A stretch of DNA of 64,000 nt. Source: Myxococcus eversor (GTDB lineage: Bacteria; Myxococcota; Myxococcia; Myxococcales; Myxococcaceae). Location of the stretch: contig NZ_JAAIXY010000009.1 of NCBI RefSeq assembly GCF_010894455.1, positions 1-64,000 of the forward strand, read 5' to 3'. Each line of letters starts with the position of its first letter. Position 1 is the first letter of the stretch. The notes beneath the pieces were generated by a model. The model searched no databases and had not been told where the DNA came from. It was given only the letters and a program-made list of their open reading frames with translations. Shown here in pieces: positions 1 to 64,000 of the stretch. The position numbers and the translations under genes are program-made.

Positions 1-147
1 CTCTCGGGTCGGGCGTGGCCACGTCCCTGTATTTCTAATCCGTCCTCGGTCCACGTCGAGCGGGGTGAGGCCCACCGTTCGCAGCCCAACTGGCCCCTCA
101 GGCGTGCACCACCCCGTGAACGCTTACCCTGGATCAACTCCGTGGAC

Positions 148-318
148 ATGGGAGACAACTTCAGATCGTTCAAGCTGGCTGAACGGGGCTTCATGAACGC
201 GGAAGATGCGGCTCAATACGGCACGTTTACGGGCAAGATGGCTCTGAGGGCTGGGTTCAACAATGTGAAGGTCCTTGTCAATAACGCCACGCATGTTGTT
301 GTGGAGTTCACTCGATGA
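148..318 (+). CDS. C-terminal fragment, possible polymorphic-toxin tail
   Basis: A short reading frame ends at 316-318 and overlaps the next start codon (ATGA). From the ATG at 148 it encodes about 56 residues ending in NNATHVVVEFTR. The frame is open back to base 1, but bases 1-120 do not read like protein, so this may be the tail of a larger gene beyond the window or a remnant. Base composition is clearly lower in GC than the rest of the window, and the translational overlap with the next small acidic protein resembles toxin-immunity pairs. I do not recognise a family; the toxin idea is inference. Confidence 0.4.
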   Translation: MGDNFRSFKLAERGFMNAEDAAQYGTFTGKMALRAGFNNVKVLVNNATHVVVEFTR

Positions 319-648
319 ATGACGAAGAGGTGCTGTCTGTGCTTCGTGCTGAAGAGAAACAGCGTACTCCTGTGGAGTTGGCTGAACTCCTAGGTTCAAT
401 GATTGATGGTGGCGTTTCTCACAGTGGGATTGTCTCGTACTTCAAGCGTGCATTCCCCGTGATTCCACTCAGAGTCTTGTTGGAGTCGGGACTTTGGCAC
501 CGGGTTGGCTATGGCGGGTTGAGCGACGAGGGGTTCAACGAACTCCTCCGCCCTTGGGTGGGACGCTCAGTCCGTTGATGACATCGACCGGGTCTGGGCG
601 GCTCCTTTGTCTTCCGGCTTGAAGACTCTCGACGCGGACGTCGAGTGA
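315..648 (+). pseudogene. Small immunity-like protein, probably frameshifted near its end
   Basis: The uninterrupted frame 315-578 gives 87 residues beginning MNDEEVLSVLRAEEK, acidic at the N-terminus. Right after LLRPWVG the frame stops within seven codons, but the neighbouring frame from about 562 continues protein-like (DAQSVDDIDRVWAAPL and on) to a TGA at 646-648. This suggests one indel has cut off the natural C-terminus of about 28 residues. GC content is low and many codons end in T, unlike the flanking genes, which suggests transfer. An immunity protein for the fragment upstream is a guess from layout only; otherwise it is a hypothetical protein. Confidence 0.45.
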
Positions 649-797
649 CTCTTCGCGACGGGACGAAGCTAGGCGATGGGAGACGGAAGGTGCGCTCTCC
701 TGTCGATGTGAGCTGGGTTGATGGTCAAGGGTCTTGCCCGGAGCGGTCTGTTCCGACTGGCTGCCGAGGGCAGGGCCTTGTTGTCACAGCGGATTGC

Positions 798-1845
798 TGC
801 TGCCTACCACGGCGCCACTGGGCGCTGGTGCTCGCGGTGTTAACGGCCCTGGTGAAGCCGAGCATGGGGCTGCTCTACGCGGCGCTCCTGGGGGGATTCT
901 GCGTCGCTCCTCGAGCGTTCGCGAGGTCTGGCACCAGCTCTGGCCGGGCATGCTCTCTGGAGTGCTAGGGTTCTCGACCTGTGTCGCGGTGCTCGGATTC
1001 CCAGGCACCGTGCGCACCACACTGCCCCTGGTGGGTGTGGTGCACTACGCCGCTCGTGCCAACTCGCTGAGTCGCCTTGTCGACTCGCTCGTGGCGCCGA
1101 CGGGCGTCAACTACCGCTACTACCTGGGAACGCTCGCGGGCTTCTGGCTGGTGGCCTCCGTGTTGCTCGTGCTCGGCGCGTTCAGGCCTCGCGTGCTGCG
1201 AGGGGGCTCCAGGGTGATATGCGCTCCGAGGTCGCCGTGACATGCGCCTTGTTGCACGTGGCCTTCGCCACGATCTTCTTCGGGCCCTGGCTCAACTACC
1301 TGGGCTCTTCCTCCTCGTAGGACTGCTGTGTGCGGTTGATCTTCGCGCGGTGCACTGGTCCCTGGTGGCGCTGGCGCTGGTGGGCGGCAAGTCGTTCGTG
1401 AAAGGGGCGGTGAATGCGTGGCGCGAGCGCTCGGATGAGCCTGGGCTGATGGGCACCAGGATTCCTGGGTTCGCCCCGAGGAGAAGCGTGAGTTGGAGGA
1501 CATCGTTCGCGTGGCGGGAGGGCCGACCCCTCTTCTTTGTCACGACGGGGTACCCCGAGGGGCTGATTCCCGGCATCTCCACCTCCCCGAGCTGGTTCCT
1601 CGTCCCTGGCGTCCGTTCCCCTCCGAGCAGGAGGCCATCGCGCGAGAGGCTCGCACGGCGCCCGTGGTCGTCGTGCCCGCGGCTCCGATGCTCGACTCCC
1701 TGGGCCGCGAGGAATGGCTCCGCCCCGCGCTGGTGGGGCACACCGTCGCGTTCCAAGGGAAGTTGCTCACCGTGCCCGTGAAGGGCGCGCCTGTTCCAAG
1801 TCCCACGGCTCCGAGCGCCGCCACGTCGTCGCCGCCCGTTCTCTG
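798..1845 (+). pseudogene. Decayed integral membrane protein gene (multiple frameshifts)
   Basis: Hydrophobic, protein-like segments run on one strand but jump frames at least four times: ALVLAVLTALVKPSMGLLY (about 814-870), then GVLGFSTCVAVLGF through LAGFWLVASVLLVLGAF (about 959-1185), then VTCALLHVAFATIFFGPWL (about 1237-1293), then VGLLCAVDLRAVHW to about 1455, then a soluble tail with WVRPEEKRELEDIV and AREARTAPVVVVPAAP to about 1790. Joined together they look like one multi-spanning protein with a C-terminal soluble part, of the kind seen in GT-C/DUF2029-like glycosyltransferases; that family call is tentative. No single frame spans it, so either the gene is dead or the sequence has several indel errors. 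Confidence 0.6.
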
Positions 1846-1961
1846 AGGGCCCGAGTCGCCCTCCAGGGGCGGGTCTTTGTCCTCTGTCCACCACGCCGTC
1901 GTCCCGTGGGTCGCAGGCAGTGATTGCAGGTGATGCGGTGGGCCCGTTAAAGGGGGCCACC

Positions 1962-2933
1962 ATGCCGCTCAGCCTGCTCGACACCTTCCGCGTCCTCGCC
2001 TCGTTCGAACCACCGCGAGGAGCCCTCAAGGGCGCGCCCTGGGAGGAATACGTCGACTGGGCCATCGCCCAGGGCCTGGCCCCGCTGGCGGCGTACAACC
2101 TGGAGTACCGCCTGGGCGCCACCGCCGCGCCCGAGTGGGCTCGCGACAGGCTGCTCGCCATCTACCAGGGCTCCGTCAACGACAACGTGATGAAGCTCGT
2201 CAACTTCAAGCAGGTCGTCGACGAGCTGCAAGGCCGCAAGCTGGTGCTCATGGGCTCCGCCGCCTTCGCCGAGGCCCTCTATCCGCACATCGGCTTCCGC
2301 CCCGTGCTGGACCTCCAGCTCCTCATGCGCCGCATGGACGTGGACGGCTTCGCCGGCTTCCTCTCCAACCACGAGTTCAGGCCGGAGACGGACACCTCCC
2401 ACAGCGGCGCGGCCAGGCTCGTCTCCGACGGGCGCACCGCCATCTACCTCTACTCCGACATCCTGGGTCCCCAGCGCCGCGAGCAGACCGCCGGCATCAT
2501 CGAGCGCGCCAAGCCCATGAAGGTCTACGGCCCCTCCATGTTCCGGGCCGACCTGGAGGATTCCGTCCTCCTCGTGTGCCTGGAGCACGCACGTCAGGGG
2601 TATGACGTACCGTGGCTCTCCTTCATCGACCTGCGAGAGCTCGTCACCGGCGCCAAGTGGATGGGTGGCGTGTACTCCCGTCCGCTCGACATCCCCGCAC
2701 TGCTCGCCCGGGCCGCGGAGTGGCGCCTGGAGCGCGCCCTCTACACCTCGCTGTCCATCGTCGCCCGGCTCTTCCCGGAGGCCGCTCCGGAGGCCACCGC
2801 GGCCCTGCCTCCGCTGCGACGGGCCACTCGGGAGCTGCTGGACAGGACGGTGGTGGGTCCAGTCAGCACCCCCGGCCGCACTTCGGCTCTCAGAGGCTTG
2901 GAAAGAGTGCGCCGTCTGCTCACGGGGCAGTGA
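1962..2933 (+). CDS. Nucleotidyltransferase-family protein (NTP_transf_5-like)
   Basis: 323 residues. The overall pattern (N-terminal helical part, a central [10 protein letters not shown]...[16 protein letters not shown] segment, then a [14 protein letters not shown] helix region) resembles the uncharacterised nucleotidyltransferase family often found in exopolysaccharide and lasso-peptide clusters. In that family the central segment normally holds a K-G-(X)n-D-D core; here the aspartates read LDLQL, so activity is uncertain. The ATG at 1962 is chosen because a purine-rich site (AAAGGGGG) lies just upstream. It precedes ugd on the same strand, and its stop lies in a small hairpin (GGGCAG/CTGCCC, 2925-2941). 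A role in surface polysaccharide assembly is inferred from context. Confidence 0.6.
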
Positions 2934-3036
2934 GGCTGCCCGGCCGCTGTCCTGGCCCCTGGGACGGGCTTTCTTTCCGAGCGCGTCCCGGCGTATGAGT
3001 TCCAGTCAAGAACACCTCCCCACTGGGACTCTTTCA

Positions 3037-4338
3037 ATGCGTATCGCCATCATCGGAACGGGTTACGTCGGCCTGGTCGCGGGCACCTGCTTCGCGGACT
3101 CGGGCAACGACGTCACGTGCGTGGACATCGACGAGCGGAAGATTCGGATGCTCCAGGCGGGCGAGGTGCCCATCTACGAGCCCGGTCTCGAGGAGCTCAT
3201 CAAGAAGAACGTCCGCGAGAAGCGCCTGTTCTTCACGCGCGATTTGCCGGAGGCCGTCTCCAACGCGCACGTCGTCTTCATCGCCGTGGGCACGCCCGAG
3301 GGTGAGACGGGCGACGCCGACCTCCAGTACGTGCTGGCCGCCGCCGAGCAGATTGGCAAGGCGATGAAGCAGTACACCGTCGTCGTGGACAAGAGCACCG
3401 TGCCGGTGGGCACCGCGGACAAGGTGCGCGACGCCATCCGCAAGGTGACGAGCATCGAGTTCGACGTCGTCTCCAACCCGGAGTTCCTCAAGGAAGGCGC
3501 CGCGCTGGACGACTTCCTCAAGCCGGACCGCGTCGTCATCGGCGTGGACTCCGAGCGCGGCCGCAAGGTCATGAGCGAGCTGTACGCGCCCTTCGTGCGC
3601 ACCGAGAACCCCGTGCTGTTCATGGACACGCGCTCGGCGGAGCTGACCAAGTACGCCGCCAACGCGATGCTCGCCACGCGCATCTCGTTCATGAACGACA
3701 TCTCCGCGCTGTGCGAGAAGGTCGGCGCGGACGTGGACTTCGTGCGCAAGGGCCTGGGCTCGGACAAGCGCATCGGCTACCCGTTCCTCTTCCCGGGAGT
3801 GGGCTACGGCGGCTCGTGCTTCCCCAAGGACGTGAAGGCGCTGGGCGCCACCGCGCGTGAGTTCGGCCTGGAGCTGGACTTGCTGCGCGCCGTGGAGCGC
3901 ACCAACGAGCGGCAGAAGAAGCTGCTGGTGAACAAGGCGACCAAGCACTTCGGCGGCTCGCTGGAGGGCAAGAAGTTCGGCGTGTGGGGTCTGTCCTTCA
4001 AGCCGAAGACGGACGACATGCGCGAGGCGCCGTCCATCGAGGTCATCGAGGGACTCATCGGCAAGGGCGCCACGGTGATTGCGCACGACCCGGTGGCCAC
4101 GCACGCGGCCAAGCGCGTCTTCGGTGACCGCATCCGCTACGCCAGCGTGCCGTACGAGGCGCTGGAGGGCGTGGACGCGCTCTTCGTCGTCACCGAGTGG
4201 AATGAGTTCCGCCACCCGGACTTCGAGCGCATGAAGTCGCTGATGAAGACGCCGGTCATCTTCGACGGGCGCAACGTGTTCGACCCGGTGCGCATCCGGG
4301 AGCTGGGCTTCACGTACTACGGCATCGGCCGCCGGTGA
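3037..4338 (+). CDS. ugd: UDP-glucose 6-dehydrogenase
   Basis: 433 residues, typical length for the family. It oxidises UDP-glucose to UDP-glucuronate in two NAD-dependent steps, feeding acidic surface polysaccharides. The N-terminal Rossmann motif is [18 protein letters not shown]; the family signature [13 protein letters not shown] carries the catalytic Cys at about residue 261; the C-terminal UDP-binding domain contains [16 protein letters not shown]. Upstream in-frame ATGs (such as 2995) are less likely because the Rossmann motif must lie at the very N-terminus. The stop overlaps the GTG of the following acyltransferase, so the two are translationally coupled. Confidence 0.96.
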
Positions 4339-5522
4339 GCCGAGGCGGTTCACTCGAGGCCCTGACGGGGCTGCGCTTCTTCGCGGCCCTGCATGTCGTG
4401 CTGTTCCACTTCGCGCGCCCGGCCCTGGCGCCGGCGCCGGAGTGGCTTCAGGACTTCATCGGCGCGGGTTACTCCGCCGTGGGCGTCTTCTTCGTCCTGT
4501 CCGGCTTCGTCCTCGCCTGGAACTACCTGGACGTCGACGGGCGGATGGAGACGGGGACACGCGTGTTCCTGGCCGCCCGCGTGGCCCGCGTCTATCCCGT
4601 CTACCTGCTGACCTTCCTCCTGTCCGCGCCGCCCACCATCCTCGCGTCGGTGGCGGACAACGGCTGGAAGCTCGCCGCCGTGAAGCTCGCGGTGGGCGCG
4701 TTGGCCACGCTGGCGCTGGTGCAGGCGTGGGTGCCCCGGCTGGCGCTGTACTGGAATCCCCCCGGCTGGTCCGTGGCGGTGGAGGGGTTCTTCTATGCCC
4801 TCTTCCCCCGGCTCGCGCGGTGGCTGCCCACGGTGCGTCCCTCTCGGCTGCCCGTGTTGATGGGCGCGGTCTGGGGGCTGGGGCTGTTGCCGCCGGTGCT
4901 CTACGTCGTGCTGCGGCCGGACGGGCCGGGCACGCTGAACGCGCACACGGAGGGCCTGTGGCTGTCGGTGATGAAGTTCAGCCCGCTGGCGCGGCTGCCG
5001 GAGTTCCTCTTCGGGGTGCTCCTGGGCTGGTGCTTCGTGCGTGAGCGCGCGGCGGGTGGGACGAAGGGCTCGGGCGGGGTGCTGGCCTTGCTGGGCGCGG
5101 CGCTGCTGGTGGTGGCCGGCGCGGCGGGAGAGCGGATTCCCTACCCGCTGATGCACAACGCGCTATTGGCGCCCGCGTCGGGGCTCCTGGTGTACGGGCT
5201 GGCGCGCGGGGGAGGGTGGCTCGGCTGGGGGCTGTCACGCCCGCTGGTGGTGCACCTGGGGGCGGCGAGCTACGCGCTGTACCTGCTCCAGTACCCCGCG
5301 GGCGAGGCGGCCATGAAGCTGGAGCGCGTGCTGTCGCCCTGGGTGGACCTGAACACGCCGCTGGGCTGGCTGGGCTCGGTGCTGCTGTTGGCGGTGCCTA
5401 CGTCCGTGCTGGTGCACCGGTATGTCGAGACGCCGCTTCGCTCCCGGGTGCGCAAGGCGCTTCAGCCCTGGGTGGACGCGGATGGGGCCGTGACGACGAA
5501 GCCCGTGGTGCCGGGGGCCTGA
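4335..5522 (+). CDS. Membrane acyltransferase, acyltransferase-3 (OafA-like) family
   Basis: 395 residues with roughly ten hydrophobic helices. The family hallmarks are present near the N-terminus: [17 protein letters not shown], then [18 protein letters not shown], then [13 protein letters not shown]; the central [19 protein letters not shown] segment is also typical. Such proteins move acetyl or other acyl groups from cytoplasmic donors onto sugars of O-antigen, capsule or exported glycans in the inner membrane. The GTG start overlaps the ugd stop (GTGA), so the enzyme probably modifies the polysaccharide that uses ugd-derived glucuronate. The exact substrate cannot be read from sequence. 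Confidence 0.88.
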
Positions 5523-5532
5523 GCCACCCGAG

Positions 5533-5823
5533 TCAGTCGATGCCGCCCTCACGGGCGATGCCGCACTCGCGCTTGCCCTCGGGGGTCTCAATCTTCTTGC
5601 AGTCGCAGCCCTCGAGCTTCGCCTCGCAGATGACCTCATCCTCGGGCGTGGGCTCCACGCGGCTCTCTTCCTGAGCGGCGTCCTGGAGGCACAGCTCCTT
5701 CTCCACCGAGTTGATGGAGCAGTCGCACAGCTTCTCGGACAGCTCGCGGCAGGCCCCCTTGCAGCCGGTGAGTCCGGACAGGGTGGAGCAGAGGAGGGCG
5801 GCGGTGAGGAGGAAGCGGCGCAT
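5533..5823 (-). CDS. Small cysteine-rich lipoprotein
   Basis: 96 residues starting MRRFLLTAALLCSTLSGLTGC, a clear lipoprotein signal with lipobox LTGC and acylated Cys at 21. The mature part is small, acidic and has eight further cysteines, some in CDC pairs, suggesting disulfide bonds in the periplasm. An ATG five codons further upstream (5838) is possible, but the chosen start puts the basic n-region first. It is convergent with the acyltransferase gene and divergent from the O-antigen ligase gene. No family is recognised. Confidence 0.7.
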   Translation of the reverse strand: MRRFLLTAALLCSTLSGLTGCKGACRELSEKLCDCSINSVEKELCLQDAAQEESRVEPTPEDEVICEAKLEGCDCKKIETPEGKRECGIAREGGID

Positions 5824-6115
5824 GGGTGCGGCGAACATGCCAGAAGGTCTTCCGGATGCAAGCCAACTCCGGGCCCGGGCGTGCATGAATGGATGCCGGG
5901 CGGGCCCGCTCGCTCGGCGTGGCCGGGAACGGTGGGCTGGCGAGCCTGGGGCCTTGAGTCCCTGGGGCAGGGCGGCTTCCGGCGCCCGACAGTCACGCGC
6001 AGGGGGCCCCACCAGCTCCGAGCCTGCCGGCTCTGTCAGCCACCAGGCAGGGGGAACGCGGGCTGGAAAGGAGAGGCCTTCGAGGCCCGTGTCATACTCA
6101 CCGCCCTCGCCCCGA

Positions 6116-8728
6116 ATGGCCTCCTCGTATCGCAGCTGCTCCCGGTACACCCGGCTCGCTGAAGCGGCCCTGGCCGCGCTCGTCGTGGTGTGTCCGCTGG
6201 CGCTCGGCGGCGCGGCGCGGTGGGTGTCCTGGCCGCTGATGGGGCTCGCGGGCGCGGCGGCGGTGCTGGCGGGAATCGGAGCCCGTCGCCAGGGCCAGTC
6301 GTTGCGCTTCCCCTTGCTGGCCGTACCCCTGGCGGCGAGCGTGGTGCTGTGCGCGGTGCAGCTCGTTCCGCTGCCGCAGGGCCTCTTGCGCGTGCTGAGT
6401 CCGGAGGCCGCCGCGCTGCGCGAGTTCGCGTTGGAGCCGCTGGGCCTCACGGGGGCCCGGCCCGTGTCGTTGGACCCCTCGGCCACGTGGCGCGAGCTGT
6501 CCAAGCACCTCGCCTATCTGCTGACCTTCCTCGCCGCCGTCCAGGTGTGCCGGGCCCGGGACAGCCGTCGGCGCCTGCTCGCGGTGGTGGCCTTCAGTGG
6601 CGCGGCGGTCGTCGTGGTCGGCCTGGGCCATGGACTGCTCGGCGTGCACTCCCTCTTCGGGCTGCGGCCCTGGGTGCATGCGCGGCCCACGCTGGTGACG
6701 TTCTTCGCCAACCCCAACCACCTCGCGGGCTTCCTCGGGCTTACGGCCTCGGTGGGCGTGGGGTTGGCCCTCACCACGCGTCCCCGCTCGAAGGCGCTGC
6801 CCTTCGCGCTGGCGGCGGGGGCCAGTGGCCTGGGCGTCGTGCTGTCGCTGTCGCGCGGTGGCATCGTCTTCTTCCTCTTCGGCCAGGCGCTGTTGATGCT
6901 GTGGCTGGTGCGTCAGCGTCGCGAAGGCGGCGCGCCTCGATGGGCCCGGAGCACCGCCGCCCTGCTGGGCCTGCTGGCGGTGCTGGCGGTGGGGGCATAC
7001 GTCGCGGCGGACCAGCTCTGGGCCGAGGCTCGCTCCGCGGACAGCCTGGAGAAGCTGGGCCAGTCCAAGGTGTCGCTGTGGCCGATGATGGCTCGGGCCG
7101 CGCTGGAGTTCCCCGTGCTGGGCATGGGACGCGGCGCCTTCGAGGCGGCGTTCCCCCGCTATCAGTCCGAGCCCAACCCGAACACGCTCACTCATCCCGA
7201 GAACGCGGTGCTCCAGGCCGCGACGGAGCTGGGACTCCCGGGGCTGTTGCTGCTGGCCGTGGCCGTCTGGGGCTTCGTGCGGCTGTTGCGCCGCGAGGAC
7301 CTGGACGCGCTGGAGCTGGCGGCGCTGTCGGGCGTGGCCGCGCTCGGCCTGCACAACCTCTTCGACTTCAGTTGGGAGCTTCCGGCCTGCGCGGTGGCCA
7401 CGCTGCTCGTGCTGGGCGCGGTGGCTCGGCCTCGCGAGCGCGGGAAGGCCACGGCCACGGAGGGCACCCAGGTCAGCCTGGCGCCCTCGCTCGTGTTGCT
7501 GGGCTCGGTTGTCGTGCTGATGGGCGTGGGGTTGCTGGCGCTCGTGCCGGGGGCACATCGGCTCGCGGACGCGGAGGCGGAGCTGGCGGCGCTCGTCGCC
7601 GCTCGAGGGCCGGTGGACGCGGTGCATGCGAAGGGCCTGGAGCTCATCGACCGTCACCCCTCGGACTACCTGCTGTACCGACTGGTGGCCTCGGCCCACG
7701 CCTCGCGCGGTGGTGAAGGCGCGGGGGACACGTTGGCCTTCGTCAACCGCGCGCTGTACCTGGCTCCTCGAGACTCCGTGTCCCATCGCGTGGCGGGGCG
7801 CGCGCTGCTGTCCCTGGGGCGACGCTCGCAGGGCTTCCTGGAGTACCGGCTGGCGCATGAGGCCGGAGACACGGGCGCGCTCCTGGGCGAGGCGATTCGT
7901 CGGGTGCGCACGGTGGAGGACCTGTCATCGATGACGCCGGCCTCGACCGAGGTGGCGGGTCGACTCATGGACTCGCTGCGCAACACGCCTGGACGGCAGG
8001 AACTGGCGCTGGCCTACGGCGCCTGGGCCCGCGAACACTTCGAGGGGCAGCACGGCGTGACGGAGCTCTGGGCACGCGAGGCTCGACTGCGACTTCAGCG
8101 CAAGGAGCTGCCGGAAGCGGAGGCCGCTTGCACGGAGGTCGAGCGTCGCGAGCCGGAGCGACTGGACACCGCGCTGCTGCGTGCCGAGGTGCTCAAGGGC
8201 AAGGGTGAGCGTGACGCCTCGCTCGGGGCCGTGGAGGCGCTGCGGGCGCGTCACCCGGCCAACGTGGAGTTGGCCTTCACCCTGGCCTCCTGGCAGATGG
8301 AAGCGGGGCTGACGCGGCGGGCTCGCGAGACGCTCCAGTCAGTGGGCGGCCTCATCTCCGACTACCGCCAGCGGGCGCTGCTGCTGTCGATGGAGGCGGA
8401 GGGCCTGGAGCGCGAGGGCTTTCTGACGCGCGCCGTGGAGCGACGACAGACGGCGGCGCGCCTGGTGCCGAGCCCAGACGCGTACTTCGCGGTGGCGCGG
8501 TTGCAGGAGACGCTGCGTCGCTATGACGCCGCGGCGCGCTCGGTGCGTGAGGGCCTGGGCCTGTTGCCGCCCGACTCCCGCGAGGCCGCGCGGGCGTGGG
8601 TGTCGCGTCTGGAGTCCGCCGAGGAAGCCCGGGTGGCCGCCCGTCGCAAGGAGCTGATGGAAGACCCGAGGGCGCAGGAGCTGGAGCACCTTCTGGGAGG
8701 CCCGAGAGAGCCTCCCGTGGAGCCCTAG
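6116..8728 (+). CDS. O-antigen ligase/polymerase (Wzy_C) with C-terminal TPR region
   Basis: 870 residues. The first about 480 are polytopic (10-12 helices). The Wzy_C/O-antigen ligase region includes LSLSRGGIVFFLFGQALLML and the loop GMGRGAFEAAFPRYQ with LTHPENAVLQAATELGLPGL, the usual pattern of arginines and a conserved His in the large periplasmic loop. From about 500 onward it is helical and tetratricopeptide-like (ALYLAPRDSVSHRVAGRALLSLG and AEVLKGKGERDASLGAVEALRARHPANVELAFTLAS). Such ligase-TPR proteins polymerise or ligate undecaprenyl-linked glycans. The ATG at 6116 starts the first membrane helix; longer in-frame extensions look non-coding. Wzy versus WaaL function cannot be decided here. 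Confidence 0.85.
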   Translation: MASSYRSCSRYTRLAEAALAALVVVCPLALGGAARWVSWPLMGLAGAAAVLAGIGARRQGQSLRFPLLAVPLAASVVLCAVQLVPLPQGLLRVLSPEAAALREFALEPLGLTGARPVSLDPSATWRELSKHLAYLLTFLAAVQVCRARDSRRRLLAVVAFSGAAVVVVGLGHGLLGVHSLFGLRPWVHARPTLVTFFANPNHLAGFLGLTASVGVGLALTTRPRSKALPFALAAGASGLGVVLSLSRGGIVFFLFGQALLMLWLVRQRREGGAPRWARSTAALLGLLAVLAVGAYVAADQLWAEARSADSLEKLGQSKVSLWPMMARAALEFPVLGMGRGAFEAAFPRYQSEPNPNTLTHPENAVLQAATELGLPGLLLLAVAVWGFVRLLRREDLDALELAALSGVAALGLHNLFDFSWELPACAVATLLVLGAVARPRERGKATATEGTQVSLAPSLVLLGSVVVLMGVGLLALVPGAHRLADAEAELAALVAARGPVDAVHAKGLELIDRHPSDYLLYRLVASAHASRGGEGAGDTLAFVNRALYLAPRDSVSHRVAGRALLSLGRRSQGFLEYRLAHEAGDTGALLGEAIRRVRTVEDLSSMTPASTEVAGRLMDSLRNTPGRQELALAYGAWAREHFEGQHGVTELWAREARLRLQRKELPEAEAACTEVERREPERLDTALLRAEVLKGKGERDASLGAVEALRARHPANVELAFTLASWQMEAGLTRRARETLQSVGGLISDYRQRALLLSMEAEGLEREGFLTRAVERRQTAARLVPSPDAYFAVARLQETLRRYDAAARSVREGLGLLPPDSREAARAWVSRLESAEEARVAARRKELMEDPRAQELEHLLGGPREPPVEP

Positions 8729-8745
8729 CGCCCGCGGACCTCGGG

Positions 8746-9285
8746 TCAGGCGGGCATCGGCGCTTCCAGCTCCATCAGCAGCGGAGTGATGGGAATCACC
8801 GACGGGACGGGTTGCTGCAGTCCCTCGTGGATGAACGAGGCCACCAGCGGCCACTCCAGCGTGGCGAAGTCCTGGAAGCGCATCTCCAGGGCCTCCTCGT
8901 GAGAGCCCGCGCGGATGAGCAGGTGCTCCGTCAGGCTGAGCGTCTCGTCCACCGCCACGGGGAGCCCGTACATCTCGCCGAAGGGCGGCTCGGCTCCCAG
9001 CTCGCAGTCAGGGAAGTGGTTGGAGAACTCTCGCTCCGTCGCGAGCCTCGCCGTGCGACAGCCCAGGAGCTCTCTCACGCGCGCGAGGTCCACGGTGCCC
9101 GCCGCGGGCACGACGAAAATCCACGGCTGTCGGTCCGCCATGACGATGACGGACTTGGCCACGCGCCAACCCGAGACATGGAGCGTCTGGGCCAGTTCCT
9201 GTGCAGTGACAGCACGCGGGTGCCAGTAGCGCTCATAGAGGACACGGTTGTGTTGCAGGTAGTGCTGGATGGATGCGGGAATCAC
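8746..9285 (-). CDS. YbaK/EbsC-type aminoacyl-tRNA deacylase domain protein
   Basis: 179 residues. The fold signature is visible: the conserved lysine in GWRVAKSVIVMADRQPWIFVVPAAGTVDLARVRELLG, then an EPPFGEMYGLPVAVDETL segment matching the G-x-x-P-x-G region of YbaK/ProX proteins. These free-standing editing proteins hydrolyse mischarged aminoacyl-tRNAs such as Cys- or Ala-tRNA(Pro). An AAGGAGGTGA site lies just upstream of the ATG. It is convergent with the O-antigen ligase gene, 17 bp away. The substrate is unknown. Confidence 0.82.
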   Translation of the reverse strand: MIPASIQHYLQHNRVLYERYWHPRAVTAQELAQTLHVSGWRVAKSVIVMADRQPWIFVVPAAGTVDLARVRELLGCRTARLATEREFSNHFPDCELGAEPPFGEMYGLPVAVDETLSLTEHLLIRAGSHEEALEMRFQDFATLEWPLVASFIHEGLQQPVPSVIPITPLLMELEAPMPA

Positions 9286-9420
9286 GGGGCGTCACCTCCT
9301 TGATGGAAAGGTGCTCACCCCGACAGTTCCGACCACCACACCCCGCGCCCCTCGACATCAGGGCCATCCGCCAGGCGCCCGCCGCCTCGTCGCTGGGGCA
9401 GGCGGGCAGGCGGCGCTGGT

Positions 9421-10743
9421 TCACTGCTGGAAGTCGTAGACGCTTCCCAGCTTGAGGATGCGGGTCAGCTCATCCAGCGCGGTCATCGTCTCGCGCGCCA
9501 GGTTCGGGTCCTGCAGGTCACGAGGCCGCAGCACCTCGCGGTAGTGACGGCGCACCCACGCGGCCAGGGACTCGTGCAGGGCCGGCGTGTAGAAGACGTC
9601 GGCGTCGATGGCCCGGCGCTCGGTGTCCGTGAGCCACACGCGCTGGCGCAGGCACGCGGGACCTCCGCCGTTGTTCATGGACTGGCGCACGTCCAGGTAG
9701 TGCACGGCCTTCACCGGCGTGTCCTCGGCGAGGATGCGGTCCAGGAAGCCGCGCGCGGCGGGCGTCTCGCGGCTCTCCACCGGGGCGACAATGGCCATCG
9801 TCCCATCCGGCAGCGTCAGCACCTGCGAGTTGAACGGGTACGCCTTCACCGCGTCCTTGGGCGGCAGCTCCGCGCTGCTGGCCACCACCGCGCGGAAGTC
9901 CGGCCCCAGCTTCTCGCGCAGCACCTGGAGCAGGCCGGGATAATCCACGAAGGCCAGCTCGTGCAGCATGAGGAAGCGCTCGTTGCCCACCGCGAGCACG
10001 TCCGTGTGGAAGGCGCCCGCGTCGATGCCCTCCGGGTGCTGCTGCGGGAAGAGCACGCAGCGCGAGTCGAGCTGGTGCAGCCGGGCCAGGGCCTGGCTCG
10101 CCTCCAGCGTCTGCCGGGCGGGGAAGCGCTTGGGGCCAGGGACGTCCTGCCACGCGCTGCGACCCCAGGCGAGCAGGTGCACGCCCGGGTGGCCCGGGGT
10201 GGCCAGCCGTGTGTGGTTGGCCGCGCCCTCGTCCGCGAAGTGGCTGCCGGGCGGCAGCGGCGCGTGCACGGCGAAGTGCTTCTCGTTGGAGAAGATGGAG
10301 CGCAGCACCGAGTGCGTCGTGTCCGCCTCCAGCGCGCGGTGGAACATCTGCGACAGGTTGGCGGGCGTCAGGTGCACGCGGCCATCGGCCGTGTCCGTGC
10401 TGGGGGCCACGGTGGCGGCGTTGGCCGTCCACATGGAGGAGGCGCTGGAGGTGAGCCGCAGCAGGTGCTCGCCCTCTCGCGCGGCGCGGGTGATGACCTC
10501 CTCGTCGGTGCCGGTGAAGCCCAGGGCCCGCAGGGCGCGCAGCGAGGGGCGCGGCTGGGGAGGCAGCACCGCCTGTCCGACGCCCAGGCTGGAGACGAAG
10601 CGCATCTTCTCCAGACCCTGGAGCGCGGCCTCGCGGGGATGGCTCGGCTCTCCGACATGGCTCTGTGACGCCAGGTTACCGGGCGACAGGCCTGCGTAGT
10701 TGTGGGTAGGACCGACGAGCCCGTCGAAGTTGTATTCGCGCAT
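9421..10743 (-). CDS. astB: N-succinylarginine dihydrolase
   Basis: 440 residues, the standard AstB length. It opens with EYNFDGLVGPTHNYAGLSPGNLASQ, the family N-terminus, and carries MWTANAATVAPSTDT, FHTDVLAVGNERFLMLHE and the C-terminal QSMNNGGGPACLRQRVWL segment with the nucleophilic Cys. The enzyme converts N2-succinylarginine to N2-succinylornithine, CO2 and ammonia in the arginine succinyltransferase pathway. The other ast genes (astA, C, D, E) are not in the window, so it stands alone here. It is divergent from the lipid acyltransferase gene. Confidence 0.93.
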   Translation of the reverse strand: MREYNFDGLVGPTHNYAGLSPGNLASQSHVGEPSHPREAALQGLEKMRFVSSLGVGQAVLPPQPRPSLRALRALGFTGTDEEVITRAAREGEHLLRLTSSASSMWTANAATVAPSTDTADGRVHLTPANLSQMFHRALEADTTHSVLRSIFSNEKHFAVHAPLPPGSHFADEGAANHTRLATPGHPGVHLLAWGRSAWQDVPGPKRFPARQTLEASQALARLHQLDSRCVLFPQQHPEGIDAGAFHTDVLAVGNERFLMLHELAFVDYPGLLQVLREKLGPDFRAVVASSAELPPKDAVKAYPFNSQVLTLPDGTMAIVAPVESRETPAARGFLDRILAEDTPVKAVHYLDVRQSMNNGGGPACLRQRVWLTDTERRAIDADVFYTPALHESLAAWVRRHYREVLRPRDLQDPNLARETMTALDELTRILKLGSVYDFQQ

Positions 10744-10759
10744 GGGGTATGGAGCGACT

Positions 10760-11716
10760 GTGGAGCATCCCCCCTTAGCAAAGCGCCTGAAACGTTTCCT
10801 CCGGTACCTGCTCATCCGGAGCGTCCTGTTGTGCCTTCAACCCCTCCCGCTGGGTTGGGCCCGGGCCCTGGGCTTCCGCCTGGGCGGACTTGCCTACACG
10901 CTGGCCGGTGGGGAGCGCCGCAAGGCCTTGAAGTCCCTGGCCGTGGCCTTCCCGGAGAAGTCCGACGCGGAGCGGCAGGCCCTGGGCCGCGCTTCGTTCC
11001 GGCACCTGGGCGCCGCGGCGCTGGAGGTGGCCTGCACCGGCGCCCTGGACCGGGGGCTGGAGCAACTGGTGGCCTGGCCGGACGCGGACCGGGCCGTGCT
11101 GGACGCGGCCCTGGCGCGAGGCAAGGGCGTGGTCTTCATCTCCGGCCATGTGGGCAACTGGGAGCTGCTCGCCCGCCGCGTGGCCCGCGCGGGCTACCCG
11201 AGCCAGAGCATCGCGAAGGAGACCACGGACCCCCGGCTCACCGTGCTGGTGGAGCGCTTCCGGGCGCGGGGTGGGGTGCGCAGCATCTGGCGCGGCCAGG
11301 ACGGCGCGGCGCGGGCCATGCTGCGCGCGCTGCGGGCCGGCGAGATTCTGGGCCTGCTCATCGACCAGGACACCAAGGTGCAGTCGCTCTTCGTGCCCTT
11401 CTTCGGGGAGCTGGCGGCCACGCCTCGCGCGGCGGCGGACCTGGCGGTGCGCACGGGCGCGGCGGTGGTGACGGGCTTCTGCCACCGCGTGGAGGGTGGG
11501 GGCTACCGGCTGTCGATGGAGGAGGTGCCCGTGCCCGTCAGCGAGGACCGCGAAGTGGCGGCGCTGGAGCTCACCCAGGCCCTGTCCGCGCGAATCGAGG
11601 CGGCCATCCGGCGCACCCCCGAACAGTGGGTGTGGATGCACCAGCGCTGGAAGACGCGACCTCCCGTGGCCCCACAACCCGTGCTTGTCGAGGCGGCGCA
11701 CGCCACCGCCCGGTGA
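10760..11716 (+). CDS. Lysophospholipid acyltransferase, LpxL/HtrB-like
   Basis: About 318 residues. The acyltransferase signature with catalytic His is GHVGNWELLARRVA; a downstream LLIDQDTKVQSLFVPFFGELAATPRAAADLA matches the LpxL/LpxM family, and the C-terminus has the WVWMHQRWKTRP motif typical of these enzymes. They add secondary acyl chains to Kdo2-lipid IVA at the inner membrane. I chose the GTG at 10760 because GGAG lies five bases upstream; an ATG at 10742 would overlap the divergent astB start codon. It directly precedes lptC, fitting a lipid A assembly-to-export operon. Confidence 0.85.
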   Translation: MEHPPLAKRLKRFLRYLLIRSVLLCLQPLPLGWARALGFRLGGLAYTLAGGERRKALKSLAVAFPEKSDAERQALGRASFRHLGAAALEVACTGALDRGLEQLVAWPDADRAVLDAALARGKGVVFISGHVGNWELLARRVARAGYPSQSIAKETTDPRLTVLVERFRARGGVRSIWRGQDGAARAMLRALRAGEILGLLIDQDTKVQSLFVPFFGELAATPRAAADLAVRTGAAVVTGFCHRVEGGGYRLSMEEVPVPVSEDREVAALELTQALSARIEAAIRRTPEQWVWMHQRWKTRPPVAPQPVLVEAAHATAR

Positions 11717-11728
11717 TAGAACGCCCCC

Positions 11729-12286
11729 GTGCCGCGCCTGTCCGTCCGACTCCTCGCCGCCTGCCTGCTCGTCGCGGCGTGCTCCCCGCGCCGCCAGACG
11801 GAGGGGCCCCCGCGGGAGCCCCCGCCCCAGGTGGTGCTCCATGGCGCGCGCCTGATGTCCTACGAGGGCGAGCGCCTCACGCTGTCGGGTGAGGCCGAGC
11901 AGCTCACCTACCAGCGCGCGGGGGGCGACGTGCAGGCCACCAACGCGACGCTGCGCATGCCTCCGGGCACGACGGAGGAGGGCATGTCGGTGGGTACGTC
12001 GGCGGGCATGGACATCAGCGCTCCGAATATGGAGGGCAGCCTCGCGTCCAAGCAGCTGGTGGCTTCGGGGGGCGTCGTCGTCCGCACGGGCGAGGGGATG
12101 GTGGTGAACACGCCCCGGTTGACCTACGACGCCGTCCAGAAGGGCGCGCATGGCAACGAGGGCGTGCAGGTGCGAGGGCCGGCGTACCGACTGCGGGCGG
12201 ACCGTTTCTCACTGTCCTTCCCGGATGAGACATTCAACTTCGAAGGCTCGGTGGAGACCGTGCTGGGAGCGGCTGAGCGTGATTGA
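11729..12286 (+). CDS. lptC: LPS export protein LptC, predicted lipoprotein
   Basis: 185 residues from a GTG start 12 bases after the acyltransferase stop. The N-terminus VRLLAACLLVAAC is lipoprotein-like (lipobox VAAC); E. coli LptC instead keeps its membrane helix. The mature region has the LptC beta-jellyroll pattern: GARLMSYEGERLTLSGEAEQLTY..., repeated short strands, and LVASGGVVVRTGEGMVVNTPRLTYD. LptC receives lipopolysaccharide from the LptB2FG extractor and passes it to LptA. It overlaps lptA by 8 bases, and the lptC-lptA-lptB order is conserved, which supports the call despite low sequence conservation in this family. Confidence 0.83.
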   Translation: MPRLSVRLLAACLLVAACSPRRQTEGPPREPPPQVVLHGARLMSYEGERLTLSGEAEQLTYQRAGGDVQATNATLRMPPGTTEEGMSVGTSAGMDISAPNMEGSLASKQLVASGGVVVRTGEGMVVNTPRLTYDAVQKGAHGNEGVQVRGPAYRLRADRFSLSFPDETFNFEGSVETVLGAAERD

Positions 12287-12878
12287 GTTCCTCGTGATGG
12301 CGTTCTTCGTGGCGCAGCCCATGCCCGCCGTCGCGGCCACGCTCGGGGATGGCGGGACGGCGCCTCCCGTCGCGGACGCGGGCACCCCGGCGGCGAGCCC
12401 GAGCCAGGGCCCGCTGGGGCCGGTGGATTTGAAGGAGCCGGTGCAAATCAACGCCGACCTCATCGAGGGCGGCAAGTCGCAGGCGACGCTCACCGGCAAC
12501 GTGAAGGTGAAGCACCGCACCCTGGATTTGAAGTGCGACCGGATGATTGCCTACTTCGCCGCGTCACGCGTGGTGACGCGCGTGGTGTGCACCGGCGGAG
12601 TGCACGCGGTGGACGGCGACCGCATGGCCCGGGGCGAGCGCGCCGAGTACGACGTGGCCAGCGGAGTCCTCATCGTCACGGGCACGCCCGAGGCGCGTCA
12701 GGGGACGACGTACATGCGTGGGACGAAGGTGCGCCTCACGTTGGGCAGCGAGCGACTCGACGTGGAGAACGCCGTCATCATCTTCGAGTCCCCGCCGTCG
12801 GCCCCCGCGCCTGGCAAGAAGAAGGGCACGCCCGCTCGCACGACGCCCGCGCAGCCCCAGGAAGCTGCTCCACGATGA
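12279..12878 (+). CDS. lptA: Periplasmic LPS bridge protein LptA
   Basis: 199 residues from GTG 12279, with GGGAG nine bases upstream; an ATG at 12297 is the alternative. A signal peptide ([16 protein letters not shown]) is followed by an Ala/Pro linker, then the OstA/LptA core: [36 protein letters not shown] and [28 protein letters not shown]. The C-terminus is a basic Pro/Ala tail. LptA oligomers bridge the periplasm between LptC and LptD. The start lies inside lptC and the stop overlaps lptB (ATGA), so the three genes are translationally coupled. Confidence 0.88.
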
Positions 12879-13618
12879 GCGACGGGAAGCTGCACGCCGA
12901 TGGCCTGAAGAAGGCCTACCGCGGTCGCCAGGTCGTCAACGGCGTCTCCTTCACCGTGGCCCCGGGCGAGGTGGTGGGCCTGTTGGGCCCCAATGGCGCC
13001 GGCAAGACGACGAGCTTCAACATGGTGGTGGGCCTGGTGACGCCCGACGCGGGCCGCGTGCGCGTGGGCGACGAGGACCTCACGCACCTGCCCATGCACC
13101 GCCGGGCGCGCAGGGGCGTGGGCTACCTGCCCCAGGAAGCGTCCGTCTTCCGCAAGCTCACCGTGCGCGACAACTTCCTGGCCGTGCTGGAGCTCCAGAA
13201 GGGCCTGGACAAGCGCGCCCGCGAGACACGCGCCACCGCCATCCTGGAGGAGTTCGGCCTCACCCACGTCGCCGAGTCCCTGGGCGGCACCCTCTCCGGT
13301 GGCGAGCGCCGCCGCGCGGAGATTGCCCGGAGCCTCCTGCCCGAGCCCCGCTTCATCCTCTTCGACGAGCCCTTCGCCGGCGTGGACCCCATCAACGTGG
13401 GCGACCTGCAGCGGCAGATCTTCCTGCTCCGGGAGCGTGGACTGGGCGTCCTCATCACCGACCACAACGTCCAGGACACCCTGGGCATCTGTGACCGCGC
13501 CTACATCATCACACAAGGGCAGATCCTCGAAGAGGGGACGCCCGCCGAGATTGCCGCCTCTCCCCGGGCCCGAGCCGTCTACCTGGGAGAACGGTTCCGC
13601 CTCCAGCAGCCCTTGTGA
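12875..13618 (+). CDS. lptB: LPS export ABC transporter ATPase LptB
   Basis: 247 residues. Walker A is [15 protein letters not shown]-loop [17 protein letters not shown], signature [15 protein letters not shown], Walker [16 protein letters not shown]-loop [10 protein letters not shown]. The phrases [10 protein letters not shown] and [10 protein letters not shown] are diagnostic for LptB among ABC ATPases. It powers extraction of lipopolysaccharide from the inner membrane together with LptF/LptG, which are not in this window. The start overlaps the lptA stop. It is followed by a 247 bp intergenic region and then rpoN, the common proteobacterial order. Confidence 0.96.
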
Positions 13619-13801
13619 GGACGGCTGGCCTTCGGCCAACCGAATGCATAGACTGCGTTGGCCTCGCTTTTGCGTCGACCGGTCAACACGGTCGAATCAC
13701 GCCCAGTGCGTGTAAGCTGTTGGTTTCCTTGTGGAATTTTGAATATGCAAGCAAGGGACCACGATTGCACCACTAGACGGCGTCAGGGTGCCTTGTTACG
13801 T

Positions 13802-13817
13802 TGGCACGGTCTTTGAT
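13802..13817 (+). promoter_or_regulatory. Possible -24/-12 (sigma-54-type) element upstream of rpoN
   Basis: TGGCAC-N5-TTGAT lies about 50 bases before the rpoN start. The -24 half matches consensus exactly; the -12 half has GA in place of the invariant GC, which weakens it. The surrounding 13690-13820 stretch is AT-richer than average, as promoters here tend to be. Autoregulation of rpoN would be a simple reading, but it is only inferred. Confidence 0.3.
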
Positions 13818-13865
13818 TGGTCCCGTGTTGTGTAGGGGCTGAATCACTCGGGGAGACCCTGTCTC

Positions 13866-15383
<1,518 letters not shown>

Positions 15384-15404
15384 GTCCGTGACAAGTGGCT
15401 CTTT

Positions 15405-15461
15405 CCTCCGGCTTTCCGGAGGATGAGATTCGGGGGCGCCATGAGCGCCCCTTTTTCTTTT
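15405..15461 (+). terminator. Tandem hairpins ending in an intrinsic terminator after rpoN
   Basis: A perfect 7-bp hairpin (CCTCCGG/CCGGAGG, 15405-15422) is followed by GGGGCGC-CATGA-GCGCCCC (15433-15451) and then TTTTTCTTTT (15452-15461). The second is a textbook rho-independent terminator. Its loop contains the ATG at 15441 that would start the next gene. Confidence 0.85.
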
Positions 15462-16088
15462 CCCACGGATGCCGACGCCCCTCGCAGGGCGCTCGTGCCC
15501 CTCGTCGTTCCGCCCGTCGTCCTGGAGGGGCGCGCGGTGCGCCTGGAGCCCATGACGCTGGGGCACGCCCCGGCCCTGGCCGCGCTGTGCGAGGACGACA
15601 TCTTCACGAACTTCTCGGTGGTGCTGCGCTCGCTGGAGGATGTGGAGCGCTTCATCACCCGGGCGCTCGGCGCGGCGGAGCGGGGCACGGAGCGCCCCTT
15701 CGTCATCGTGGAGCGCGAGACGGGGGCCGTCGTGGGCACCACCAGCTACCTGGACATCCAGCGCGAGCACCGGACACTGGAGATTGGCTGGACGTGGCTG
15801 GGTCGCCGGGTGTGGCGCACGCGCGTGAATACCGAGGCCAAATACCTGTTGTTGTGCCACGCCTTCGACACGCTCGGCGTCATGCGCGTGCAGCTCAAGA
15901 CGGACCGGCGCAACGCTCGCTCGCGCGCGGCGATTGAGCGGATGGGCGCGAAATTCGAGGGCATCCTCCGCAACCACGTGCTGGTGCGCGGCGGGGTGGT
16001 GCGTGACAGCGCGTACTACGGCGTCATCGACACGGAGTGGCCGGAAGTGAAAGCTCGGCTGGAGGGCTTCCTCCAGCAAGCGGGCTAG
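15441..16088 (+). CDS. GNAT acetyltransferase, RimJ/RimL-like
   Basis: 215 residues from ATG 15441. The pattern VVLEGRAVRLEPMTLGHAPALAAL, then VGTTSYLDIQREHRTLEIGWTWLGRRVWRTRVNTEAKYLLLCHAF, then RVQLKTDRRNARSRAAIERMGAKFEG is typical of RimJ/RimL-type GNAT enzymes, which acetylate protein N-termini or small amines. The ATG lies in the loop of the rpoN terminator and the first residues (MSAPFSFP) are encoded by its stem and T-tract. A GTG at 15495 (VPLVVPPVVLEG) may be the real start. The acetyl acceptor is unknown. Confidence 0.85.
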   Translation: MSAPFSFPTDADAPRRALVPLVVPPVVLEGRAVRLEPMTLGHAPALAALCEDDIFTNFSVVLRSLEDVERFITRALGAAERGTERPFVIVERETGAVVGTTSYLDIQREHRTLEIGWTWLGRRVWRTRVNTEAKYLLLCHAFDTLGVMRVQLKTDRRNARSRAAIERMGAKFEGILRNHVLVRGGVVRDSAYYGVIDTEWPEVKARLEGFLQQAG

Positions 16089-16183
16089 CGGACAGGCGGG
16101 CAGGCGTGGGGGTGGGAAAGGTGACGGCCCGGCGCCGTTCTGCTCCCAGGGGGCCGGGGCGGTGGGTATAGGGTGCGACCCGC

Positions 16184-16951
16184 ATGCACTCTTCCTCTCG
16201 TTTCCCTTTTGGCGCGGTATCGGGAGTCCTCGTCGCGCTCGGGTTGCTGTCGGGCTGTGGTGACGACTTCACCACGGAGACCGTGGACCTCGCGGGGCTC
16301 TCGGACCGCACGCTCACGTACTCGCACGCGGACGTGGACCTGTTCGAAGTGGAGCAGGCCCCGGGCTCCCACCGCGTCACGGTGACGTTCTCCCAGGCGG
16401 ATGGAGACCGGTGCACCCGGCTGAACGACGGCGCCACCGCGACGTTCAACGGCCAGGCCATGCGGTTGGAGCAGGGCGGTGTCGATGCCACGGCGGGCCG
16501 CGACGTGTGCCTGCCCACGCGGGCCTTCTTCGACTTCGACCCCGATGCCTGGGAGGCGCTGCCGCCCACGGATGCGCGCATCGTCTTCCAGGACGCGAGC
16601 GCCACCGTCACACTCACGATGAAGGAGGGGCAGGCGAAGCGCTCCTTCACGGGGACGGCGACGCGACTGCTGCGGGGCCAGACGTACTCGTTCCAGTGGA
16701 ATCCAACGAACGAGTTGCTCAACGCCGCCGCCGCCACGCTCCTGCCCGAGGGCGGCGCCGTCACCGCGGGGATGACCATCACGCGCGAGGGCGGAAAAAT
16801 CACCTTCACCGTTCCCTCGCAGCTGGGCGCGGCCACGCATCTGCTGACCTTGAGCGGCACCGTGCAGGGCGAGGTGACGGAGTGCTCGGGCGTGGCCGCC
16901 TGCCGGGGCTCCTACTACCACTCGCAAGAGCAGGTGGTGGCGGTGCAGTGA
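16184..16951 (+). CDS. Lipoprotein of unknown function
   Basis: 255 residues. The N-terminus SGVLVALGLLSGCGDD is a lipoprotein signal with lipobox LSGC (Cys at about 22) and an Asp-rich following sequence. The rest is rich in Thr, Ala and beta-strand patterns, with four further cysteines (DRCTRL, DVCLP, VTECSG, AACRGS). No family is recognised. It lies alone between the GNAT gene and hpf on the same strand. Confidence 0.72.
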   Translation: MHSSSRFPFGAVSGVLVALGLLSGCGDDFTTETVDLAGLSDRTLTYSHADVDLFEVEQAPGSHRVTVTFSQADGDRCTRLNDGATATFNGQAMRLEQGGVDATAGRDVCLPTRAFFDFDPDAWEALPPTDARIVFQDASATVTLTMKEGQAKRSFTGTATRLLRGQTYSFQWNPTNELLNAAAATLLPEGGAVTAGMTITREGGKITFTVPSQLGAATHLLTLSGTVQGEVTECSGVAACRGSYYHSQEQVVAVQ

Positions 16952-17201
16952 GCAGGCTGCTCGCCTGAGCCTGTGTCGCGAGATACCCGGCGCATGGCGC
17001 GGCGCGTGATTCCAACGCGTGATTCCGAGGGGTTGAAGAGTCTGGTGCCCCGCATGAATGCGGGCCAGCGACGCCGGGTTGTCAGCCCCCGGACGCGTGG
17101 TGCGCTCGGGAAGAGGCAACGTGGGGGGACGGGTTGCTTTCCCGAGGTCAGAAGTTTCTGATCTGTCACGCAGCTCCCCTCACCCTAGGAGGCAGCCACG
17201 C

Positions 17202-17864
17202 ATGCAGTTCAACATCACCTTCCGTCAGTTCGGGGCGTCGGATTCTCTCAAGGAATACGCACGCGAGAAGGTCGAGCGGGTGAACAAGCTGTTGGACAGA
17301 GCAGGAGAGGCACACGTCGTGCTGTACCTGGAGCGTCACCTCCACCACGCGGACATCACCATCCAATCCGGCGCCTGGGTGCTGCGCGGGAGGGCTGAGA
17401 GCGATGACATGTACGCATCCATCGACCTGGCGATGGACAAAATCGAGCGCCAGCTGCGCCGCTACCGGGACAAGCTGAAGACGCATCACGGCCGCGAGCG
17501 CGTGCACCACCGCCAGGACCTGGTGAACAGCCTGAAGGTGCGTCACGCCGTCTTCGAGGTGCCGGACGTGGAGGAGTTGGCCCTCATCGCCGCGCAGTCC
17601 ACGGTGGAGTCGTCCACGACGACGAAGGCCGCCGACCCTGTCGATGCCGCCGCGACGCGCGTGGTGCGCGCCACCCAGCTCACCGTGAAGCAGCTGTCGG
17701 TGGACGAGGCGGTGATGCAGATGAACCTGATGAACAACGACTTCTACGTCTTCCACAACGTGGAGTCGGACGCGCTGGGCATCATCTACCGGCGCAAGGA
17801 TGGCCAGTACGGCCTCATTGAACCCCACGAGCCGCCGGCCCTGGCCGTCGCCACGGGGACCTGA
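17202..17864 (+). CDS. hpf: Ribosome hibernation-promoting factor, long form
   Basis: 220 residues. The N-terminal S30AE domain (QFNITFRQFGASDSLKEYAREKVERVNKLLDRA, then VVLYLERHLHHADITIQSGAWVLRGRAESDDMYASIDLAMDKIERQLRRYRDKLK) binds the ribosome; a linker leads to the C-terminal dimerisation domain (KQLSVDEAVMQMNLMNNDFYVFHNVESDALGIIYRRKDGQYGLIEP). Long HPFs pair 70S ribosomes into inactive 100S dimers in starvation. AGGAGG lies ten bases before the ATG. The rpoN-hpf-ptsN association is conserved in proteobacteria, here loosened by inserted genes. Confidence 0.93.
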   Translation: MQFNITFRQFGASDSLKEYAREKVERVNKLLDRAGEAHVVLYLERHLHHADITIQSGAWVLRGRAESDDMYASIDLAMDKIERQLRRYRDKLKTHHGRERVHHRQDLVNSLKVRHAVFEVPDVEELALIAAQSTVESSTTTKAADPVDAAATRVVRATQLTVKQLSVDEAVMQMNLMNNDFYVFHNVESDALGIIYRRKDGQYGLIEPHEPPALAVATGT

Positions 17865-17894
17865 GCCCGTCAGCCAGTCCAGTGAGGAAGAGTC

Positions 17895-17961
17895 GCGCTC
17901 CGCCACCCCCCTCGAGGAGGCGGAGCGCGAACACCCCCGTCCGGTGTGTGACGGGGGCGTT
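17895..17961 (+). terminator. Two hairpins after hpf
   Basis: A 9-bp stem CGCTCCGCC/GGCGGAGCG (17895-17927) is followed by a 12-position stem AACACCCCCGTC/GACGGGGGCGTT with one mismatch (17930-17961). Only a weak T-rich stretch follows. They lie 30-100 bases after the hpf stop and probably end or protect its transcript. Together with the minus-strand terminator below they account for most of the gene-free 17865-18175 stretch. Confidence 0.55.
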
Positions 17962-18093
17962 GCCGTTCCTTCATGGATGCAGCATCCAGCGCCCGTGGTC
18001 GGCCACGCGCACCGGTGTCCCCCCAGTCGCCCGGAATGGCGACTGGCGCATCCGTCGCCAAGAACGACAGCGCGCGAAAGGCATATCGGCCGG

Positions 18094-18139
18094 AAAAAGA
18101 CGGCGCGCTCCACCCCTCCCCCGGGAGATGGAGCGCGCC
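18094..18139 (-). terminator. Intrinsic terminator of the 18.2-18.8 kb lipoprotein gene
   Basis: On the minus strand a perfect 11-bp stem (TGGAGCGCGCC paired with GGCGCGCTCCA, 18102-18139) is followed by TCTTTTT (complement of 18094-18100). It lies 37 bases past the stop of the minus-strand lipoprotein gene. Confidence 0.8.
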
Positions 18140-18175
18140 CTGGGCACCTCGTGGCGACGAGCGCCCGTCAGTTCC

Positions 18176-18796
18176 TCACGGGACCTTCTTGCAGGAGTTG
18201 AAAGCCTGCTCGTTGCGCGCGTCACCCGCCATGCTGGCGACGGTCATCGCGGTGGTGACCACGGGCGCCCGCGTGTTGACGAGCGCCAGCGTCATCAGCG
18301 CGGCCCGCTCTCCCAGGGAGCGCCGGTGGAGCGTCGCGGGGAAGGCCAGGGTGACGTCCTTCTCCACGGCGCTGCCGCACTCGCGGATGCCCGCCAGGGT
18401 GTCCCCCTCGCGCTTCAGCACGTAGGCGCAGGGCCCCACGCGGCCGTGCAGGTACGTGCCGTCCTCGGTGAGGTCCACCGCCAGCCCGCCGAAGGTGCCC
18501 CAGACGCGGGTGTCATCTCCCTCGGCCAGCTCCAGCCGCGTCGCCTGGTGGCCCACGGAGCCGGTCAGCTTCTGGTAGTCCCACTGGAGCGAGACGGGGT
18601 CCCTGCGGTAGCGGCCGTGCATGGCGTTGGCGGAGATGCTCAGCGTGGAGCTGGGCCCGGTGATGGCGTCGCCCTGCAACAGCAGGGATTCCTCGGCGGC
18701 GTCTCCCAGGGCCATGCCCCTTGGAGACGCGGTGGTGGCGCAGCCGGTGGCCCACACCGAAATCACGACAAGGCTCAAGCACAGCGTTCGCTTCAT
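18176..18796 (-). CDS. Lipoprotein of unknown function
   Basis: 206 residues starting MKRTLCLSLVVISVWATGC, a lipoprotein signal with lipobox ATGC (Cys about 19). The mature part has short beta-type segments (ISANAMHGRYRRDPVSLQWDYQKLTGSVGHQATRLEL, VWGTFGGLAVDLTEDGTYLHGRVGPCAYVL) and an Ala-rich C-terminus ending in CKKVP. No family is recognised. It is transcribed opposite to hpf and ptsN and has its own terminator, so it looks like an insertion into an otherwise conserved block. Confidence 0.72.
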   Translation of the reverse strand: MKRTLCLSLVVISVWATGCATTASPRGMALGDAAEESLLLQGDAITGPSSTLSISANAMHGRYRRDPVSLQWDYQKLTGSVGHQATRLELAEGDDTRVWGTFGGLAVDLTEDGTYLHGRVGPCAYVLKREGDTLAGIRECGSAVEKDVTLAFPATLHRRSLGERAALMTLALVNTRAPVVTTAMTVASMAGDARNEQAFNSCKKVP

Positions 18797-19031
18797 GGCG
18801 GTCGCTCCCTTCCTGCTTCGATTCGAGGATTCACGGCGGGAAACGGCGGCCCTCGAGGCGCATATCGCCCCCTGGGACGACCGGGGAGGGGGGGCCTGGG
18901 GGCGACCCAAGGCCCTTGGGTCCCTGATGCGCAGTGAGCGGCCGTGGGGCCAGGACGTCAGGCGACCCTTGCGCGAATCGAGGGTGAGGAGTAATTGCCG
19001 CCATCTCAGGAGCGCCAGCGCGGGAGCGTCA

Positions 19032-19493
19032 GTGAGAATCGCCGAGTTCCTCAGCCCCCAAGCCGTCATCGCGGACATGCAGTCGCGGACGAAGCAGGAG
19101 GTGTTGCGCGAGCTGAGCGCCACGTTGGTGCGAGCCCACCCCCTGCTTCAGGAAGACCGTCTGGTGGAGGTGCTGCGCGAGCGGGAGAAGCTGGGCAGCA
19201 CCGGCATCGGCGAGGGCGTGGCCATCCCCCATGGCAAGCTGCCGGGCATGACGCAGCTCCAGGCGGCCTTCGGCGTGTCCCGGGCGGGCGTGGACTTCGA
19301 GGCCATCGACGGCAAGGCCACCCACCTGTTCTTCGCGCTGGTGGCCCCGGAGAACAGCGCGGGGGTGCACCTCAAGGCGCTGGCTCGCATCTCCCGCCTC
19401 TTCAAGAATCCCCGCTTCCGAGCCTCCATCCTGGAGGCGACCACGGCCGCGGCCATCCACGAGCTCATCATCCAGGAAGACGCACGGCCCTGA
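19032..19493 (+). CDS. ptsN: Nitrogen-type PTS phosphocarrier EIIA(Ntr)
   Basis: 153 residues from a GTG start. The phosphorylated His lies in GSTGIGEGVAIPHGKLPGM, with the family's VDFEAIDGKATHLFFALVAPENSAGVHLKALARISRLFK following. EIIA(Ntr) is a regulator that receives phosphate from the PtsP/NPr chain and influences potassium and nitrogen-linked functions. PtsP and NPr are not in the window. The N-terminus begins RIAEFLSPQAVIADM, matching the usual family start, so the longer frame upstream is not used. It belongs to the rpoN-hpf-ptsN synteny block. Confidence 0.92.
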   Translation: MRIAEFLSPQAVIADMQSRTKQEVLRELSATLVRAHPLLQEDRLVEVLREREKLGSTGIGEGVAIPHGKLPGMTQLQAAFGVSRAGVDFEAIDGKATHLFFALVAPENSAGVHLKALARISRLFKNPRFRASILEATTAAAIHELIIQEDARP

Positions 19494-19518
19494 GGGGCTG
19501 TCCCCAGGGGGGGACGAC

Positions 19519-20364
19519 ATGGACGTGGTGCTGCGGCCCATCAACGACCGGTTCTTCCACGAGCAGGTGCTCCCGTTCCTCGCGCGCGCCATGGGTGACG
19601 CGACGGGGGCCCTGGAGTCGCTCCTGGAGACGCTGGGCGACGTGCAGGCGCGGATTCTCTGCGAGCGGATGCTGGCCACGGCGGTACCCGGGGGCCTGGG
19701 CTCGGTGGACGCGGACCCCTGGTCGGACCTGGTGGACAGGCTCGCCTTCCTCCCCTGGAAGGAAGGCCCCACGGGTTGGGAGGTGGGCACGCAGCACGCC
19801 GGCTACGCGGACGCCTGGGACGAGGCGCTGCACCTGTCGCTGATGCTGGAGGAGCCCAACTACCCGTACTGGGACTCGAAGGGCGCCCGCGAGGTGCGCG
19901 ACGGCTTCCGCTTCAGGCCCCTGGCGGACATGGGGCTGGCCTCGCTGCTGGCGGGGCAATGGGACCCCTTCCCGGAGTTCCCCCCGGACCGCGTCTTCGT
20001 CACCCAGGGCCGGGGCGAGTACTTCCCCACCGAGCGCTTCGCCTTCGCCGACTGGGCCTGGCGCCCGGCCCGCGCGGTGGCGCACTGGCAGGTGAACCTG
20101 CCGCGCAAGCTGGAACGGCTCATCGCCCGCGAGCAGGAGCGCATGAAGCTGCCGTCGCTGCCGGAGAAGGACGAGGTGCTCGGCTACTGGCTGGGCAAGC
20201 TGGCTCAGCCTCCGCCCCTGACGGTGGCCTTCTCCGGGCTGGGGCCTCGCGCGGCGAGCTGGATTCGGGAGCTGGGCGCGCTCACCACGCACATCCGCCA
20301 GGCGGCGATGGCCAAGCAGGGCCTGGCCGCGCTCGTCACCAAGGGCAGCACCGTCCGGATTTAA
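19519..20364 (+). CDS. Conserved-looking hypothetical protein
   Basis: 281 residues, starting 25 bases after ptsN and probably cotranscribed with it. It is a soluble, Trp- and Leu-rich protein ([74 protein letters not shown]). There is no signal peptide or membrane helix. I do not recognise the family. Its TAA stop shares bases with the stop of the convergent dtd gene (TTAA, 20361-20364). Confidence 0.75.
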
Positions 20365-20816
20365 GTCGGAGCCGGAGCCGGGCTGTCCAGGATGAGGGTG
20401 ACGGGCCCGTCGTTGACGAGCGCCACCTTCATGTCCGCCGCGAAGATGCCGGTGCCCACGGTGAGCCCGCGCTGACGGAGGCCCTCGCAGGCGCGCTCGT
20501 ACAGGGCCTTGGCGACAGTGGGCTCCATGGCGTCGATGAAGCTGGGGCGCCGGCCCTTGCGCGCGTCTCCGTAGAGGGTGAACTGGCTGACGACGATGAG
20601 CTGGCGGGAGGTGTCCTCCAGGGAGAGGTTCATCTTCCCGGCGGCGTCCTCGAAGATTCGCAGTGTGGCGAGTTTCTCCACCATCCACGCCACGTCCGCT
20701 TCCGTATCGCCCTTGCCCACCCCCAGGAGCACCAGCAGGCCGGGGCCGATGTCACTCACCCGTTGCCCGTCCACCGTCACCGATGCCTCCAGCACCCGCT
20801 GCACCACCGCTCTCAT
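20361..20816 (-). CDS. dtd: D-aminoacyl-tRNA deacylase
   Basis: 151 residues. The start [33 protein letters not shown], the SQFTLYGD active-site strand (with KGRRPSF) and the C-terminal [12 protein letters not shown] motif are diagnostic for DTD. It removes D-amino acids (and glycine from tRNA-Ala) from tRNAs to protect translation. The stop codon overlaps the convergent neighbour's stop within the palindrome TTAA. Confidence 0.96.
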
Positions 20817-21015
20817 CGAAGTTTCCTCCACGGCTGTCAGGGGCACCCCTCATGATGCGCCTGGCTGTCATCGGCATCTTGGGCGCTGGGAGGACCGCAG
20901 TGAAAAGAAGTCCACATGTGGGGGGCGCCAATTTCCACTTGGCGGTAGAGCGAGCGCCCAACCGTGGACTCCCGCACCCCCTCTCCCTTGCCGTGCTTTC
21001 GCGCCCTTCCCCATA

Positions 21016-23328
21016 ATGGCCGCCGACTTCCCCGGAGCGTGCGTGCAGGTTCTTCGAGCCAGACACCTCTTGGCCGCGCTGGCCATCGTTTCCCTGCTGC
21101 TTCCACACGGTGCCCTCGCGGCGCCCCCCACCTCCGCCGAGAAGCGCGCGGACCGCGAAGCCCTGCGGGCCGCGTTGCTCGAAGTGTTGCAACGCGCGCC
21201 GCTCAAGGTGAGCCGCGTGGGCGTCCACATGCAGAGCCTGGACGACGGCACGGTGGTGTTCACCCACAACGCGGACGAGCTGCTCAACCCGGCGTCCAAC
21301 GTGAAGCTCGTCACGTCCGCGGCGGCGCTGGCGACGCTCGGGCCGGAGTTCCGCTACGACACGGAGTTCCTCGTCGAGCCGGAGATGCCGGCGGACGGCA
21401 AGGTGAAGACGCTCTACGTGCGCGGCAAGGGCGACCCGTCCATGACGACCGAGCGCCTGTGGGGCGTGGTGTCGGAGCTGTGGCACTCGGGCCTGCGCGA
21501 GGTGGGGGACATCGTCGTGGACGACTCCTGGTTCGACGCCGAGCGCACGCCGCCCGGGTATGACCAGGAGGACTCGGACCGGGCGTACATGGCGCCCACC
21601 GGCGCGCTGAGCCTCAACTGGAACGCGGCGGCCATCTTCCTGCGCCCCGGCGCGAGCCCCGGCGCCAAGGGCACCGTGGAGATGGAGCCCCCCAGCGACT
21701 ACTTCGTCGTCGACAACCAGCTGTCCACCGGCGCGAAGCGCGCGCGGCGCGTCTCCGTGACGTCGGACCCGGCGGGCCCGCAGCAGAAAATCGTGGTGCG
21801 CGGGCAGGTGCCGCCCGAGCGCGGCGGGGCCGTCAGCGTCTGGAAGAAGATCGACAACCCCCCCATGTACTTCGGCCAGACGCTCAAGCAGCTGTTGAAC
21901 ACGCGCGGCATGAAGGTGAAGGGCCGGGTGAAGACGGGCCTGACGCCGTCCAAGGCGCGCATGGTGCACGTGGCCCAGTCGGACACGTTCGACGTGATGC
22001 TCAAGCGCCTCAACAAGCTCTCCAGCAACTTCGTCGCCGAGCAGCTCCTCAAGACGATGGGCGCGGAGGGGCGCGGCCAGCCGGGCTCCTTCACCAAGGG
22101 CGTGGAGGTGGTGGAGCAGTTCCTGGAGCGCGACGTGGGCATCCCCCGCGGCACGTACGTCATGAAGAACGGCAGCGGTCTGAACGACGCGAACCGCTTC
22201 TCCGCCGCGCAGATCAACAAGCTCTTGCGCTACATGCACACGCGCTTCACCTTCGCGCCGGAGTACCTGTCCTCGGTGCCCATCGCCGGCAAGGACGGCA
22301 CGCTGAAGTACCGCTTCGAGGGCAGCGAAGCGGTGGGCAAGCTGCGCGCGAAGACGGGCACGCTGGAGGGCGTCTCCGCGCTGAGCGGCTACGTGACGAG
22401 CGCGGGCGGTGAGCGCTTCTCCTTCTCCATGATGGTGAACGACTTCGCTGGCCGTGCCGGGCCCATCGTCGCGGGCCTGGACGCGCTGGGCGCGGCGGTG
22501 GCCGCCACGGGCTCCAGCCTGGGGCCCTCCAGCGCGGTGGCCTCCCTGGCGGACGGGGGCAAGCCGACGGGCGCCATCGACGACGTGGCGGCGCGCATCA
22601 AGACGTACCTGGACCTGGGCCGGCAGAGAGACCAGCGCAACCTGGGCTTCCTGCGCACGGCGTGGCGCAGCGAGAGGGACCCGGCGGTGCGCGCGGTGCT
22701 GGCGGAGAGCCTCTACCAGTCCAACCCGCATGACTACCTGGGGGCGCGCACGCTCCTGGACAGCTACTCGGCGGGCAATGACGTGTACGGCCGGCTGAGG
22801 GAGGTGGCGCGAGTGCTGTCCGTGGAGGTGCCCGGCGTCACCAGCATGGTGGAGCTGGCGGCGGGCGGTAACACGGAGGCGCTGGCCCGGGTGCTGGAGC
22901 TGGCGGGCGCCACGGGCGTGGATGTCCAGGCGCAGACGGAGATGTCCGTGGCGTTGGGCGAGGTGGCCCGCACGGCGCCGGAGGAGCTCGTGGTGGCGCT
23001 GCGCGCGGCGGCTCCGGCGGACCGGGAGTCGTCCTCGACGCTGCTGGCTCGCGCGCTGGTGCAGGCGGGGCAGGCGGACCACCCCTTCTGGAAGTCGCTG
23101 CGCAGGATGCAGGGCGCGGCGGACCCCCAGGTGGCGACGTTCGCCAAGGGGCTGGACTCCACGCTGTCGCAGAAGGTGGCGGAGGCCAAGGCGCCCCGTC
23201 CGTCCGAGGGCGGCGCGCCGGTGCAGGTGGTGGCGCCGGCGGGGGGCTCCTCGACTCCTCCGCCCCCGCGCAACACGGGCAGTGCTCCTGATGCGTCGCG
23301 CACCGCGGAGACTCGTCCGGGCGGGTAG
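21016..23328 (+). CDS. dacB: D-alanyl-D-alanine carboxypeptidase/endopeptidase (PBP4 type) with long C-terminal extension
   Basis: 770 residues. After a signal peptide (LLAALAIVSLLLPHGALAA) the PBP4 domain shows SxxK in NPASNVKLVT (Ser about 94, Lys 97), SxN in LSSNFVAEQL (336-338) and KTG in RAKTGTLEGVSALSGY (446-448). It trims or cleaves peptidoglycan cross-links in the periplasm. Beyond about residue 500 lies some 270 residues of Ala/Leu-rich helical sequence (ARTLLDSYSAGNDVYGRLREVARVLSVEVPG...) that ordinary PBP4s of about 480 residues lack, ending in a Pro/Ser tail. A GTG 27 bases downstream of the chosen ATG is an alternative start. Confidence 0.93.
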   Translation: MAADFPGACVQVLRARHLLAALAIVSLLLPHGALAAPPTSAEKRADREALRAALLEVLQRAPLKVSRVGVHMQSLDDGTVVFTHNADELLNPASNVKLVTSAAALATLGPEFRYDTEFLVEPEMPADGKVKTLYVRGKGDPSMTTERLWGVVSELWHSGLREVGDIVVDDSWFDAERTPPGYDQEDSDRAYMAPTGALSLNWNAAAIFLRPGASPGAKGTVEMEPPSDYFVVDNQLSTGAKRARRVSVTSDPAGPQQKIVVRGQVPPERGGAVSVWKKIDNPPMYFGQTLKQLLNTRGMKVKGRVKTGLTPSKARMVHVAQSDTFDVMLKRLNKLSSNFVAEQLLKTMGAEGRGQPGSFTKGVEVVEQFLERDVGIPRGTYVMKNGSGLNDANRFSAAQINKLLRYMHTRFTFAPEYLSSVPIAGKDGTLKYRFEGSEAVGKLRAKTGTLEGVSALSGYVTSAGGERFSFSMMVNDFAGRAGPIVAGLDALGAAVAATGSSLGPSSAVASLADGGKPTGAIDDVAARIKTYLDLGRQRDQRNLGFLRTAWRSERDPAVRAVLAESLYQSNPHDYLGARTLLDSYSAGNDVYGRLREVARVLSVEVPGVTSMVELAAGGNTEALARVLELAGATGVDVQAQTEMSVALGEVARTAPEELVVALRAAAPADRESSSTLLARALVQAGQADHPFWKSLRRMQGAADPQVATFAKGLDSTLSQKVAEAKAPRPSEGGAPVQVVAPAGGSSTPPPPRNTGSAPDASRTAETRPGG

Positions 23329-23562
23329 TACCGGGTGGGCGGGTGCCACCTGCCGGGTGGTGCCCTCCCGCACCTTTCCACCGTCGTCTCCTCGCCCGTG
23401 GGGCCGCCTTCCGGGCGAGCCGGGTACCAGGGGACCGCCTTCTGGAAATGTCAGGCCGCACTGCTATACGTCGGAGGCAACCTGCCAGGGCTGATGCCCG
23501 GCAGGTGTGCAGACCCTCTCCGTGGTGGAGGGGAGCTCGACGGAAAGTCAGAGGGAGCAGTC

Positions 23563-24072
23563 ATGGCAGGAGGCGTGAACAAGGTCATCCTCATCGGCAA
23601 CCTGGGTGCGGACCCCGAAGTGCGGTTCACCCCGGGCGGTCAGGCGGTCGCGAACTTCCGCATCGCCACCAGCGAGAGCTGGCAGGACAAGAACGGCCAG
23701 AAGCAGGAGCGGACCGAGTGGCACCGCATCGTCGTCTGGGGAAAGCTCGCGGAGCTCTGCGGCGAGTACTTGAAGAAGGGACGGCAGTGCTACGTCGAGG
23801 GCCGCCTGCAGACGCGCGAGTGGATGGATAAGGAGAACCGGAAGAACTACACCACGGAGGTCGTGGCCAACGCGGTGACGTTCCTGGGTGGCCGTGACGC
23901 CGGGGACGGCGCGGGTGGCGGTGGTGGTGGGCGCCGGCAGTCCGGTGGTGGCGGTCAGTCGCGCGGCATGGACAACAACGACTACGGCCAGCCGCCTCCC
24001 ATGGATGACGGCATGGGCGGTCCCTCCTCCGGCGGTGGCGGCGGCAACGGCGAGGACGACATCCCGTTCTGA
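23563..24072 (+). CDS. ssb: Single-stranded DNA-binding protein
   Basis: 169 residues. The OB-fold region reads [34 protein letters not shown], then [36 protein letters not shown] Gly/Asn-rich flexible linker (about 118-160) ends in the conserved acidic tip DDIPF that recruits repair and replication proteins. The ATG at 23563 is preceded by a GAGGGAG site. An intrinsic terminator follows. Confidence 0.97.
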
Positions 24073-24109
24073 GCGGCGTCGCGCGAGCCGCGCGGCACTC
24101 CAGAAACGA

Positions 24110-24152
24110 ACCGGCCGCTCCCCGGAAGTCTCGGGGGCGGCCGGTGTGCTTT
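24110..24152 (+). terminator. Intrinsic terminator after ssb
   Basis: A stem of CCGGCCGC (24111-24118) with GCGGCCGG (24137-24144), extended inward by pairing of TCCC with GGGG, is followed by TGTGCTTTT. It lies about 40 bases after the ssb stop. Confidence 0.75.
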
Positions 24153-24214
24153 TCAGGGCTGCGGCGAAGGGAGTACGGCGCCCTCGCTTCGTGGCGGGCG
24201 CCGTGTCCTTGAGG

Positions 24215-24892
24215 CTACGGGTTCGAGGGGCCGAAGGCGGCGCCCGCGGTATAGAGCGCGTAGATGGCGCTCCAGCTCATCGCCGTCAGCAGCAGGAAGA
24301 TGATGATGGTGACCGGCTCGAAGCGGCGCATGGCGCGCTCGCTGCCCAACAGGCCCCAGCCCATGCCGAAGCCCTGGAGGCCGTTGGCCAGATGGTACGC
24401 GGTGCCCAGCGTGCCCAGCAGGTAGACGATGAGTGTGGGGCCGTGGAAGTGCATCTCCCGGGCGATGTCGGTGAACGCCTCCGGGTGTCCCCCGATGAGC
24501 CGGGGCTGGAGGAAGGCCAGCCAGATGTGGGCGCCGAGGAAGGCGAGCACACCCAGGGCGCTCACGCGCTGGAGGATGAACTTGAAGTTGCCGTAGTTGT
24601 TGTACCGGTTGTTGTTCGGCCGGAAGCTGAGGAGCCGGACGATGCCCCAGCCGGTGTGGAACAGCAGCGGCAGCAGCACGATGACGAAGGAGAGGTACAT
24701 CGAAAACGGGTTGGCGTACGTGGTGACGGACTTCTCCCACGCGACCGCCCCGCCGAACGCGGAGAGGTTGTCCCAGAGGTGGTTGACGACCCAGAACGTC
24801 AGGGGCACCACCGCGAGGAACGAGCCCAGGCGGGACTTGAGGAGCGGAGTCTTCGTCGGAACGGCGTCGGCTGTGGCGGCCTGGGTGCTCAT
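24215..24892 (-). CDS. sdhC: Succinate dehydrogenase/fumarate reductase cytochrome b558-type subunit
   Basis: 225 residues with five hydrophobic helices. Helix-associated histidines that could ligate haem include VVNHLWDN, LLFHTGWG, LGAHIWLAF, MHFHGPT and AYHLANG, the pattern of the di-haem b558 SdhC family of delta- and epsilonproteobacteria, Bacteroidetes and Bacillus. It would anchor the SdhA/SdhB dimer in the inner membrane and pass electrons to quinone. The flavoprotein and iron-sulfur subunit genes are not adjacent in this window, which is unusual. A longer N-terminus is open but the ATG at 24892 starts a normal cytoplasmic leader. Confidence 0.87.
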   Translation of the reverse strand: MSTQAATADAVPTKTPLLKSRLGSFLAVVPLTFWVVNHLWDNLSAFGGAVAWEKSVTTYANPFSMYLSFVIVLLPLLFHTGWGIVRLLSFRPNNNRYNNYGNFKFILQRVSALGVLAFLGAHIWLAFLQPRLIGGHPEAFTDIAREMHFHGPTLIVYLLGTLGTAYHLANGLQGFGMGWGLLGSERAMRRFEPVTIIIFLLLTAMSWSAIYALYTAGAAFGPSNP

Positions 24893-25154
24893 CGGGTCTC
24901 CAGCGATGGCGCGCGGGCAAGTGGCCGCGCCCCAAGTCAAAGTCGGGTGACTGTCGGAGGGCGGTTTATAGCCGTTCCGGCCAGGACGCTGGATTTCTTC
25001 CGCATCCCCGCATGGCAGCCGTCGCGCACGGAGGCATAAGCCTGGCCTTATGCGTCACCCTGGGTGGCCCTGCTGCCGGGCCAGCATGCGACGGGGCGTC
25101 CGCCCTCCGACGTGGGTGGGCACGGCCGGCTCGGGCACGCTAAGTCGCTCTGCC

Positions 25155-26045
25155 ATGTCCGATGAGCTCGTCAGTGGATTGCTGAAGAAGTCCGATGCGC
25201 GCGTGGTGCTGGCGCTCACCACGGACCTGTCCCGTCAGGCCCGCGCCACCCACCACACGGCCCCCGCCGCCGCGGCGCTGCTGTCCCAGGCCCTCACCGC
25301 CGCCGCCCTGTTGGGCGCGCTCCAGAAGGGCGAGTCCCGCGTCAACCTCCAGGTGGAGTGCGACGGGCCGTTGCGGGGCCTCTTCGTGGACGGCGACACG
25401 TCCGGCCTCGTGCGGGGCTACGTGAAGAACACCCTCGTCGAGTACGTGGGTGGCGACGACCAGTACCAGTGGCGTCCCGTGCTGGGGAACAAGGGCTTCC
25501 TGTCCGTGCTGCGGGATTTGGGCGGCGGTGAGCACTACCGCTCGTCGGTGGAGCTGGAGCGCTTCGACCTCGCGGAGGACCTGGAGCGCTACTTCCATCA
25601 GTCGGATCAGCTCCCCTCCCGCCTGGTGCTGGCGCAGCTCCCCATCCAGGTCGAGGGCAAGACGGAGTCGCTGGGCGTGGTCGCAGGCCTGCTCCTCCAG
25701 CCCCTGCCCGGCGCGGACCTGGAGACCTTCCAGGCGCTGGGTGAGCGGCTGCGTCGTGACGCCACGTCGGTGCTCCTGACGCACGCGGCGTCCGGTGGGG
25801 CCGCGGTGTTGCGCGCGCTGTTGCCGGAAGCGGACTTCGAGGTGATGTCTCGTTATCCGCTGCGCTTCGGCTGCTCGTGCAGCGAGGACCGCGTGAAGCG
25901 CGCGCTGCTCGCGATGGGTCGTGAGGAGTTGCAGGACCTCCTGGAGAAGGAAGGACAGGCGGAGGCCACGTGCCAATTCTGCACGACGCGCTATGTCATT
26001 CCTGGAGATGTCATTCGCGGCATGTTGGAGAGCGGCACGGTTTGA
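25155..26045 (+). CDS. hslO: Redox-regulated chaperone Hsp33
   Basis: 296 residues. The N-terminal Hsp33 fold (ARVVLALTTDLSRQARATHHTAPAAAALLSQALTAAALLG, LFVDGDTSGLVRGYV) is followed by the zinc switch: CSCSEDRVKRAL and, about 35 residues on, CQFCTTRYVI. Oxidation of the four cysteines releases zinc and activates holdase activity during oxidative or bleach stress. It acts in the cytoplasm. It starts 34 bases upstream of a dehydrogenase gene in the same direction. Confidence 0.95.
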   Translation: MSDELVSGLLKKSDARVVLALTTDLSRQARATHHTAPAAAALLSQALTAAALLGALQKGESRVNLQVECDGPLRGLFVDGDTSGLVRGYVKNTLVEYVGGDDQYQWRPVLGNKGFLSVLRDLGGGEHYRSSVELERFDLAEDLERYFHQSDQLPSRLVLAQLPIQVEGKTESLGVVAGLLLQPLPGADLETFQALGERLRRDATSVLLTHAASGGAAVLRALLPEADFEVMSRYPLRFGCSCSEDRVKRALLAMGREELQDLLEKEGQAEATCQFCTTRYVIPGDVIRGMLESGTV

Positions 26046-26079
26046 CTTGGGTGCGTGGCCTCGGTAGAGGCCGCGCGCC

Positions 26080-27111
26080 ATGAGTTACTTCACGCAATTG
26101 CTCGAGGGCGGCTACGAAGCCGTCCATCTGCTCAGCGACTCCCGGACGGGCCTGCGGGCCATCGTCGGAATGCACAACACGCGGCTGGGCCCCGGGCTGG
26201 GTGGGACGCGCGCGTTGGCGACGTACACCAGCGAGGAGGAGGCCGTCGCGGACGCGCTCCGGCTGGCGCGCGGCATGACATACAAGGCGGCGCTCGCGGG
26301 CCTGCCTCACGGCGGCGGCAAGGCCGTCATCATGCTGCCGCGCGGCAACTTCGACCGGGCGAAGCTGTTCGAGTCCTTCGGTCGCGCGGTGGAGTCGCTC
26401 GGCGGCCGCTACATCACCACCGAGGACAGCGGCACCAGCACGGACGACATGGAGCACGTGCGCAAGCACACGAAGCATGTCGTCGGCCTGAAGGAGCGCA
26501 GCGGAGACCCGTCACCGGTGACGGCGTACGGCGTGGCGCGCGCGATGGAGGCCACGGCGAAGCACGTCTTCGGCCGCCCGGACCTCAAGGGGCTGCGCGT
26601 CACGGTGCTGGGCGTGGGCCACGTGGGCATGTACCTGGTGAAGGAGCTGCACGAGCGCGGCGCCAAGGTCTGGGTCAGCGACATCAACGCCGCCAGCGTG
26701 GCGCACGCGGTGAAGGAGTACGGCGCGACGGCGGTGGACGCGGACACGCTGCACCGCATGGAGGCGGACGTCTTCGCGCCCTGCGCGCTGGGCGGTGCCA
26801 TCAACGACGCCACGCTGCCGCTCCTCAAGGTGAAGGCGGTGTGCGGGGCGGCCAACAATCAATTGCTCACCATGCGACACGGGGAGCAGCTCGCCGGACG
26901 AGGCATCCTCTACGTGCCGGACTACGCGGCCAACGCCGGGGGCCTCATCAACGTGGCCCAGGAGTGGGCGGGGTATGACCGGGAGAAGGCCTACGCCCGG
27001 GCGTCCAACATCTTCGACACCATCGACACGGTGCTGCGGCGCGCGAAGGAGTCCAGCCTTCGTCCGGAGCAGGTGGCGGACCGCATGGTGGAGGAGAAGC
27101 TGGCGGCCTGA
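26080..27111 (+). CDS. Leucine/valine/phenylalanine-type amino-acid dehydrogenase
   Basis: 343 residues. The glutamate/leucine dehydrogenase superfamily signature is [53 protein letters not shown], with the catalytic lysines in RGMTYKAA and GGGKAV. The NAD-binding motif is [22 protein letters not shown]. It reversibly deaminates branched-chain or aromatic amino acids to 2-oxo acids. In myxobacteria branched 2-oxo acids feed iso-fatty acid synthesis, so a link to lipid signalling is possible but not shown. Leu versus Phe versus Val preference cannot be decided by eye. Confidence 0.88.
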
Positions 27112-27238
27112 CGCGAGCGGCTGAGCCGTCACCCCGGTGTGTCGTCGGGGTGTATCGAGGCGCGGGCTTCAGCGGGATGTGGCCAGGGCGCGGTCCCCGG
27201 GGTATGACGGGGCCGCACCCCAGCCGGAGCTCACCGCC

Positions 27239-27982
27239 GTGGCCACCAAGCGGGCATCGCCCGGGCCCAAGGCCCAGGGCAAGCGCAAGCCCACCGCGAA
27301 GTCCTCCTCGAAGAAGACTTCTCCCAAGACTCGTGTCGCGCCGTCGTCCGCGTCGTTGTCCGCCGCGGAGCGCAAGCAGGCGCAGAAGCTCGTCTCCATT
27401 CCCGCGGACCTGGTGCTGGCGCCGCAGGTGGAAGCGCCGCGTCAGCCCACCGGAAAGGACCAGTCGGGCAAGCGCTCCGCGGGCGTGAAGGAGCTGACGT
27501 GGGCGGATTTCGACCGCGCCGTGCACCACCTGGCCGACGCCATCCGAAAGACGTTCAAGCCGGAGGCGGTGGTGGGCGTGGCCCACGGTGGCGTCTTCGT
27601 CGGCGGCGCGCTGTCCTCGGCGCTGGGCTGCGCGTTCTTCCCGGTGCGCATCAGCCGTCGCAGCAGGGACAGGGGTGACGAAGGGCGCCCGAAGGGTGGG
27701 CCGAAGACGAGCGGAGAGATGCCGCGCGAGCTGAAGGGCAAGCGCGTGCTCATCGTCGACGACGTGGCCTCCAGTGGCGACACGCTGTCGCTGGCCACGG
27801 CGCTGGCGCGCGAGGCGGGCGCCACCCAGGTGTCGACGGCGTGCCTCATCTCGAAGCCGGAGGGTTTCGCCCCGGACTACGCCGGGCTGACGACGGGCGC
27901 GCTCGTCGTCTTCCCGTGGGACTACGCGCCCGGCGCGGGTGACGCGCGCTTCGAAGAGGACCCGGACAAGGCGGGGGCGTGA
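27239..27982 (+). CDS. Phosphoribosyltransferase-domain protein with basic N-terminal tail
   Basis: 247 residues from GTG 27239 (GGAG about ten bases upstream). The first 45 residues are a Lys/Pro/Ser-rich tail ([18 protein letters not shown]...), then a type I PRTase fold: [44 protein letters not shown] and the PRPP-binding loop [20 protein letters not shown]. The likely reaction is transfer of phosphoribose to or from a nucleobase, as in xanthine/hypoxanthine enzymes. A PWDY near the C-terminus resembles xanthine-guanine types. The basic tail is unusual and might bind nucleic acid. It lies upstream of selB with a 19-base gap. Confidence 0.78.
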
Positions 27983-28001
27983 GCGGTGCCGTGGTGGGGC
28001 G

Positions 28002-29918
28002 ATGATTGTCGGCACCGCGGGACACATCGACCACGGCAAGACGTCGCTGGTGAAGGCCCTCACTGGCATCGACACGGACCGGCTCCAGGAAGAGAAGCGC
28101 CGGGGCATCACCCTGGAGCTGGGCTTCGCGCACCTGACGCTGGATGACGGCACGGTGGCGGGTGTGGTGGACGTGCCCGGCCACGAGCGCTTCGTGAAGG
28201 CGATGGCCGCGGGCGCGGGCGGCGTGGACCTGGCCGTGCTGGTGGTGGCCTCCGACGAGGGCGTGATGCCCCAGACGCGCGAGCACCTGGACATCTGCCG
28301 GCTCCTGGGCGTGCGCGCCGGTGTCGTCGCGCTCACCAAGTCGGACCTGCTGGCGGAGCCCGGGCCGGAGTGGCGCGTGCTGGTGGAGGCGGACCTCGCC
28401 GCGCTCACCGCGGGCTCGTTCCTGGAGGGCGCGCCGGTGGTGCCCTGCTCGACGCGCACGGGCGAGGGCCTGGACACGCTGCGCACCGCGCTCAGCCGGG
28501 CCGCCGGGGCGTTGACGAAGCGTCCCTCGGAGGGGCCGACCTTCCTGCCGGTGGACCGCGTCTTCACGTTGAAGGGCTTTGGCACCGTGGTGACGGGCAC
28601 GCTGTTGTCGGGCACGGTGGCGGTGGACGACGCGGTGTCGCTGCTCCCCGGGCAGCCGGGCCCGCTGCGGGTGCGCGGCGTGCAGGTGCATGGGCGGGCG
28701 GTGGAGAAGGTGGAGGCCGGTCAGCGCGCGGCGGTGAACCTGCCGGGCGTGGAGGCGGAGTCGCTCTCGCGGGGACAGGTGCTGACGCGCGCCGGAGAGC
28801 TGCCCGAGACGCGCATGCTGGACGTGGAGCTGACGCTGCTGCCCACGGCGGAGTCGCCGCTGCCGCGCCGTCGCAAGCTGCTCCTGCACCTGGGCACCTC
28901 GCAGGTGGAGGCCACGGTGGCGCTGCTGGACGTGGAGCGGTTGGAGCCCGGCGGGACGACGCTGGCGCAGCTGCGACTGGACGCGCCGGTGGCGGCGCTC
29001 GTGGGCCAGCGCTTCATCCTCCGAGGCTCGCGCGCGCTGCCCGGGCGGGGCGCGACGCTCGCGGGGGGCCGGGTGCTGTCGATTGCGCCGCCTCGGCGTC
29101 GCAAGGGCGGCTCGGCGGTGGTGGCGCCGCTGCGGGAGGCGGACCCGGCGGGGCAGGTGGCGTGGCTGTTGCGGCAGGCCGGCTATCGCGGGCTGACGCA
29201 GGCGGAGCTGTTCGGCCGCTCCGGGCTGGGCCCTCGGGTGCTGGCGCGCGCGCTGGAACTGCTGGGCACGCGAGGCGCGGCGCTGCTGCTGGACAGGGAG
29301 CGGCGGCTGTACCTGTCCGGCGAGGTGTTCGAGGGGCTGCAGGGACGGGCGCTCGCACTGCTGGCCGCCTTCCATGAGCGCGAGCCCTTGCGCGAGGGCC
29401 TGTCCCGCGAGGAGCTGCGTCAGCGCCTGTCGTCCGAGCTGGACGCGCGCGCCTTCCAGCGGGTGTTGCAGGGACTGGGGGACACCGGAAAGCTGGAGGT
29501 GGACCGGGACCTCGTGCGTCTGAAGGGGCGCGGCCGTGCATTGTCGCTGGGGGACGAGGCGGCCCGGGCGCGGCTCGCCGCGGAGCTGTCCGCGACGGGA
29601 CTGGCCCCGCCCACGGAGGCCGAGCTGTCCCAGAAGCTCCAGCTCCCGGTGCCCCGCCTGCGAGAGCTGTTGAAGGTGTTGATGGCCGAGGGGAGGGTGG
29701 CGCGGGTCAGCGAGGAGCTGTGCTTCGACGCGGTGGCGCTGGGGGCCCTGCGGGAACGGCTGGTTGCCCACCTGCGCGAGAAGAAGGAAATTAGCACCCA
29801 GGCCTTCAAGGAACTGGTGGGACAGAGCCGCAAGTTCGTCATCCCTCTGTCCGAGTACTTCGACCGGGAGAAGGTGACGCTCCGGGTAGGCGAGAAGCGG
29901 GTGCTGCGTCGCGGATGA
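28002..29918 (+). CDS. selB: Selenocysteine-specific elongation factor
   Basis: 638 residues. The GTPase starts at residue 1 with [60 protein letters not shown] and ALTKSDL are the G3 and G4 motifs. Domains II and III follow, including [17 protein letters not shown], and the C-terminal about 250 residues are winged-helix repeats that read the SECIS hairpin in mRNA. SelB delivers Sec-tRNA to in-frame UGA codons, so this organism should make selenoproteins. selA, selD and selC are not in the window. Its stop overlaps the start of the histidine kinase gene. Confidence 0.96.
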
Positions 29919-32431
29919 GCACGAAGCAATACAGCGAGGCGTCGCTGCGCGCCTTCATCGAACCCTTCGCCAACCCCGTGCTCGCGGTGGTGGACGGACG
30001 CGTGTTCGCCGCGAACGACGCGTACCTGGCGCTCCTGGGGCTGCCCCAGGAGCGAGTCGAGGGGCGCTCCATCATGGACTTCGTCCAGCCGGAGGACCGC
30101 AGCCGGCTGACTGAGCGCTACCGCCTGCTGGAGTCCGGTGTGCCCATGGAGGCGGCGACGCAGCTCTACCAGGTGCCCTCGGCGGACGGCGTCGCGCGGG
30201 AGGTGGCCCTCTATGCGTCCCATCTGCTGCTCGAGGGCGGAGGCCGGGCGCTGTTGCTCAACCTGTTGCCGATGATGGACCGGCCCCCCGAGCTGTCCGT
30301 GGCCGAGCGCCTGGTGGAGACCTCCGCGGGCCTCGTGTCCGCGCACTCCGAGGACGCGGTGCGCCGCGTCGCCATCAAGGGCCTGGAGGCCGCGGGCTTC
30401 CGGGTGCGGCTGCTGCGGTGGGATGGCATGCGGCTGCACGCGCTCGACGGTGGGCCTCCGCCCGCGGACGTGTACCTGGGGCTGGAGGCGCTGTCGGACG
30501 GGCGCCCCGTCTTCGGTGGCGCGGAGCGGGCCAAACCCACGCACGTGTACCTGCCGGTGGGAGGGCCCCAGGTGGAGGTGCTGCGCGTGGAGGGACCGTG
30601 GGTGGCGCCTCGCCATGGCTCGGTGCTGACGCTCTTCGCCAAGGTGGTGGGGGCGGCGCTGACGGACGCGCGCGTGCAGGCGGATGGCACGCGCAGCCGA
30701 TGGGAAGTGGGGGCCGTCGCGGAGATGGCGCGCTTCGTGGCTCGGCCGATTCCCCCCACGCCCGAGGACTTCCTGTCGCGCGTGTCGGAGCTGCTGCTGT
30801 CAGAGGCCGCGGTGCTCCACCTGACGCAAGGCGAGAAGGGGCCGCTGGAGCTGACCGCCCACTTCGGGCTGGCGGAGAGCGGCGTCTCCAAGGCGAGCGT
30901 GGACCGCTTGAGCGCGGTGATGGGGGCCACGGTGCCGGACGCACTGGATGGAGACCTCACCACGGAGGCCCAGGCGGCGGTGCTGCGCGAAGTCTCGGGC
31001 GGGGCGCTGGGCAGCGGCGCGGCGGTGCGACTGGCTCGCGGCGGAGAGGTCTGCGGCGTGCTCCAGGTATTGCGCGCGCCAGCCCGGCCCTTCGATGCGC
31101 GGGACGTGAGGCTGCTCGGCACGTTGTCGGAGCTGCTGGTGACGCTGCTGGAGCAGCGCAGGCTGCGCTCGGAGTCGGGGCGGCAGCTCGCCGAGACGCG
31201 CCTGCTGCTGGATTTGGCCCGCACCACGGCGGGCGTGCTGGAGACCTCCAGCATCCTCGACGTGGCCTCGGACTTCCTGGTCCACCTGCTGGACGTGTCC
31301 AACTGCTACATCATGCTGTACGACGAGAGCGCCAAGGTGCTCCGGGGCGCGGCGGCCTCCGCGGCCCATCGCGACTTCTTCCGCACGGTGGAGCTGTCGC
31401 TGAGCAGTGACAGCGTGGCGGCCCGGGCCGCGCGCGAGCGAAAGCCGGTGGCCATCGAGGACGTGGAGGCCTCGGGCGGAGGCTTCAACCCGCAGCTCGT
31501 CCAGCGCTTCGGGGAGAAGGCGCTCCTGGCGTTGCCGCTGACTTCGCGCGAGGAGCTCATCGGCGTGGTGCTGGTGGACGACACGCGGCGCAGCCGGAGC
31601 TTCAGCCCGGAACTCGTCGAACTGGCGGAAGCCACATGTGGGCAGCTCGCGCTCTCCATCGCCAACGCGCGTCTGTATGAGTCACTGTGGGCCAGCTACG
31701 CGGAGCTGGCGGCCACGCGCGCGGAGATGGTGAAGCGCGAGCGACTGGCCGCGCTGGGCGAGCTGTCCGCGATTGTCGCGCACGAGGTGCGCAACCCGCT
31801 GGGCGTCATCTTCAACGCGGTGGCGTCGCTGCGCCGGCTGCTGGAGCCCTCCGGTGACGCGGGCATGCTGCTGGACATCCTGGGCGAGGAGAGCGACCGC
31901 CTCAACCGCATCGTCGGCGACCTGCTCGACTACACGCGCCCCAGGAACCCGGTGCTCCAGCATGAGGACCTGGGCCGCGTGCTCCAGGACTCGCTGGAGG
32001 CGGCGCGCGTGCAGGGCGGTGGCTCGGACCGGCCGGTGCAAATTGACGCGGAGGTGGAGGCGGGGCTGCCGCCGGTGCCCATGGACCGCCGGCTCATCCG
32101 CCAGGCGCTCGTCAACGTGGCCGTCAACGCGATTCAGTCGATGCCGCAGGGTGGACGGGTGAGGGTGCTGGCGCGGAGGGAGGCGCATGGCGGGCGGGAG
32201 CAACTGCGCATCGACGTGGCGGACCAGGGGCTGGGCATCCCCGCCGAGCTGCTCCACCGCGTCTTCGAGCCCTTCTTCACCACCAAGGCGCAGGGCACGG
32301 GCCTGGGCCTGGCTGTCGTCAAACGTATCCTCGAGGAACATCGAGGCGAAATCGCCGTGGACAGCGTCCCCGGTCGCGGTACCACCTTCACTTTCAGACT
32401 TCCCCTCTCGCAGCCCCCGTCCTTCCCATGA
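29915..32431 (+). CDS. pxrK: Soluble PAS/GAF sensor histidine kinase, PxrK-like
   Basis: 838 residues, no membrane helix. A PAS domain opens the protein (FIEPFANPVLAVVDGRVFAANDAYLALLGLPQERVEGRSIMDFVQPEDR), a central region includes a GAF domain (about 430-590), then the DHp helix with phospho-acceptor His about 623 in AIVAHEVRNPLGVIFN, and the ATPase with NVAVNAIQS, DVADQGLGIP and GTGLGLAVVKRI. It is the NtrB-like partner of the activator that follows: start overlaps selB (ATGA) and stop overlaps the activator start (ATGA). From its position beside the Pxr RNA it corresponds to the kinase described as PxrK in M. xanthus; the name rests on synteny and recall. Confidence 0.88.
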   Translation: MSTKQYSEASLRAFIEPFANPVLAVVDGRVFAANDAYLALLGLPQERVEGRSIMDFVQPEDRSRLTERYRLLESGVPMEAATQLYQVPSADGVAREVALYASHLLLEGGGRALLLNLLPMMDRPPELSVAERLVETSAGLVSAHSEDAVRRVAIKGLEAAGFRVRLLRWDGMRLHALDGGPPPADVYLGLEALSDGRPVFGGAERAKPTHVYLPVGGPQVEVLRVEGPWVAPRHGSVLTLFAKVVGAALTDARVQADGTRSRWEVGAVAEMARFVARPIPPTPEDFLSRVSELLLSEAAVLHLTQGEKGPLELTAHFGLAESGVSKASVDRLSAVMGATVPDALDGDLTTEAQAAVLREVSGGALGSGAAVRLARGGEVCGVLQVLRAPARPFDARDVRLLGTLSELLVTLLEQRRLRSESGRQLAETRLLLDLARTTAGVLETSSILDVASDFLVHLLDVSNCYIMLYDESAKVLRGAAASAAHRDFFRTVELSLSSDSVAARAARERKPVAIEDVEASGGGFNPQLVQRFGEKALLALPLTSREELIGVVLVDDTRRSRSFSPELVELAEATCGQLALSIANARLYESLWASYAELAATRAEMVKRERLAALGELSAIVAHEVRNPLGVIFNAVASLRRLLEPSGDAGMLLDILGEESDRLNRIVGDLLDYTRPRNPVLQHEDLGRVLQDSLEAARVQGGGSDRPVQIDAEVEAGLPPVPMDRRLIRQALVNVAVNAIQSMPQGGRVRVLARREAHGGREQLRIDVADQGLGIPAELLHRVFEPFFTTKAQGTGLGLAVVKRILEEHRGEIAVDSVPGRGTTFTFRLPLSQPPSFP

Positions 32432-33873
32432 CTGACGCGAACACCCCGCCGTCCCGTGGACGCATCCTCGTCGTGGATGACCAGCGCAACATGCGCGCAA
32501 CCACGGCGCTGCTCCTGCGCGCCGAGCACTACACCGTCTTCGAGGCGGGCACGGGTGAAGAGGCCCTGGCCCACCTGTCCGGCGGCAGCATGGACCTGCT
32601 GCTGACCGACTTGAAGATGGAGCCCATGGACGGGCTGACGCTGCTCAGGCGCGCGCTGGAGGTGGCCCCTCGCCTCCAGGTCATCATGATGACGGCCTTC
32701 GGCTCCATCGAGAGCGCGGTGGAGGCGATGCGGCTGGGTGCGTACGACTACGTCACCAAGCCCTTCAAGGAGAGCGAGCTGCGCTACCGCGTGGAGCGCG
32801 CCCTGGAGCGCGCGCGCCTCCTGCGCGACGTGGACAACCTCGCCACCGACTTCAACCAGCGCCATGGCCTGTCCGCGCTGGTGGGGCGCAGCGCCGCCAT
32901 GAGGGACCTCACCTCGCGGCTGATGCGCGTGGCGCAGAGCGACGCCACCGTGCTCATCCAGGGAGAGAGCGGCACCGGCAAGGAGCTGGTGGCCAGGGCG
33001 CTCCACGCACACAGCCGTCGCAAGAACCGCTCCTTCGTGCCCGTCAACTGCGCCGCCATCAGCGAGTCCCTGCTGGAGAGCGAGCTGTTCGGCCACGCGA
33101 AGGGCGCCTTCACGGGCGCGGTGAAGGCGCGTCGCGGCCTCTTCGAGGAAGCCGACGGAGGCACGCTCTTCATCGACGAGGTGACGGAGACGAGCCCCAC
33201 CTTCCAGTCCAAGCTCTTGCGCGCTCTCCAGGAGGGCGAGGTGCGCCGCGTGGGCGAGTCCACCGCGCTGCGCGTGGACGTGCGCACCGTCGCCGCCACC
33301 AACCGCGATATCGAAGTGGAGGTGCGCGAGAAGCGCTTCCGCCAGGACCTCTACTACCGCCTCAACGTGGTGACGCTGCGCGTGCCGCCACTGCGAGAGC
33401 GCCTGGATGACGTGCCCGTGCTCGCCGAGCACTTCCTGGAGCGCGCCAACGCCCGCAGCCCCAACCCCCGGCGCCTGTCCGCCTCCGCCGTGACACACCT
33501 GATGAACTACGACTTCCCCGGCAACGTGCGCGAGCTGGAGAACCTGGTGGAGCAGGCCGCCGCGCTCGCGGAGAGCGACGAGCTGATGCCGGAGGACTTC
33601 CCGCTGCGCCAGGCCCGCCTGACGCCCGCGCACGGCACCTCCAGCCTCAGCGCCCTGGATGGACAACTGGGGCTCGGTGCGGGCACGGCCGGAGGTCCCA
33701 CCCTGGCCCAGGTGGTGGAGGACGCCGAGCGCCGCGCCATTGCCCAGTCCCTGGAGCGCCATGGCGTGGACCTTGCTCGTGTAGCGGACGAGCTGGGCGT
33801 CTCCTCCACCACCCTCTGGCGGAAGATGAAGCGCCTCAACCTCCGCCCGCCCACGGAGGCGAGCCGGGAGTAG
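32428..33873 (+). CDS. pxrR: NtrC-type sigma-54-dependent response regulator, PxrR-like
   Basis: 481 residues. The receiver domain has the phospho-acceptor Asp at about 61 in [13 protein letters not shown] and the switch Thr and Lys in MMTAFGS and YVTKPF. The AAA+ domain shows Walker [15 protein letters not shown], the sigma-54 contact loop GAFTGA at 226-231, and Walker [11 protein letters not shown] Fis-type HTH closes the protein ([23 protein letters not shown]). It should bind upstream dyads and drive the -24/-12 promoter 220 bases after its stop. In M. xanthus the matching regulator PxrR is needed for Pxr expression. Confidence 0.9.
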
Positions 33874-33930
33874 GGGAGCAGGCTGGAGTTGGACGTGTAA
33901 CTTTTGCGCACCCGTGGATTCAGATCCGAA

Positions 33931-34082
33931 ATGAACGGGGTTCATCGGTGAAAAACACAGGCGCCTGAAATCATTGATAATTTTCAGTTCTGCAAGGCGA
34001 TTTCAGGGCTGCAATGCAATCGACGAGGTTGGCCACTGTCGGGTGGACCTCTAAGTGCCTGAGAAAACTGGAGTTTGTCTCA
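33931..34082. promoter_or_regulatory. Cluster of dyads upstream of the Pxr promoter, candidate activator sites
   Basis: In an AT-richer intergenic stretch lie ATGAAC-GGG-GTTCAT (33931-33945, perfect), CAGGCGCCTG (33958-33967, perfect), CTGAAA-N11-TTTCAG (33965-33987) with another TTTCAG at 34001-34006, and the imperfect dyad TGAGA-AAAC...GTTT-GTCTCA (34060-34082). They lie 10-160 bases upstream of the -24 element, where NtrC-type activators usually bind. Which one PxrR uses is unknown. Confidence 0.45.
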
Positions 34083-34092
34083 AAACAGCTCC

Positions 34093-34108
34093 TGGCACGA
34101 CGACTGCT
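34093..34108 (+). promoter_or_regulatory. Sigma-54 (-24/-12) promoter of the Pxr sRNA
   Basis: TGGCAC-GACGA-CTGCT matches the consensus TGGCAC-N5-TTGCW at all but one position and keeps the invariant GG-N10-GC spacing. It predicts a start site near 34119, and it lies downstream of a sigma-54 activator gene. Confidence 0.87.
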
Positions 34109-34118
34109 ATAGCTCCAC

Positions 34119-34241
34119 GCGGGACACATCGAAGCGAGGCTGAAGGCGGTTCCCCCCCACCCCTTCAGCACTTCCGGTGAGTCACCTTCAGAAGACCCGC
34201 GGCCCGACCCTCCCCTGTGGAGTGTCGGGCCGCCTTCTTTT
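34119..34241 (+). ncRNA. pxr: Pxr small RNA (regulator of fruiting-body development)
   Basis: A transcript starting about 12 bases after the -12 element and ending at the intrinsic terminator would be about 120 nt with no coding potential. A first hairpin pairs GCTGAAGG (34139-34146) with CCTTCAGC (34162-34169); its loop holds a run of seven cytosines (34152-34158). In M. xanthus Pxr, described by Velicer and colleagues, the mutation that restored development in a cheater strain is a C-to-A change in such a seven-C run, and the gene likewise lies between a sigma-54 response regulator and a GNAT gene. Pxr blocks development in fed cells. The identification rests on synteny, promoter type, size and the C7 loop; the exact ends are predicted. 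Confidence 0.87.
34199..34241 (+). terminator. Intrinsic terminator of Pxr
   Basis: A perfect 10-bp stem GCGGCCCGAC (34199-34208) and GTCGGGCCGC (34224-34233) is followed by CTTCTTTT (34234-34241). Confidence 0.9.
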
Positions 34242-34307
34242 GTGCCGTCGGACGTTGAAATCCGCCCGCGTCGGTGTTCGCTCCCTCCTCCTGGGAAGGA
34301 GTGCCTG

Positions 34308-35156
34308 ATGGCGGTGCGAGTGGGACGGCAGCCGTGTCCGTGGGTGCTGAGGCCTGGACGCGAGGACGATTACCCGACGTACGCGAGGCTGTTCGCGGAG
34401 CTGGGCCTGGAAGAGCCCCCGCCCTCCGCCACCATGTGGGCGCAGGAAGTCTCTCCCCGCACCCTGCTGGTGGACGGGCCAGGTGGGGTGGAGGGGTACA
34501 CGTCGACAGACGCGCTGGGCGTGCTGGGCTACGTGGGGCAGCTCGTGGTGGCGCCCTCCGCGCGGCGTCAGGGGCTGGGGCGCTGGATGATGCAGCGCGT
34601 GGCGGAGCGCCTTCGGGAGCAGGGCTGCCAGAGCTGGGCCCTCAACGTGAAGCGGGACAACGCCGCGGCGCTGGGGCTGTACACCTCGCTGGGCATGAAG
34701 CTCGTGCGCCAGGGCACCAACCTCCGGGTGACGCGCGCCCAGGTGGCGGTGCTGCCGCCCGTGCCCCACGGCTTGATGGTGGTTCCCGTGGAGTCAGGTG
34801 ACTGGGAGCCGCTGACGCAAGCCTTCGGGATGATGCCGGGCAAGCTGGCGCGCTACGCGACGCTGCCTTCGCACCGACTGCTTCGGCTGGCGCGCGAGGA
34901 CGGCGAGGAGGGTACGCTGGGGATGATGGACGTGCGCTCCGGCGGCGCGGTGCTCTATCCCTTCTTCGCGGACTCACTGGCCCACGCGCGAGCGCTGCTG
35001 GAGGGCGCCTTCTCGCTGCTAGGAGAGGCCCGGGAGCCGGTGGCCGTGGTGGTGACGGACGACGTGCCCCTGGAGCAGCTCCTGCGGGACGCGGGCGCCG
35101 GCGTGAGCCTGGAGACCTTTGAGCTGCGCGGCGCGCTCCCGGAGTCGAAGCCGTAG
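34308..35156 (+). CDS. GNAT acetyltransferase downstream of Pxr
   Basis: 282 residues, with AAGGAG six bases upstream of the ATG. The N-terminal half is a standard GNAT domain (WVLRPGREDDYPTYARLFAELGLEEP; VLGYVGQLVVAPSARRQGLGRWMMQRVAERLREQGCQSWALNVKRDNAAALGLYTSLGMKLVRQG) with the acetyl-CoA loop RRQGLG. The C-terminal about 130 residues look like a second, diverged GNAT-like half. The acceptor is unknown. The Pxr terminator separates it from the sRNA, but read-through could link them. The same neighbour is found at the M. xanthus locus. Confidence 0.88.
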   Translation: MAVRVGRQPCPWVLRPGREDDYPTYARLFAELGLEEPPPSATMWAQEVSPRTLLVDGPGGVEGYTSTDALGVLGYVGQLVVAPSARRQGLGRWMMQRVAERLREQGCQSWALNVKRDNAAALGLYTSLGMKLVRQGTNLRVTRAQVAVLPPVPHGLMVVPVESGDWEPLTQAFGMMPGKLARYATLPSHRLLRLAREDGEEGTLGMMDVRSGGAVLYPFFADSLAHARALLEGAFSLLGEAREPVAVVVTDDVPLEQLLRDAGAGVSLETFELRGALPESKP

Positions 35157-35173
35157 CCAGCGCCGGAAAGACG

Positions 35174-35206
35174 ACGCCCGCCCGGGCACGAGGCCGGGGC
35201 GGGCGT
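35174..35206. terminator. Bidirectional hairpin between convergent GNAT and nuoN genes
   Basis: A perfect 10-bp GC stem ACGCCCGCCC (35174-35183) and GGGCGGGCGT (35197-35206) lies midway between two convergent stop codons. T-tracts are weak on both strands, so the termination role is likely but not certain. Confidence 0.55.
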
Positions 35207-35229
35207 GGGTGACGACGGGGCGCGAGCGT

Positions 35230-36789
35230 CTACTGACCGAAGATGCTGCTGGCCTGTTGCAGCCACCCGGTGATGGGGCCCGGGAGGATTCCGAACACCA
35301 GCACGGCGGCGGTGGCGAGGACCAGGGCCAGCTCGGTGGACCAGCTCCGCTCGAGCGTCAGCGCGCCCTCGGGAACGGGCCGCATGAACATGTAGACCAC
35401 CACGCGCAGGTAGTAATAGGCACCCGCCGCGCTGGCGAGCACGCCGACGATGGCCAGGCCGATGAGGCCCGAGTCCACCGCGCTCTGGAAGATGAGCAGC
35501 TTGCTCATGAAGCCGATGGTGGGAGGAATCCCGCCCAGCGACAGCATGAAGGTGGCCATGGCCACGGCCCAGCCCGGACGGCGCTGCGCCAGCCCGCTGA
35601 ATCGCTCCAAGTCCCAGGCGGTGCCCTTCTCCTCGTCCTCGCGGCGCTCCAGCACGGACACCAGGGTGAAGGCACCCACGGCGCTGAAGGTGTAGGCGAG
35701 CAGGTAGAAGAGGATGCCGCGCAAGGCCTGTGAGCGCGCCAGCTCCACCGGCGAGCCACCCGTCAGCTCGGACGGACCCAGCAGGCGGAACTGCTCGCCC
35801 GGCGCGGTGACGAACAGCGCCGCCACGCCCACCAGGAGATAGCCGGCGTGGGCGATGGACGAGTACGCCAGCATGCGCTTCACGTTGCGCTGCGGAATCG
35901 CCAGCAGGTTGCCCACCACCATGGTGAGGAAGGCGAGGGTGGAGAACAGCACCAGCGGCAGGTGCGGGTCGATTCCCTTGCCCAGCGTGAGGAACACGCG
36001 CACCAGCGCCGCGAAGGCCGCGGCCTTCACGCCTGCGCTCATCAGCGCGGTGACGGGGGTGGGGGCACCCTCGTACACGTCCGGCGTCCACATGTGGAAC
36101 GGCACCGCGGCCACCTTGAAGGCGAAGCCGGAGCCCAGGAGGATGAGGCCCACGTAGACCAGCGCCGGCTGGGTGGCGAGCGCGCCGGACAGCGGGCCCA
36201 CCATGTCCGTCAGCTTCGTGGAGCCGGTGGCGCCGTAGAGCAGCGCCGCGCCGTACAGCAGCACCGCGGAGGAGAAGGCGCCGAGGATGAAGTACTTGAA
36301 GCCCGCCTCGCTCGGCCGCGTGCCACGGCGCAGATACGACGTCAGCGCGTAGGTCGCGATGGAGAGGACCTCCAGGTTGACGAAGAGCGTGATGAGCTCG
36401 TTGGACAGCGCCAGCAGGCTCATGCCCGCCGCGGCGAAGAGCATCAGCGCGTAGAACTCACCGCGCTCCGCCCCGCGCTTGCGCAGGAAGCTCACCGAGC
36501 TCAGCGCCGCCAGGCCCAGGCCCACGCACACCACGAAGGTGAGGAAGCTGGAGAAGGGGTCCAGCACGCCGAAGCCGAGGAACACCTCGTGCGCCGGCTC
36601 GAACATGTTGGCCACGGCCACGGCGCCCGCCGCCACCGAGGACACCACGGTGAGCACGGCCTGGTAGGAGCGCGACGCGTTGGCGCCGAGGAACACTTCC
36701 GACAAGAGCAGGATGCAGGCTCCCACCACCAGGATGATGGCGGGAATCAGCGGGAGGAAGTCTGCCAGGGTGAGATTGGGCAGGATCAT
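35230..36789 (-). CDS. nuoN: NADH-quinone oxidoreductase subunit N
   Basis: 519 residues and about 14 membrane helices. Antiporter-like features of the family are clear: the lysine helix AFKVAAVPFHMWTPDVYEGAPTPVTALMS, and MLAYSSIAHAGYLLVG. It forms part of the proton-pumping membrane arm of complex I and carries out no redox chemistry itself. It is the last gene of the nuo run, 18 bases after nuoM. Confidence 0.95.
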   Translation of the reverse strand: MILPNLTLADFLPLIPAIILVVGACILLLSEVFLGANASRSYQAVLTVVSSVAAGAVAVANMFEPAHEVFLGFGVLDPFSSFLTFVVCVGLGLAALSSVSFLRKRGAERGEFYALMLFAAAGMSLLALSNELITLFVNLEVLSIATYALTSYLRRGTRPSEAGFKYFILGAFSSAVLLYGAALLYGATGSTKLTDMVGPLSGALATQPALVYVGLILLGSGFAFKVAAVPFHMWTPDVYEGAPTPVTALMSAGVKAAAFAALVRVFLTLGKGIDPHLPLVLFSTLAFLTMVVGNLLAIPQRNVKRMLAYSSIAHAGYLLVGVAALFVTAPGEQFRLLGPSELTGGSPVELARSQALRGILFYLLAYTFSAVGAFTLVSVLERREDEEKGTAWDLERFSGLAQRRPGWAVAMATFMLSLGGIPPTIGFMSKLLIFQSAVDSGLIGLAIVGVLASAAGAYYYLRVVVYMFMRPVPEGALTLERSWSTELALVLATAAVLVFGILPGPITGWLQQASSIFGQ

Positions 36790-36807
36790 GTCGTGGGCTC
36801 TGGCGGC

Positions 36808-38538
36808 TTACGGCCGAGGCGAGGGGACGGCTCGGGCGGCGAGCGGGGCGGGGACGCTCGGAGCGGCCGCGGTGGGTTGGGCCGGCAGCCCCATCACCTC
36901 CACGCGCACCTGCTCCGTCTCCACGGTGGCACCCGGGGTGCCGACGCGAGCGCGAGCGATGAAGCGGCTGGTGGACGGCTCGATGCGGTCCAGGAACGGC
37001 TGGGGCATCAGCCCCATCACCCCGACGAGGATGATGAAGGGCAGCACCGTCAGCATCTCCCGCAGGTTCATGTCGGTCAGGTGCTGGTTCTCCCGGTGCG
37101 TGAGGCCCCCGAAGAACACCTTCTGCACCATCCACAGCATGTACGCGGCGCCCAGGATGACGCCCAGGGTGGCGAACGCGCCGAACACCATCGTCAGGTG
37201 CGGGTTGCCAGCGGCGGCGCCCAAGTCACTCTTGAAGGTGCCCAGCAGGACGAGGAACTCACCGATGAAGCCGTTGGTGCCCGGCACCGCCACCGACGAG
37301 AAGGTGATGATGACGAAGGCCACGGTGAACACTGGCATCACCTTGGCGATGCCGCCGAAGTCCGCCATCAGTCGCGTGTGGCGCCGCTCGTAGAGGTAGC
37401 CGAACAGGAGGAACAGCGCGCCCGTCGAGATGCCGTGGTTGAGCATCTGGTACGCGCTGCCCGTGGCGCCCTCGGCCGTCACCGCCAGCATGCCCAGCAT
37501 GCAGTAGCCCAGGTGGCTCACGGACGAGTACGCAATCAGCTTCTTGATGTCCCGCTGCGCCAGACACATCAGCGCGCCGTAGACGATGCCGATGACGGCC
37601 AGCGTCGCCAGGAAGGGACGGGCCTGCTGCGCGGCCACCGGGAAGAACGGAATCGCGTACCGCCAGAAGCCGAACGTGCCCATCTTCAGCATCACGCCGG
37701 CCAGAATCATCGAGCCAGCCACCGGCGCCTGCACGTGCGCGTCAGGCAACCACGTGTGCACCGGCCACATGGGCACCTTGATGGCGAACGCCAGCGCGAA
37801 GGCGCCGAAGAGCCACGGCCCATAGGTGTGCAGTGTCGCGGCCAGTCCCGTGAGCGAGTCACATGCTCCGGGGGGTCCGGCGGTACAGGCGGACAGCTGC
37901 CGGTTCGCGTCCAGCAGGCCGTTGTACATGCTGGAGTAGTCGAACGAGCGCGCGCCTGCGGGGGAGCTGATGAAGTACACGGCGATGAGCGCCACCAGCA
38001 TCAGCAGCGAGCCGACCAGCGTGTAGAGGAAGAACTTCACCGCCGCCATCTGGCGGTCCTCGGCGCCCCACACACCCACCAGGAGGTACATGGGGATGAG
38101 CATGGCCTCGAAGAAGATGTAGAAGAGCAGCACGTCCAGCGACACCAGCGCGCCCAGCATCGTCGTCTGGAGCACCAGCAGCGCCAGGTGGAACTCCTTG
38201 ATGCGGTGGCTGATGTACGTGGTGGAGGCCAGCACGACCAGCGGGCCCAGGAACACCGTGAGGAGCAGCAGGCTCGCCGCCAGACCGTCCACGCCCAGGT
38301 GGTAGCTGAGCCCGAACTCCTTGAACCAGTGCACCCGGTACTCGAGCTGGAACTCCGCGCCGCCCGGCTCGAAGCGCATGTACGCCCACACGCCGAACAC
38401 GAGGTCCACCACCATGGCGATGAACGTGACGGCGCGAATCTGCCCCGCCTCGCCCGCGGGCAGCATCAACACCAGCGCCGCGAAGACGAGGGGCAGGAAG
38501 ACGACGAGGTTGAGCAGGTGGGTGTCGAAGAAGCTCAT
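36808..38538 (-). CDS. nuoM: NADH-quinone oxidoreductase subunit M
   Basis: 576 residues with 14 or more helices. Conserved elements include YIFFEAMLIPMYLLVGVWG, AFAIKVPMWPVHTWLPDAHVQAPVAGSMILAGVMLKMGTFG and LIAYSSVSHLGYCMLG. A soluble insertion lies between early helices, and a long Ala/Pro-rich C-terminal tail (about 40 residues) extends past the last helix; most NuoM proteins lack this. Its start overlaps the nuoL stop (ATGA). Confidence 0.96.
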   Translation of the reverse strand: MSFFDTHLLNLVVFLPLVFAALVLMLPAGEAGQIRAVTFIAMVVDLVFGVWAYMRFEPGGAEFQLEYRVHWFKEFGLSYHLGVDGLAASLLLLTVFLGPLVVLASTTYISHRIKEFHLALLVLQTTMLGALVSLDVLLFYIFFEAMLIPMYLLVGVWGAEDRQMAAVKFFLYTLVGSLLMLVALIAVYFISSPAGARSFDYSSMYNGLLDANRQLSACTAGPPGACDSLTGLAATLHTYGPWLFGAFALAFAIKVPMWPVHTWLPDAHVQAPVAGSMILAGVMLKMGTFGFWRYAIPFFPVAAQQARPFLATLAVIGIVYGALMCLAQRDIKKLIAYSSVSHLGYCMLGMLAVTAEGATGSAYQMLNHGISTGALFLLFGYLYERRHTRLMADFGGIAKVMPVFTVAFVIITFSSVAVPGTNGFIGEFLVLLGTFKSDLGAAAGNPHLTMVFGAFATLGVILGAAYMLWMVQKVFFGGLTHRENQHLTDMNLREMLTVLPFIILVGVMGLMPQPFLDRIEPSTSRFIARARVGTPGATVETEQVRVEVMGLPAQPTAAAPSVPAPLAARAVPSPRP

Positions 38539-40766
38539 TGCAGCACCTGGATGAGGGCGTAGGCGACTCCGCCCAGCAGGGCGAGGGCCATCACTGCGGC
38601 GTAGGCCTGGGCGTCGCCCGACTGGACGTAGCGCAGCGCGCTGCCCACTCGCGCCGTCACCCACGCCGTGCCGCGCACGGCCACGGTGTCGATGAGGAGC
38701 GCGTCCACCACGCGGAAGAGGATGAAGCTCATGAACTTCACCGGCCGGATGATGGCCAGTTCGTACAGCTCATCCACGTAGAACTTGTTCTGCGCCGTGC
38801 GGCGCACCGCCCGGGCGAAGGCCGGAGCCGGCTGGCCCGCGCGCGCCGGGAAGAAGCGCAGGTACAGGAAGCCCGCCAGCGCGCCGCCCGACACCGCCAC
38901 GAGCCACGCGAACACGTAGTCGCCCATGGCCGGGACGCTGGTGTCCAGCGCCACCGTCTTGCCCGTCGCGACGATGCGGTTCATCGACGCGAACACGGGG
39001 CTCAGGAAGTTCTCGAACACCGGCTGGGGCCGGCCGTCGCCCGGCGCCTTCATCAGCGGCCACGCGTACACGGCGGACACCACGCTGAGCACCGCGAGCA
39101 CCACCAGCGGCAGCGTCATCTGCCACGCGCTCTCGTGCGCGTGCGCCAGCTTGGCCTCCTTGGAACGCTGGCCCTCGAAGGTCAGCAGGTACACGCGCGT
39201 CATGTAGAACGCGGTGCAGGCGGCGATGAGCAGGCCCAGGTAGTAGACGGCGCTGGACACCCAGTGCAGCCCTTCCAGGTGGTTGTGGTGCACGCCGTGG
39301 AAGATGGCGTCCTTCGAGAAGAAGCCGGACAGGGGGATGATGCCGGTAATCGCCAGGGTGGCGACGAAGAAGGTGCCCCACGTCCACTTCATCTCGTGGC
39401 GCAGGCCGCCCAGCTTCTTGATGTCCGTCTCGTCCCCGTTGCCGTGCATCACGCTGCCGGCGCCCAGGAAGAGGCAGGCCTTGAAGAAGGCGTGGGTGAC
39501 GAGGTGGAGCACCGCCGCCCAGAACACGCCCATGCCCACGCCCATGAACATGATGCCCAACTGGGACACCGTGGAGTAGGCGAGCACCTTCTTGATGTCG
39601 TCCTGCGCGAAGGCGATGAGCGCCGCGAGCAGCGAGGTCAGCGCGCCGATGATGGCCACCGTGGCCATGGCCGTGGGGCTGAGCACCAGCAGCGCGGACA
39701 TGCGGCTGAACAGGTAGACGCCGGCGGTGACCATCGTCGCCGCGTGGATGAGGGCGGAGACGGGCGTCGGGCCCGCCATCGCGTCCGGCAGCCAGACGTA
39801 CAGCGGGAGCTGCGCGCTCTTTCCCGCCGCACCCAGGAGGAACAGCAGCATCGCCGCCGTCATCACCCCGCCGAACGTGTAGCCCTCCAGGGGCCCCGCC
39901 GCGATGGGGGTGGACAGCACGACCGCGCCGCCGCCGCCCTCGGGAATCGCCTCGGCCATCTTCTGCAGGCCCAGGAAGGTGACGGTGCCCTTCTCCTGCA
40001 GCGCGGCCGAGTAGCGCTGGCTGCTGCTGCCGGCCATCGTGTAATCGCGCTCGTTGGCCTGCTCGGTGAAGGCGCCCACCAGCAGCACCATCAGGAACGT
40101 GGCGATGAGGAACGCGAAGTCACCGATGCGGTTGGTGACGAACGCCTTGCGGCCCGCCCACGCCTTGGCCGGGTCCGTGTACCAGAAGCCGATGAGCAGG
40201 TAGCTGGCCATGCCCACGCCCTCCCAGCCCACGAAGAGCAGGACGAGGTTGTCGGCCAGCACCAGCGTCAGCATCGCCGCGACGAACAGGTTGAGGTACG
40301 CGAAGTACCGCCAGTAGGACTCGTCGTGCTCCATGTAGCTGGTGGAGTACAGGTGGATGAGGAACCCGACGCCGGTGATGACCAGCAGCAGGGTGCCCGA
40401 CAGGTGGTCCACCATCAGCCCGAAGTTCACCCGGAAGTCGCCCACGGCGAACCAGGTGCCGTAGTCGTGCGCCAGGGCGTAGCGGACGTAGTCGCGCTCC
40501 TGGCCGAACGGGTTCACGAAGAAGGACAGGAGCCGGCGGCTCTCCGGGTCCGTGTCGCTGGTGGCCCAGAAGGCCAGCACGCTCAGGACGAAGGCGCCGC
40601 CCACCGCGGAGCAGGCGACCAGATTCACGTTGGCCCGGCCCAGCATCTTGCCGAACACGCCGCAGATGAACGCGCCGAGCAGCGGCAGGGCGATGATGAG
40701 CCACAGCGAGGGCGCCAGGACGTCGGGAGCGACGGGCGCCGTCTGCAGGAATTGCGAGAGGTTCAT
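38535..40766 (-). CDS. nuoL: NADH-quinone oxidoreductase subunit L
   Basis: 743 residues, larger than E. coli NuoL (about 610). The core shows VGWEGVGMASYLLIGFWY, AGKSAQLPLYVWLPDAMAGPTPVSALIHAATMVTAGVYL and LAYSTVSQLGIMFMGVG, all typical. The C-terminus carries the long amphipathic lateral helix and extra transmembrane segments. The predicted helices hold the lysines of the antiporter-like proton channel. It is 22 bases downstream of nuoK. Confidence 0.96.
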   Translation of the reverse strand: MNLSQFLQTAPVAPDVLAPSLWLIIALPLLGAFICGVFGKMLGRANVNLVACSAVGGAFVLSVLAFWATSDTDPESRRLLSFFVNPFGQERDYVRYALAHDYGTWFAVGDFRVNFGLMVDHLSGTLLLVITGVGFLIHLYSTSYMEHDESYWRYFAYLNLFVAAMLTLVLADNLVLLFVGWEGVGMASYLLIGFWYTDPAKAWAGRKAFVTNRIGDFAFLIATFLMVLLVGAFTEQANERDYTMAGSSSQRYSAALQEKGTVTFLGLQKMAEAIPEGGGGAVVLSTPIAAGPLEGYTFGGVMTAAMLLFLLGAAGKSAQLPLYVWLPDAMAGPTPVSALIHAATMVTAGVYLFSRMSALLVLSPTAMATVAIIGALTSLLAALIAFAQDDIKKVLAYSTVSQLGIMFMGVGMGVFWAAVLHLVTHAFFKACLFLGAGSVMHGNGDETDIKKLGGLRHEMKWTWGTFFVATLAITGIIPLSGFFSKDAIFHGVHHNHLEGLHWVSSAVYYLGLLIAACTAFYMTRVYLLTFEGQRSKEAKLAHAHESAWQMTLPLVVLAVLSVVSAVYAWPLMKAPGDGRPQPVFENFLSPVFASMNRIVATGKTVALDTSVPAMGDYVFAWLVAVSGGALAGFLYLRFFPARAGQPAPAFARAVRRTAQNKFYVDELYELAIIRPVKFMSFILFRVVDALLIDTVAVRGTAWVTARVGSALRYVQSGDAQAYAAVMALALLGGVAYALIQVLQ

Positions 40767-40788
40767 GACAGGGCTCCTGGCGGGTCCG

Positions 40789-41091
40789 TCAGTGCTTCAT
40801 GGTCCGGATGTCTTCCACCAGGACGCTGCCTCGGCTCCGGAAGACGGCGATGACGATGGCGAGGCCAATGGCCGCCTCCGCCGCCGCGACGGCGATGACG
40901 AAGAAGGCGGAGACATGGCCAACGCTGTCTCCGTGCATTCGGGCGAACGCGAGGAACGTCAGGTTCGCGGCGTTGAGCATCAGCTCCACGCACATGAAGA
41001 TGACCAGCGCGTTGCGGCGCACCATCACGCCAAACATGCCCATGCAGAACAGGGCGGCGGCAAGCAGGAGGTAGTAGGAGATGGGGACCAT
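40789..41091 (-). CDS. nuoK: NADH-quinone oxidoreductase subunit K
   Basis: 100 residues with three helices, exactly the normal size from the ATG at 41091 (MVPISYYLLLAAALFCMGMFG). The glutamates important for proton coupling appear in CVELMLNAANLTFLAF and AAAEAAIGLAIVIAVFR. A longer frame upstream (to 41133) starts with non-hydrophobic residues and is not used. Confidence 0.94.
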   Translation of the reverse strand: MVPISYYLLLAAALFCMGMFGVMVRRNALVIFMCVELMLNAANLTFLAFARMHGDSVGHVSAFFVIAVAAAEAAIGLAIVIAVFRSRGSVLVEDIRTMKH

Positions 41092-41166
41092 GGGCCGATT
41101 CGGGGCCTCGCGGGCGACGACCTGCGCCGCCATCTAACACAGAAAGTTTGAGGGAGTCGGCAGCGA

Positions 41167-41672
41167 TCAGATTCGCGACTTGGCCACCACCACGGCGCCC
41201 ACCATGGCCACCAGCAGCAGCAGGCTCACCGCTTCGAAGGGCAAGAGCCACTGGGTGAAGACGACCTGACCCATCGTCGCCATGGTGCCGAAGGTCGCCT
41301 GCCCCTCCACGCCCAGGGACGGCGGCGGCCCGCCCGGCAGCTTCGACAGGGCGATGCCCAGCACCGCCAGCAGGCCCAGCGTCGCGGCGCCACCGACGAT
41401 TCGCGCCAGCGTGGGCCGGCCACGCGAGGGGGACTCGCCGAGGTTGAGCAACATGATGACGAAGAGGAAGAGCACCATGATGGCGCCCGCGTAGACCATC
41501 ACCTGGAGCACCGCCACCGTGTGCGCCCAGAGCAGGACGTACAGGCCGGCCAGGAAGAAGAACGTGGAGACCAGGGCCATGGCGGAGTTGATGGGGCTCC
41601 GCGCGAAGATGACCGTCCCGGCCGACAGCAGCGTCAGGAGCGCGAACGCCCCGAAGAGGATGAGCTCGATGT

Positions 41673-41676
<4 letters not shown>
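41167..41676 (-). CDS. nuoJ: NADH-quinone oxidoreductase subunit J
   Basis: 169 residues, five helices. VSTFFFLAGLYVLLWAHTVAVLQVMVYAGAIMVLFLFVIMLLN is the conserved core with the pi-bulge helix. It precedes nuoK and overlaps the nuoF stop by four bases (ATGA), so in this operon a membrane subunit follows directly after the NADH-binding subunit. Confidence 0.94.
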
Positions 41677-43013
<1,337 letters not shown>

Positions 43014-43047
43014 GTGATGACGTCCTACCTGAGTAAAAGGGGTGGGC

Positions 43048-43536
43048 TCAGCTCAGCTTGGCCAGGATGGCGTCCAGCTTGGCGCGGGTGAGGCTCTCGT
43101 GATGATCCTCGTTGATCTGCAGGCACGGCGCCGTGCCGCAGGAGGCCAGGCACTCGGTCTCGCGCAAGGTGAACTTCTCGTTGGCTTCACCTGCCTTGAG
43201 GCCGAGCTTCTCCTCCAGGTAGGCGAGCATCTTCTCCGCTCCCCAGAGCGAGCAGGACAGGTTCGTGCAGACGTCGATGACGTACTTGCCCGGCTTCTTC
43301 AGGTGGTACATCACGTAGAAGCTGGCGACCTCGTAGGCGCGCTCCGGCGTGACTTCCAATTGCTTCGCGACCAGCCTCAGTCCTTCGGGCGGCAACCAGC
43401 CCTTGATCTCCTGGAGCACGCGCAGCGCCGGGAGCATGCCCGCGCTTTTGCGCTCAGGGGGGTAGTGGGAGATGATCTCCGCGATACCCGCGTCGAACTT
43501 CTTCTGCTCTTCAGGAGTGAACAGGGGCTCCGCCAT
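43048..43536 (-). CDS. nuoE: NADH-quinone oxidoreductase subunit E (2Fe-2S)
   Basis: 162 residues. The 2Fe-2S ligands are the cysteines in CTNLSCSLWGAE and ECLASCGTAPCLQI. The N-terminal helical part (ISHYPPERKSAGMLPALRVLQEIKGWLPPEGLRLVAKQL) is typical. It forms the NADH dehydrogenase module with NuoF and NuoG; NuoG is missing here. It is the first gene of the minus-strand nuo run, with the divergent PilZ-receiver gene about 105 bases away. Confidence 0.95.
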   Translation of the reverse strand: MAEPLFTPEEQKKFDAGIAEIISHYPPERKSAGMLPALRVLQEIKGWLPPEGLRLVAKQLEVTPERAYEVASFYVMYHLKKPGKYVIDVCTNLSCSLWGAEKMLAYLEEKLGLKAGEANEKFTLRETECLASCGTAPCLQINEDHHESLTRAKLDAILAKLS

Positions 43537-43641
43537 GGCGGGGGGCTACGTATTGCCCCCATGGCCGCGTTGTCAACATAAACCCTCGACGGTACACTGG
43601 GCCGCCATCAGCAAATTGCCGAGCGATTCCAACCCCTTGTC

Positions 43642-44391
43642 ATGACCCCGGGCCCAGAGAACAAGCGCCAGCACCCCCGGATCCCGGCCGTGCTGAAGGT
43701 GGAGTACGCGGACGGACGCCAGGCGCGTGACGTCACGGAGAACCTGTCCCATTCGGGGCTGTTCGTGCAGACCGAGCAGGCCTTCACGCTCGGAGAGGAT
43801 GTCCGGCTCGCACTTTCTTTCCCGGGACTGCTGGATCCGGTAGAAGTCAGCGGCATCGTGGCCTGGGTCAGGCCGGCGAGCTTCGATCAGCCCGGAGGTG
43901 TCGGCGTCCGAGTGGAGCGCGCAGAAGACCGGCGGAGACTGGGTGACATCTTGAGTGCGGCAGGTCCAGACAGCCAGGAGTCCACCGGCGAGCACGAGGG
44001 GTACCGCGTGCTCATCGTCGAGGACAACCCGCACATCATCGAGATGTACAGCTACGTCTTGAAGAAGCTGGCCAGCGGGGAGCTGCACGGAAAGGTGCCC
44101 CTGGAGGTCCACTTCGCGCCGGACGGCCACCACGCGCTCCTGATGCTGCGCGAGGGCCGCTTCAGCCTCGTCATGACGGACCTGTACATGCCGGTGATGG
44201 ACGGCTTCGCCCTGGTGGAGCGCATCCGCGAGGAGGAAGCGCTCCGGGCCATCCCCGTCATCGCCATCTCCGCGGGCGGCAAGGAGGCGCAGGACCGCGC
44301 CCTTCAGCTCGGCGTCGACATCTACCTGCGCAAGCCGGTGAAGTTCGTCGAAGTGCTGGAGACGGTGAAGCAGCTCCTGCGCATCAAGTAG
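43642..44391 (+). CDS. PilZ-domain/receiver fusion protein
   Basis: 249 residues. The N-terminal PilZ-type domain starts KRQHPRIPAVLKVEYADG and includes the NLSHSGLFVQTEQAF segment, which matches the (D/N)xSxxG half of a c-di-GMP site; the RxxxR half may be RQHPR. From about residue 118 a receiver domain follows with VLIVEDNPHIIEMY, phospho-acceptor Asp in LVMTDLYMPVMDG and IYLRKPV. Such PilZ-receiver proteins are common in myxobacteria and link c-di-GMP and phosphorelay inputs. There is no output domain. It is divergent from nuoE. Confidence 0.87.
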   Translation: MTPGPENKRQHPRIPAVLKVEYADGRQARDVTENLSHSGLFVQTEQAFTLGEDVRLALSFPGLLDPVEVSGIVAWVRPASFDQPGGVGVRVERAEDRRRLGDILSAAGPDSQESTGEHEGYRVLIVEDNPHIIEMYSYVLKKLASGELHGKVPLEVHFAPDGHHALLMLREGRFSLVMTDLYMPVMDGFALVERIREEEALRAIPVIAISAGGKEAQDRALQLGVDIYLRKPVKFVEVLETVKQLLRIK

Positions 44392-44458
44392 CCACCCCCC
44401 GGGTTCTGGCAGTCCCACGTTGAGTGGGGGCGGGGGGACGTCGTAGAGTCCCCCACCC

Positions 44459-46015
44459 ATGCCGAAGGCCGCCATCAACCGCGACGCCGTCAGTGGCGAG
44501 GCGCTGTTCATCCTCCGAAACCTGAGGGAGAACGGCCGACTTGGACGCTCGAACAAGCTGGCCGATGTGAAGGCCGCTCTCGAACCGTCCGTCTCGCTCG
44601 AGTTCGACAACTACTTCTTCTTCCTCCGCAAGTTCCACTACATCGCCATGGACCGCGAGGCCCAGCTCAAGCTCACCGAGCAGGGCGAGCGTGTGGCGGG
44701 CGGGGAACTGGGGGACAAGTTCTCCACGGAGGTGGGCGAGTTCTTCGCCGAGCAGCTCGCCTCCGCGGAGGATGAGCCGCCGGTAGCCCAGGGCACCGAG
44801 GAGCCCATGCAGCTGCCGCCGCCGCCGCCGGAGCTGCTGCTGGACGAGGCGGAGGTGGTGCCCACCGCGGCCACGCAAATCGCGCCGCCTCCCTCGCCGC
44901 CGTCCATGGCGCCCATGCGGGCCGCGCGCTCGGCCATGCCCGCGTTGGACCTGACCCCGCCGCCGTCGGCGCCCGCCGCCGTGGCCTCTCCCGTGGCGCT
45001 CATCACCCCCGCGATTGCCGAGCCTCGCCGCGAGACGTCCATCGGCCTGGCTCCCGCCGCTCCCGCGCCGCTGCCCCTCGCTCCTCCCGCGTCTTCCGCC
45101 TCCTCCATGCCCCCTCCCGCCGCCACCCCTGTCGCCGCCGCGCCCGTCGCCTCCAAGGGCACCGAGCTGGACCTGCGCTACCAGAAGTTCGACCCCATCG
45201 GCACGGGCCCGCTGGGCACCGTCTTCAAGGGCCGCTTCACGGCGCTCGGGCTGGACATCTGCCTGAAGGAGCTCAAGGACATCTTCGGCTACTTCTCCTT
45301 CCTGCAGCGCGGGGAGGTGCTCAAGCGGCTGAAGAAGGAGCTGTGCGCGCAGGCCCAGGTTCGCCACCCCGGCATCGTCCAGGTGGTGGACCAGAACGTG
45401 GAGGCGAGCCGGCCGTACTTCGTGCTGGAGCTGATGAACGGCAGCCTGAAGGAGCGGCTGGAGGCGGGCGGTGGCAGCGGCGTGCCGGTGCCCTTCGCGC
45501 TGCGCACCTTCCTGCAGATGGCCTACGGTCTGCGCGCCGCGCACGCCACGGGCCTGACGCACCACAACCTCAAGCCGGAGAACGTCCTCTTCGACGCGTA
45601 CGGCAACGCGAAGCTCGCCGACTTCGGCCTGGGTCGCGTGGTGGAGGTGGACTCCACCAAGGGAATGCCCCAGGTCTTCGTGGGCACCGGTGGCATGCCC
45701 TACATGGCTCCGGAGCTGATGCACCGGGGCGCCAAGGAGCCGGGCCCGGCCGCGGACGTGTACGGGCTGGGCATCCTGCTCTACGAGATGCTCACCGGGC
45801 AGATTCCCGGCCGCCGCTCGGCCCTGCCGTCGGAGGTGAACGCCGAGGCGCCCAGCGGCCTGGACCAGCTCTTCGACAAGGCCACCCAGGACAAGCGCGA
45901 GCAGCGCTACCCGGACGTGGATGCGATGCTCGAGGACTTCTACAAGGCCTTCCCGGACAAGGAGTTCCTCGTCCGGGGTGACCTCGTCCTCTCCTCGGAC
46001 GCGCCGCAGTCCTGA
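44459..46015 (+). CDS. Predicted Ser/Thr pseudokinase with N-terminal domain and Pro/Ala linker
   Basis: 518 residues. An N-terminal about 100-residue soluble domain (NRDAVSGEALFILRNLRENGRLG...YFFFLRKFHYIAMD) is followed by a 130-residue Pro/Ala-rich linker and a protein-kinase fold. The nucleotide loop is IGTGPLGTVFKG, the beta-3 Lys is about 270 in ICLKEL, and the DFG is ADFGLGR (Asp about 388). But the catalytic loop reads HHNLKPEN, with Asn about 370 in place of the essential Asp. A catalytically weak or dead kinase acting as a scaffold is likely. It has no membrane anchor. Confidence 0.85.
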   Translation: MPKAAINRDAVSGEALFILRNLRENGRLGRSNKLADVKAALEPSVSLEFDNYFFFLRKFHYIAMDREAQLKLTEQGERVAGGELGDKFSTEVGEFFAEQLASAEDEPPVAQGTEEPMQLPPPPPELLLDEAEVVPTAATQIAPPPSPPSMAPMRAARSAMPALDLTPPPSAPAAVASPVALITPAIAEPRRETSIGLAPAAPAPLPLAPPASSASSMPPPAATPVAAAPVASKGTELDLRYQKFDPIGTGPLGTVFKGRFTALGLDICLKELKDIFGYFSFLQRGEVLKRLKKELCAQAQVRHPGIVQVVDQNVEASRPYFVLELMNGSLKERLEAGGGSGVPVPFALRTFLQMAYGLRAAHATGLTHHNLKPENVLFDAYGNAKLADFGLGRVVEVDSTKGMPQVFVGTGGMPYMAPELMHRGAKEPGPAADVYGLGILLYEMLTGQIPGRRSALPSEVNAEAPSGLDQLFDKATQDKREQRYPDVDAMLEDFYKAFPDKEFLVRGDLVLSSDAPQS

Positions 46016-46085
46016 TTCACTGGTGGGCGCGGGCCGCATCAGGCCCGCCCCGCCCGCGCGGCCGTCGTGGCATCGTCCGGGGGAC

Positions 46086-47276
46086 ATGACTCCGACCTCC
46101 TCCGGCTGCGTGCTCGTCACCGTCACGGGCAAGGACCATCCTGGCATCACCGCCCGCCTCACCGGCCTGCTCGCGGACGCGGGCGCCGAGCTGCTCGACG
46201 TGGAGCAGGTGGTGGTGCAGGGCCGCCTCACGCTCTGCCTGCTGGTGCGCCTGCCGGATGCGCGCGGCATCCCCAGCGCGCTGCTCTTCGCCGCCCGGGA
46301 GCTGGGCGTGGACCTGGACTTCCAGGCGGTGGAGTCGCCGGACTCGAATGCCACGGCGCCCGCCCGCTATGTCGTCACGGCGGTGGGCCGCGCGCTGGGA
46401 GCCCGTGAGCTGCACGCGCTGTCCTCGCACCTGGCGGGGCAGGGGGTGAACCTGGAGCGCATCGTCCGGCTGACGCACACGCACCTGGGCTCGGTGGAGC
46501 TGCACGTCACCCTGCCGGCGTCCGTGGAGCCGGAGGCGCTGAAGCGCTCGCTCCTGGCGCTGTCCATGCGCGACAACACCTTCGACGTGGCGCTGCAGCG
46601 CGAGAGCCTGTTTCGTCGCAGCAAGCGGATGGTGGTGATGGACATGGACTCCACGCTCATCCGCATCGAGGTCATCGACGAACTGGCGCGCGCGCACGGC
46701 GTGGGCGAGCAGGTGTCGCGCATCACCGAGCGCGCCATGCACGGAGAGATGGACTACGACGAGTCCCTGCGTCAGCGCGTGGCGCTGCTGGCGGGGCTGG
46801 ACGTGGCCGTGCTGCATCGGCTCGCGGCGAACCTGCCGCTGACGGAGGGCGCGGAGACACTGATGCGCGTGCTGCGCCGGCTGGGCTACCGCACCGCCGT
46901 CATCAGCGGAGGTTTCTCCGTGGCCGCCGAGGCGCTCAAGGCGCGCCTGGGAATCGACCACGCCTACTCGAACGTGCTGGAGGAGGAGGGCGGCAAGCTC
47001 ACCGGGCGCACGGTGGGGCCCATCGTCAACGCGCGCCGCAAGGCGGAGCTGCTGGAGCAGCTGGCGAAGCAGGAGGGCATCCTGCTGGAGCAGGTCATCG
47101 CCGTAGGGGATGGCGCCAACGACTTGCTGATGCTGGAGCGCGCGGGGCTGGGCATCGCCTTCCGCGCCAAGCCCCGGCTGCGCGAGGCGGCCGATACCTC
47201 CATCTCCGCTGGAGGCCTGGACGCCATCCTCTACCTCCTGGGACTGACCGGTCGCGAGCTCCAGGAAGCGGGCTGA
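46086..47276 (+). CDS. serB: Phosphoserine phosphatase with N-terminal ACT domains
   Basis: 396 residues. Two ACT-like modules occupy the first about 170 residues (VLVTVTGKDHPGITARLTGLLADAGAELLDVEQVVV; YVVTAVGRALGARELHALSSHLAGQGVNLERI). The HAD phosphatase begins at VVMDMDSTLIRIEVIDELA (nucleophile Asp about 186 and Asp 188) and has ISGGFSVAAEAL and VGDGANDLLMLERAG. It catalyses the last step of serine synthesis, with ACT domains for allosteric control. It stops three bases before the convergent MshEN-domain gene. Confidence 0.95.
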   Translation: MTPTSSGCVLVTVTGKDHPGITARLTGLLADAGAELLDVEQVVVQGRLTLCLLVRLPDARGIPSALLFAARELGVDLDFQAVESPDSNATAPARYVVTAVGRALGARELHALSSHLAGQGVNLERIVRLTHTHLGSVELHVTLPASVEPEALKRSLLALSMRDNTFDVALQRESLFRRSKRMVVMDMDSTLIRIEVIDELARAHGVGEQVSRITERAMHGEMDYDESLRQRVALLAGLDVAVLHRLAANLPLTEGAETLMRVLRRLGYRTAVISGGFSVAAEALKARLGIDHAYSNVLEEEGGKLTGRTVGPIVNARRKAELLEQLAKQEGILLEQVIAVGDGANDLLMLERAGLGIAFRAKPRLREAADTSISAGGLDAILYLLGLTGRELQEAG

Positions 47277-47279
47277 CAG

Positions 47280-48146
47280 CTAGAGCCGCATCTTCGCGGC
47301 CAGCTCCCGCTGCTGGAGCTTGCCCTTCTCCAGCAGCAGTTCCAGGAGGGCGCGCAGAATCTTGGAGCTCTTCTCCTGGTTCTGCTGGAGCGTCTGCAGC
47401 CGCTGCAGGTCCTCGTCCGTCCACTCGGAGGACGGGGCGCCGCCGGCCAGGATTTCATCCAGGATGTCCGCCGCGCTGGAGCCGCTCGCGACGGGCGGTG
47501 CGGGCTTCTCCGCGGCGCGGGGAGCGGGAGCGGTGGCGGGTGAGCCGGGCGCGACGATGTCGGCGATGCGCTTCACCACCGTGTTGCCGCTCATGTCCAC
47601 GACCTTGAACTCGTCCTCCTCCTGCTGCTCCTCGTCGATGGTGGAGGGCGTGTTGGTGGACTGGCTGCGCGACGGCGCGAAGCGGCTGCTCGCCACCGGC
47701 TCCTGGTTCCGGTAGTGCCGGAGGATGGCGTGCTCGATTTCGCGCTCGCCCGCCACCATGGGCACCACGCGAGCACGGCTGCGGGCCGCCACCTGGTCCA
47801 GCGTGGCCAGGTCCGTGGGGTCCGCCATCGCCAGCACCAGCGTCTTGCCGTTGTCCTTGAGCGACACGGGGAAGACGGCCTTCTGCTCGGCCATGCCCAC
47901 CTCCACGCGCGCCAGCGCTCCCGTGTCACGGCTGATGTTGCCCAGCTGCACGCGCTGCATCCCCAGGCCCTGGCAGATGGCCTCGGTGACGATATCCTCG
48001 CTGGCGAGCCCCAGGTCCGCCACCACGCGCGACAGCCTCCCGCCCCACTGGTCCAGGGTGGCCATGGCGCTGCGCAACTGGAGCTCGTCGATGACGCGCG
48101 CCTTGACGAGGATGTCACCGATACGATTGCGGGAAGGAGAAGCCAT
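47280..48146 (-). CDS. MshEN (type II secretion GspE N-terminal) domain protein
   Basis: 288 residues. The N-terminal domain RIGDILVKARVIDELQLRSAMATLDQWGGRLSRVVADLGLASEDIVTEAICQGLGMQRVQL has the repeated R-[LI]-G-x-x-L pattern of MshEN/T2SSE_N domains, which bind c-di-GMP in some ATPases, and is followed by LVLAMADPTDLATLDQVAARSRARVVPMVA. No GspE/PilB ATPase motor is attached. The second half is a low-complexity linker and a Gln/Glu-rich helix. A free-standing regulatory input domain is likely. The role is unknown. Confidence 0.8.
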   Translation of the reverse strand: MASPSRNRIGDILVKARVIDELQLRSAMATLDQWGGRLSRVVADLGLASEDIVTEAICQGLGMQRVQLGNISRDTGALARVEVGMAEQKAVFPVSLKDNGKTLVLAMADPTDLATLDQVAARSRARVVPMVAGEREIEHAILRHYRNQEPVASSRFAPSRSQSTNTPSTIDEEQQEEDEFKVVDMSGNTVVKRIADIVAPGSPATAPAPRAAEKPAPPVASGSSAADILDEILAGGAPSSEWTDEDLQRLQTLQQNQEKSSKILRALLELLLEKGKLQQRELAAKMRL

Positions 48147-48227
48147 GGCTCGGGAGTCTACCGTCTGAATGCGCGGACGATGAGTCCGCGACACAATCGC
48201 CCGCTTCGAGGGCGAGGAGGCACCACC

Positions 48228-48422
48228 ATGCAGCCCTTCGCGGAAGCCGCCATCCAGCAATGCCCCTATTGCGGCGAGGAGGTGGAGGTCGACGTGGACC
48301 CCATTGGCGCCAGCGCGGAGCACTACATCGAGGACTGCCCGGTGTGCTGCCACCCGTGGACGGTGCACGTGGCCCGCGATGAGGAGGCCGTCTCCGTGTC
48401 CCTGGGCCGCCAGGACGACTGA
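48228..48422 (+). CDS. CPxCG-type cysteine-rich zinc-ribbon protein
   Basis: 64 residues. Two zinc knuckles, CPYCGEEVEVDVDP and CPVCCHPWTVHV, fit the small CPXCG family of two-knuckle zinc ribbons. It is acidic, with no signal peptide. The ATG follows a GGCGAGGAGG site. The function of this family is not known. Confidence 0.82.
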   Translation: MQPFAEAAIQQCPYCGEEVEVDVDPIGASAEHYIEDCPVCCHPWTVHVARDEEAVSVSLGRQDD

Positions 48423-48667
48423 CTTGGGAGCTTGGCTGGAAGGCGCCTTCCGGGCCTTCTGGAGGGCGGGCAGGCGAGCCCACGAGGCCGGGCGCGGCGG
48501 TGCCGGGGGCGTTGCTTGACACGTCCCGGAGCATGGTTCTCTTGAGTCTTGTGAGGCGGCGCTGGAGTGGAGCCCCGATGGGGCCCCCGAGGCGACCGCC
48601 GACTACGACAACGTCTGTGATTCACACACCGTGCACCCACCCAGGGTGGCACGCACAGGAGAAGACC

Positions 48668-49120
48668 ATGCAGAACCGAAACCCGTTCAACTCCGCCGTG
48701 GTGATGAACCCCCTGATGCGCGACTTCGACGCGCTCTTCCGCGAGCTGGGCCAGCCCGGCCTGTTCCGTCAGTCCACGCGGCGCACCGAGCGCACCCCGG
48801 CGGCCGACATCCTCGAGTCCGAGGCGGGCGTGACGCTGCACCTCGACATCCCCGGCGTGGACGCGAAGGACATCCAGGTGACGGTGGAGCGCGACGTGCT
48901 CACCGTGAAGGCCGAACGCAAGGCGCAGCCGCTCGCCGAAGGCGTCAGCGTGCGTCGCCAGGAGCGAGGCCAGGGCAGCTTCACTCGCTCGTTCTCCCTG
49001 CCGGAGACCGTGGACGCCACCCAGGTGGAGGCGCGCTACGAGCAAGGCGTGCTGACGCTGACGCTGCCTCGGCGCGAGGAGTCCAAGCCTCGGGTCATCG
49101 AGGTCAAGGTCCAGAGCTGA
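48668..49120 (+). CDS. Hsp20-family small heat-shock protein
   Basis: 150 residues. The alpha-crystallin domain (TPAADILESEAGVTLHLDIPGVDAKDIQVTVERDVLTVKAERK; SFTRSFSLPETVDATQVEARYEQGVLTLTLPRREE) with the GVLTLTLP strand is clear. An N-terminal arm with RNPFNSAVVMNPLMRDFDALFRELG and a short C-terminus ending in VIEVKVQS complete it. It acts as an ATP-independent holdase. The 245-base upstream region includes TTGACA at 48516-48521 as a possible -35 and a GCCCC/GGGGC hairpin near 48571-48583. Confidence 0.93.
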   Translation: MQNRNPFNSAVVMNPLMRDFDALFRELGQPGLFRQSTRRTERTPAADILESEAGVTLHLDIPGVDAKDIQVTVERDVLTVKAERKAQPLAEGVSVRRQERGQGSFTRSFSLPETVDATQVEARYEQGVLTLTLPRREESKPRVIEVKVQS

Positions 49121-49196
49121 ACCGCGCGCACACCCCTCCTGGGAGGCCGCTGTCCGCCGAAAACGGCGCGGCTTCCTGCTGACTTCAACCCTGTCG

Positions 49197-49227
49197 AGGG
49201 CTTCCGCGAGGGGGTGGCGGAAGCCCT
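49197..49227. terminator. Hairpin between convergent hsp20 and HTH-receiver genes
   Basis: A perfect 11-bp stem AGGGCTTCCGC (49197-49207) and GCGGAAGCCCT (49217-49227) with a 9-base loop. No clear T-tract on either strand, so it may terminate both genes or stabilise 3' ends. Confidence 0.5.
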
Positions 49228-49234
49228 CTACGCC

Positions 49235-49816
49235 TCAGCGCTTCGCACTGAGCGAGATGGGTACACGGAACAGCTCCAGCACCTGCTGTACATCCAGCGG
49301 CTTGGCGAGGCACGCGAGCGCGCCGGCCTGCTTCGACTGCTCCACCACGTCGGCGGTGTGCACGGACGTCATCGTGATGAGACGCACGCCCTCCATCTGC
49401 TTGCGCTGACGGATGCGGCGGCAGACCTCCAGACCGTCGATGTCCGGCATGTTGAGGTCGATGATCATCCCGTGCGGCTTCTGCTCGGACACCAGCAGCA
49501 GCGCCTCCACGCCACTGGTCGTCGTCTGCAGTTCCACCTGCGCCGCGAACGGCTTGAACGCGCGCTTGATGGCGTCCAGCACCGCGCGCTCGTCGTCCAC
49601 CACCAGCAGGCGAACCGTGCCGCTGCCCAGCTCCTCCGGAACCGGCATCTGGTGGGTGATGAGGAACGTGCGCAGGTCCGCGGACCGCACCCGCCGGTGA
49701 CCCCCCGGCGTCCTGAATGCCATCAGGATGCCCCGGTCAATCCACTTGCTCACCGTGGACGGATCCACCTGAAGCAAGCGACTGATGTCGTGCGTCGTGT
49801 AGAGCTGGTCCGTCAT
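49235..49816 (-). CDS. HTH (MerR/excisionase-type)-receiver fusion regulator
   Basis: 193 residues. A short N-terminal helix-turn-helix of the BldC/excisionase type (LYTTHDISRLLQVDPSTVSKWIDRGILMAFRTPGGHRRVRSADLRTFL) is joined to a C-terminal receiver domain (VRLLVVDDERAVLDAIKRAF; Asp in MIIDLNMPDIDG; MTSVHTADVV; ACLAKPL). The order is the reverse of standard response regulators. A GGGGAG site lies upstream of the ATG. It likely binds promoters under phosphorelay control. The partner kinase is not adjacent. Confidence 0.86.
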   Translation of the reverse strand: MTDQLYTTHDISRLLQVDPSTVSKWIDRGILMAFRTPGGHRRVRSADLRTFLITHQMPVPEELGSGTVRLLVVDDERAVLDAIKRAFKPFAAQVELQTTTSGVEALLLVSEQKPHGMIIDLNMPDIDGLEVCRRIRQRKQMEGVRLITMTSVHTADVVEQSKQAGALACLAKPLDVQQVLELFRVPISLSAKR

Positions 49817-49890
49817 CGCCGTACTCCCCTCTTGCTGCATCATTCCGCTGCCCATGGAATCAACCACCTACCTTGAATACGGGGTTTCCT

Positions 49891-50472
49891 TCAACCTCTC
49901 TGCGCACTGCGTCCATCAGTCCCCCTCATCAGACCCACGGCGTTCTCCCACCGTCCACTGGCCTTGAGGCACAGCTCGACGAGTTCACGGGCGGCCCCAC
50001 GGCCGCCAGGACTCTGGGTGATGAAGTGAACCTCCTGACGCACCTCGGGAACAGCATCCGCGGGACACGCGGACAAGCCCACCCTCGAAAGAGGGGCCAG
50101 GTCGTTGTGGTCGTCCCCCATGTAGGCACAGGCCTCCAGGGGAACGGCCAGTTGCTGGAGCAGCTCGTCCAGTGCGGCACCCTTGTCGCGGCGGCCTTGA
50201 AACACAGCCGCCAGCCCGAGTTCCCTCCCGCGGACCTCCACGATGTTCGAGGTGCGGGCGGTGAGGATGGCGGCGGGCAGACCCGACAGCCGGGCCATGA
50301 CCAGGGCGTGGCCATCCTTCACATCGAAGCGCTTCATCAGCTCCCCGCCGTCGCCGTAATACATGCCGCCGTCGGTGAGCACCCCGTCCACGTCGAAGAC
50401 AAGCAGCCGCACGCGTGCCGCGCGAGACGTCAGCTCTTCCTTTCCAGGCTTGGAAGGTGCGTCCGTGGGCAT
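49891..50472 (-). CDS. kdsC: 3-deoxy-D-manno-octulosonate-8-phosphate phosphatase
   Basis: 193 residues. HAD motif I is LLVFDVDGVLTDGGMYY; KRFDVKDGHALVMA and AILTARTSNIVEVRGRELGL follow as in KdsC, and the motif IV region is CAYMGDDHNDLAPLSRVGLSACPADA. It removes phosphate from Kdo-8-phosphate. It lies 32 bases after kdsA in the minus-strand run pyrG-kdsA-kdsC. Confidence 0.93.
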   Translation of the reverse strand: MPTDAPSKPGKEELTSRAARVRLLVFDVDGVLTDGGMYYGDGGELMKRFDVKDGHALVMARLSGLPAAILTARTSNIVEVRGRELGLAAVFQGRRDKGAALDELLQQLAVPLEACAYMGDDHNDLAPLSRVGLSACPADAVPEVRQEVHFITQSPGGRGAARELVELCLKASGRWENAVGLMRGTDGRSAQRG

Positions 50473-50504
50473 GATTCGCTCGGCTCCTCCCCTCGTCGTG
50501 TCCA

Positions 50505-53059
<2,555 letters not shown>

Positions 53060-53293
53060 TCAGTTGCCGTCCCAACCACCAGGGCGAGACACGGCGAACT
53101 CCCGGACGTCGGGTTGTCCGACCCGGAAGGCGCGCAGATCGCAATTGCGGCAGCTCCACCCCTCCCAGCCGCGCTTGACGACCATGTGCAGGCAGGCGTC
53201 GTAGTTGGGGCAGTAGAGGTTGCGCTGCGCGTCGACGGCCTCTTCGTCGCGCAAGGCGGTGGGCAGTGGGCTTGGACACGGGGTGATGGACAC
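53060..53293 (-). CDS. Small zinc-ribbon-like protein upstream of pyrG
   Basis: 77 residues from a GTG preceded by GGGAG. Four cysteines in CPNYDACLHMV and WSCRNCDLRAF form two pairs fit to bind zinc. The rest is a short Pro-rich N-terminus and a C-terminal tail. It is codirectional with pyrG, 84 bases upstream. No named family is recognised. Moderate confidence that it is expressed. Confidence 0.6.
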   Translation of the reverse strand: MSITPCPSPLPTALRDEEAVDAQRNLYCPNYDACLHMVVKRGWEGWSCRNCDLRAFRVGQPDVREFAVSRPGGWDGN

Positions 53294-53380
53294 AGGGAAT
53301 CTCCCGGATTTGGACGAAAAGGGTCGGCCACTCCCCCCGGCAGGTCGGAACAGGTCGCTTAGGACTCCATTCCCGGCGGA

Positions 53381-53420
53381 AAGTAAAAGACCCGCCCCCG
53401 CGCGAACGCGGAGACGGGCC
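53381..53420 (-). terminator. Intrinsic terminator on the minus strand
   Basis: On the minus strand, a 14-bp stem with a few G-U pairs and a UUCG loop (pairs of 53407-53420 with 53389-53402) is followed by TTTTACTT. It lies about 40 bases after the possible 15-codon ORF and upstream of the zinc-ribbon gene. Confidence 0.75.
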
Positions 53421-53461
53421 CTTGAAACCTTCAGCGTCTGCCACCGCCGCGGTGACCCTCT

Positions 53462-53509
53462 TCAGGCCGCCGTGGCGGAGGTGGACGCCTGATTCTTGCT
53501 GTCAATCAA
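53462..53509 (-). CDS. Possible 15-residue peptide or leader with an exceptional ribosome-binding site
   Basis: On the minus strand, AAAGGAGGTGAT (complement of 53513-53524) is complementary to the 3' end of 16S rRNA over its full length. Six bases after AGGAGGT a TTG starts the peptide MIDSKNQASTSATAA before a TGA; the ATG within the site itself is followed at once by a stop. A strong terminator follows. The unit would be a transcript of about 150-200 nt. It could be a small peptide gene or a regulatory RNA. Expression is unproven. Apart from this and the terminator, the 53294-53609 gap holds nothing I recognise. Confidence 0.35.
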   Translation of the reverse strand: MIDSKNQASTSATAA

Positions 53510-53609
53510 GGCATCACCTCCTTTCTTGAGGATGGAAGAGCTAATCACCGGCCTGTTTCCGCGCCACTTTCCGGAGCGATAAGCGCGGGCATGGGTGCCG
53601 GGCGGCCGT

Positions 53610-55376
53610 TCAGGCGGCGACGAACTGGCGCTCCACCAGCCGGCGGTAGAGGCCCTCCTGGCTCATGAGGCTGGAGTGGGTGCCGCTCTGGACGATGCGG
53701 CCGCCCTCCATCACCAGCACCCGGTCCACGTTGGCCACGGTGGACAGGCGGTGGGCGATGATGAGCGTGGTGCGGCCCTTCATCAGCCGCTCCAGCGCGT
53801 CCTTCACCAGGTGCTCGCTCTCCGCGTCCAGGGCGCTCGTGGCCTCGTCGAGGATGAGCAGGCGAGGGTCCTTCAGCACGGCGCGGGCGATGGCCACACG
53901 CTGCTTCTGGCCTCCGGAGAGCTGCACGCCGCGCTCGCCCACCGGCGTGCCGTAGGCCTCCGGGAAGCGCTGGATGAAGTCGTGGGCGTTGGCGGCCCGC
54001 GCGGCTTCCTCCACCTGCGCGTCGGTGGCGTCCGGCTTCGCGTAGCGGATGTTGTCCGCGATGGAGCAGGAGAACAGCTGCGGCTCCTGCGCCACCATGC
54101 CGATGTTGCGGCGCAGCCACTCCGGCTCCAGCGTGGTGAGCGGGTGTCCGTCCAGGACGACGGCGCCGCCCTGTGGATCATAGAAACGCGACAGCAGCGA
54201 CGCGAGCGTGGACTTGCCCGCGCCGGACGGGCCCACCACGGCGACGACCTCGCCGGGGCGCAGCTCCAAATCCAGGCCCTGGAGCACCGGGACGTCCGAG
54301 CGCGTGGGGTAGGCGAAGCGCACGGCGCGGAACTCCACGTGGCCCTTCACGGAAGGCAGCCGCTCGCCTCCGGCGGGGATGGCGGGCTCGCGGTCCACCA
54401 GCTCGAAGACGCGCTCGGCGGCGCCGCTGGCGCGCATGAAGTCCGCCCACACCTCCGTCACGGCGCTCAGCGAGAGCGCCACCAGCGAGGTGTAGATGAG
54501 GAACGAGGTGAGGTCGCCCGCGCTGAGTTCTCCGTCCACCACCATCCGGCCGCCGTACCAGAGCATCGCCGCCGTGGCGCCGTACATGGCGATGGAGGCG
54601 CTGCCCATGAAGAGGGCCCCCTGCCGCGCGCGCTCCTTCGCGAGTCCGAGCGCCTTGTCCACCGCCGCGCTGTAGCGCTCCACTTCATGGCTCTCCGCCG
54701 CGAAGGAGCGCACCGTGCGGATGCCGGAGAGGTCCTCCTCGGCCACCTCGCTGGAGGCGGCGAGAGCGTCCTGCGCTTGCCGGGAGAGCACCCGCACGCG
54801 ACGGCCGTACACCACCGCGCCAATGGCCACCGCGGGGATGAGGGCGAGCATCACCAGCGTCAGGCGCGGGGACGTGTAGAAGAGCAGCACCACGCCGCCG
54901 ACCCCCTGGCAGAGGTAGCGCAGCGTCATGGAGACGTTGGTGGTGACGGTGCTCTGCAGGACGGTCGTGTCCGAGGCGAGCCGGCTGGTGAGCTCTCCGG
55001 TGCGGCGCTCGTCGAAGAAGGCCACCTCCTGGGAGAGCAGGCTCTGGAACAGGCGCTTGCGCAGCCGCGTCACCACGCGCTCGCCCGCGGTGGCGAAGAG
55101 GTAGGCGCGCAGCGCCATGGCCACCGACTGCACGATGAAGACGCCGAACATCACCACGGCGATGGTGTCGAGCCGCGAACGATTGCGGGCGCCGAGCGCC
55201 TCGTCCACCAGGTCTCCGATGGCGCGGGGAAACACCAGCGTGGCCGCGCTGCTGATGAGCAGGAAGAGCGTGCCCACGACGAGCGTGGGGAGCTCCGGCC
55301 TCGCGAGGGTGAGCAGGCGGCCCAGCGTCAACCGTGAGGGGAGCTGGGGCTTCGAGGCAGGCGGGGTGGGGGACAC
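53610..55376 (-). CDS. ABC exporter, fused permease and ATPase (MsbA/LmrA type)
   Basis: 588 residues. Six helices in the first about 330 residues (LPTLVVGTLFLLISSAATLVF; FFDERRTGELTSRLASDTTVLQ is the coupling-helix region), then an ATPase with Walker A VVGPSGAGKSTLASLL, Q-loop MVAQEPQLF, signature VQLSGGQKQRVAIARAVL, Walker B LLILDEATSALD and the H-loop IIAHRLSTV. It works as a homodimer exporting lipids, drugs or peptides. The GTG at 55376 is the likely start. Substrate is unknown; lipid flipping would suit the envelope genes nearby. Confidence 0.92.
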   Translation of the reverse strand: MSPTPPASKPQLPSRLTLGRLLTLARPELPTLVVGTLFLLISSAATLVFPRAIGDLVDEALGARNRSRLDTIAVVMFGVFIVQSVAMALRAYLFATAGERVVTRLRKRLFQSLLSQEVAFFDERRTGELTSRLASDTTVLQSTVTTNVSMTLRYLCQGVGGVVLLFYTSPRLTLVMLALIPAVAIGAVVYGRRVRVLSRQAQDALAASSEVAEEDLSGIRTVRSFAAESHEVERYSAAVDKALGLAKERARQGALFMGSASIAMYGATAAMLWYGGRMVVDGELSAGDLTSFLIYTSLVALSLSAVTEVWADFMRASGAAERVFELVDREPAIPAGGERLPSVKGHVEFRAVRFAYPTRSDVPVLQGLDLELRPGEVVAVVGPSGAGKSTLASLLSRFYDPQGGAVVLDGHPLTTLEPEWLRRNIGMVAQEPQLFSCSIADNIRYAKPDATDAQVEEAARAANAHDFIQRFPEAYGTPVGERGVQLSGGQKQRVAIARAVLKDPRLLILDEATSALDAESEHLVKDALERLMKGRTTLIIAHRLSTVANVDRVLVMEGGRIVQSGTHSSLMSQEGLYRRLVERQFVAA

Positions 55377-55470
55377 CGCCGGAGACTAGCGCGGAGCCCC
55401 TTGCTTCGCACGGTCGCGGGCTGTCGGAGCGGGTGGGAGGTGCTAATCCTTCCGGACACGGAGGTAGGCC

Positions 55471-56319
55471 ATGGAGCAGCGCGTCTTCGGCGGCACCGGG
55501 AAAGAGGTCCCCGTCCTCGGTCAGGGCACGTGGCAGATGGAGGAGGATGACCGCGACGAGGCCATCCGCTCCCTGCGTGCGGGGTTGGACCTGGGGCTCA
55601 CCCACGTCGACACCGCCGAGTTGTACGGCCACGGCCGCGTGGAGGAGTCCATCGTCTCCGAGGCCATCGCCGGACGACGCAAGGAGGTCTTCCTCGTGTC
55701 GAAGGTCATGCCCTCCAATGCCACCTACGCGGGCACGCTGACCGCGTGTGAGCGGAGCCTGAAGCGGCTGCGCACCGACTGGCTCGACTGCTACCTGCTG
55801 CACTGGCCCGGCTCGCACCCGCTGGCGGAGACGGTGCGCGCCTTCGAGAAGCTGGTGGCGGACGGGAAGATTCGCTCCTGGGGCGTGAGCAACTTCGCGG
55901 TGGCTGACCTGGATGAACTGCTGACGCTCACGAAGCCCGAGCGAATCGCCTGCAACCAGGTCCTCTACCACCTGGAGGAGCGGGCCATCGAACACGCCGT
56001 GCTTCCGTGGTGTGAGGAGCGCGGCGTGGCGGTGGTGGGCTACAGCCCCTTCGGCAACGGCCGCTTCCCCAAGCCCTCAAGTCCGGGAGGGCGCGTGCTG
56101 GACGCCATCGCCCGGGCGCATGACGCCACGCCTCGACAGGTGGCGCTCCAGTTCCTCGTGCGGCGGCCCTCGCTGTTCGCCATTCCCAAGGCGAGTCGCG
56201 TGGCCCACCTGCGCGACAACGCCGCCGCCGTGTCGCTGAAGCTCACCTCGGAGGAACTGGCGCGCATCGACGCGGCGTTCCCCACGGGCGCCTACAGCGA
56301 CGAGCTGCCCGTCATTTGA
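55471..56319 (+). CDS. Aldo/keto reductase
   Basis: 282 residues. The catalytic set is complete: Asp and Tyr in THVDTAELYGHGRVEESI, Lys in VFLVSKVMPSNA, His in DCYLLHWPGSHPLAE; GVSNFAVADLDELL and the C-terminal FAIPKASRVAHLRDN NADPH-binding region are typical. It reduces aldehydes or ketones with NADPH in the cytoplasm. Substrate unknown. Its stop overlaps the convergent hypothetical gene by 8 bases. Confidence 0.93.
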   Translation: MEQRVFGGTGKEVPVLGQGTWQMEEDDRDEAIRSLRAGLDLGLTHVDTAELYGHGRVEESIVSEAIAGRRKEVFLVSKVMPSNATYAGTLTACERSLKRLRTDWLDCYLLHWPGSHPLAETVRAFEKLVADGKIRSWGVSNFAVADLDELLTLTKPERIACNQVLYHLEERAIEHAVLPWCEERGVAVVGYSPFGNGRFPKPSSPGGRVLDAIARAHDATPRQVALQFLVRRPSLFAIPKASRVAHLRDNAAAVSLKLTSEELARIDAAFPTGAYSDELPVI

Positions 56320-57214
56320 GGCCGGAGGCGAAGGCCTTGCGGAAGGCGGACACGGTGGGCTCTCCCTCGCCCACCGTCACCGTGCCCGTCTCTCCCTCCA
56401 ACGCGGCGCGCATGGACTTGCCCCGGACGAAGCGCACGGTGGCGATGCGGCGCATCACCTCGCGGCCCTGCTCCTGCGCGAGCGTGCGCAGCGCGTGGTT
56501 CGTGACATTCAGGGCGGCCTCCAGCGCGCGGCGGCCGGGCTCGTCGTCCAGCCCCATCCAGTCCACTTCGAAGCGCAGCGGCCTGCCGCCCAGCGCCGTC
56601 TCGCCCGGCCAGAACTGCTCGGTGAGGGCGTGCGGCAGCTTCTCCACCATCGTCAACAGGTCCTGTCGCGTGGGCGTGGTGCGGACCAGCTGCGTCAGTT
56701 CGAGCAGCTTGCTGGCCTGACCCACCGTCACCGCGACGACCGTGGCCAGGTCCACGTACGTCACCGACTCCGAGCCGAGCAGGCCCTCCTTGCCGAGCGC
56801 CAGCAACACCGAGTCTCGCGGTGCGTAGTCGACCACCGTCCCCGTCACCGTATGTCCGTGCGCCAGGTGCAGCGTGACGGTGACGGTGGGGAGCTCTTCA
56901 CCCGTGCGGGCCCGCATCGCGAGCGTCCCGAGCTGCTCCAGCACCCGCTCCACCTTGCGCGACACCAGCCGCTGCACGCCCTCCATCTGGTGCTCCTCGT
57001 CGTCCGCCCACTTGCGGCGGCGCGGGTCGTTCTTCGCGGGGGGCGGCGCGGGAGCCGGTGTCGGTGCGGGCGAGGGCGCAGGAGCCGCCGTCGCGACGTG
57101 GGAAGGCGCGGGGACTTCCTTCGCGGGCTCGGGGGGCGCGGCGGCGGGGGCTTCCGTCGTCTCGTCCTTCGCCTTGGTGTCGGTTCCGCCGAACAGGTCC
57201 TGGAAGATGCCCAT
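56312..57214 (-). CDS. Hypothetical protein with Ala/Pro linker
   Basis: 300 residues. It starts MGIFQDLFGGTDTKAKDE, followed by an Ala/Pro-rich stretch to about residue 60, then a globular part: EGVQRLVSRKVERVLEQLGTLAMRARTGEELPTVTVTLHLAHGHTVTGTVVDYAPRDSVLLALG, which resembles a small LSm/SH3-like beta barrel, and a helical C-terminus. No signal peptide. No family is recognised. It begins two bases after the kdsB stop and is probably cotranscribed. Confidence 0.72.
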   Translation of the reverse strand: MGIFQDLFGGTDTKAKDETTEAPAAAPPEPAKEVPAPSHVATAAPAPSPAPTPAPAPPPAKNDPRRRKWADDEEHQMEGVQRLVSRKVERVLEQLGTLAMRARTGEELPTVTVTLHLAHGHTVTGTVVDYAPRDSVLLALGKEGLLGSESVTYVDLATVVAVTVGQASKLLELTQLVRTTPTRQDLLTMVEKLPHALTEQFWPGETALGGRPLRFEVDWMGLDDEPGRRALEAALNVTNHALRTLAQEQGREVMRRIATVRFVRGKSMRAALEGETGTVTVGEGEPTVSAFRKAFASGLK

Positions 57215-57216
57215 GG

Positions 57217-57957
57217 CTACAGTCCTTTCTCGCGCATGACGGCTTCGACCTTCGCGACGTCTCCGGGGACATCCACCGCCACCGTGCGCCAGGAGACCCG
57301 GGCGCAGCGGATGGAGATGCCGTGCTCCAGCGCGCGGAGTTGCTCCAGCTTCTCCGTCTCCTCGAGCGGCGTGGGTGCCAGCTCCGCGAGCCGCAACAAG
57401 ACCTCTCGCCGGTAACCATACAAGCCGATGTGACCCCAGCGGGGGACAGGCGTCCCGGTCTCTCGCGCGTGCGGGACGAGGCTGCGGCTGAAGTAGAGCG
57501 CGTCGCCGTTGAGCGCGAGCACCGCCTTCACCACGTGCGGGCTGTCCGCTTCGTCCGCCTCCAGGGGCCTGACGAGTGTGCCCATGCGCACGGTGGTGTC
57601 GGTGAAGAGTCCGGCGAGCGACTTGAGCGCCTCCGGGTCCACCAGGGGCTCGTCACCCTGGACGTTCACCCATACGTCCACGTCGGGCCGCTCGCGCGCC
57701 ACCTCCGCCACCCGGTCCGTGCCCGTGGCGCAGGCGGGGCTGGTCATCACCGCGCGGCCTCCGAAGCGCTCCACCGTGGCGCGGATGCGCTCGTCGTCCG
57801 TGGCCACCCAGACCTCGTCGAAGACGCCCGCCTCCTGACAGCGGAGCCACACGTGCTCCACCATGGGCTTGCCGGCGATGAGGACGAGCGGCTTGCCGGG
57901 GAAGCGGGTGCTGGCATGACGGGCGGGGATGACGGCGATGGTGCGTGAGGAGGGCAT
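57217..57957 (-). CDS. kdsB: 3-deoxy-manno-octulosonate cytidylyltransferase
   Basis: 246 residues. RTIAVIPARHASTRFPGKPLVLIAGKPMVEHVWLRC is the nucleotidyltransferase start, with VMTSPACATGTDRVAEVAR, WVNVQGDEPLVDPEAL and HIGLYGYRREVLL. It activates Kdo as CMP-Kdo for transfer to lipid A. It lies about 105 bases from the divergent wecB. Together with kdsA and kdsC the whole Kdo activation route except arabinose-5-phosphate isomerase is in the window. Confidence 0.96.
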   Translation of the reverse strand: MPSSRTIAVIPARHASTRFPGKPLVLIAGKPMVEHVWLRCQEAGVFDEVWVATDDERIRATVERFGGRAVMTSPACATGTDRVAEVARERPDVDVWVNVQGDEPLVDPEALKSLAGLFTDTTVRMGTLVRPLEADEADSPHVVKAVLALNGDALYFSRSLVPHARETGTPVPRWGHIGLYGYRREVLLRLAELAPTPLEETEKLEQLRALEHGISIRCARVSWRTVAVDVPGDVAKVEAVMREKGL

Positions 57958-58062
57958 GGCACACTCGGTCTATCAGATTCAGGACGGACGCTGGCTCCTC
58001 CGAGGCGAGTCGCCCCGCAGCCACTAGGCATCCGATTCGCCGTGCCTAGCTTGGCTGGCGAC

Positions 58063-59193
58063 ATGAAGAAGGTCATCCATATCGTCGGTGCGCGCCCCAA
58101 TTTCATGAAGGTCGCGCCCATCCACCGCGCCATCGCCGCGCGGACCCCGCTCCAGCAGATTCTCATCCACACGGGGCAGCACTACGACGTCAAGATGAGC
58201 GACGTCTTCTTCTCCGACCTGGGGTTGCCCGCGCCGGACGTGCACCTGGGCATCGGCTCCGGCAGCCACGCGCAGCAGACGGCCAAGACGATGATTGAGC
58301 TGGAGCGGGTCTTCCTGGAGCACAAGCCAGACCTCGTCTCCGTCGTGGGTGACGTCAACAGCACCGTCGCCGCCGCGCTCGTGTCGTCCAAGCTGGCGAT
58401 TCCCCTGGCCCACGTCGAAGCGGGCCTGCGCAGCAACTCCCGGCACCAGCCGGAGGAGATCAACCGCGTCGTCACCGACCGGTTGGCCGACCTGCTCCTC
58501 ACTCCTTCTCGCGACGCGGACGCGAACCTGCTCAAGGAAGGGGTGGACCCGGACCGCATCCACTTCGTGGGCAACGTGATGATCGACTCGCTGCTCGCCT
58601 CGAAGGAGCGGGCCGACCAGTTGCCCGTGCTGAAGAACCTGGGCCTCACGCCCCAGGGCTACGCGGTGTGCACGCTCCACCGGCCGTCCAACGTGGATGA
58701 CCCTCGGGTGCTCGGTGGGCTGCTGTCCGCCATCGCCCATGTGGCTTCCCGAATCCCTGTCGTGTTCCCGGTGCATCCGCGCACGCGGAAGATGATCTCC
58801 GAGCAGGGGCTGAACTCCGCGTTCGAGCGCAACCCGAACCTGCGCCCCGTGGACCCCATGGGGTATCTGGAGTTCCTCGCGCTGACGTCGCAGGCTCGGC
58901 TCATCCTCACTGACTCGGGCGGCCTCCAGGAGGAGACCACCGCGCTGGGCGTGCCGTGCCTCACCCTGCGCGAGCAGACCGAGCGTCCCATCACCGTCGA
59001 CGAAGGCACCAACGAGGTGGTGGGCACCGACCCGGACCGCATCCGCGAGGCCGCTGACCGCGCCCTCAACGGACAGGGCAAGAAGGGCCGCGTGCCGGAG
59101 TACTGGGATGGTCGCTCGGGCGAGCGCATCGCGGACCTGTTCTCGCGCTTCCTCGGCGTCGAGCAGGGTTCGTTTCAAGCCGCCTCCGCTTGA
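58063..59193 (+). CDS. wecB: UDP-N-acetylglucosamine 2-epimerase (non-hydrolysing)
   Basis: 376 residues. KKVIHIVGARPNFMKVAPIHRAI is the family N-terminus; ILIHTGQHYDVKMSDVFF, LAHVEAGLRSNSRHQPEEINRVVTDRLADLLL and the C-terminal LTDSGGLQEETTALGVPCLTLREQTERPIT are diagnostic. It interconverts UDP-GlcNAc and UDP-ManNAc for surface glycans. The ATG at 58063 is preceded in-frame by a weaker start 21 bases up. It is divergent from kdsB. Confidence 0.96.
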   Translation: MKKVIHIVGARPNFMKVAPIHRAIAARTPLQQILIHTGQHYDVKMSDVFFSDLGLPAPDVHLGIGSGSHAQQTAKTMIELERVFLEHKPDLVSVVGDVNSTVAAALVSSKLAIPLAHVEAGLRSNSRHQPEEINRVVTDRLADLLLTPSRDADANLLKEGVDPDRIHFVGNVMIDSLLASKERADQLPVLKNLGLTPQGYAVCTLHRPSNVDDPRVLGGLLSAIAHVASRIPVVFPVHPRTRKMISEQGLNSAFERNPNLRPVDPMGYLEFLALTSQARLILTDSGGLQEETTALGVPCLTLREQTERPITVDEGTNEVVGTDPDRIREAADRALNGQGKKGRVPEYWDGRSGERIADLFSRFLGVEQGSFQAASA

Positions 59194-59344
59194 GGGACAG
59201 TGGATGAGGGGCCACTCGGTTCGCGCCGAGGTGGCTCCTCGTCGTGCGATGCCCGCTGTGGCCGCGACGCTGGCGTGACGGTGCCTCGTGGCCGTGTTCG
59301 TTCCGACTGTCTGTGCTTCCGCTCCGTGTTAGAGCGTGGAGGTC

Positions 59345-60382
59345 ATGCGCGGCGAGATGGACTCACCGGCGGAGGTCTCCGCCTCCCAGAAGGACCCGAC
59401 TCCCGAGGGCTTCGTCGACATCCCGTTCGTCGTGGAGCCCAACTACGCGGGCTGGCGCCTGGAGGACTACCTGGGCCAGAAGCTGCGCCGCATGCCGCGT
59501 GAGCGCCTGGCCGGAATCATCCTGCGCGGTGTCCGCTGCGACGAGCGGAGGCTGAAGCCCTCCACGCCCGTGTATCCCGGCATGGCTTTCCGGCTTCGCC
59601 GCCCTGGCACCGAAGAGCCCGAGACGCCCACCACGCTCCCCGTCGTGTTCCAGGATGACTGGCTGCTGGTGCTCGACAAGCCCGCGGGCCTGCCCATCCA
59701 TCCCACCGCGCGCTACCACAAGGGCACCCTCGTCTCCATCCTGCGCGAGCGCTTCGGTGAGCGCTTCGCCGAGCCCGCGCATCGCCTGGACCGGGAGACC
59801 AGCGGGCTCGTCGTCTGCGGCCGCACCACCGAGTCCTGCCGCGTGCTGGGCCGACTCTTCGTCTCGCGCGACGTGCACAAGGAGTACCTCGCCGTCTGCG
59901 AGGGACATCCTTCCGAGGACTCCTTCGTCGTCGACGCCCCCATCGCCGAGGGCACCGAGCTCATCCGCATCGCCGTGCGAATCGACCCCGTGGAAGGCAA
60001 GCCCAGCCGCACCCGCTTCCAGGTGCTCCAGCGCTTCACTCGTGATGGCTCGCCCTTCGCGCTGCTGCGCTGCTTTCCGGAGACGGGGCGCCAGCATCAG
60101 ATTCGCATCCACCTGCACGTCGCGGGCTTCCCGCTGGTGGGCGACAAGATGTATGGGCCGGACCCGGGCTATTTTGACCGTTTCAGCAAGCACAGCCTGG
60201 AGCCCGAAGCATGGACCCGGCTGCGCCTGCCACGACATGCGCTGCACGCCGCGCGCATCGTCTTCCCTCATCCTGGTACTGGCGTGGAGGCCGCCTTCGA
60301 GGCGCCACTTCCCTCCGACCTCGTGGACTTCATCGCGGGTGCTCCGCTGCCGCCAGCGCCCTCCGTGACGGGCGGTGGGTGA
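59345..60382 (+). CDS. RluA-family pseudouridine synthase
   Basis: About 345 residues. An S4-like N-terminal part (WRLEDYLGQKLRRMPRERLAGIILRGVRCDERRLKPSTPVYPGMAFRL) precedes the catalytic domain: LLVLDKPAGLPIHPTARYHKGTLV, active-site Asp in AHRLDRETSGLVVCGRT, and GRQHQIRIHLHVAGFPLVGDKMYG. It isomerises uridines in rRNA or tRNA. The start is ambiguous: GTG 59336, ATG 59345 and ATG 59357 are all in frame. Target site unknown. Confidence 0.9.
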   Translation: MRGEMDSPAEVSASQKDPTPEGFVDIPFVVEPNYAGWRLEDYLGQKLRRMPRERLAGIILRGVRCDERRLKPSTPVYPGMAFRLRRPGTEEPETPTTLPVVFQDDWLLVLDKPAGLPIHPTARYHKGTLVSILRERFGERFAEPAHRLDRETSGLVVCGRTTESCRVLGRLFVSRDVHKEYLAVCEGHPSEDSFVVDAPIAEGTELIRIAVRIDPVEGKPSRTRFQVLQRFTRDGSPFALLRCFPETGRQHQIRIHLHVAGFPLVGDKMYGPDPGYFDRFSKHSLEPEAWTRLRLPRHALHAARIVFPHPGTGVEAAFEAPLPSDLVDFIAGAPLPPAPSVTGGG

Positions 60383-60545
60383 GGCCGCGCGGCCTGCACT
60401 CACGGTGCGCGCCGCGGTGTCCCATGCACACCGCCGTGACGGGCGATGGGGGCTTTCACCGTGGCCCGCAACTTCCCGACGGCTTCCGGGTTCGAGAGGG
60501 AAACAGCCTCTTCGCGTCCCTGACGCGACCACCCCGGAGCCTTCC

Positions 60546-60782
60546 ATGCGCCGCACCGTCCTCGCCGCCACTGCTGCTTTCTTCCTCGGCGGTCTCGTCA
60601 ACCAGGCCCAGGCGGAGCGTCAGCCGCGCATGCGTGACGCCATGGCCCATCTGGAGAAGGCGCTCTCCGCCCTGAAGAACGCGTCCTCCGACAAGGGCGG
60701 TCACCGCGCGAAGGCCATCGGCCTCACCGAACAGGCGATGGGTGAGGTTCGCGAGGGCATCCAGTTCGACAACCACAACTGA
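60546..60782 (+). CDS. Small secreted protein of unknown function
   Basis: 78 residues. A Sec signal peptide (RRTVLAATAAFFLGGLVNQAQA, cleavage after AQA) leaves about 55 residues, a single helical unit (MRDAMAHLEKALSALKNASSDKGGHRAKAIGLTEQAMGEVREGI) ending DNHN. This resembles small periplasmic helical proteins but no family is recognised. It stands alone between the pseudouridine synthase gene and purF. Confidence 0.7.
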   Translation: MRRTVLAATAAFFLGGLVNQAQAERQPRMRDAMAHLEKALSALKNASSDKGGHRAKAIGLTEQAMGEVREGIQFDNHN

Positions 60783-60830
60783 CGCGCGAAACGACCGAGG
60801 CGCCTGCCCCGAGGATGATGGGGAACGGCG

Positions 60831-60914
60831 CTTCGCTGACGCGAAGTCTCGACTGACGCCCCGAACGCGACCACGGCCCTGGTCCACGGGCGCGGAGCTT
60901 CGCTGAAGCGAAGC
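60831..60914. repeat. Two near-identical tetraloop hairpins
   Basis: CTTCGC-TGAC-GCGAAG (60831-60846) and GCTTCGC-TGAA-GCGAAGC (60897-60914) share their stem and lie about 65 bases apart in the 224-base gap before purF. The repeated module could be a small dispersed hairpin element. Confidence 0.45.
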
Positions 60915-60936
60915 CTCCACCGCGGTCTGGAACGAG

Positions 60937-60973
60937 CAAGGCCCCCGACCCGATGAACGGGTAGGGGGCCTTG
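60937..60973. terminator. Two-tier hairpin between convergent genes, purF side
   Basis: CAAGGCCCCC (60937-60946) pairs with GGGGGCCTTG (60964-60973), with an inner ACCCG/CGGGT stem. Flanking T-tracts are weak. It lies 34 bases past the purF stop on the minus strand. Confidence 0.6.
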
Positions 60974-61006
60974 TGCTTGTACGTCTCGCCGAGGTTTGCG
61001 CCTGGG

Positions 61007-62392
61007 TCAGGCCGTCAGCTTGGTCGCTTCCGGCGCGGAGGGCGACAGCTCTCCGATGAGGTACTCGCCCGAGAAACACGCCGTGCAGAAGCTGCCGCGA
61101 CTGGGGTCGCCCACCGCCGTGCCCAGCCCCTCCAGCGAGATGTAGCCCAGCGTGTCCGCCGTGACGTACTTCGCGATTTCGTCCGTGCTGTGCGTCGCCG
61201 CGATGAGCTCCTGACGGCTCGGCGTGTCGATGCCGTAGAAGCAGGGCCACTTCGTCGGTGGCGAGGAGATGCGCAGATGCACCTCCAGCGCCCCCGCCGC
61301 TTTGATCATCTTCACGATTTTACGGCTCGTGGTGCCTCGGACGATGGAGTCGTCCACCACCACCACGCGCTTGCCCTTGAGCACGTGCCGCACCGCCGAC
61401 AGCTTCAGCTTCACGCCGAAGTGACGGATGGACTGCTGCGGCTCGATGAACGTGCGGCCCACGTAGTGGCTGCGGATGAGGCCCACGTCATACGGAATCC
61501 CGCTTTGCTGCGAGAAGCCGATGGCCGCCGCCACACCCGAGTCCGGCACCGCGATGACCAGGTCCGCTTCCGCGGGCTGCTCGCGCGCCAGTTGCATGCC
61601 CATCTTCTTTCGCACCTCGTACACGCTGCTGCCGAACAACACCGAGTCCGGCCTCGCGAAATACACCTGCTCGAAGATGCAGCGCCCCAGGCGCGCGGGC
61701 TCCGCGAAGGGCCTGCTGGTGCGCAGCATGCCGTTCTCGATGACCAGCAGCTCGCCCGGCTCCAGCTCGCGCACCACATCCGCTTCGATGAGGTCCAGCG
61801 CGGTCGTCTCGCTGGCGACCACGTACGCGCCTTCCTTCATCCGTCCCAACACCAGCGGCCGGATGCCCAGCGGGTCCCTCACCGCGACCAGCTTGTTCTG
61901 CGTGAGCACCAGCAGGCTGTAGGCGCCTTCCACCTTGCGCAGCGCCTCCACCAGCTTCTGCTCGAAGGTCGCCTGCTTGGAGCGCGCCAGGAGGTGCATG
62001 ATGACCTCCGTGTCCGCGTCCGACTGGAAGATGGCTCCGTCGGCCTCCAGCTTCTCCTTCAGCGCTCCCGCGTTCACCAGGTTGCCATTGTGTGCGACGG
62101 CGACCTGTCCTCCCGCGTACGCCACGAAGAGCGGCTGAGCGTTCTTGAGCTGGCTGCCACCGGCCGTCGAGTACCGCACGTGGCCGATGGCCGACTGGCC
62201 AGGCAGGCCGGCGAGCACCGGCGCGTCGAAGATATCCGCCACCAACCCCATCTGACGGTGCGCCCGAAGACCGTGGCCGTCGGAAGCGACGATGCCAGCG
62301 GACTCCTGACCGCGGTGCTGCAGGGCGTGCAGCCCCAGGTACGTCAGGTTAGAGGCCTCGGCGTGTCCCGTGATTCCGAAGATGCCGCACAT
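61007..62392 (-). CDS. purF: Amidophosphoribosyltransferase
   Basis: 461 residues. The mature enzyme begins at Cys2 ([16 protein letters not shown]), the glutamine amidotransferase nucleophile; [16 protein letters not shown] and [13 protein letters not shown] follow, and the PRPP loop is [21 protein letters not shown]. It makes 5-phosphoribosylamine, the first committed step of purine synthesis. Cysteines near the C-terminus ([18 protein letters not shown]) fit the iron-sulfur-cluster-type PurF of Bacillus. Longer in-frame extensions are ruled out because Cys2 must be N-terminal. Confidence 0.96.
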
Positions 62393-62536
62393 GGCGCGGT
62401 GCCTTACTCCTTTCGGGCGGTGAGCGGAACAGGAACGCATGCCCCTCTGGTGGGTATTCCACCCGCCACCGGAGTCGGCTCATGTGGGCACACGAGCCTC
62501 GCGGTGCGTGCACCGTCCCGTTAGTCTGGCCACCGC

Positions 62537-63847
62537 ATGGCTTCTCCGCGACGAGCCTCCTGGCGTTCCCTGTTTCCCCTGGTCCTGCTCACCGTGGGTG
62601 CCGCTTATTCATTGGGTTCGTGGAACTGGTGCGGCACCTGGGAGCAGCGCGCGCCAGTGCTGCTGTCTCACGTGAAAGCAGAAGGCGCGTTGCGCGCGGG
62701 CGCGGCGAAGGTGGCGCTGGTGCCGCCGTTTCCGGTGGTGGTGGCCGGCTACCCGCCGCCGCGTCCGGATGCGAGCCAGTCCGACCCGCCGCTCCACGCT
62801 CGCGCGGTGGTGCTGGAGTCCGGGGGCACTCGCGTGGGGCTGGTGTCGCTCGAGCTGATGTTCGTCACGGATGTGGTGACCGCGAAGGTGCGCGAGCGCG
62901 CGCTGGCCGCCGGGCTCCAGGACGTGCTGGTGCTCGCCACTCACACGCACTCCTCGCTGGGAGGCTATGACAGCCGGCTGGTGTCCCAGCTCGTCGGGAC
63001 GGGGCGCTACCGCGAGGACTCGCTGGAGTCGGTCGCCGCCGCCGCGAGCGCCGCGCTGCGACAGGCGGGGGCCGCGCTCACCGACGTGACACTGGAGTTG
63101 GGTGAGGCCAAGGAGCCTTCCTTCGTCTACACGCGCAGCGGTGGCACCGCGCCGGATGGAACGCTGACTCGCGCGGTGCTGCGCGGCGCCCAGGCACCCG
63201 TGGCGGAGCTGCTCTTCTTCGCCGCGCACCCGACGATGGTGCCCCGGCAGCGCGCGTATGTGGACCCTGACTATCCGGGGCGACTCAGCTCGCTGCGCGA
63301 GGCAGAGGGCAGCGGCGTGACGCTGCTGTTGCAGGGCACGGTGGGCAATGCCTCGGTGGCGTTCTCGGAAGGACAGGGACTGGAGCGCGTGTCCGCCTTC
63401 GCGCGCGCCTTGTCGGACCTGGCGGGCAAGGCGACCCCGGCCCCCGTGGGGCCTTCGGTCCGACTGTCGCTGGCGCGCGCGGAGGCGGCGATGCCTCGGC
63501 CGGATGCGTCGCGGCTGGTGCCCTCGTTCACTCGCGCCGCGGGCGACAACATGCTGTGTGGCTCCTCGGCGCGCGTGGCGGAAGTGGCGGCGCTGGTGCT
63601 GGGGCCGCTGGAGCTGGTGACGGTGCCGGGCGAGCCCACTGTCGACGCGGGCGCGGAGCTGGTGCGGCGCACCGGGGCCTCGGGCGTGCTGGGGCTCGCC
63701 GGTGGGTACGTGGGTTATGTGGAGACCCCGGCGTTGGTGAACCTGGGCGGCGGTGAGTCGCGGCGGCAGTACTTCGGTCCCGCGCTGCTGGAGCGGTTGG
63801 GCGAAGCGGCGGAGCTGGCGGCCAGCACGGCGGGATTCACGCGCTGA
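62537..63847 (+). CDS. Neutral/alkaline ceramidase-like protein
   Basis: 436 residues. An N-terminal signal or anchor helix (SLFPLVLLTVGAAYSLGSW) is followed by the ceramidase N-domain pattern: AGAAKVALVPPFPVVVAGY, HARAVVLESGGTRVGLVSLELMFVT, and the zinc-site region ATHTHSSLGGYDSRL; a further His is in FFAAHPTMVP, and GTVGNASVAF is conserved. It may hydrolyse ceramide or another N-acyl lipid in the envelope. The family is broad, so the substrate is a guess; it is shorter than the usual 650-700-residue ceramidases. The last about 150 bases of the window hold nothing I recognise. Confidence 0.78.
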   Translation: MASPRRASWRSLFPLVLLTVGAAYSLGSWNWCGTWEQRAPVLLSHVKAEGALRAGAAKVALVPPFPVVVAGYPPPRPDASQSDPPLHARAVVLESGGTRVGLVSLELMFVTDVVTAKVRERALAAGLQDVLVLATHTHSSLGGYDSRLVSQLVGTGRYREDSLESVAAAASAALRQAGAALTDVTLELGEAKEPSFVYTRSGGTAPDGTLTRAVLRGAQAPVAELLFFAAHPTMVPRQRAYVDPDYPGRLSSLREAEGSGVTLLLQGTVGNASVAFSEGQGLERVSAFARALSDLAGKATPAPVGPSVRLSLARAEAAMPRPDASRLVPSFTRAAGDNMLCGSSARVAEVAALVLGPLELVTVPGEPTVDAGAELVRRTGASGVLGLAGGYVGYVETPALVNLGGGESRRQYFGPALLERLGEAAELAASTAGFTR

Positions 63848-64000
63848 TGCGGCGGCTGCCCGGTGGCCTTGCTCGGATTTCGCCGAGCAGCGGTGCCCAC
63901 GTGGGCCTCTGCCCCGGGTGCGCCGCGCGAGGCATTTCCTTGGCGGGTGTCCCGGCGGAGGTGTCGGGTCATCCTGGGGCGACTTGGACCTTGGATTGAC

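Follow-up and report, generated by a model that had tools for sequence, protein, structure and literature searches.

The stretch between an NtrC-type regulator gene and a GNAT acetyltransferase gene in Myxococcus eversor raises the question of which RNA it encodes, how that RNA is switched on, and by what contact it acts. Within the window (the whole 64,000-nt stretch of DNA analyzed here), sequence comparison identifies 34119-34241 as the pxr gene, encoding the Pxr small RNA that decides between growth and fruiting-body building in M. xanthus. The initial annotation had equated the locus with M. xanthus Pxr and proposed a covariance-model search. This search bears the reading out: Rfam model RF01812 (Pxr) covers 34132-34241 at full length (model positions 1-109) with 113.8 bits and E 1.4e-19, against a gathering cut-off of 80 bits, and is the sole Rfam match above its gathering cut-off in the 64 kb. 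The RNA shares 103 identical positions of 113 alignment columns with a record named M. xanthus AM003, and 110 nt of it occur identically in records named Myxococcus qinghaiensis and M. llanfairpwllgwyngyllgogerychwyrndrobwllllantysiliogogogochensis. A single pxr copy was found in the M. eversor genome. The pxr locus itself is of an already known kind, while its transcription and developmental control in M. eversor are proposed by homology only. What goes beyond the initial annotation are the enhancer boxes, a target lead, and a wider RNA family.

The predicted primary transcript (34119-34241, plus strand) measures 123 nt, close to the length of about 120 nt claimed earlier; its start is placed from the -12 element, and the Rfam model spans 34132-34241. 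It folds at -62 kcal/mol, compared with -41.4 ± 3.6 kcal/mol for shuffled sequences (z -5.7; 0 of 200 as good). Between 34132 and 34241, the fold comprises three predicted stem-loops on the plus strand, the first with a C-rich loop and the last a terminator. Stem-loop 1 (34136-34173) carries the seven cytosines that had been pointed out previously, at 34152-34158, within the 8-nt loop UCCCCCCC and closed by a GGU/ACC stem; across 117 pxr copies counted in the window's family, the longest C-run is 6-8. Stem-loop 2 occupies 34176-34186. Stem-loop 3 with the intrinsic terminator follows at 34191-34240, and its perfect 10-bp core (34199-34208 with 34224-34233), also described before, is succeeded by CTTCTTTT. 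Conserved pairs of stem-loop 3 show changes on both sides.

The surroundings agree with this identity. Upstream on the plus strand lie homologs of pxrK (spdS; 29915-32431), encoding a PAS-GAF-HisKA-HATPase sensor kinase, and of pxrR (spdR, nla19; 32428-33873), encoding a receiver, a sigma-54 AAA+ domain, and a Fis-type HTH, all by Pfam. The window PxrR is 99.0% identical to that of genome G123. Downstream, the GNAT gene (34308-35156, plus strand; Pfam PF00583) is the positional homolog of pxrA (MXAN_1079), and nuoN (35230-36789, minus strand; NCBIfam TIGR01770) forms the conserved far flank of the locus. The placement between regulator and GNAT gene given in the initial annotation holds, and the order pxrK, pxrR, pxr, GNAT, nuoN is the published arrangement, the M. 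xanthus neighbors being reported as pxrK, pxrR, pxr, and pxrA (PMC11928866, PMC10217877). M. xanthus Pxr (RF01812) and the window locus are alike in sequence, three stem-loops, C7 loop, sigma-54 promoter, pxrR-nuoN position, and pxrK/pxrA neighbors, and nothing of substance differs.

The sigma-54 (-24/-12) promoter of pxr, TGGCACGACGACTGCT, lies at 34093-34108 on the plus strand and contains TGGCACG and TGCT. Its GG (34094-34095) and GC (34106-34107) are ten bases apart, as the earlier claim of a GG-N10-GC spacing had it. It is the only TGGCACGNNNNNTGCW match in the 64 kb, where 0.14 would be expected; because 12 of 100 shuffles also yield at least one, the promoter match alone is not decisive. 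Related loci share this element at a similar distance.

Two putative PxrR boxes, TTTCAGTTCTGCAA (33982-33995) and TTTCAGGGCTGCAA (34001-34014), both on the plus strand, precede this element, match the consensus TTKCA-N4-TGMAA, and are conserved upstream of Pxr-type genes. The pattern TTKCANNNNTGMAA has two matches in the 64 kb against 0.05 expected, a number that 0 of 100 shuffles reach. The box motif is found in 128 of 143 regions upstream of Pxr-type genes, compared with a background of 0.025 per 260 nt in the rest of these loci, and outside the family 25 of 33 upstream regions contain it. It occurs in six of the seven families looked at, the single f5 upstream region being without it, and 184 of the 249 sites lie 80-119 nt before the promoter. 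A box followed after 64-94 nt by a sigma-54 element has one match in the 11.4-Mb M. eversor genome. Across 20 genomes, the combined pattern gave 14 matches, 13 of them at Pxr-type genes (11 genes) and one elsewhere in G144, whereas the reversed pattern gave none; eleven of the 20 genomes hold no match to this strict form. The box sequence was not met in print in a literature check covering parts of PMC5568312. The two upstream boxes are likely the PxrR site, and PxrR activation through them is well supported by comparison. The predicted box would give PxrR a defined site.

The proposed course of events would begin with PxrK signaling to PxrR, which may then bind the boxes at 33982-34014 and drive sigma-54 polymerase from 34093-34108. 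Going by its M. xanthus homolog, the RNA would be cut down to a short active form as long as nutrients are available and would block entry into development. The C7 loop would most likely pair with G-runs at ribosome sites. Foremost among the candidate targets is a sensor kinase of the PAS-GAF type, probably MXAN_0736, at its Shine-Dalgarno region GGGGGGGAG. The whole of this reading, from pxr identity through PxrK/PxrR/box/promoter control and the block of development to loop-to-G-run targeting that includes the kinase, appears distinctly probable; with the target included in the statement, we hold it less firmly than identity by itself. Identity, promoter, boxes, structure, synteny, and the conserved G-run were computed here. 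The M. xanthus papers supply PxrK/R dependence, processing, inhibition of development, and the higher MXAN_0736 transcript level when pxr is missing; box binding, loop pairing, the name of the kinase gene, and function in M. eversor are what we infer.

The candidate target emerged from the pattern TGGGGGGGA-N1-14-ATG, the loop complement near start codons, which gave 87 matches in seven genomes against 9 for the reversed pattern, an excess that may reflect composition. Fifty-four of the 87 were read (30 loci, two of them the same site, plus 14 and 10): all matches of G000, G121, G119, G122, and G087 are included, together with 10 of 24 in G061 and 10 of 29 in G097. Among sites with a long ORF, only one gene recurred between species by eye, a membrane PAS-GAF-HisKA-HATPase kinase of 614-618 aa. 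Its copies in G119, G121, and G122 were found through the G-run screen, and those in G118, G127, G128, G130, and G087 by position and protein similarity; the position search covered 20 stretches in eight genomes, and the kinase was not met at the guessed position in G136, G131, and G061. In all eight orthologs read, which come from neither this M. eversor genome nor M. xanthus, the loop complement GGGGGGGAG stands at the ribosome site and begins 15-16 nt before the ATG. None of the seven screen matches in the M. eversor genome, all of them read, lies at such a kinase; the G087 kinase also escapes the screen pattern, a C preceding its run.

G128 and G130 resemble G119; G127 and G122 are likewise similar, as are G118 and G121. 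Independent support thus amounts to four groups of leaders, between which only 6-17 of 40 upstream positions are identical. A run of seven or more G at -25 to -4 precedes 5 of 333 ORFs in 464 kb, three of them this kinase, in a sample made by simple ORF calling on stretches chosen to hold the kinase. For the kinase leaders, duplexes with the 12-nt loop segment are predicted at -20.4 to -22.9 kcal/mol, and two non-kinase leaders in the sample reach -20.4 kcal/mol. The G-run at the ribosome site could be kept for translation alone. A pair of sites shared by G000 and G119 (L298/L162) was discarded as a target, no ORF following the ATG. The pattern TGGGGGGAA gave no enrichment common to all three g23 genomes (41, 53, and 35 matches compared with 46, 23, and 19 for the reversed form).

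Four genes follow the kinase in L324, coding in turn for a 613-aa protein, a FIST protein, a hybrid kinase of 980 aa that has three receivers, and a single receiver. The hybrid kinase has what we take to be the make-up of RodK, and rodK is presumably MXAN_0733; as the PAS-GAF kinase is the third gene upstream, it is probably MXAN_0736 by gene order and count. MXAN_0733 maps at 33 degrees (PMC3778016), in rough fit with the G121 kinase, which lies 879.6 kb into a genome of 8.97 Mb, or at about 35 degrees. MXAN_0736 encodes a histidine kinase, and its transcript is reported up in growing pxr-deleted cells (PMC11928866); the gene is also up in development and lies near an MrpC site (PMC4320627). 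The close downstream rodK is reported to fall rather than rise without pxr. Direct Pxr targets are reported as unknown in PMC11928866, where pxrA is given as the only affected gene on the published TargetRNA3 list. A C-to-A change in the loop abolishes Pxr function (PMC5684412).

Instead of pairing with mRNA, the C-rich loop might attract a protein as bait, for example a ribonuclease or a poly-C-binding protein. The C-run is indeed the steadiest element of the RNA, with variation in its length (6 to 10) and in the loop letters beside it, as in homopolymer recognition. However, varied length suits pairing too, and the complementary G-run is conserved at the kinase ribosome site. Protein bait appears unlikely and is the second choice as mode of action, behind loop pairing. 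We know of no earlier direct Pxr target with both sequence and published expression support, and the G-run lead turns the direct-target question into a one-reporter test. Loop pairing of the proposed kind may have parallels in staphylococcal UCCC-motif RNAs and Helicobacter RepG, where a C-rich loop binds G-rich sites near ribosome sites. Vibrio Qrr RNAs, which are driven by an NtrC-type response regulator like Pxr and use Hfq, are likened to Pxr by description, not by sequence. They too are sigma-54 small RNAs, present in one to several copies, that control social behavior (copies: PMC5568312). In myxobacteria, an Hfq homolog was not detected (PMC5568312).

Two further observations concern G-runs in the window. 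A G7 run at 19507-19513 stands just before the longest start of a 281-aa ORF (19519-20364, plus strand), which is one of the five G-run ORFs among the 333 and a possible further Pxr target. TGGGGGG, the complement of the loop core, occurs 9 times on both strands against 17.7 expected, with all 100 shuffles giving at least 9; codon use may explain this shortfall.

The GNAT gene next to pxr invites another explanation, in which the hairpin is a leader attenuator of the downstream gene (GNAT here, a receiver-like gene in Anaeromyxobacter-like genomes) and not a trans-acting RNA. In several f3 loci, the receiver-like ORF starts about 12-25 nt after the terminator, and the M. xanthus GNAT transcript rises most upon pxr loss (PMC11928866). 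Against this, downstream genes differ between lineages, unlinked copies exist, and nuoN usually runs opposite to pxr (of 83 family loci read, it is on the opposite strand in 57, on the same strand in 2, and beyond the stretch read in 24). Moreover, many other transcripts, including fruA, change without pxr, and homologs from other species restore control in a deletion strain, insertion site aside (PMC5568312). We consider attenuation quite improbable and retain trans action by loop pairing. Pairing of the C-run with pxrA leaders was also considered and rejected: no G-run there exceeds 4 in 33 of 33 (starts taken from alignments, uncurated).

GNAT homologs occupy the same place in 33 loci, the window locus included. 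PxrA homologs have been described in a few Myxococcus species, from which a later origin than that of pxr was inferred (PMC11928866). Since a GNAT gene whose product is 49-59% identical to the window's follows pxr in L033, L034, L085, L015, L018, L020, L026, and L062, the pxr-pxrA pair seems older than this published inference, with losses; none was seen after pxr in g5, g6, and g7 loci. Orthology of pxrA is judged here from position and tblastn.

RF01812 at E 0.001 matches 93 of 195 Myxococcota genomes, all in the window's family (93 of its 96), and exceeds the cut-off in 61 of those 93. Model R1, built from the window's family only, contributes two more: a diverged copy in G105 and, next to nuoN where a contig of G067 ends, a fragment. 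The RNA was not found in family genome G152. In the 83 family loci read, the PxrR homolog is on the pxr strand in 70, on the opposite strand in 2, and not seen in 11, among them L072 and L085, where contig ends interrupt the locus. Copies away from the locus occur in L054, L060, L063, and L064, and genera g3, g4, g7, and g20 hold between two and five pxr copies in tandem. In some members of genus g4 (L038, L042), pxr points the opposite way from pxrR and shares the strand of nuoN.

Several family members keep the RNA despite having no PxrR ortholog: G140 and G141 (g21), G143-G145 (g23), and G105, where the best match is 45-49% identical. Genomes G143-G145 measure 2.1-2.7 Mb. No box was seen in the 300 nt before L065, L066, L068, and L188, nor before L069 and L070. 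In g21, the sigma-54 element is gone and, by eye, TTGTCA-N17-TATNTG stands in its place. The stretches L068, L069, and L070, from genomes of 2.1-2.7 Mb that have no PxrR ortholog, have 53-55% G+C and carry pxr with a C6 loop beside nuoN. EspA scores above its cut-off in 62 of the 96 family genomes, compared with the RNA in 95 of 96 (one a fragment); in a set with many drafts, this contrast fits a pxr role wider than the known developmental network.

Relatives of Pxr also occur outside the family. Of the 49 genomes that belong to the order but not to the family, 19 match the pattern promoter-N28-56-GGTNYCCCCCCRCC, compared with 2 for the reversed pattern; beyond the order, 0 of 50 genomes do. 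R1, from family sequences only, detects g31, a genus of f3, with E values of about 1e-7 to 1e-6. Model R2, built from 15 one-hairpin RNAs of f3 and f6, finds 27 of the 49; together with G025 (by the pattern) and G161 and G162 (by the regulator's neighborhood), relatives are present in 30 of the 49 genomes and in seven of eight other families. At least one locus was read for each of these 30, that of G162 (L265) being cut inside the loop. These RNAs are not members of RF01812, which at E 0.001 has no match in 99 genomes outside the family under strict filters.

The non-family loci have a sigma-54 element followed by a hairpin with a C-run loop, often as a single hairpin whose loop is C8; in the 39 copies counted, the C-run has a length of 6-10, and loop flanks other than GGTN occur in L254-L258, L261, L264, and L282. 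Each excised f3 or f6 RNA consists of one hairpin, 69-77 nt long and with a T-run, and compared with Pxr, the relatives lack stems 2 and 3 or have another terminator. An alignment of 13 distinct sequences has 95.4% of its cells paired, and both partners vary in 7 of the 25 pairs, a number that 1 of 500 shuffles reaches; further pair types show no excess over shuffles (489 of 500 as high). The one-hairpin relatives, together with the lineages that lack PxrR and still carry the RNA, allow its role outside development to be studied, as well as the sufficiency of stem-loop 1 by itself. That they are unrelated sigma-54 RNAs whose C-rich loops arose by convergence, to which the missing or different stems 2 and 3, the absence of RF01812 matches up to E 1 in four loci (L231, L238, L244, L247), and the 41 of 96 family genomes left unmatched by R2 at E 0.01 might point, is the least credible alternative, given the same place after pxrR and often before nuoN, the same boxes, the near-identical stem-loop 1 core GTTGAAGGAGGTYCCCCCCCRCCACTTCAGC, and the 55 of 96 family genomes in which R2, from f3 and f6 only, has one match each, 54 of them at pxr (the other is G072:C644).

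The RNA follows PxrR in 14 of 15 f3 genomes (exception G040), 3 of 3 in f6, and 2 of 2 in f9, and some relatives share the pxrR-nuoN site with pxr. All 14 RNA-bearing non-family genomes asked have one clear PxrR ortholog (57-67% identity, next best at most 54%), two of these matches carrying an in-frame stop. Among 14 genomes without a known RNA, seven have a PxrR ortholog, and an adjoining RNA was then found in two of them, G161 and G162. In G019, G048, G054, G163, and G164, the ortholog is present and the RNA was not found; neither was found in G055, G158, G160, G045, G023, G013, and G182.

Genus g31 presumably resembles Anaeromyxobacter, and G161 is taken to resemble Vulgatibacter. Reportedly, Chen et al. 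2014 found pxr homologs across the suborder Cystobacterineae, apart from a few possible losses. Cystobacterineae now has the rank and name of order Myxococcales (PMC8538405), so the present relatives fill apparent losses, and the idea that the published pxr origin is wrong was dropped. Both Anaeromyxobacter and Vulgatibacter are described without reports of fruiting bodies (PMC8561891; Anaeromyxobacter also PMC8538405). Whether the C7 loop covers the G7 Shine-Dalgarno of the kinase, within an order-wide PxrR-driven RNA family in which Myxococcaceae tied an older growth-linked RNA to development, is in our judgment evenly balanced. If true, the constant part of this family would be a run of 6-10 C in a hairpin loop, and the single-hairpin form would be present also in bacteria without reported fruiting bodies.

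Several candidates were set aside. L043 and L050 match RF01812 through the terminator only, and L263, L192, L193, L195, L196, and L197 have neither loop nor promoter. One of two G052 matches and others such as G121:C1:3336083, G064:C25, G076:C499, G111:C650, G139:C669, and G097:C1:3454394 look like chance. Ten matches outside myxobacteria scored with R1 include one weak match, L102, at 21 bits.

Directly after the one-hairpin RNA in L238, and similarly in other f3 loci, lies a 110-aa receiver-like ORF (5120-5449) in the place that the GNAT gene has in Myxococcus; its Pfam Response_reg score of 25.8 bits is under the cut-off of 30.2. At the predicted loop, the contig of L265 (G162; positions 1-90) starts within a tract of some 30 C, and L272 (G157) has an N gap and then C18 after another PxrR gene; these C-tract breaks may reflect assembly trouble or slippage. 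One-hairpin copies also occur in tandem, with three in G059 (L246:2114-2764), and in L249-L253, G156 has four copies and G157 three, spread over several contigs.
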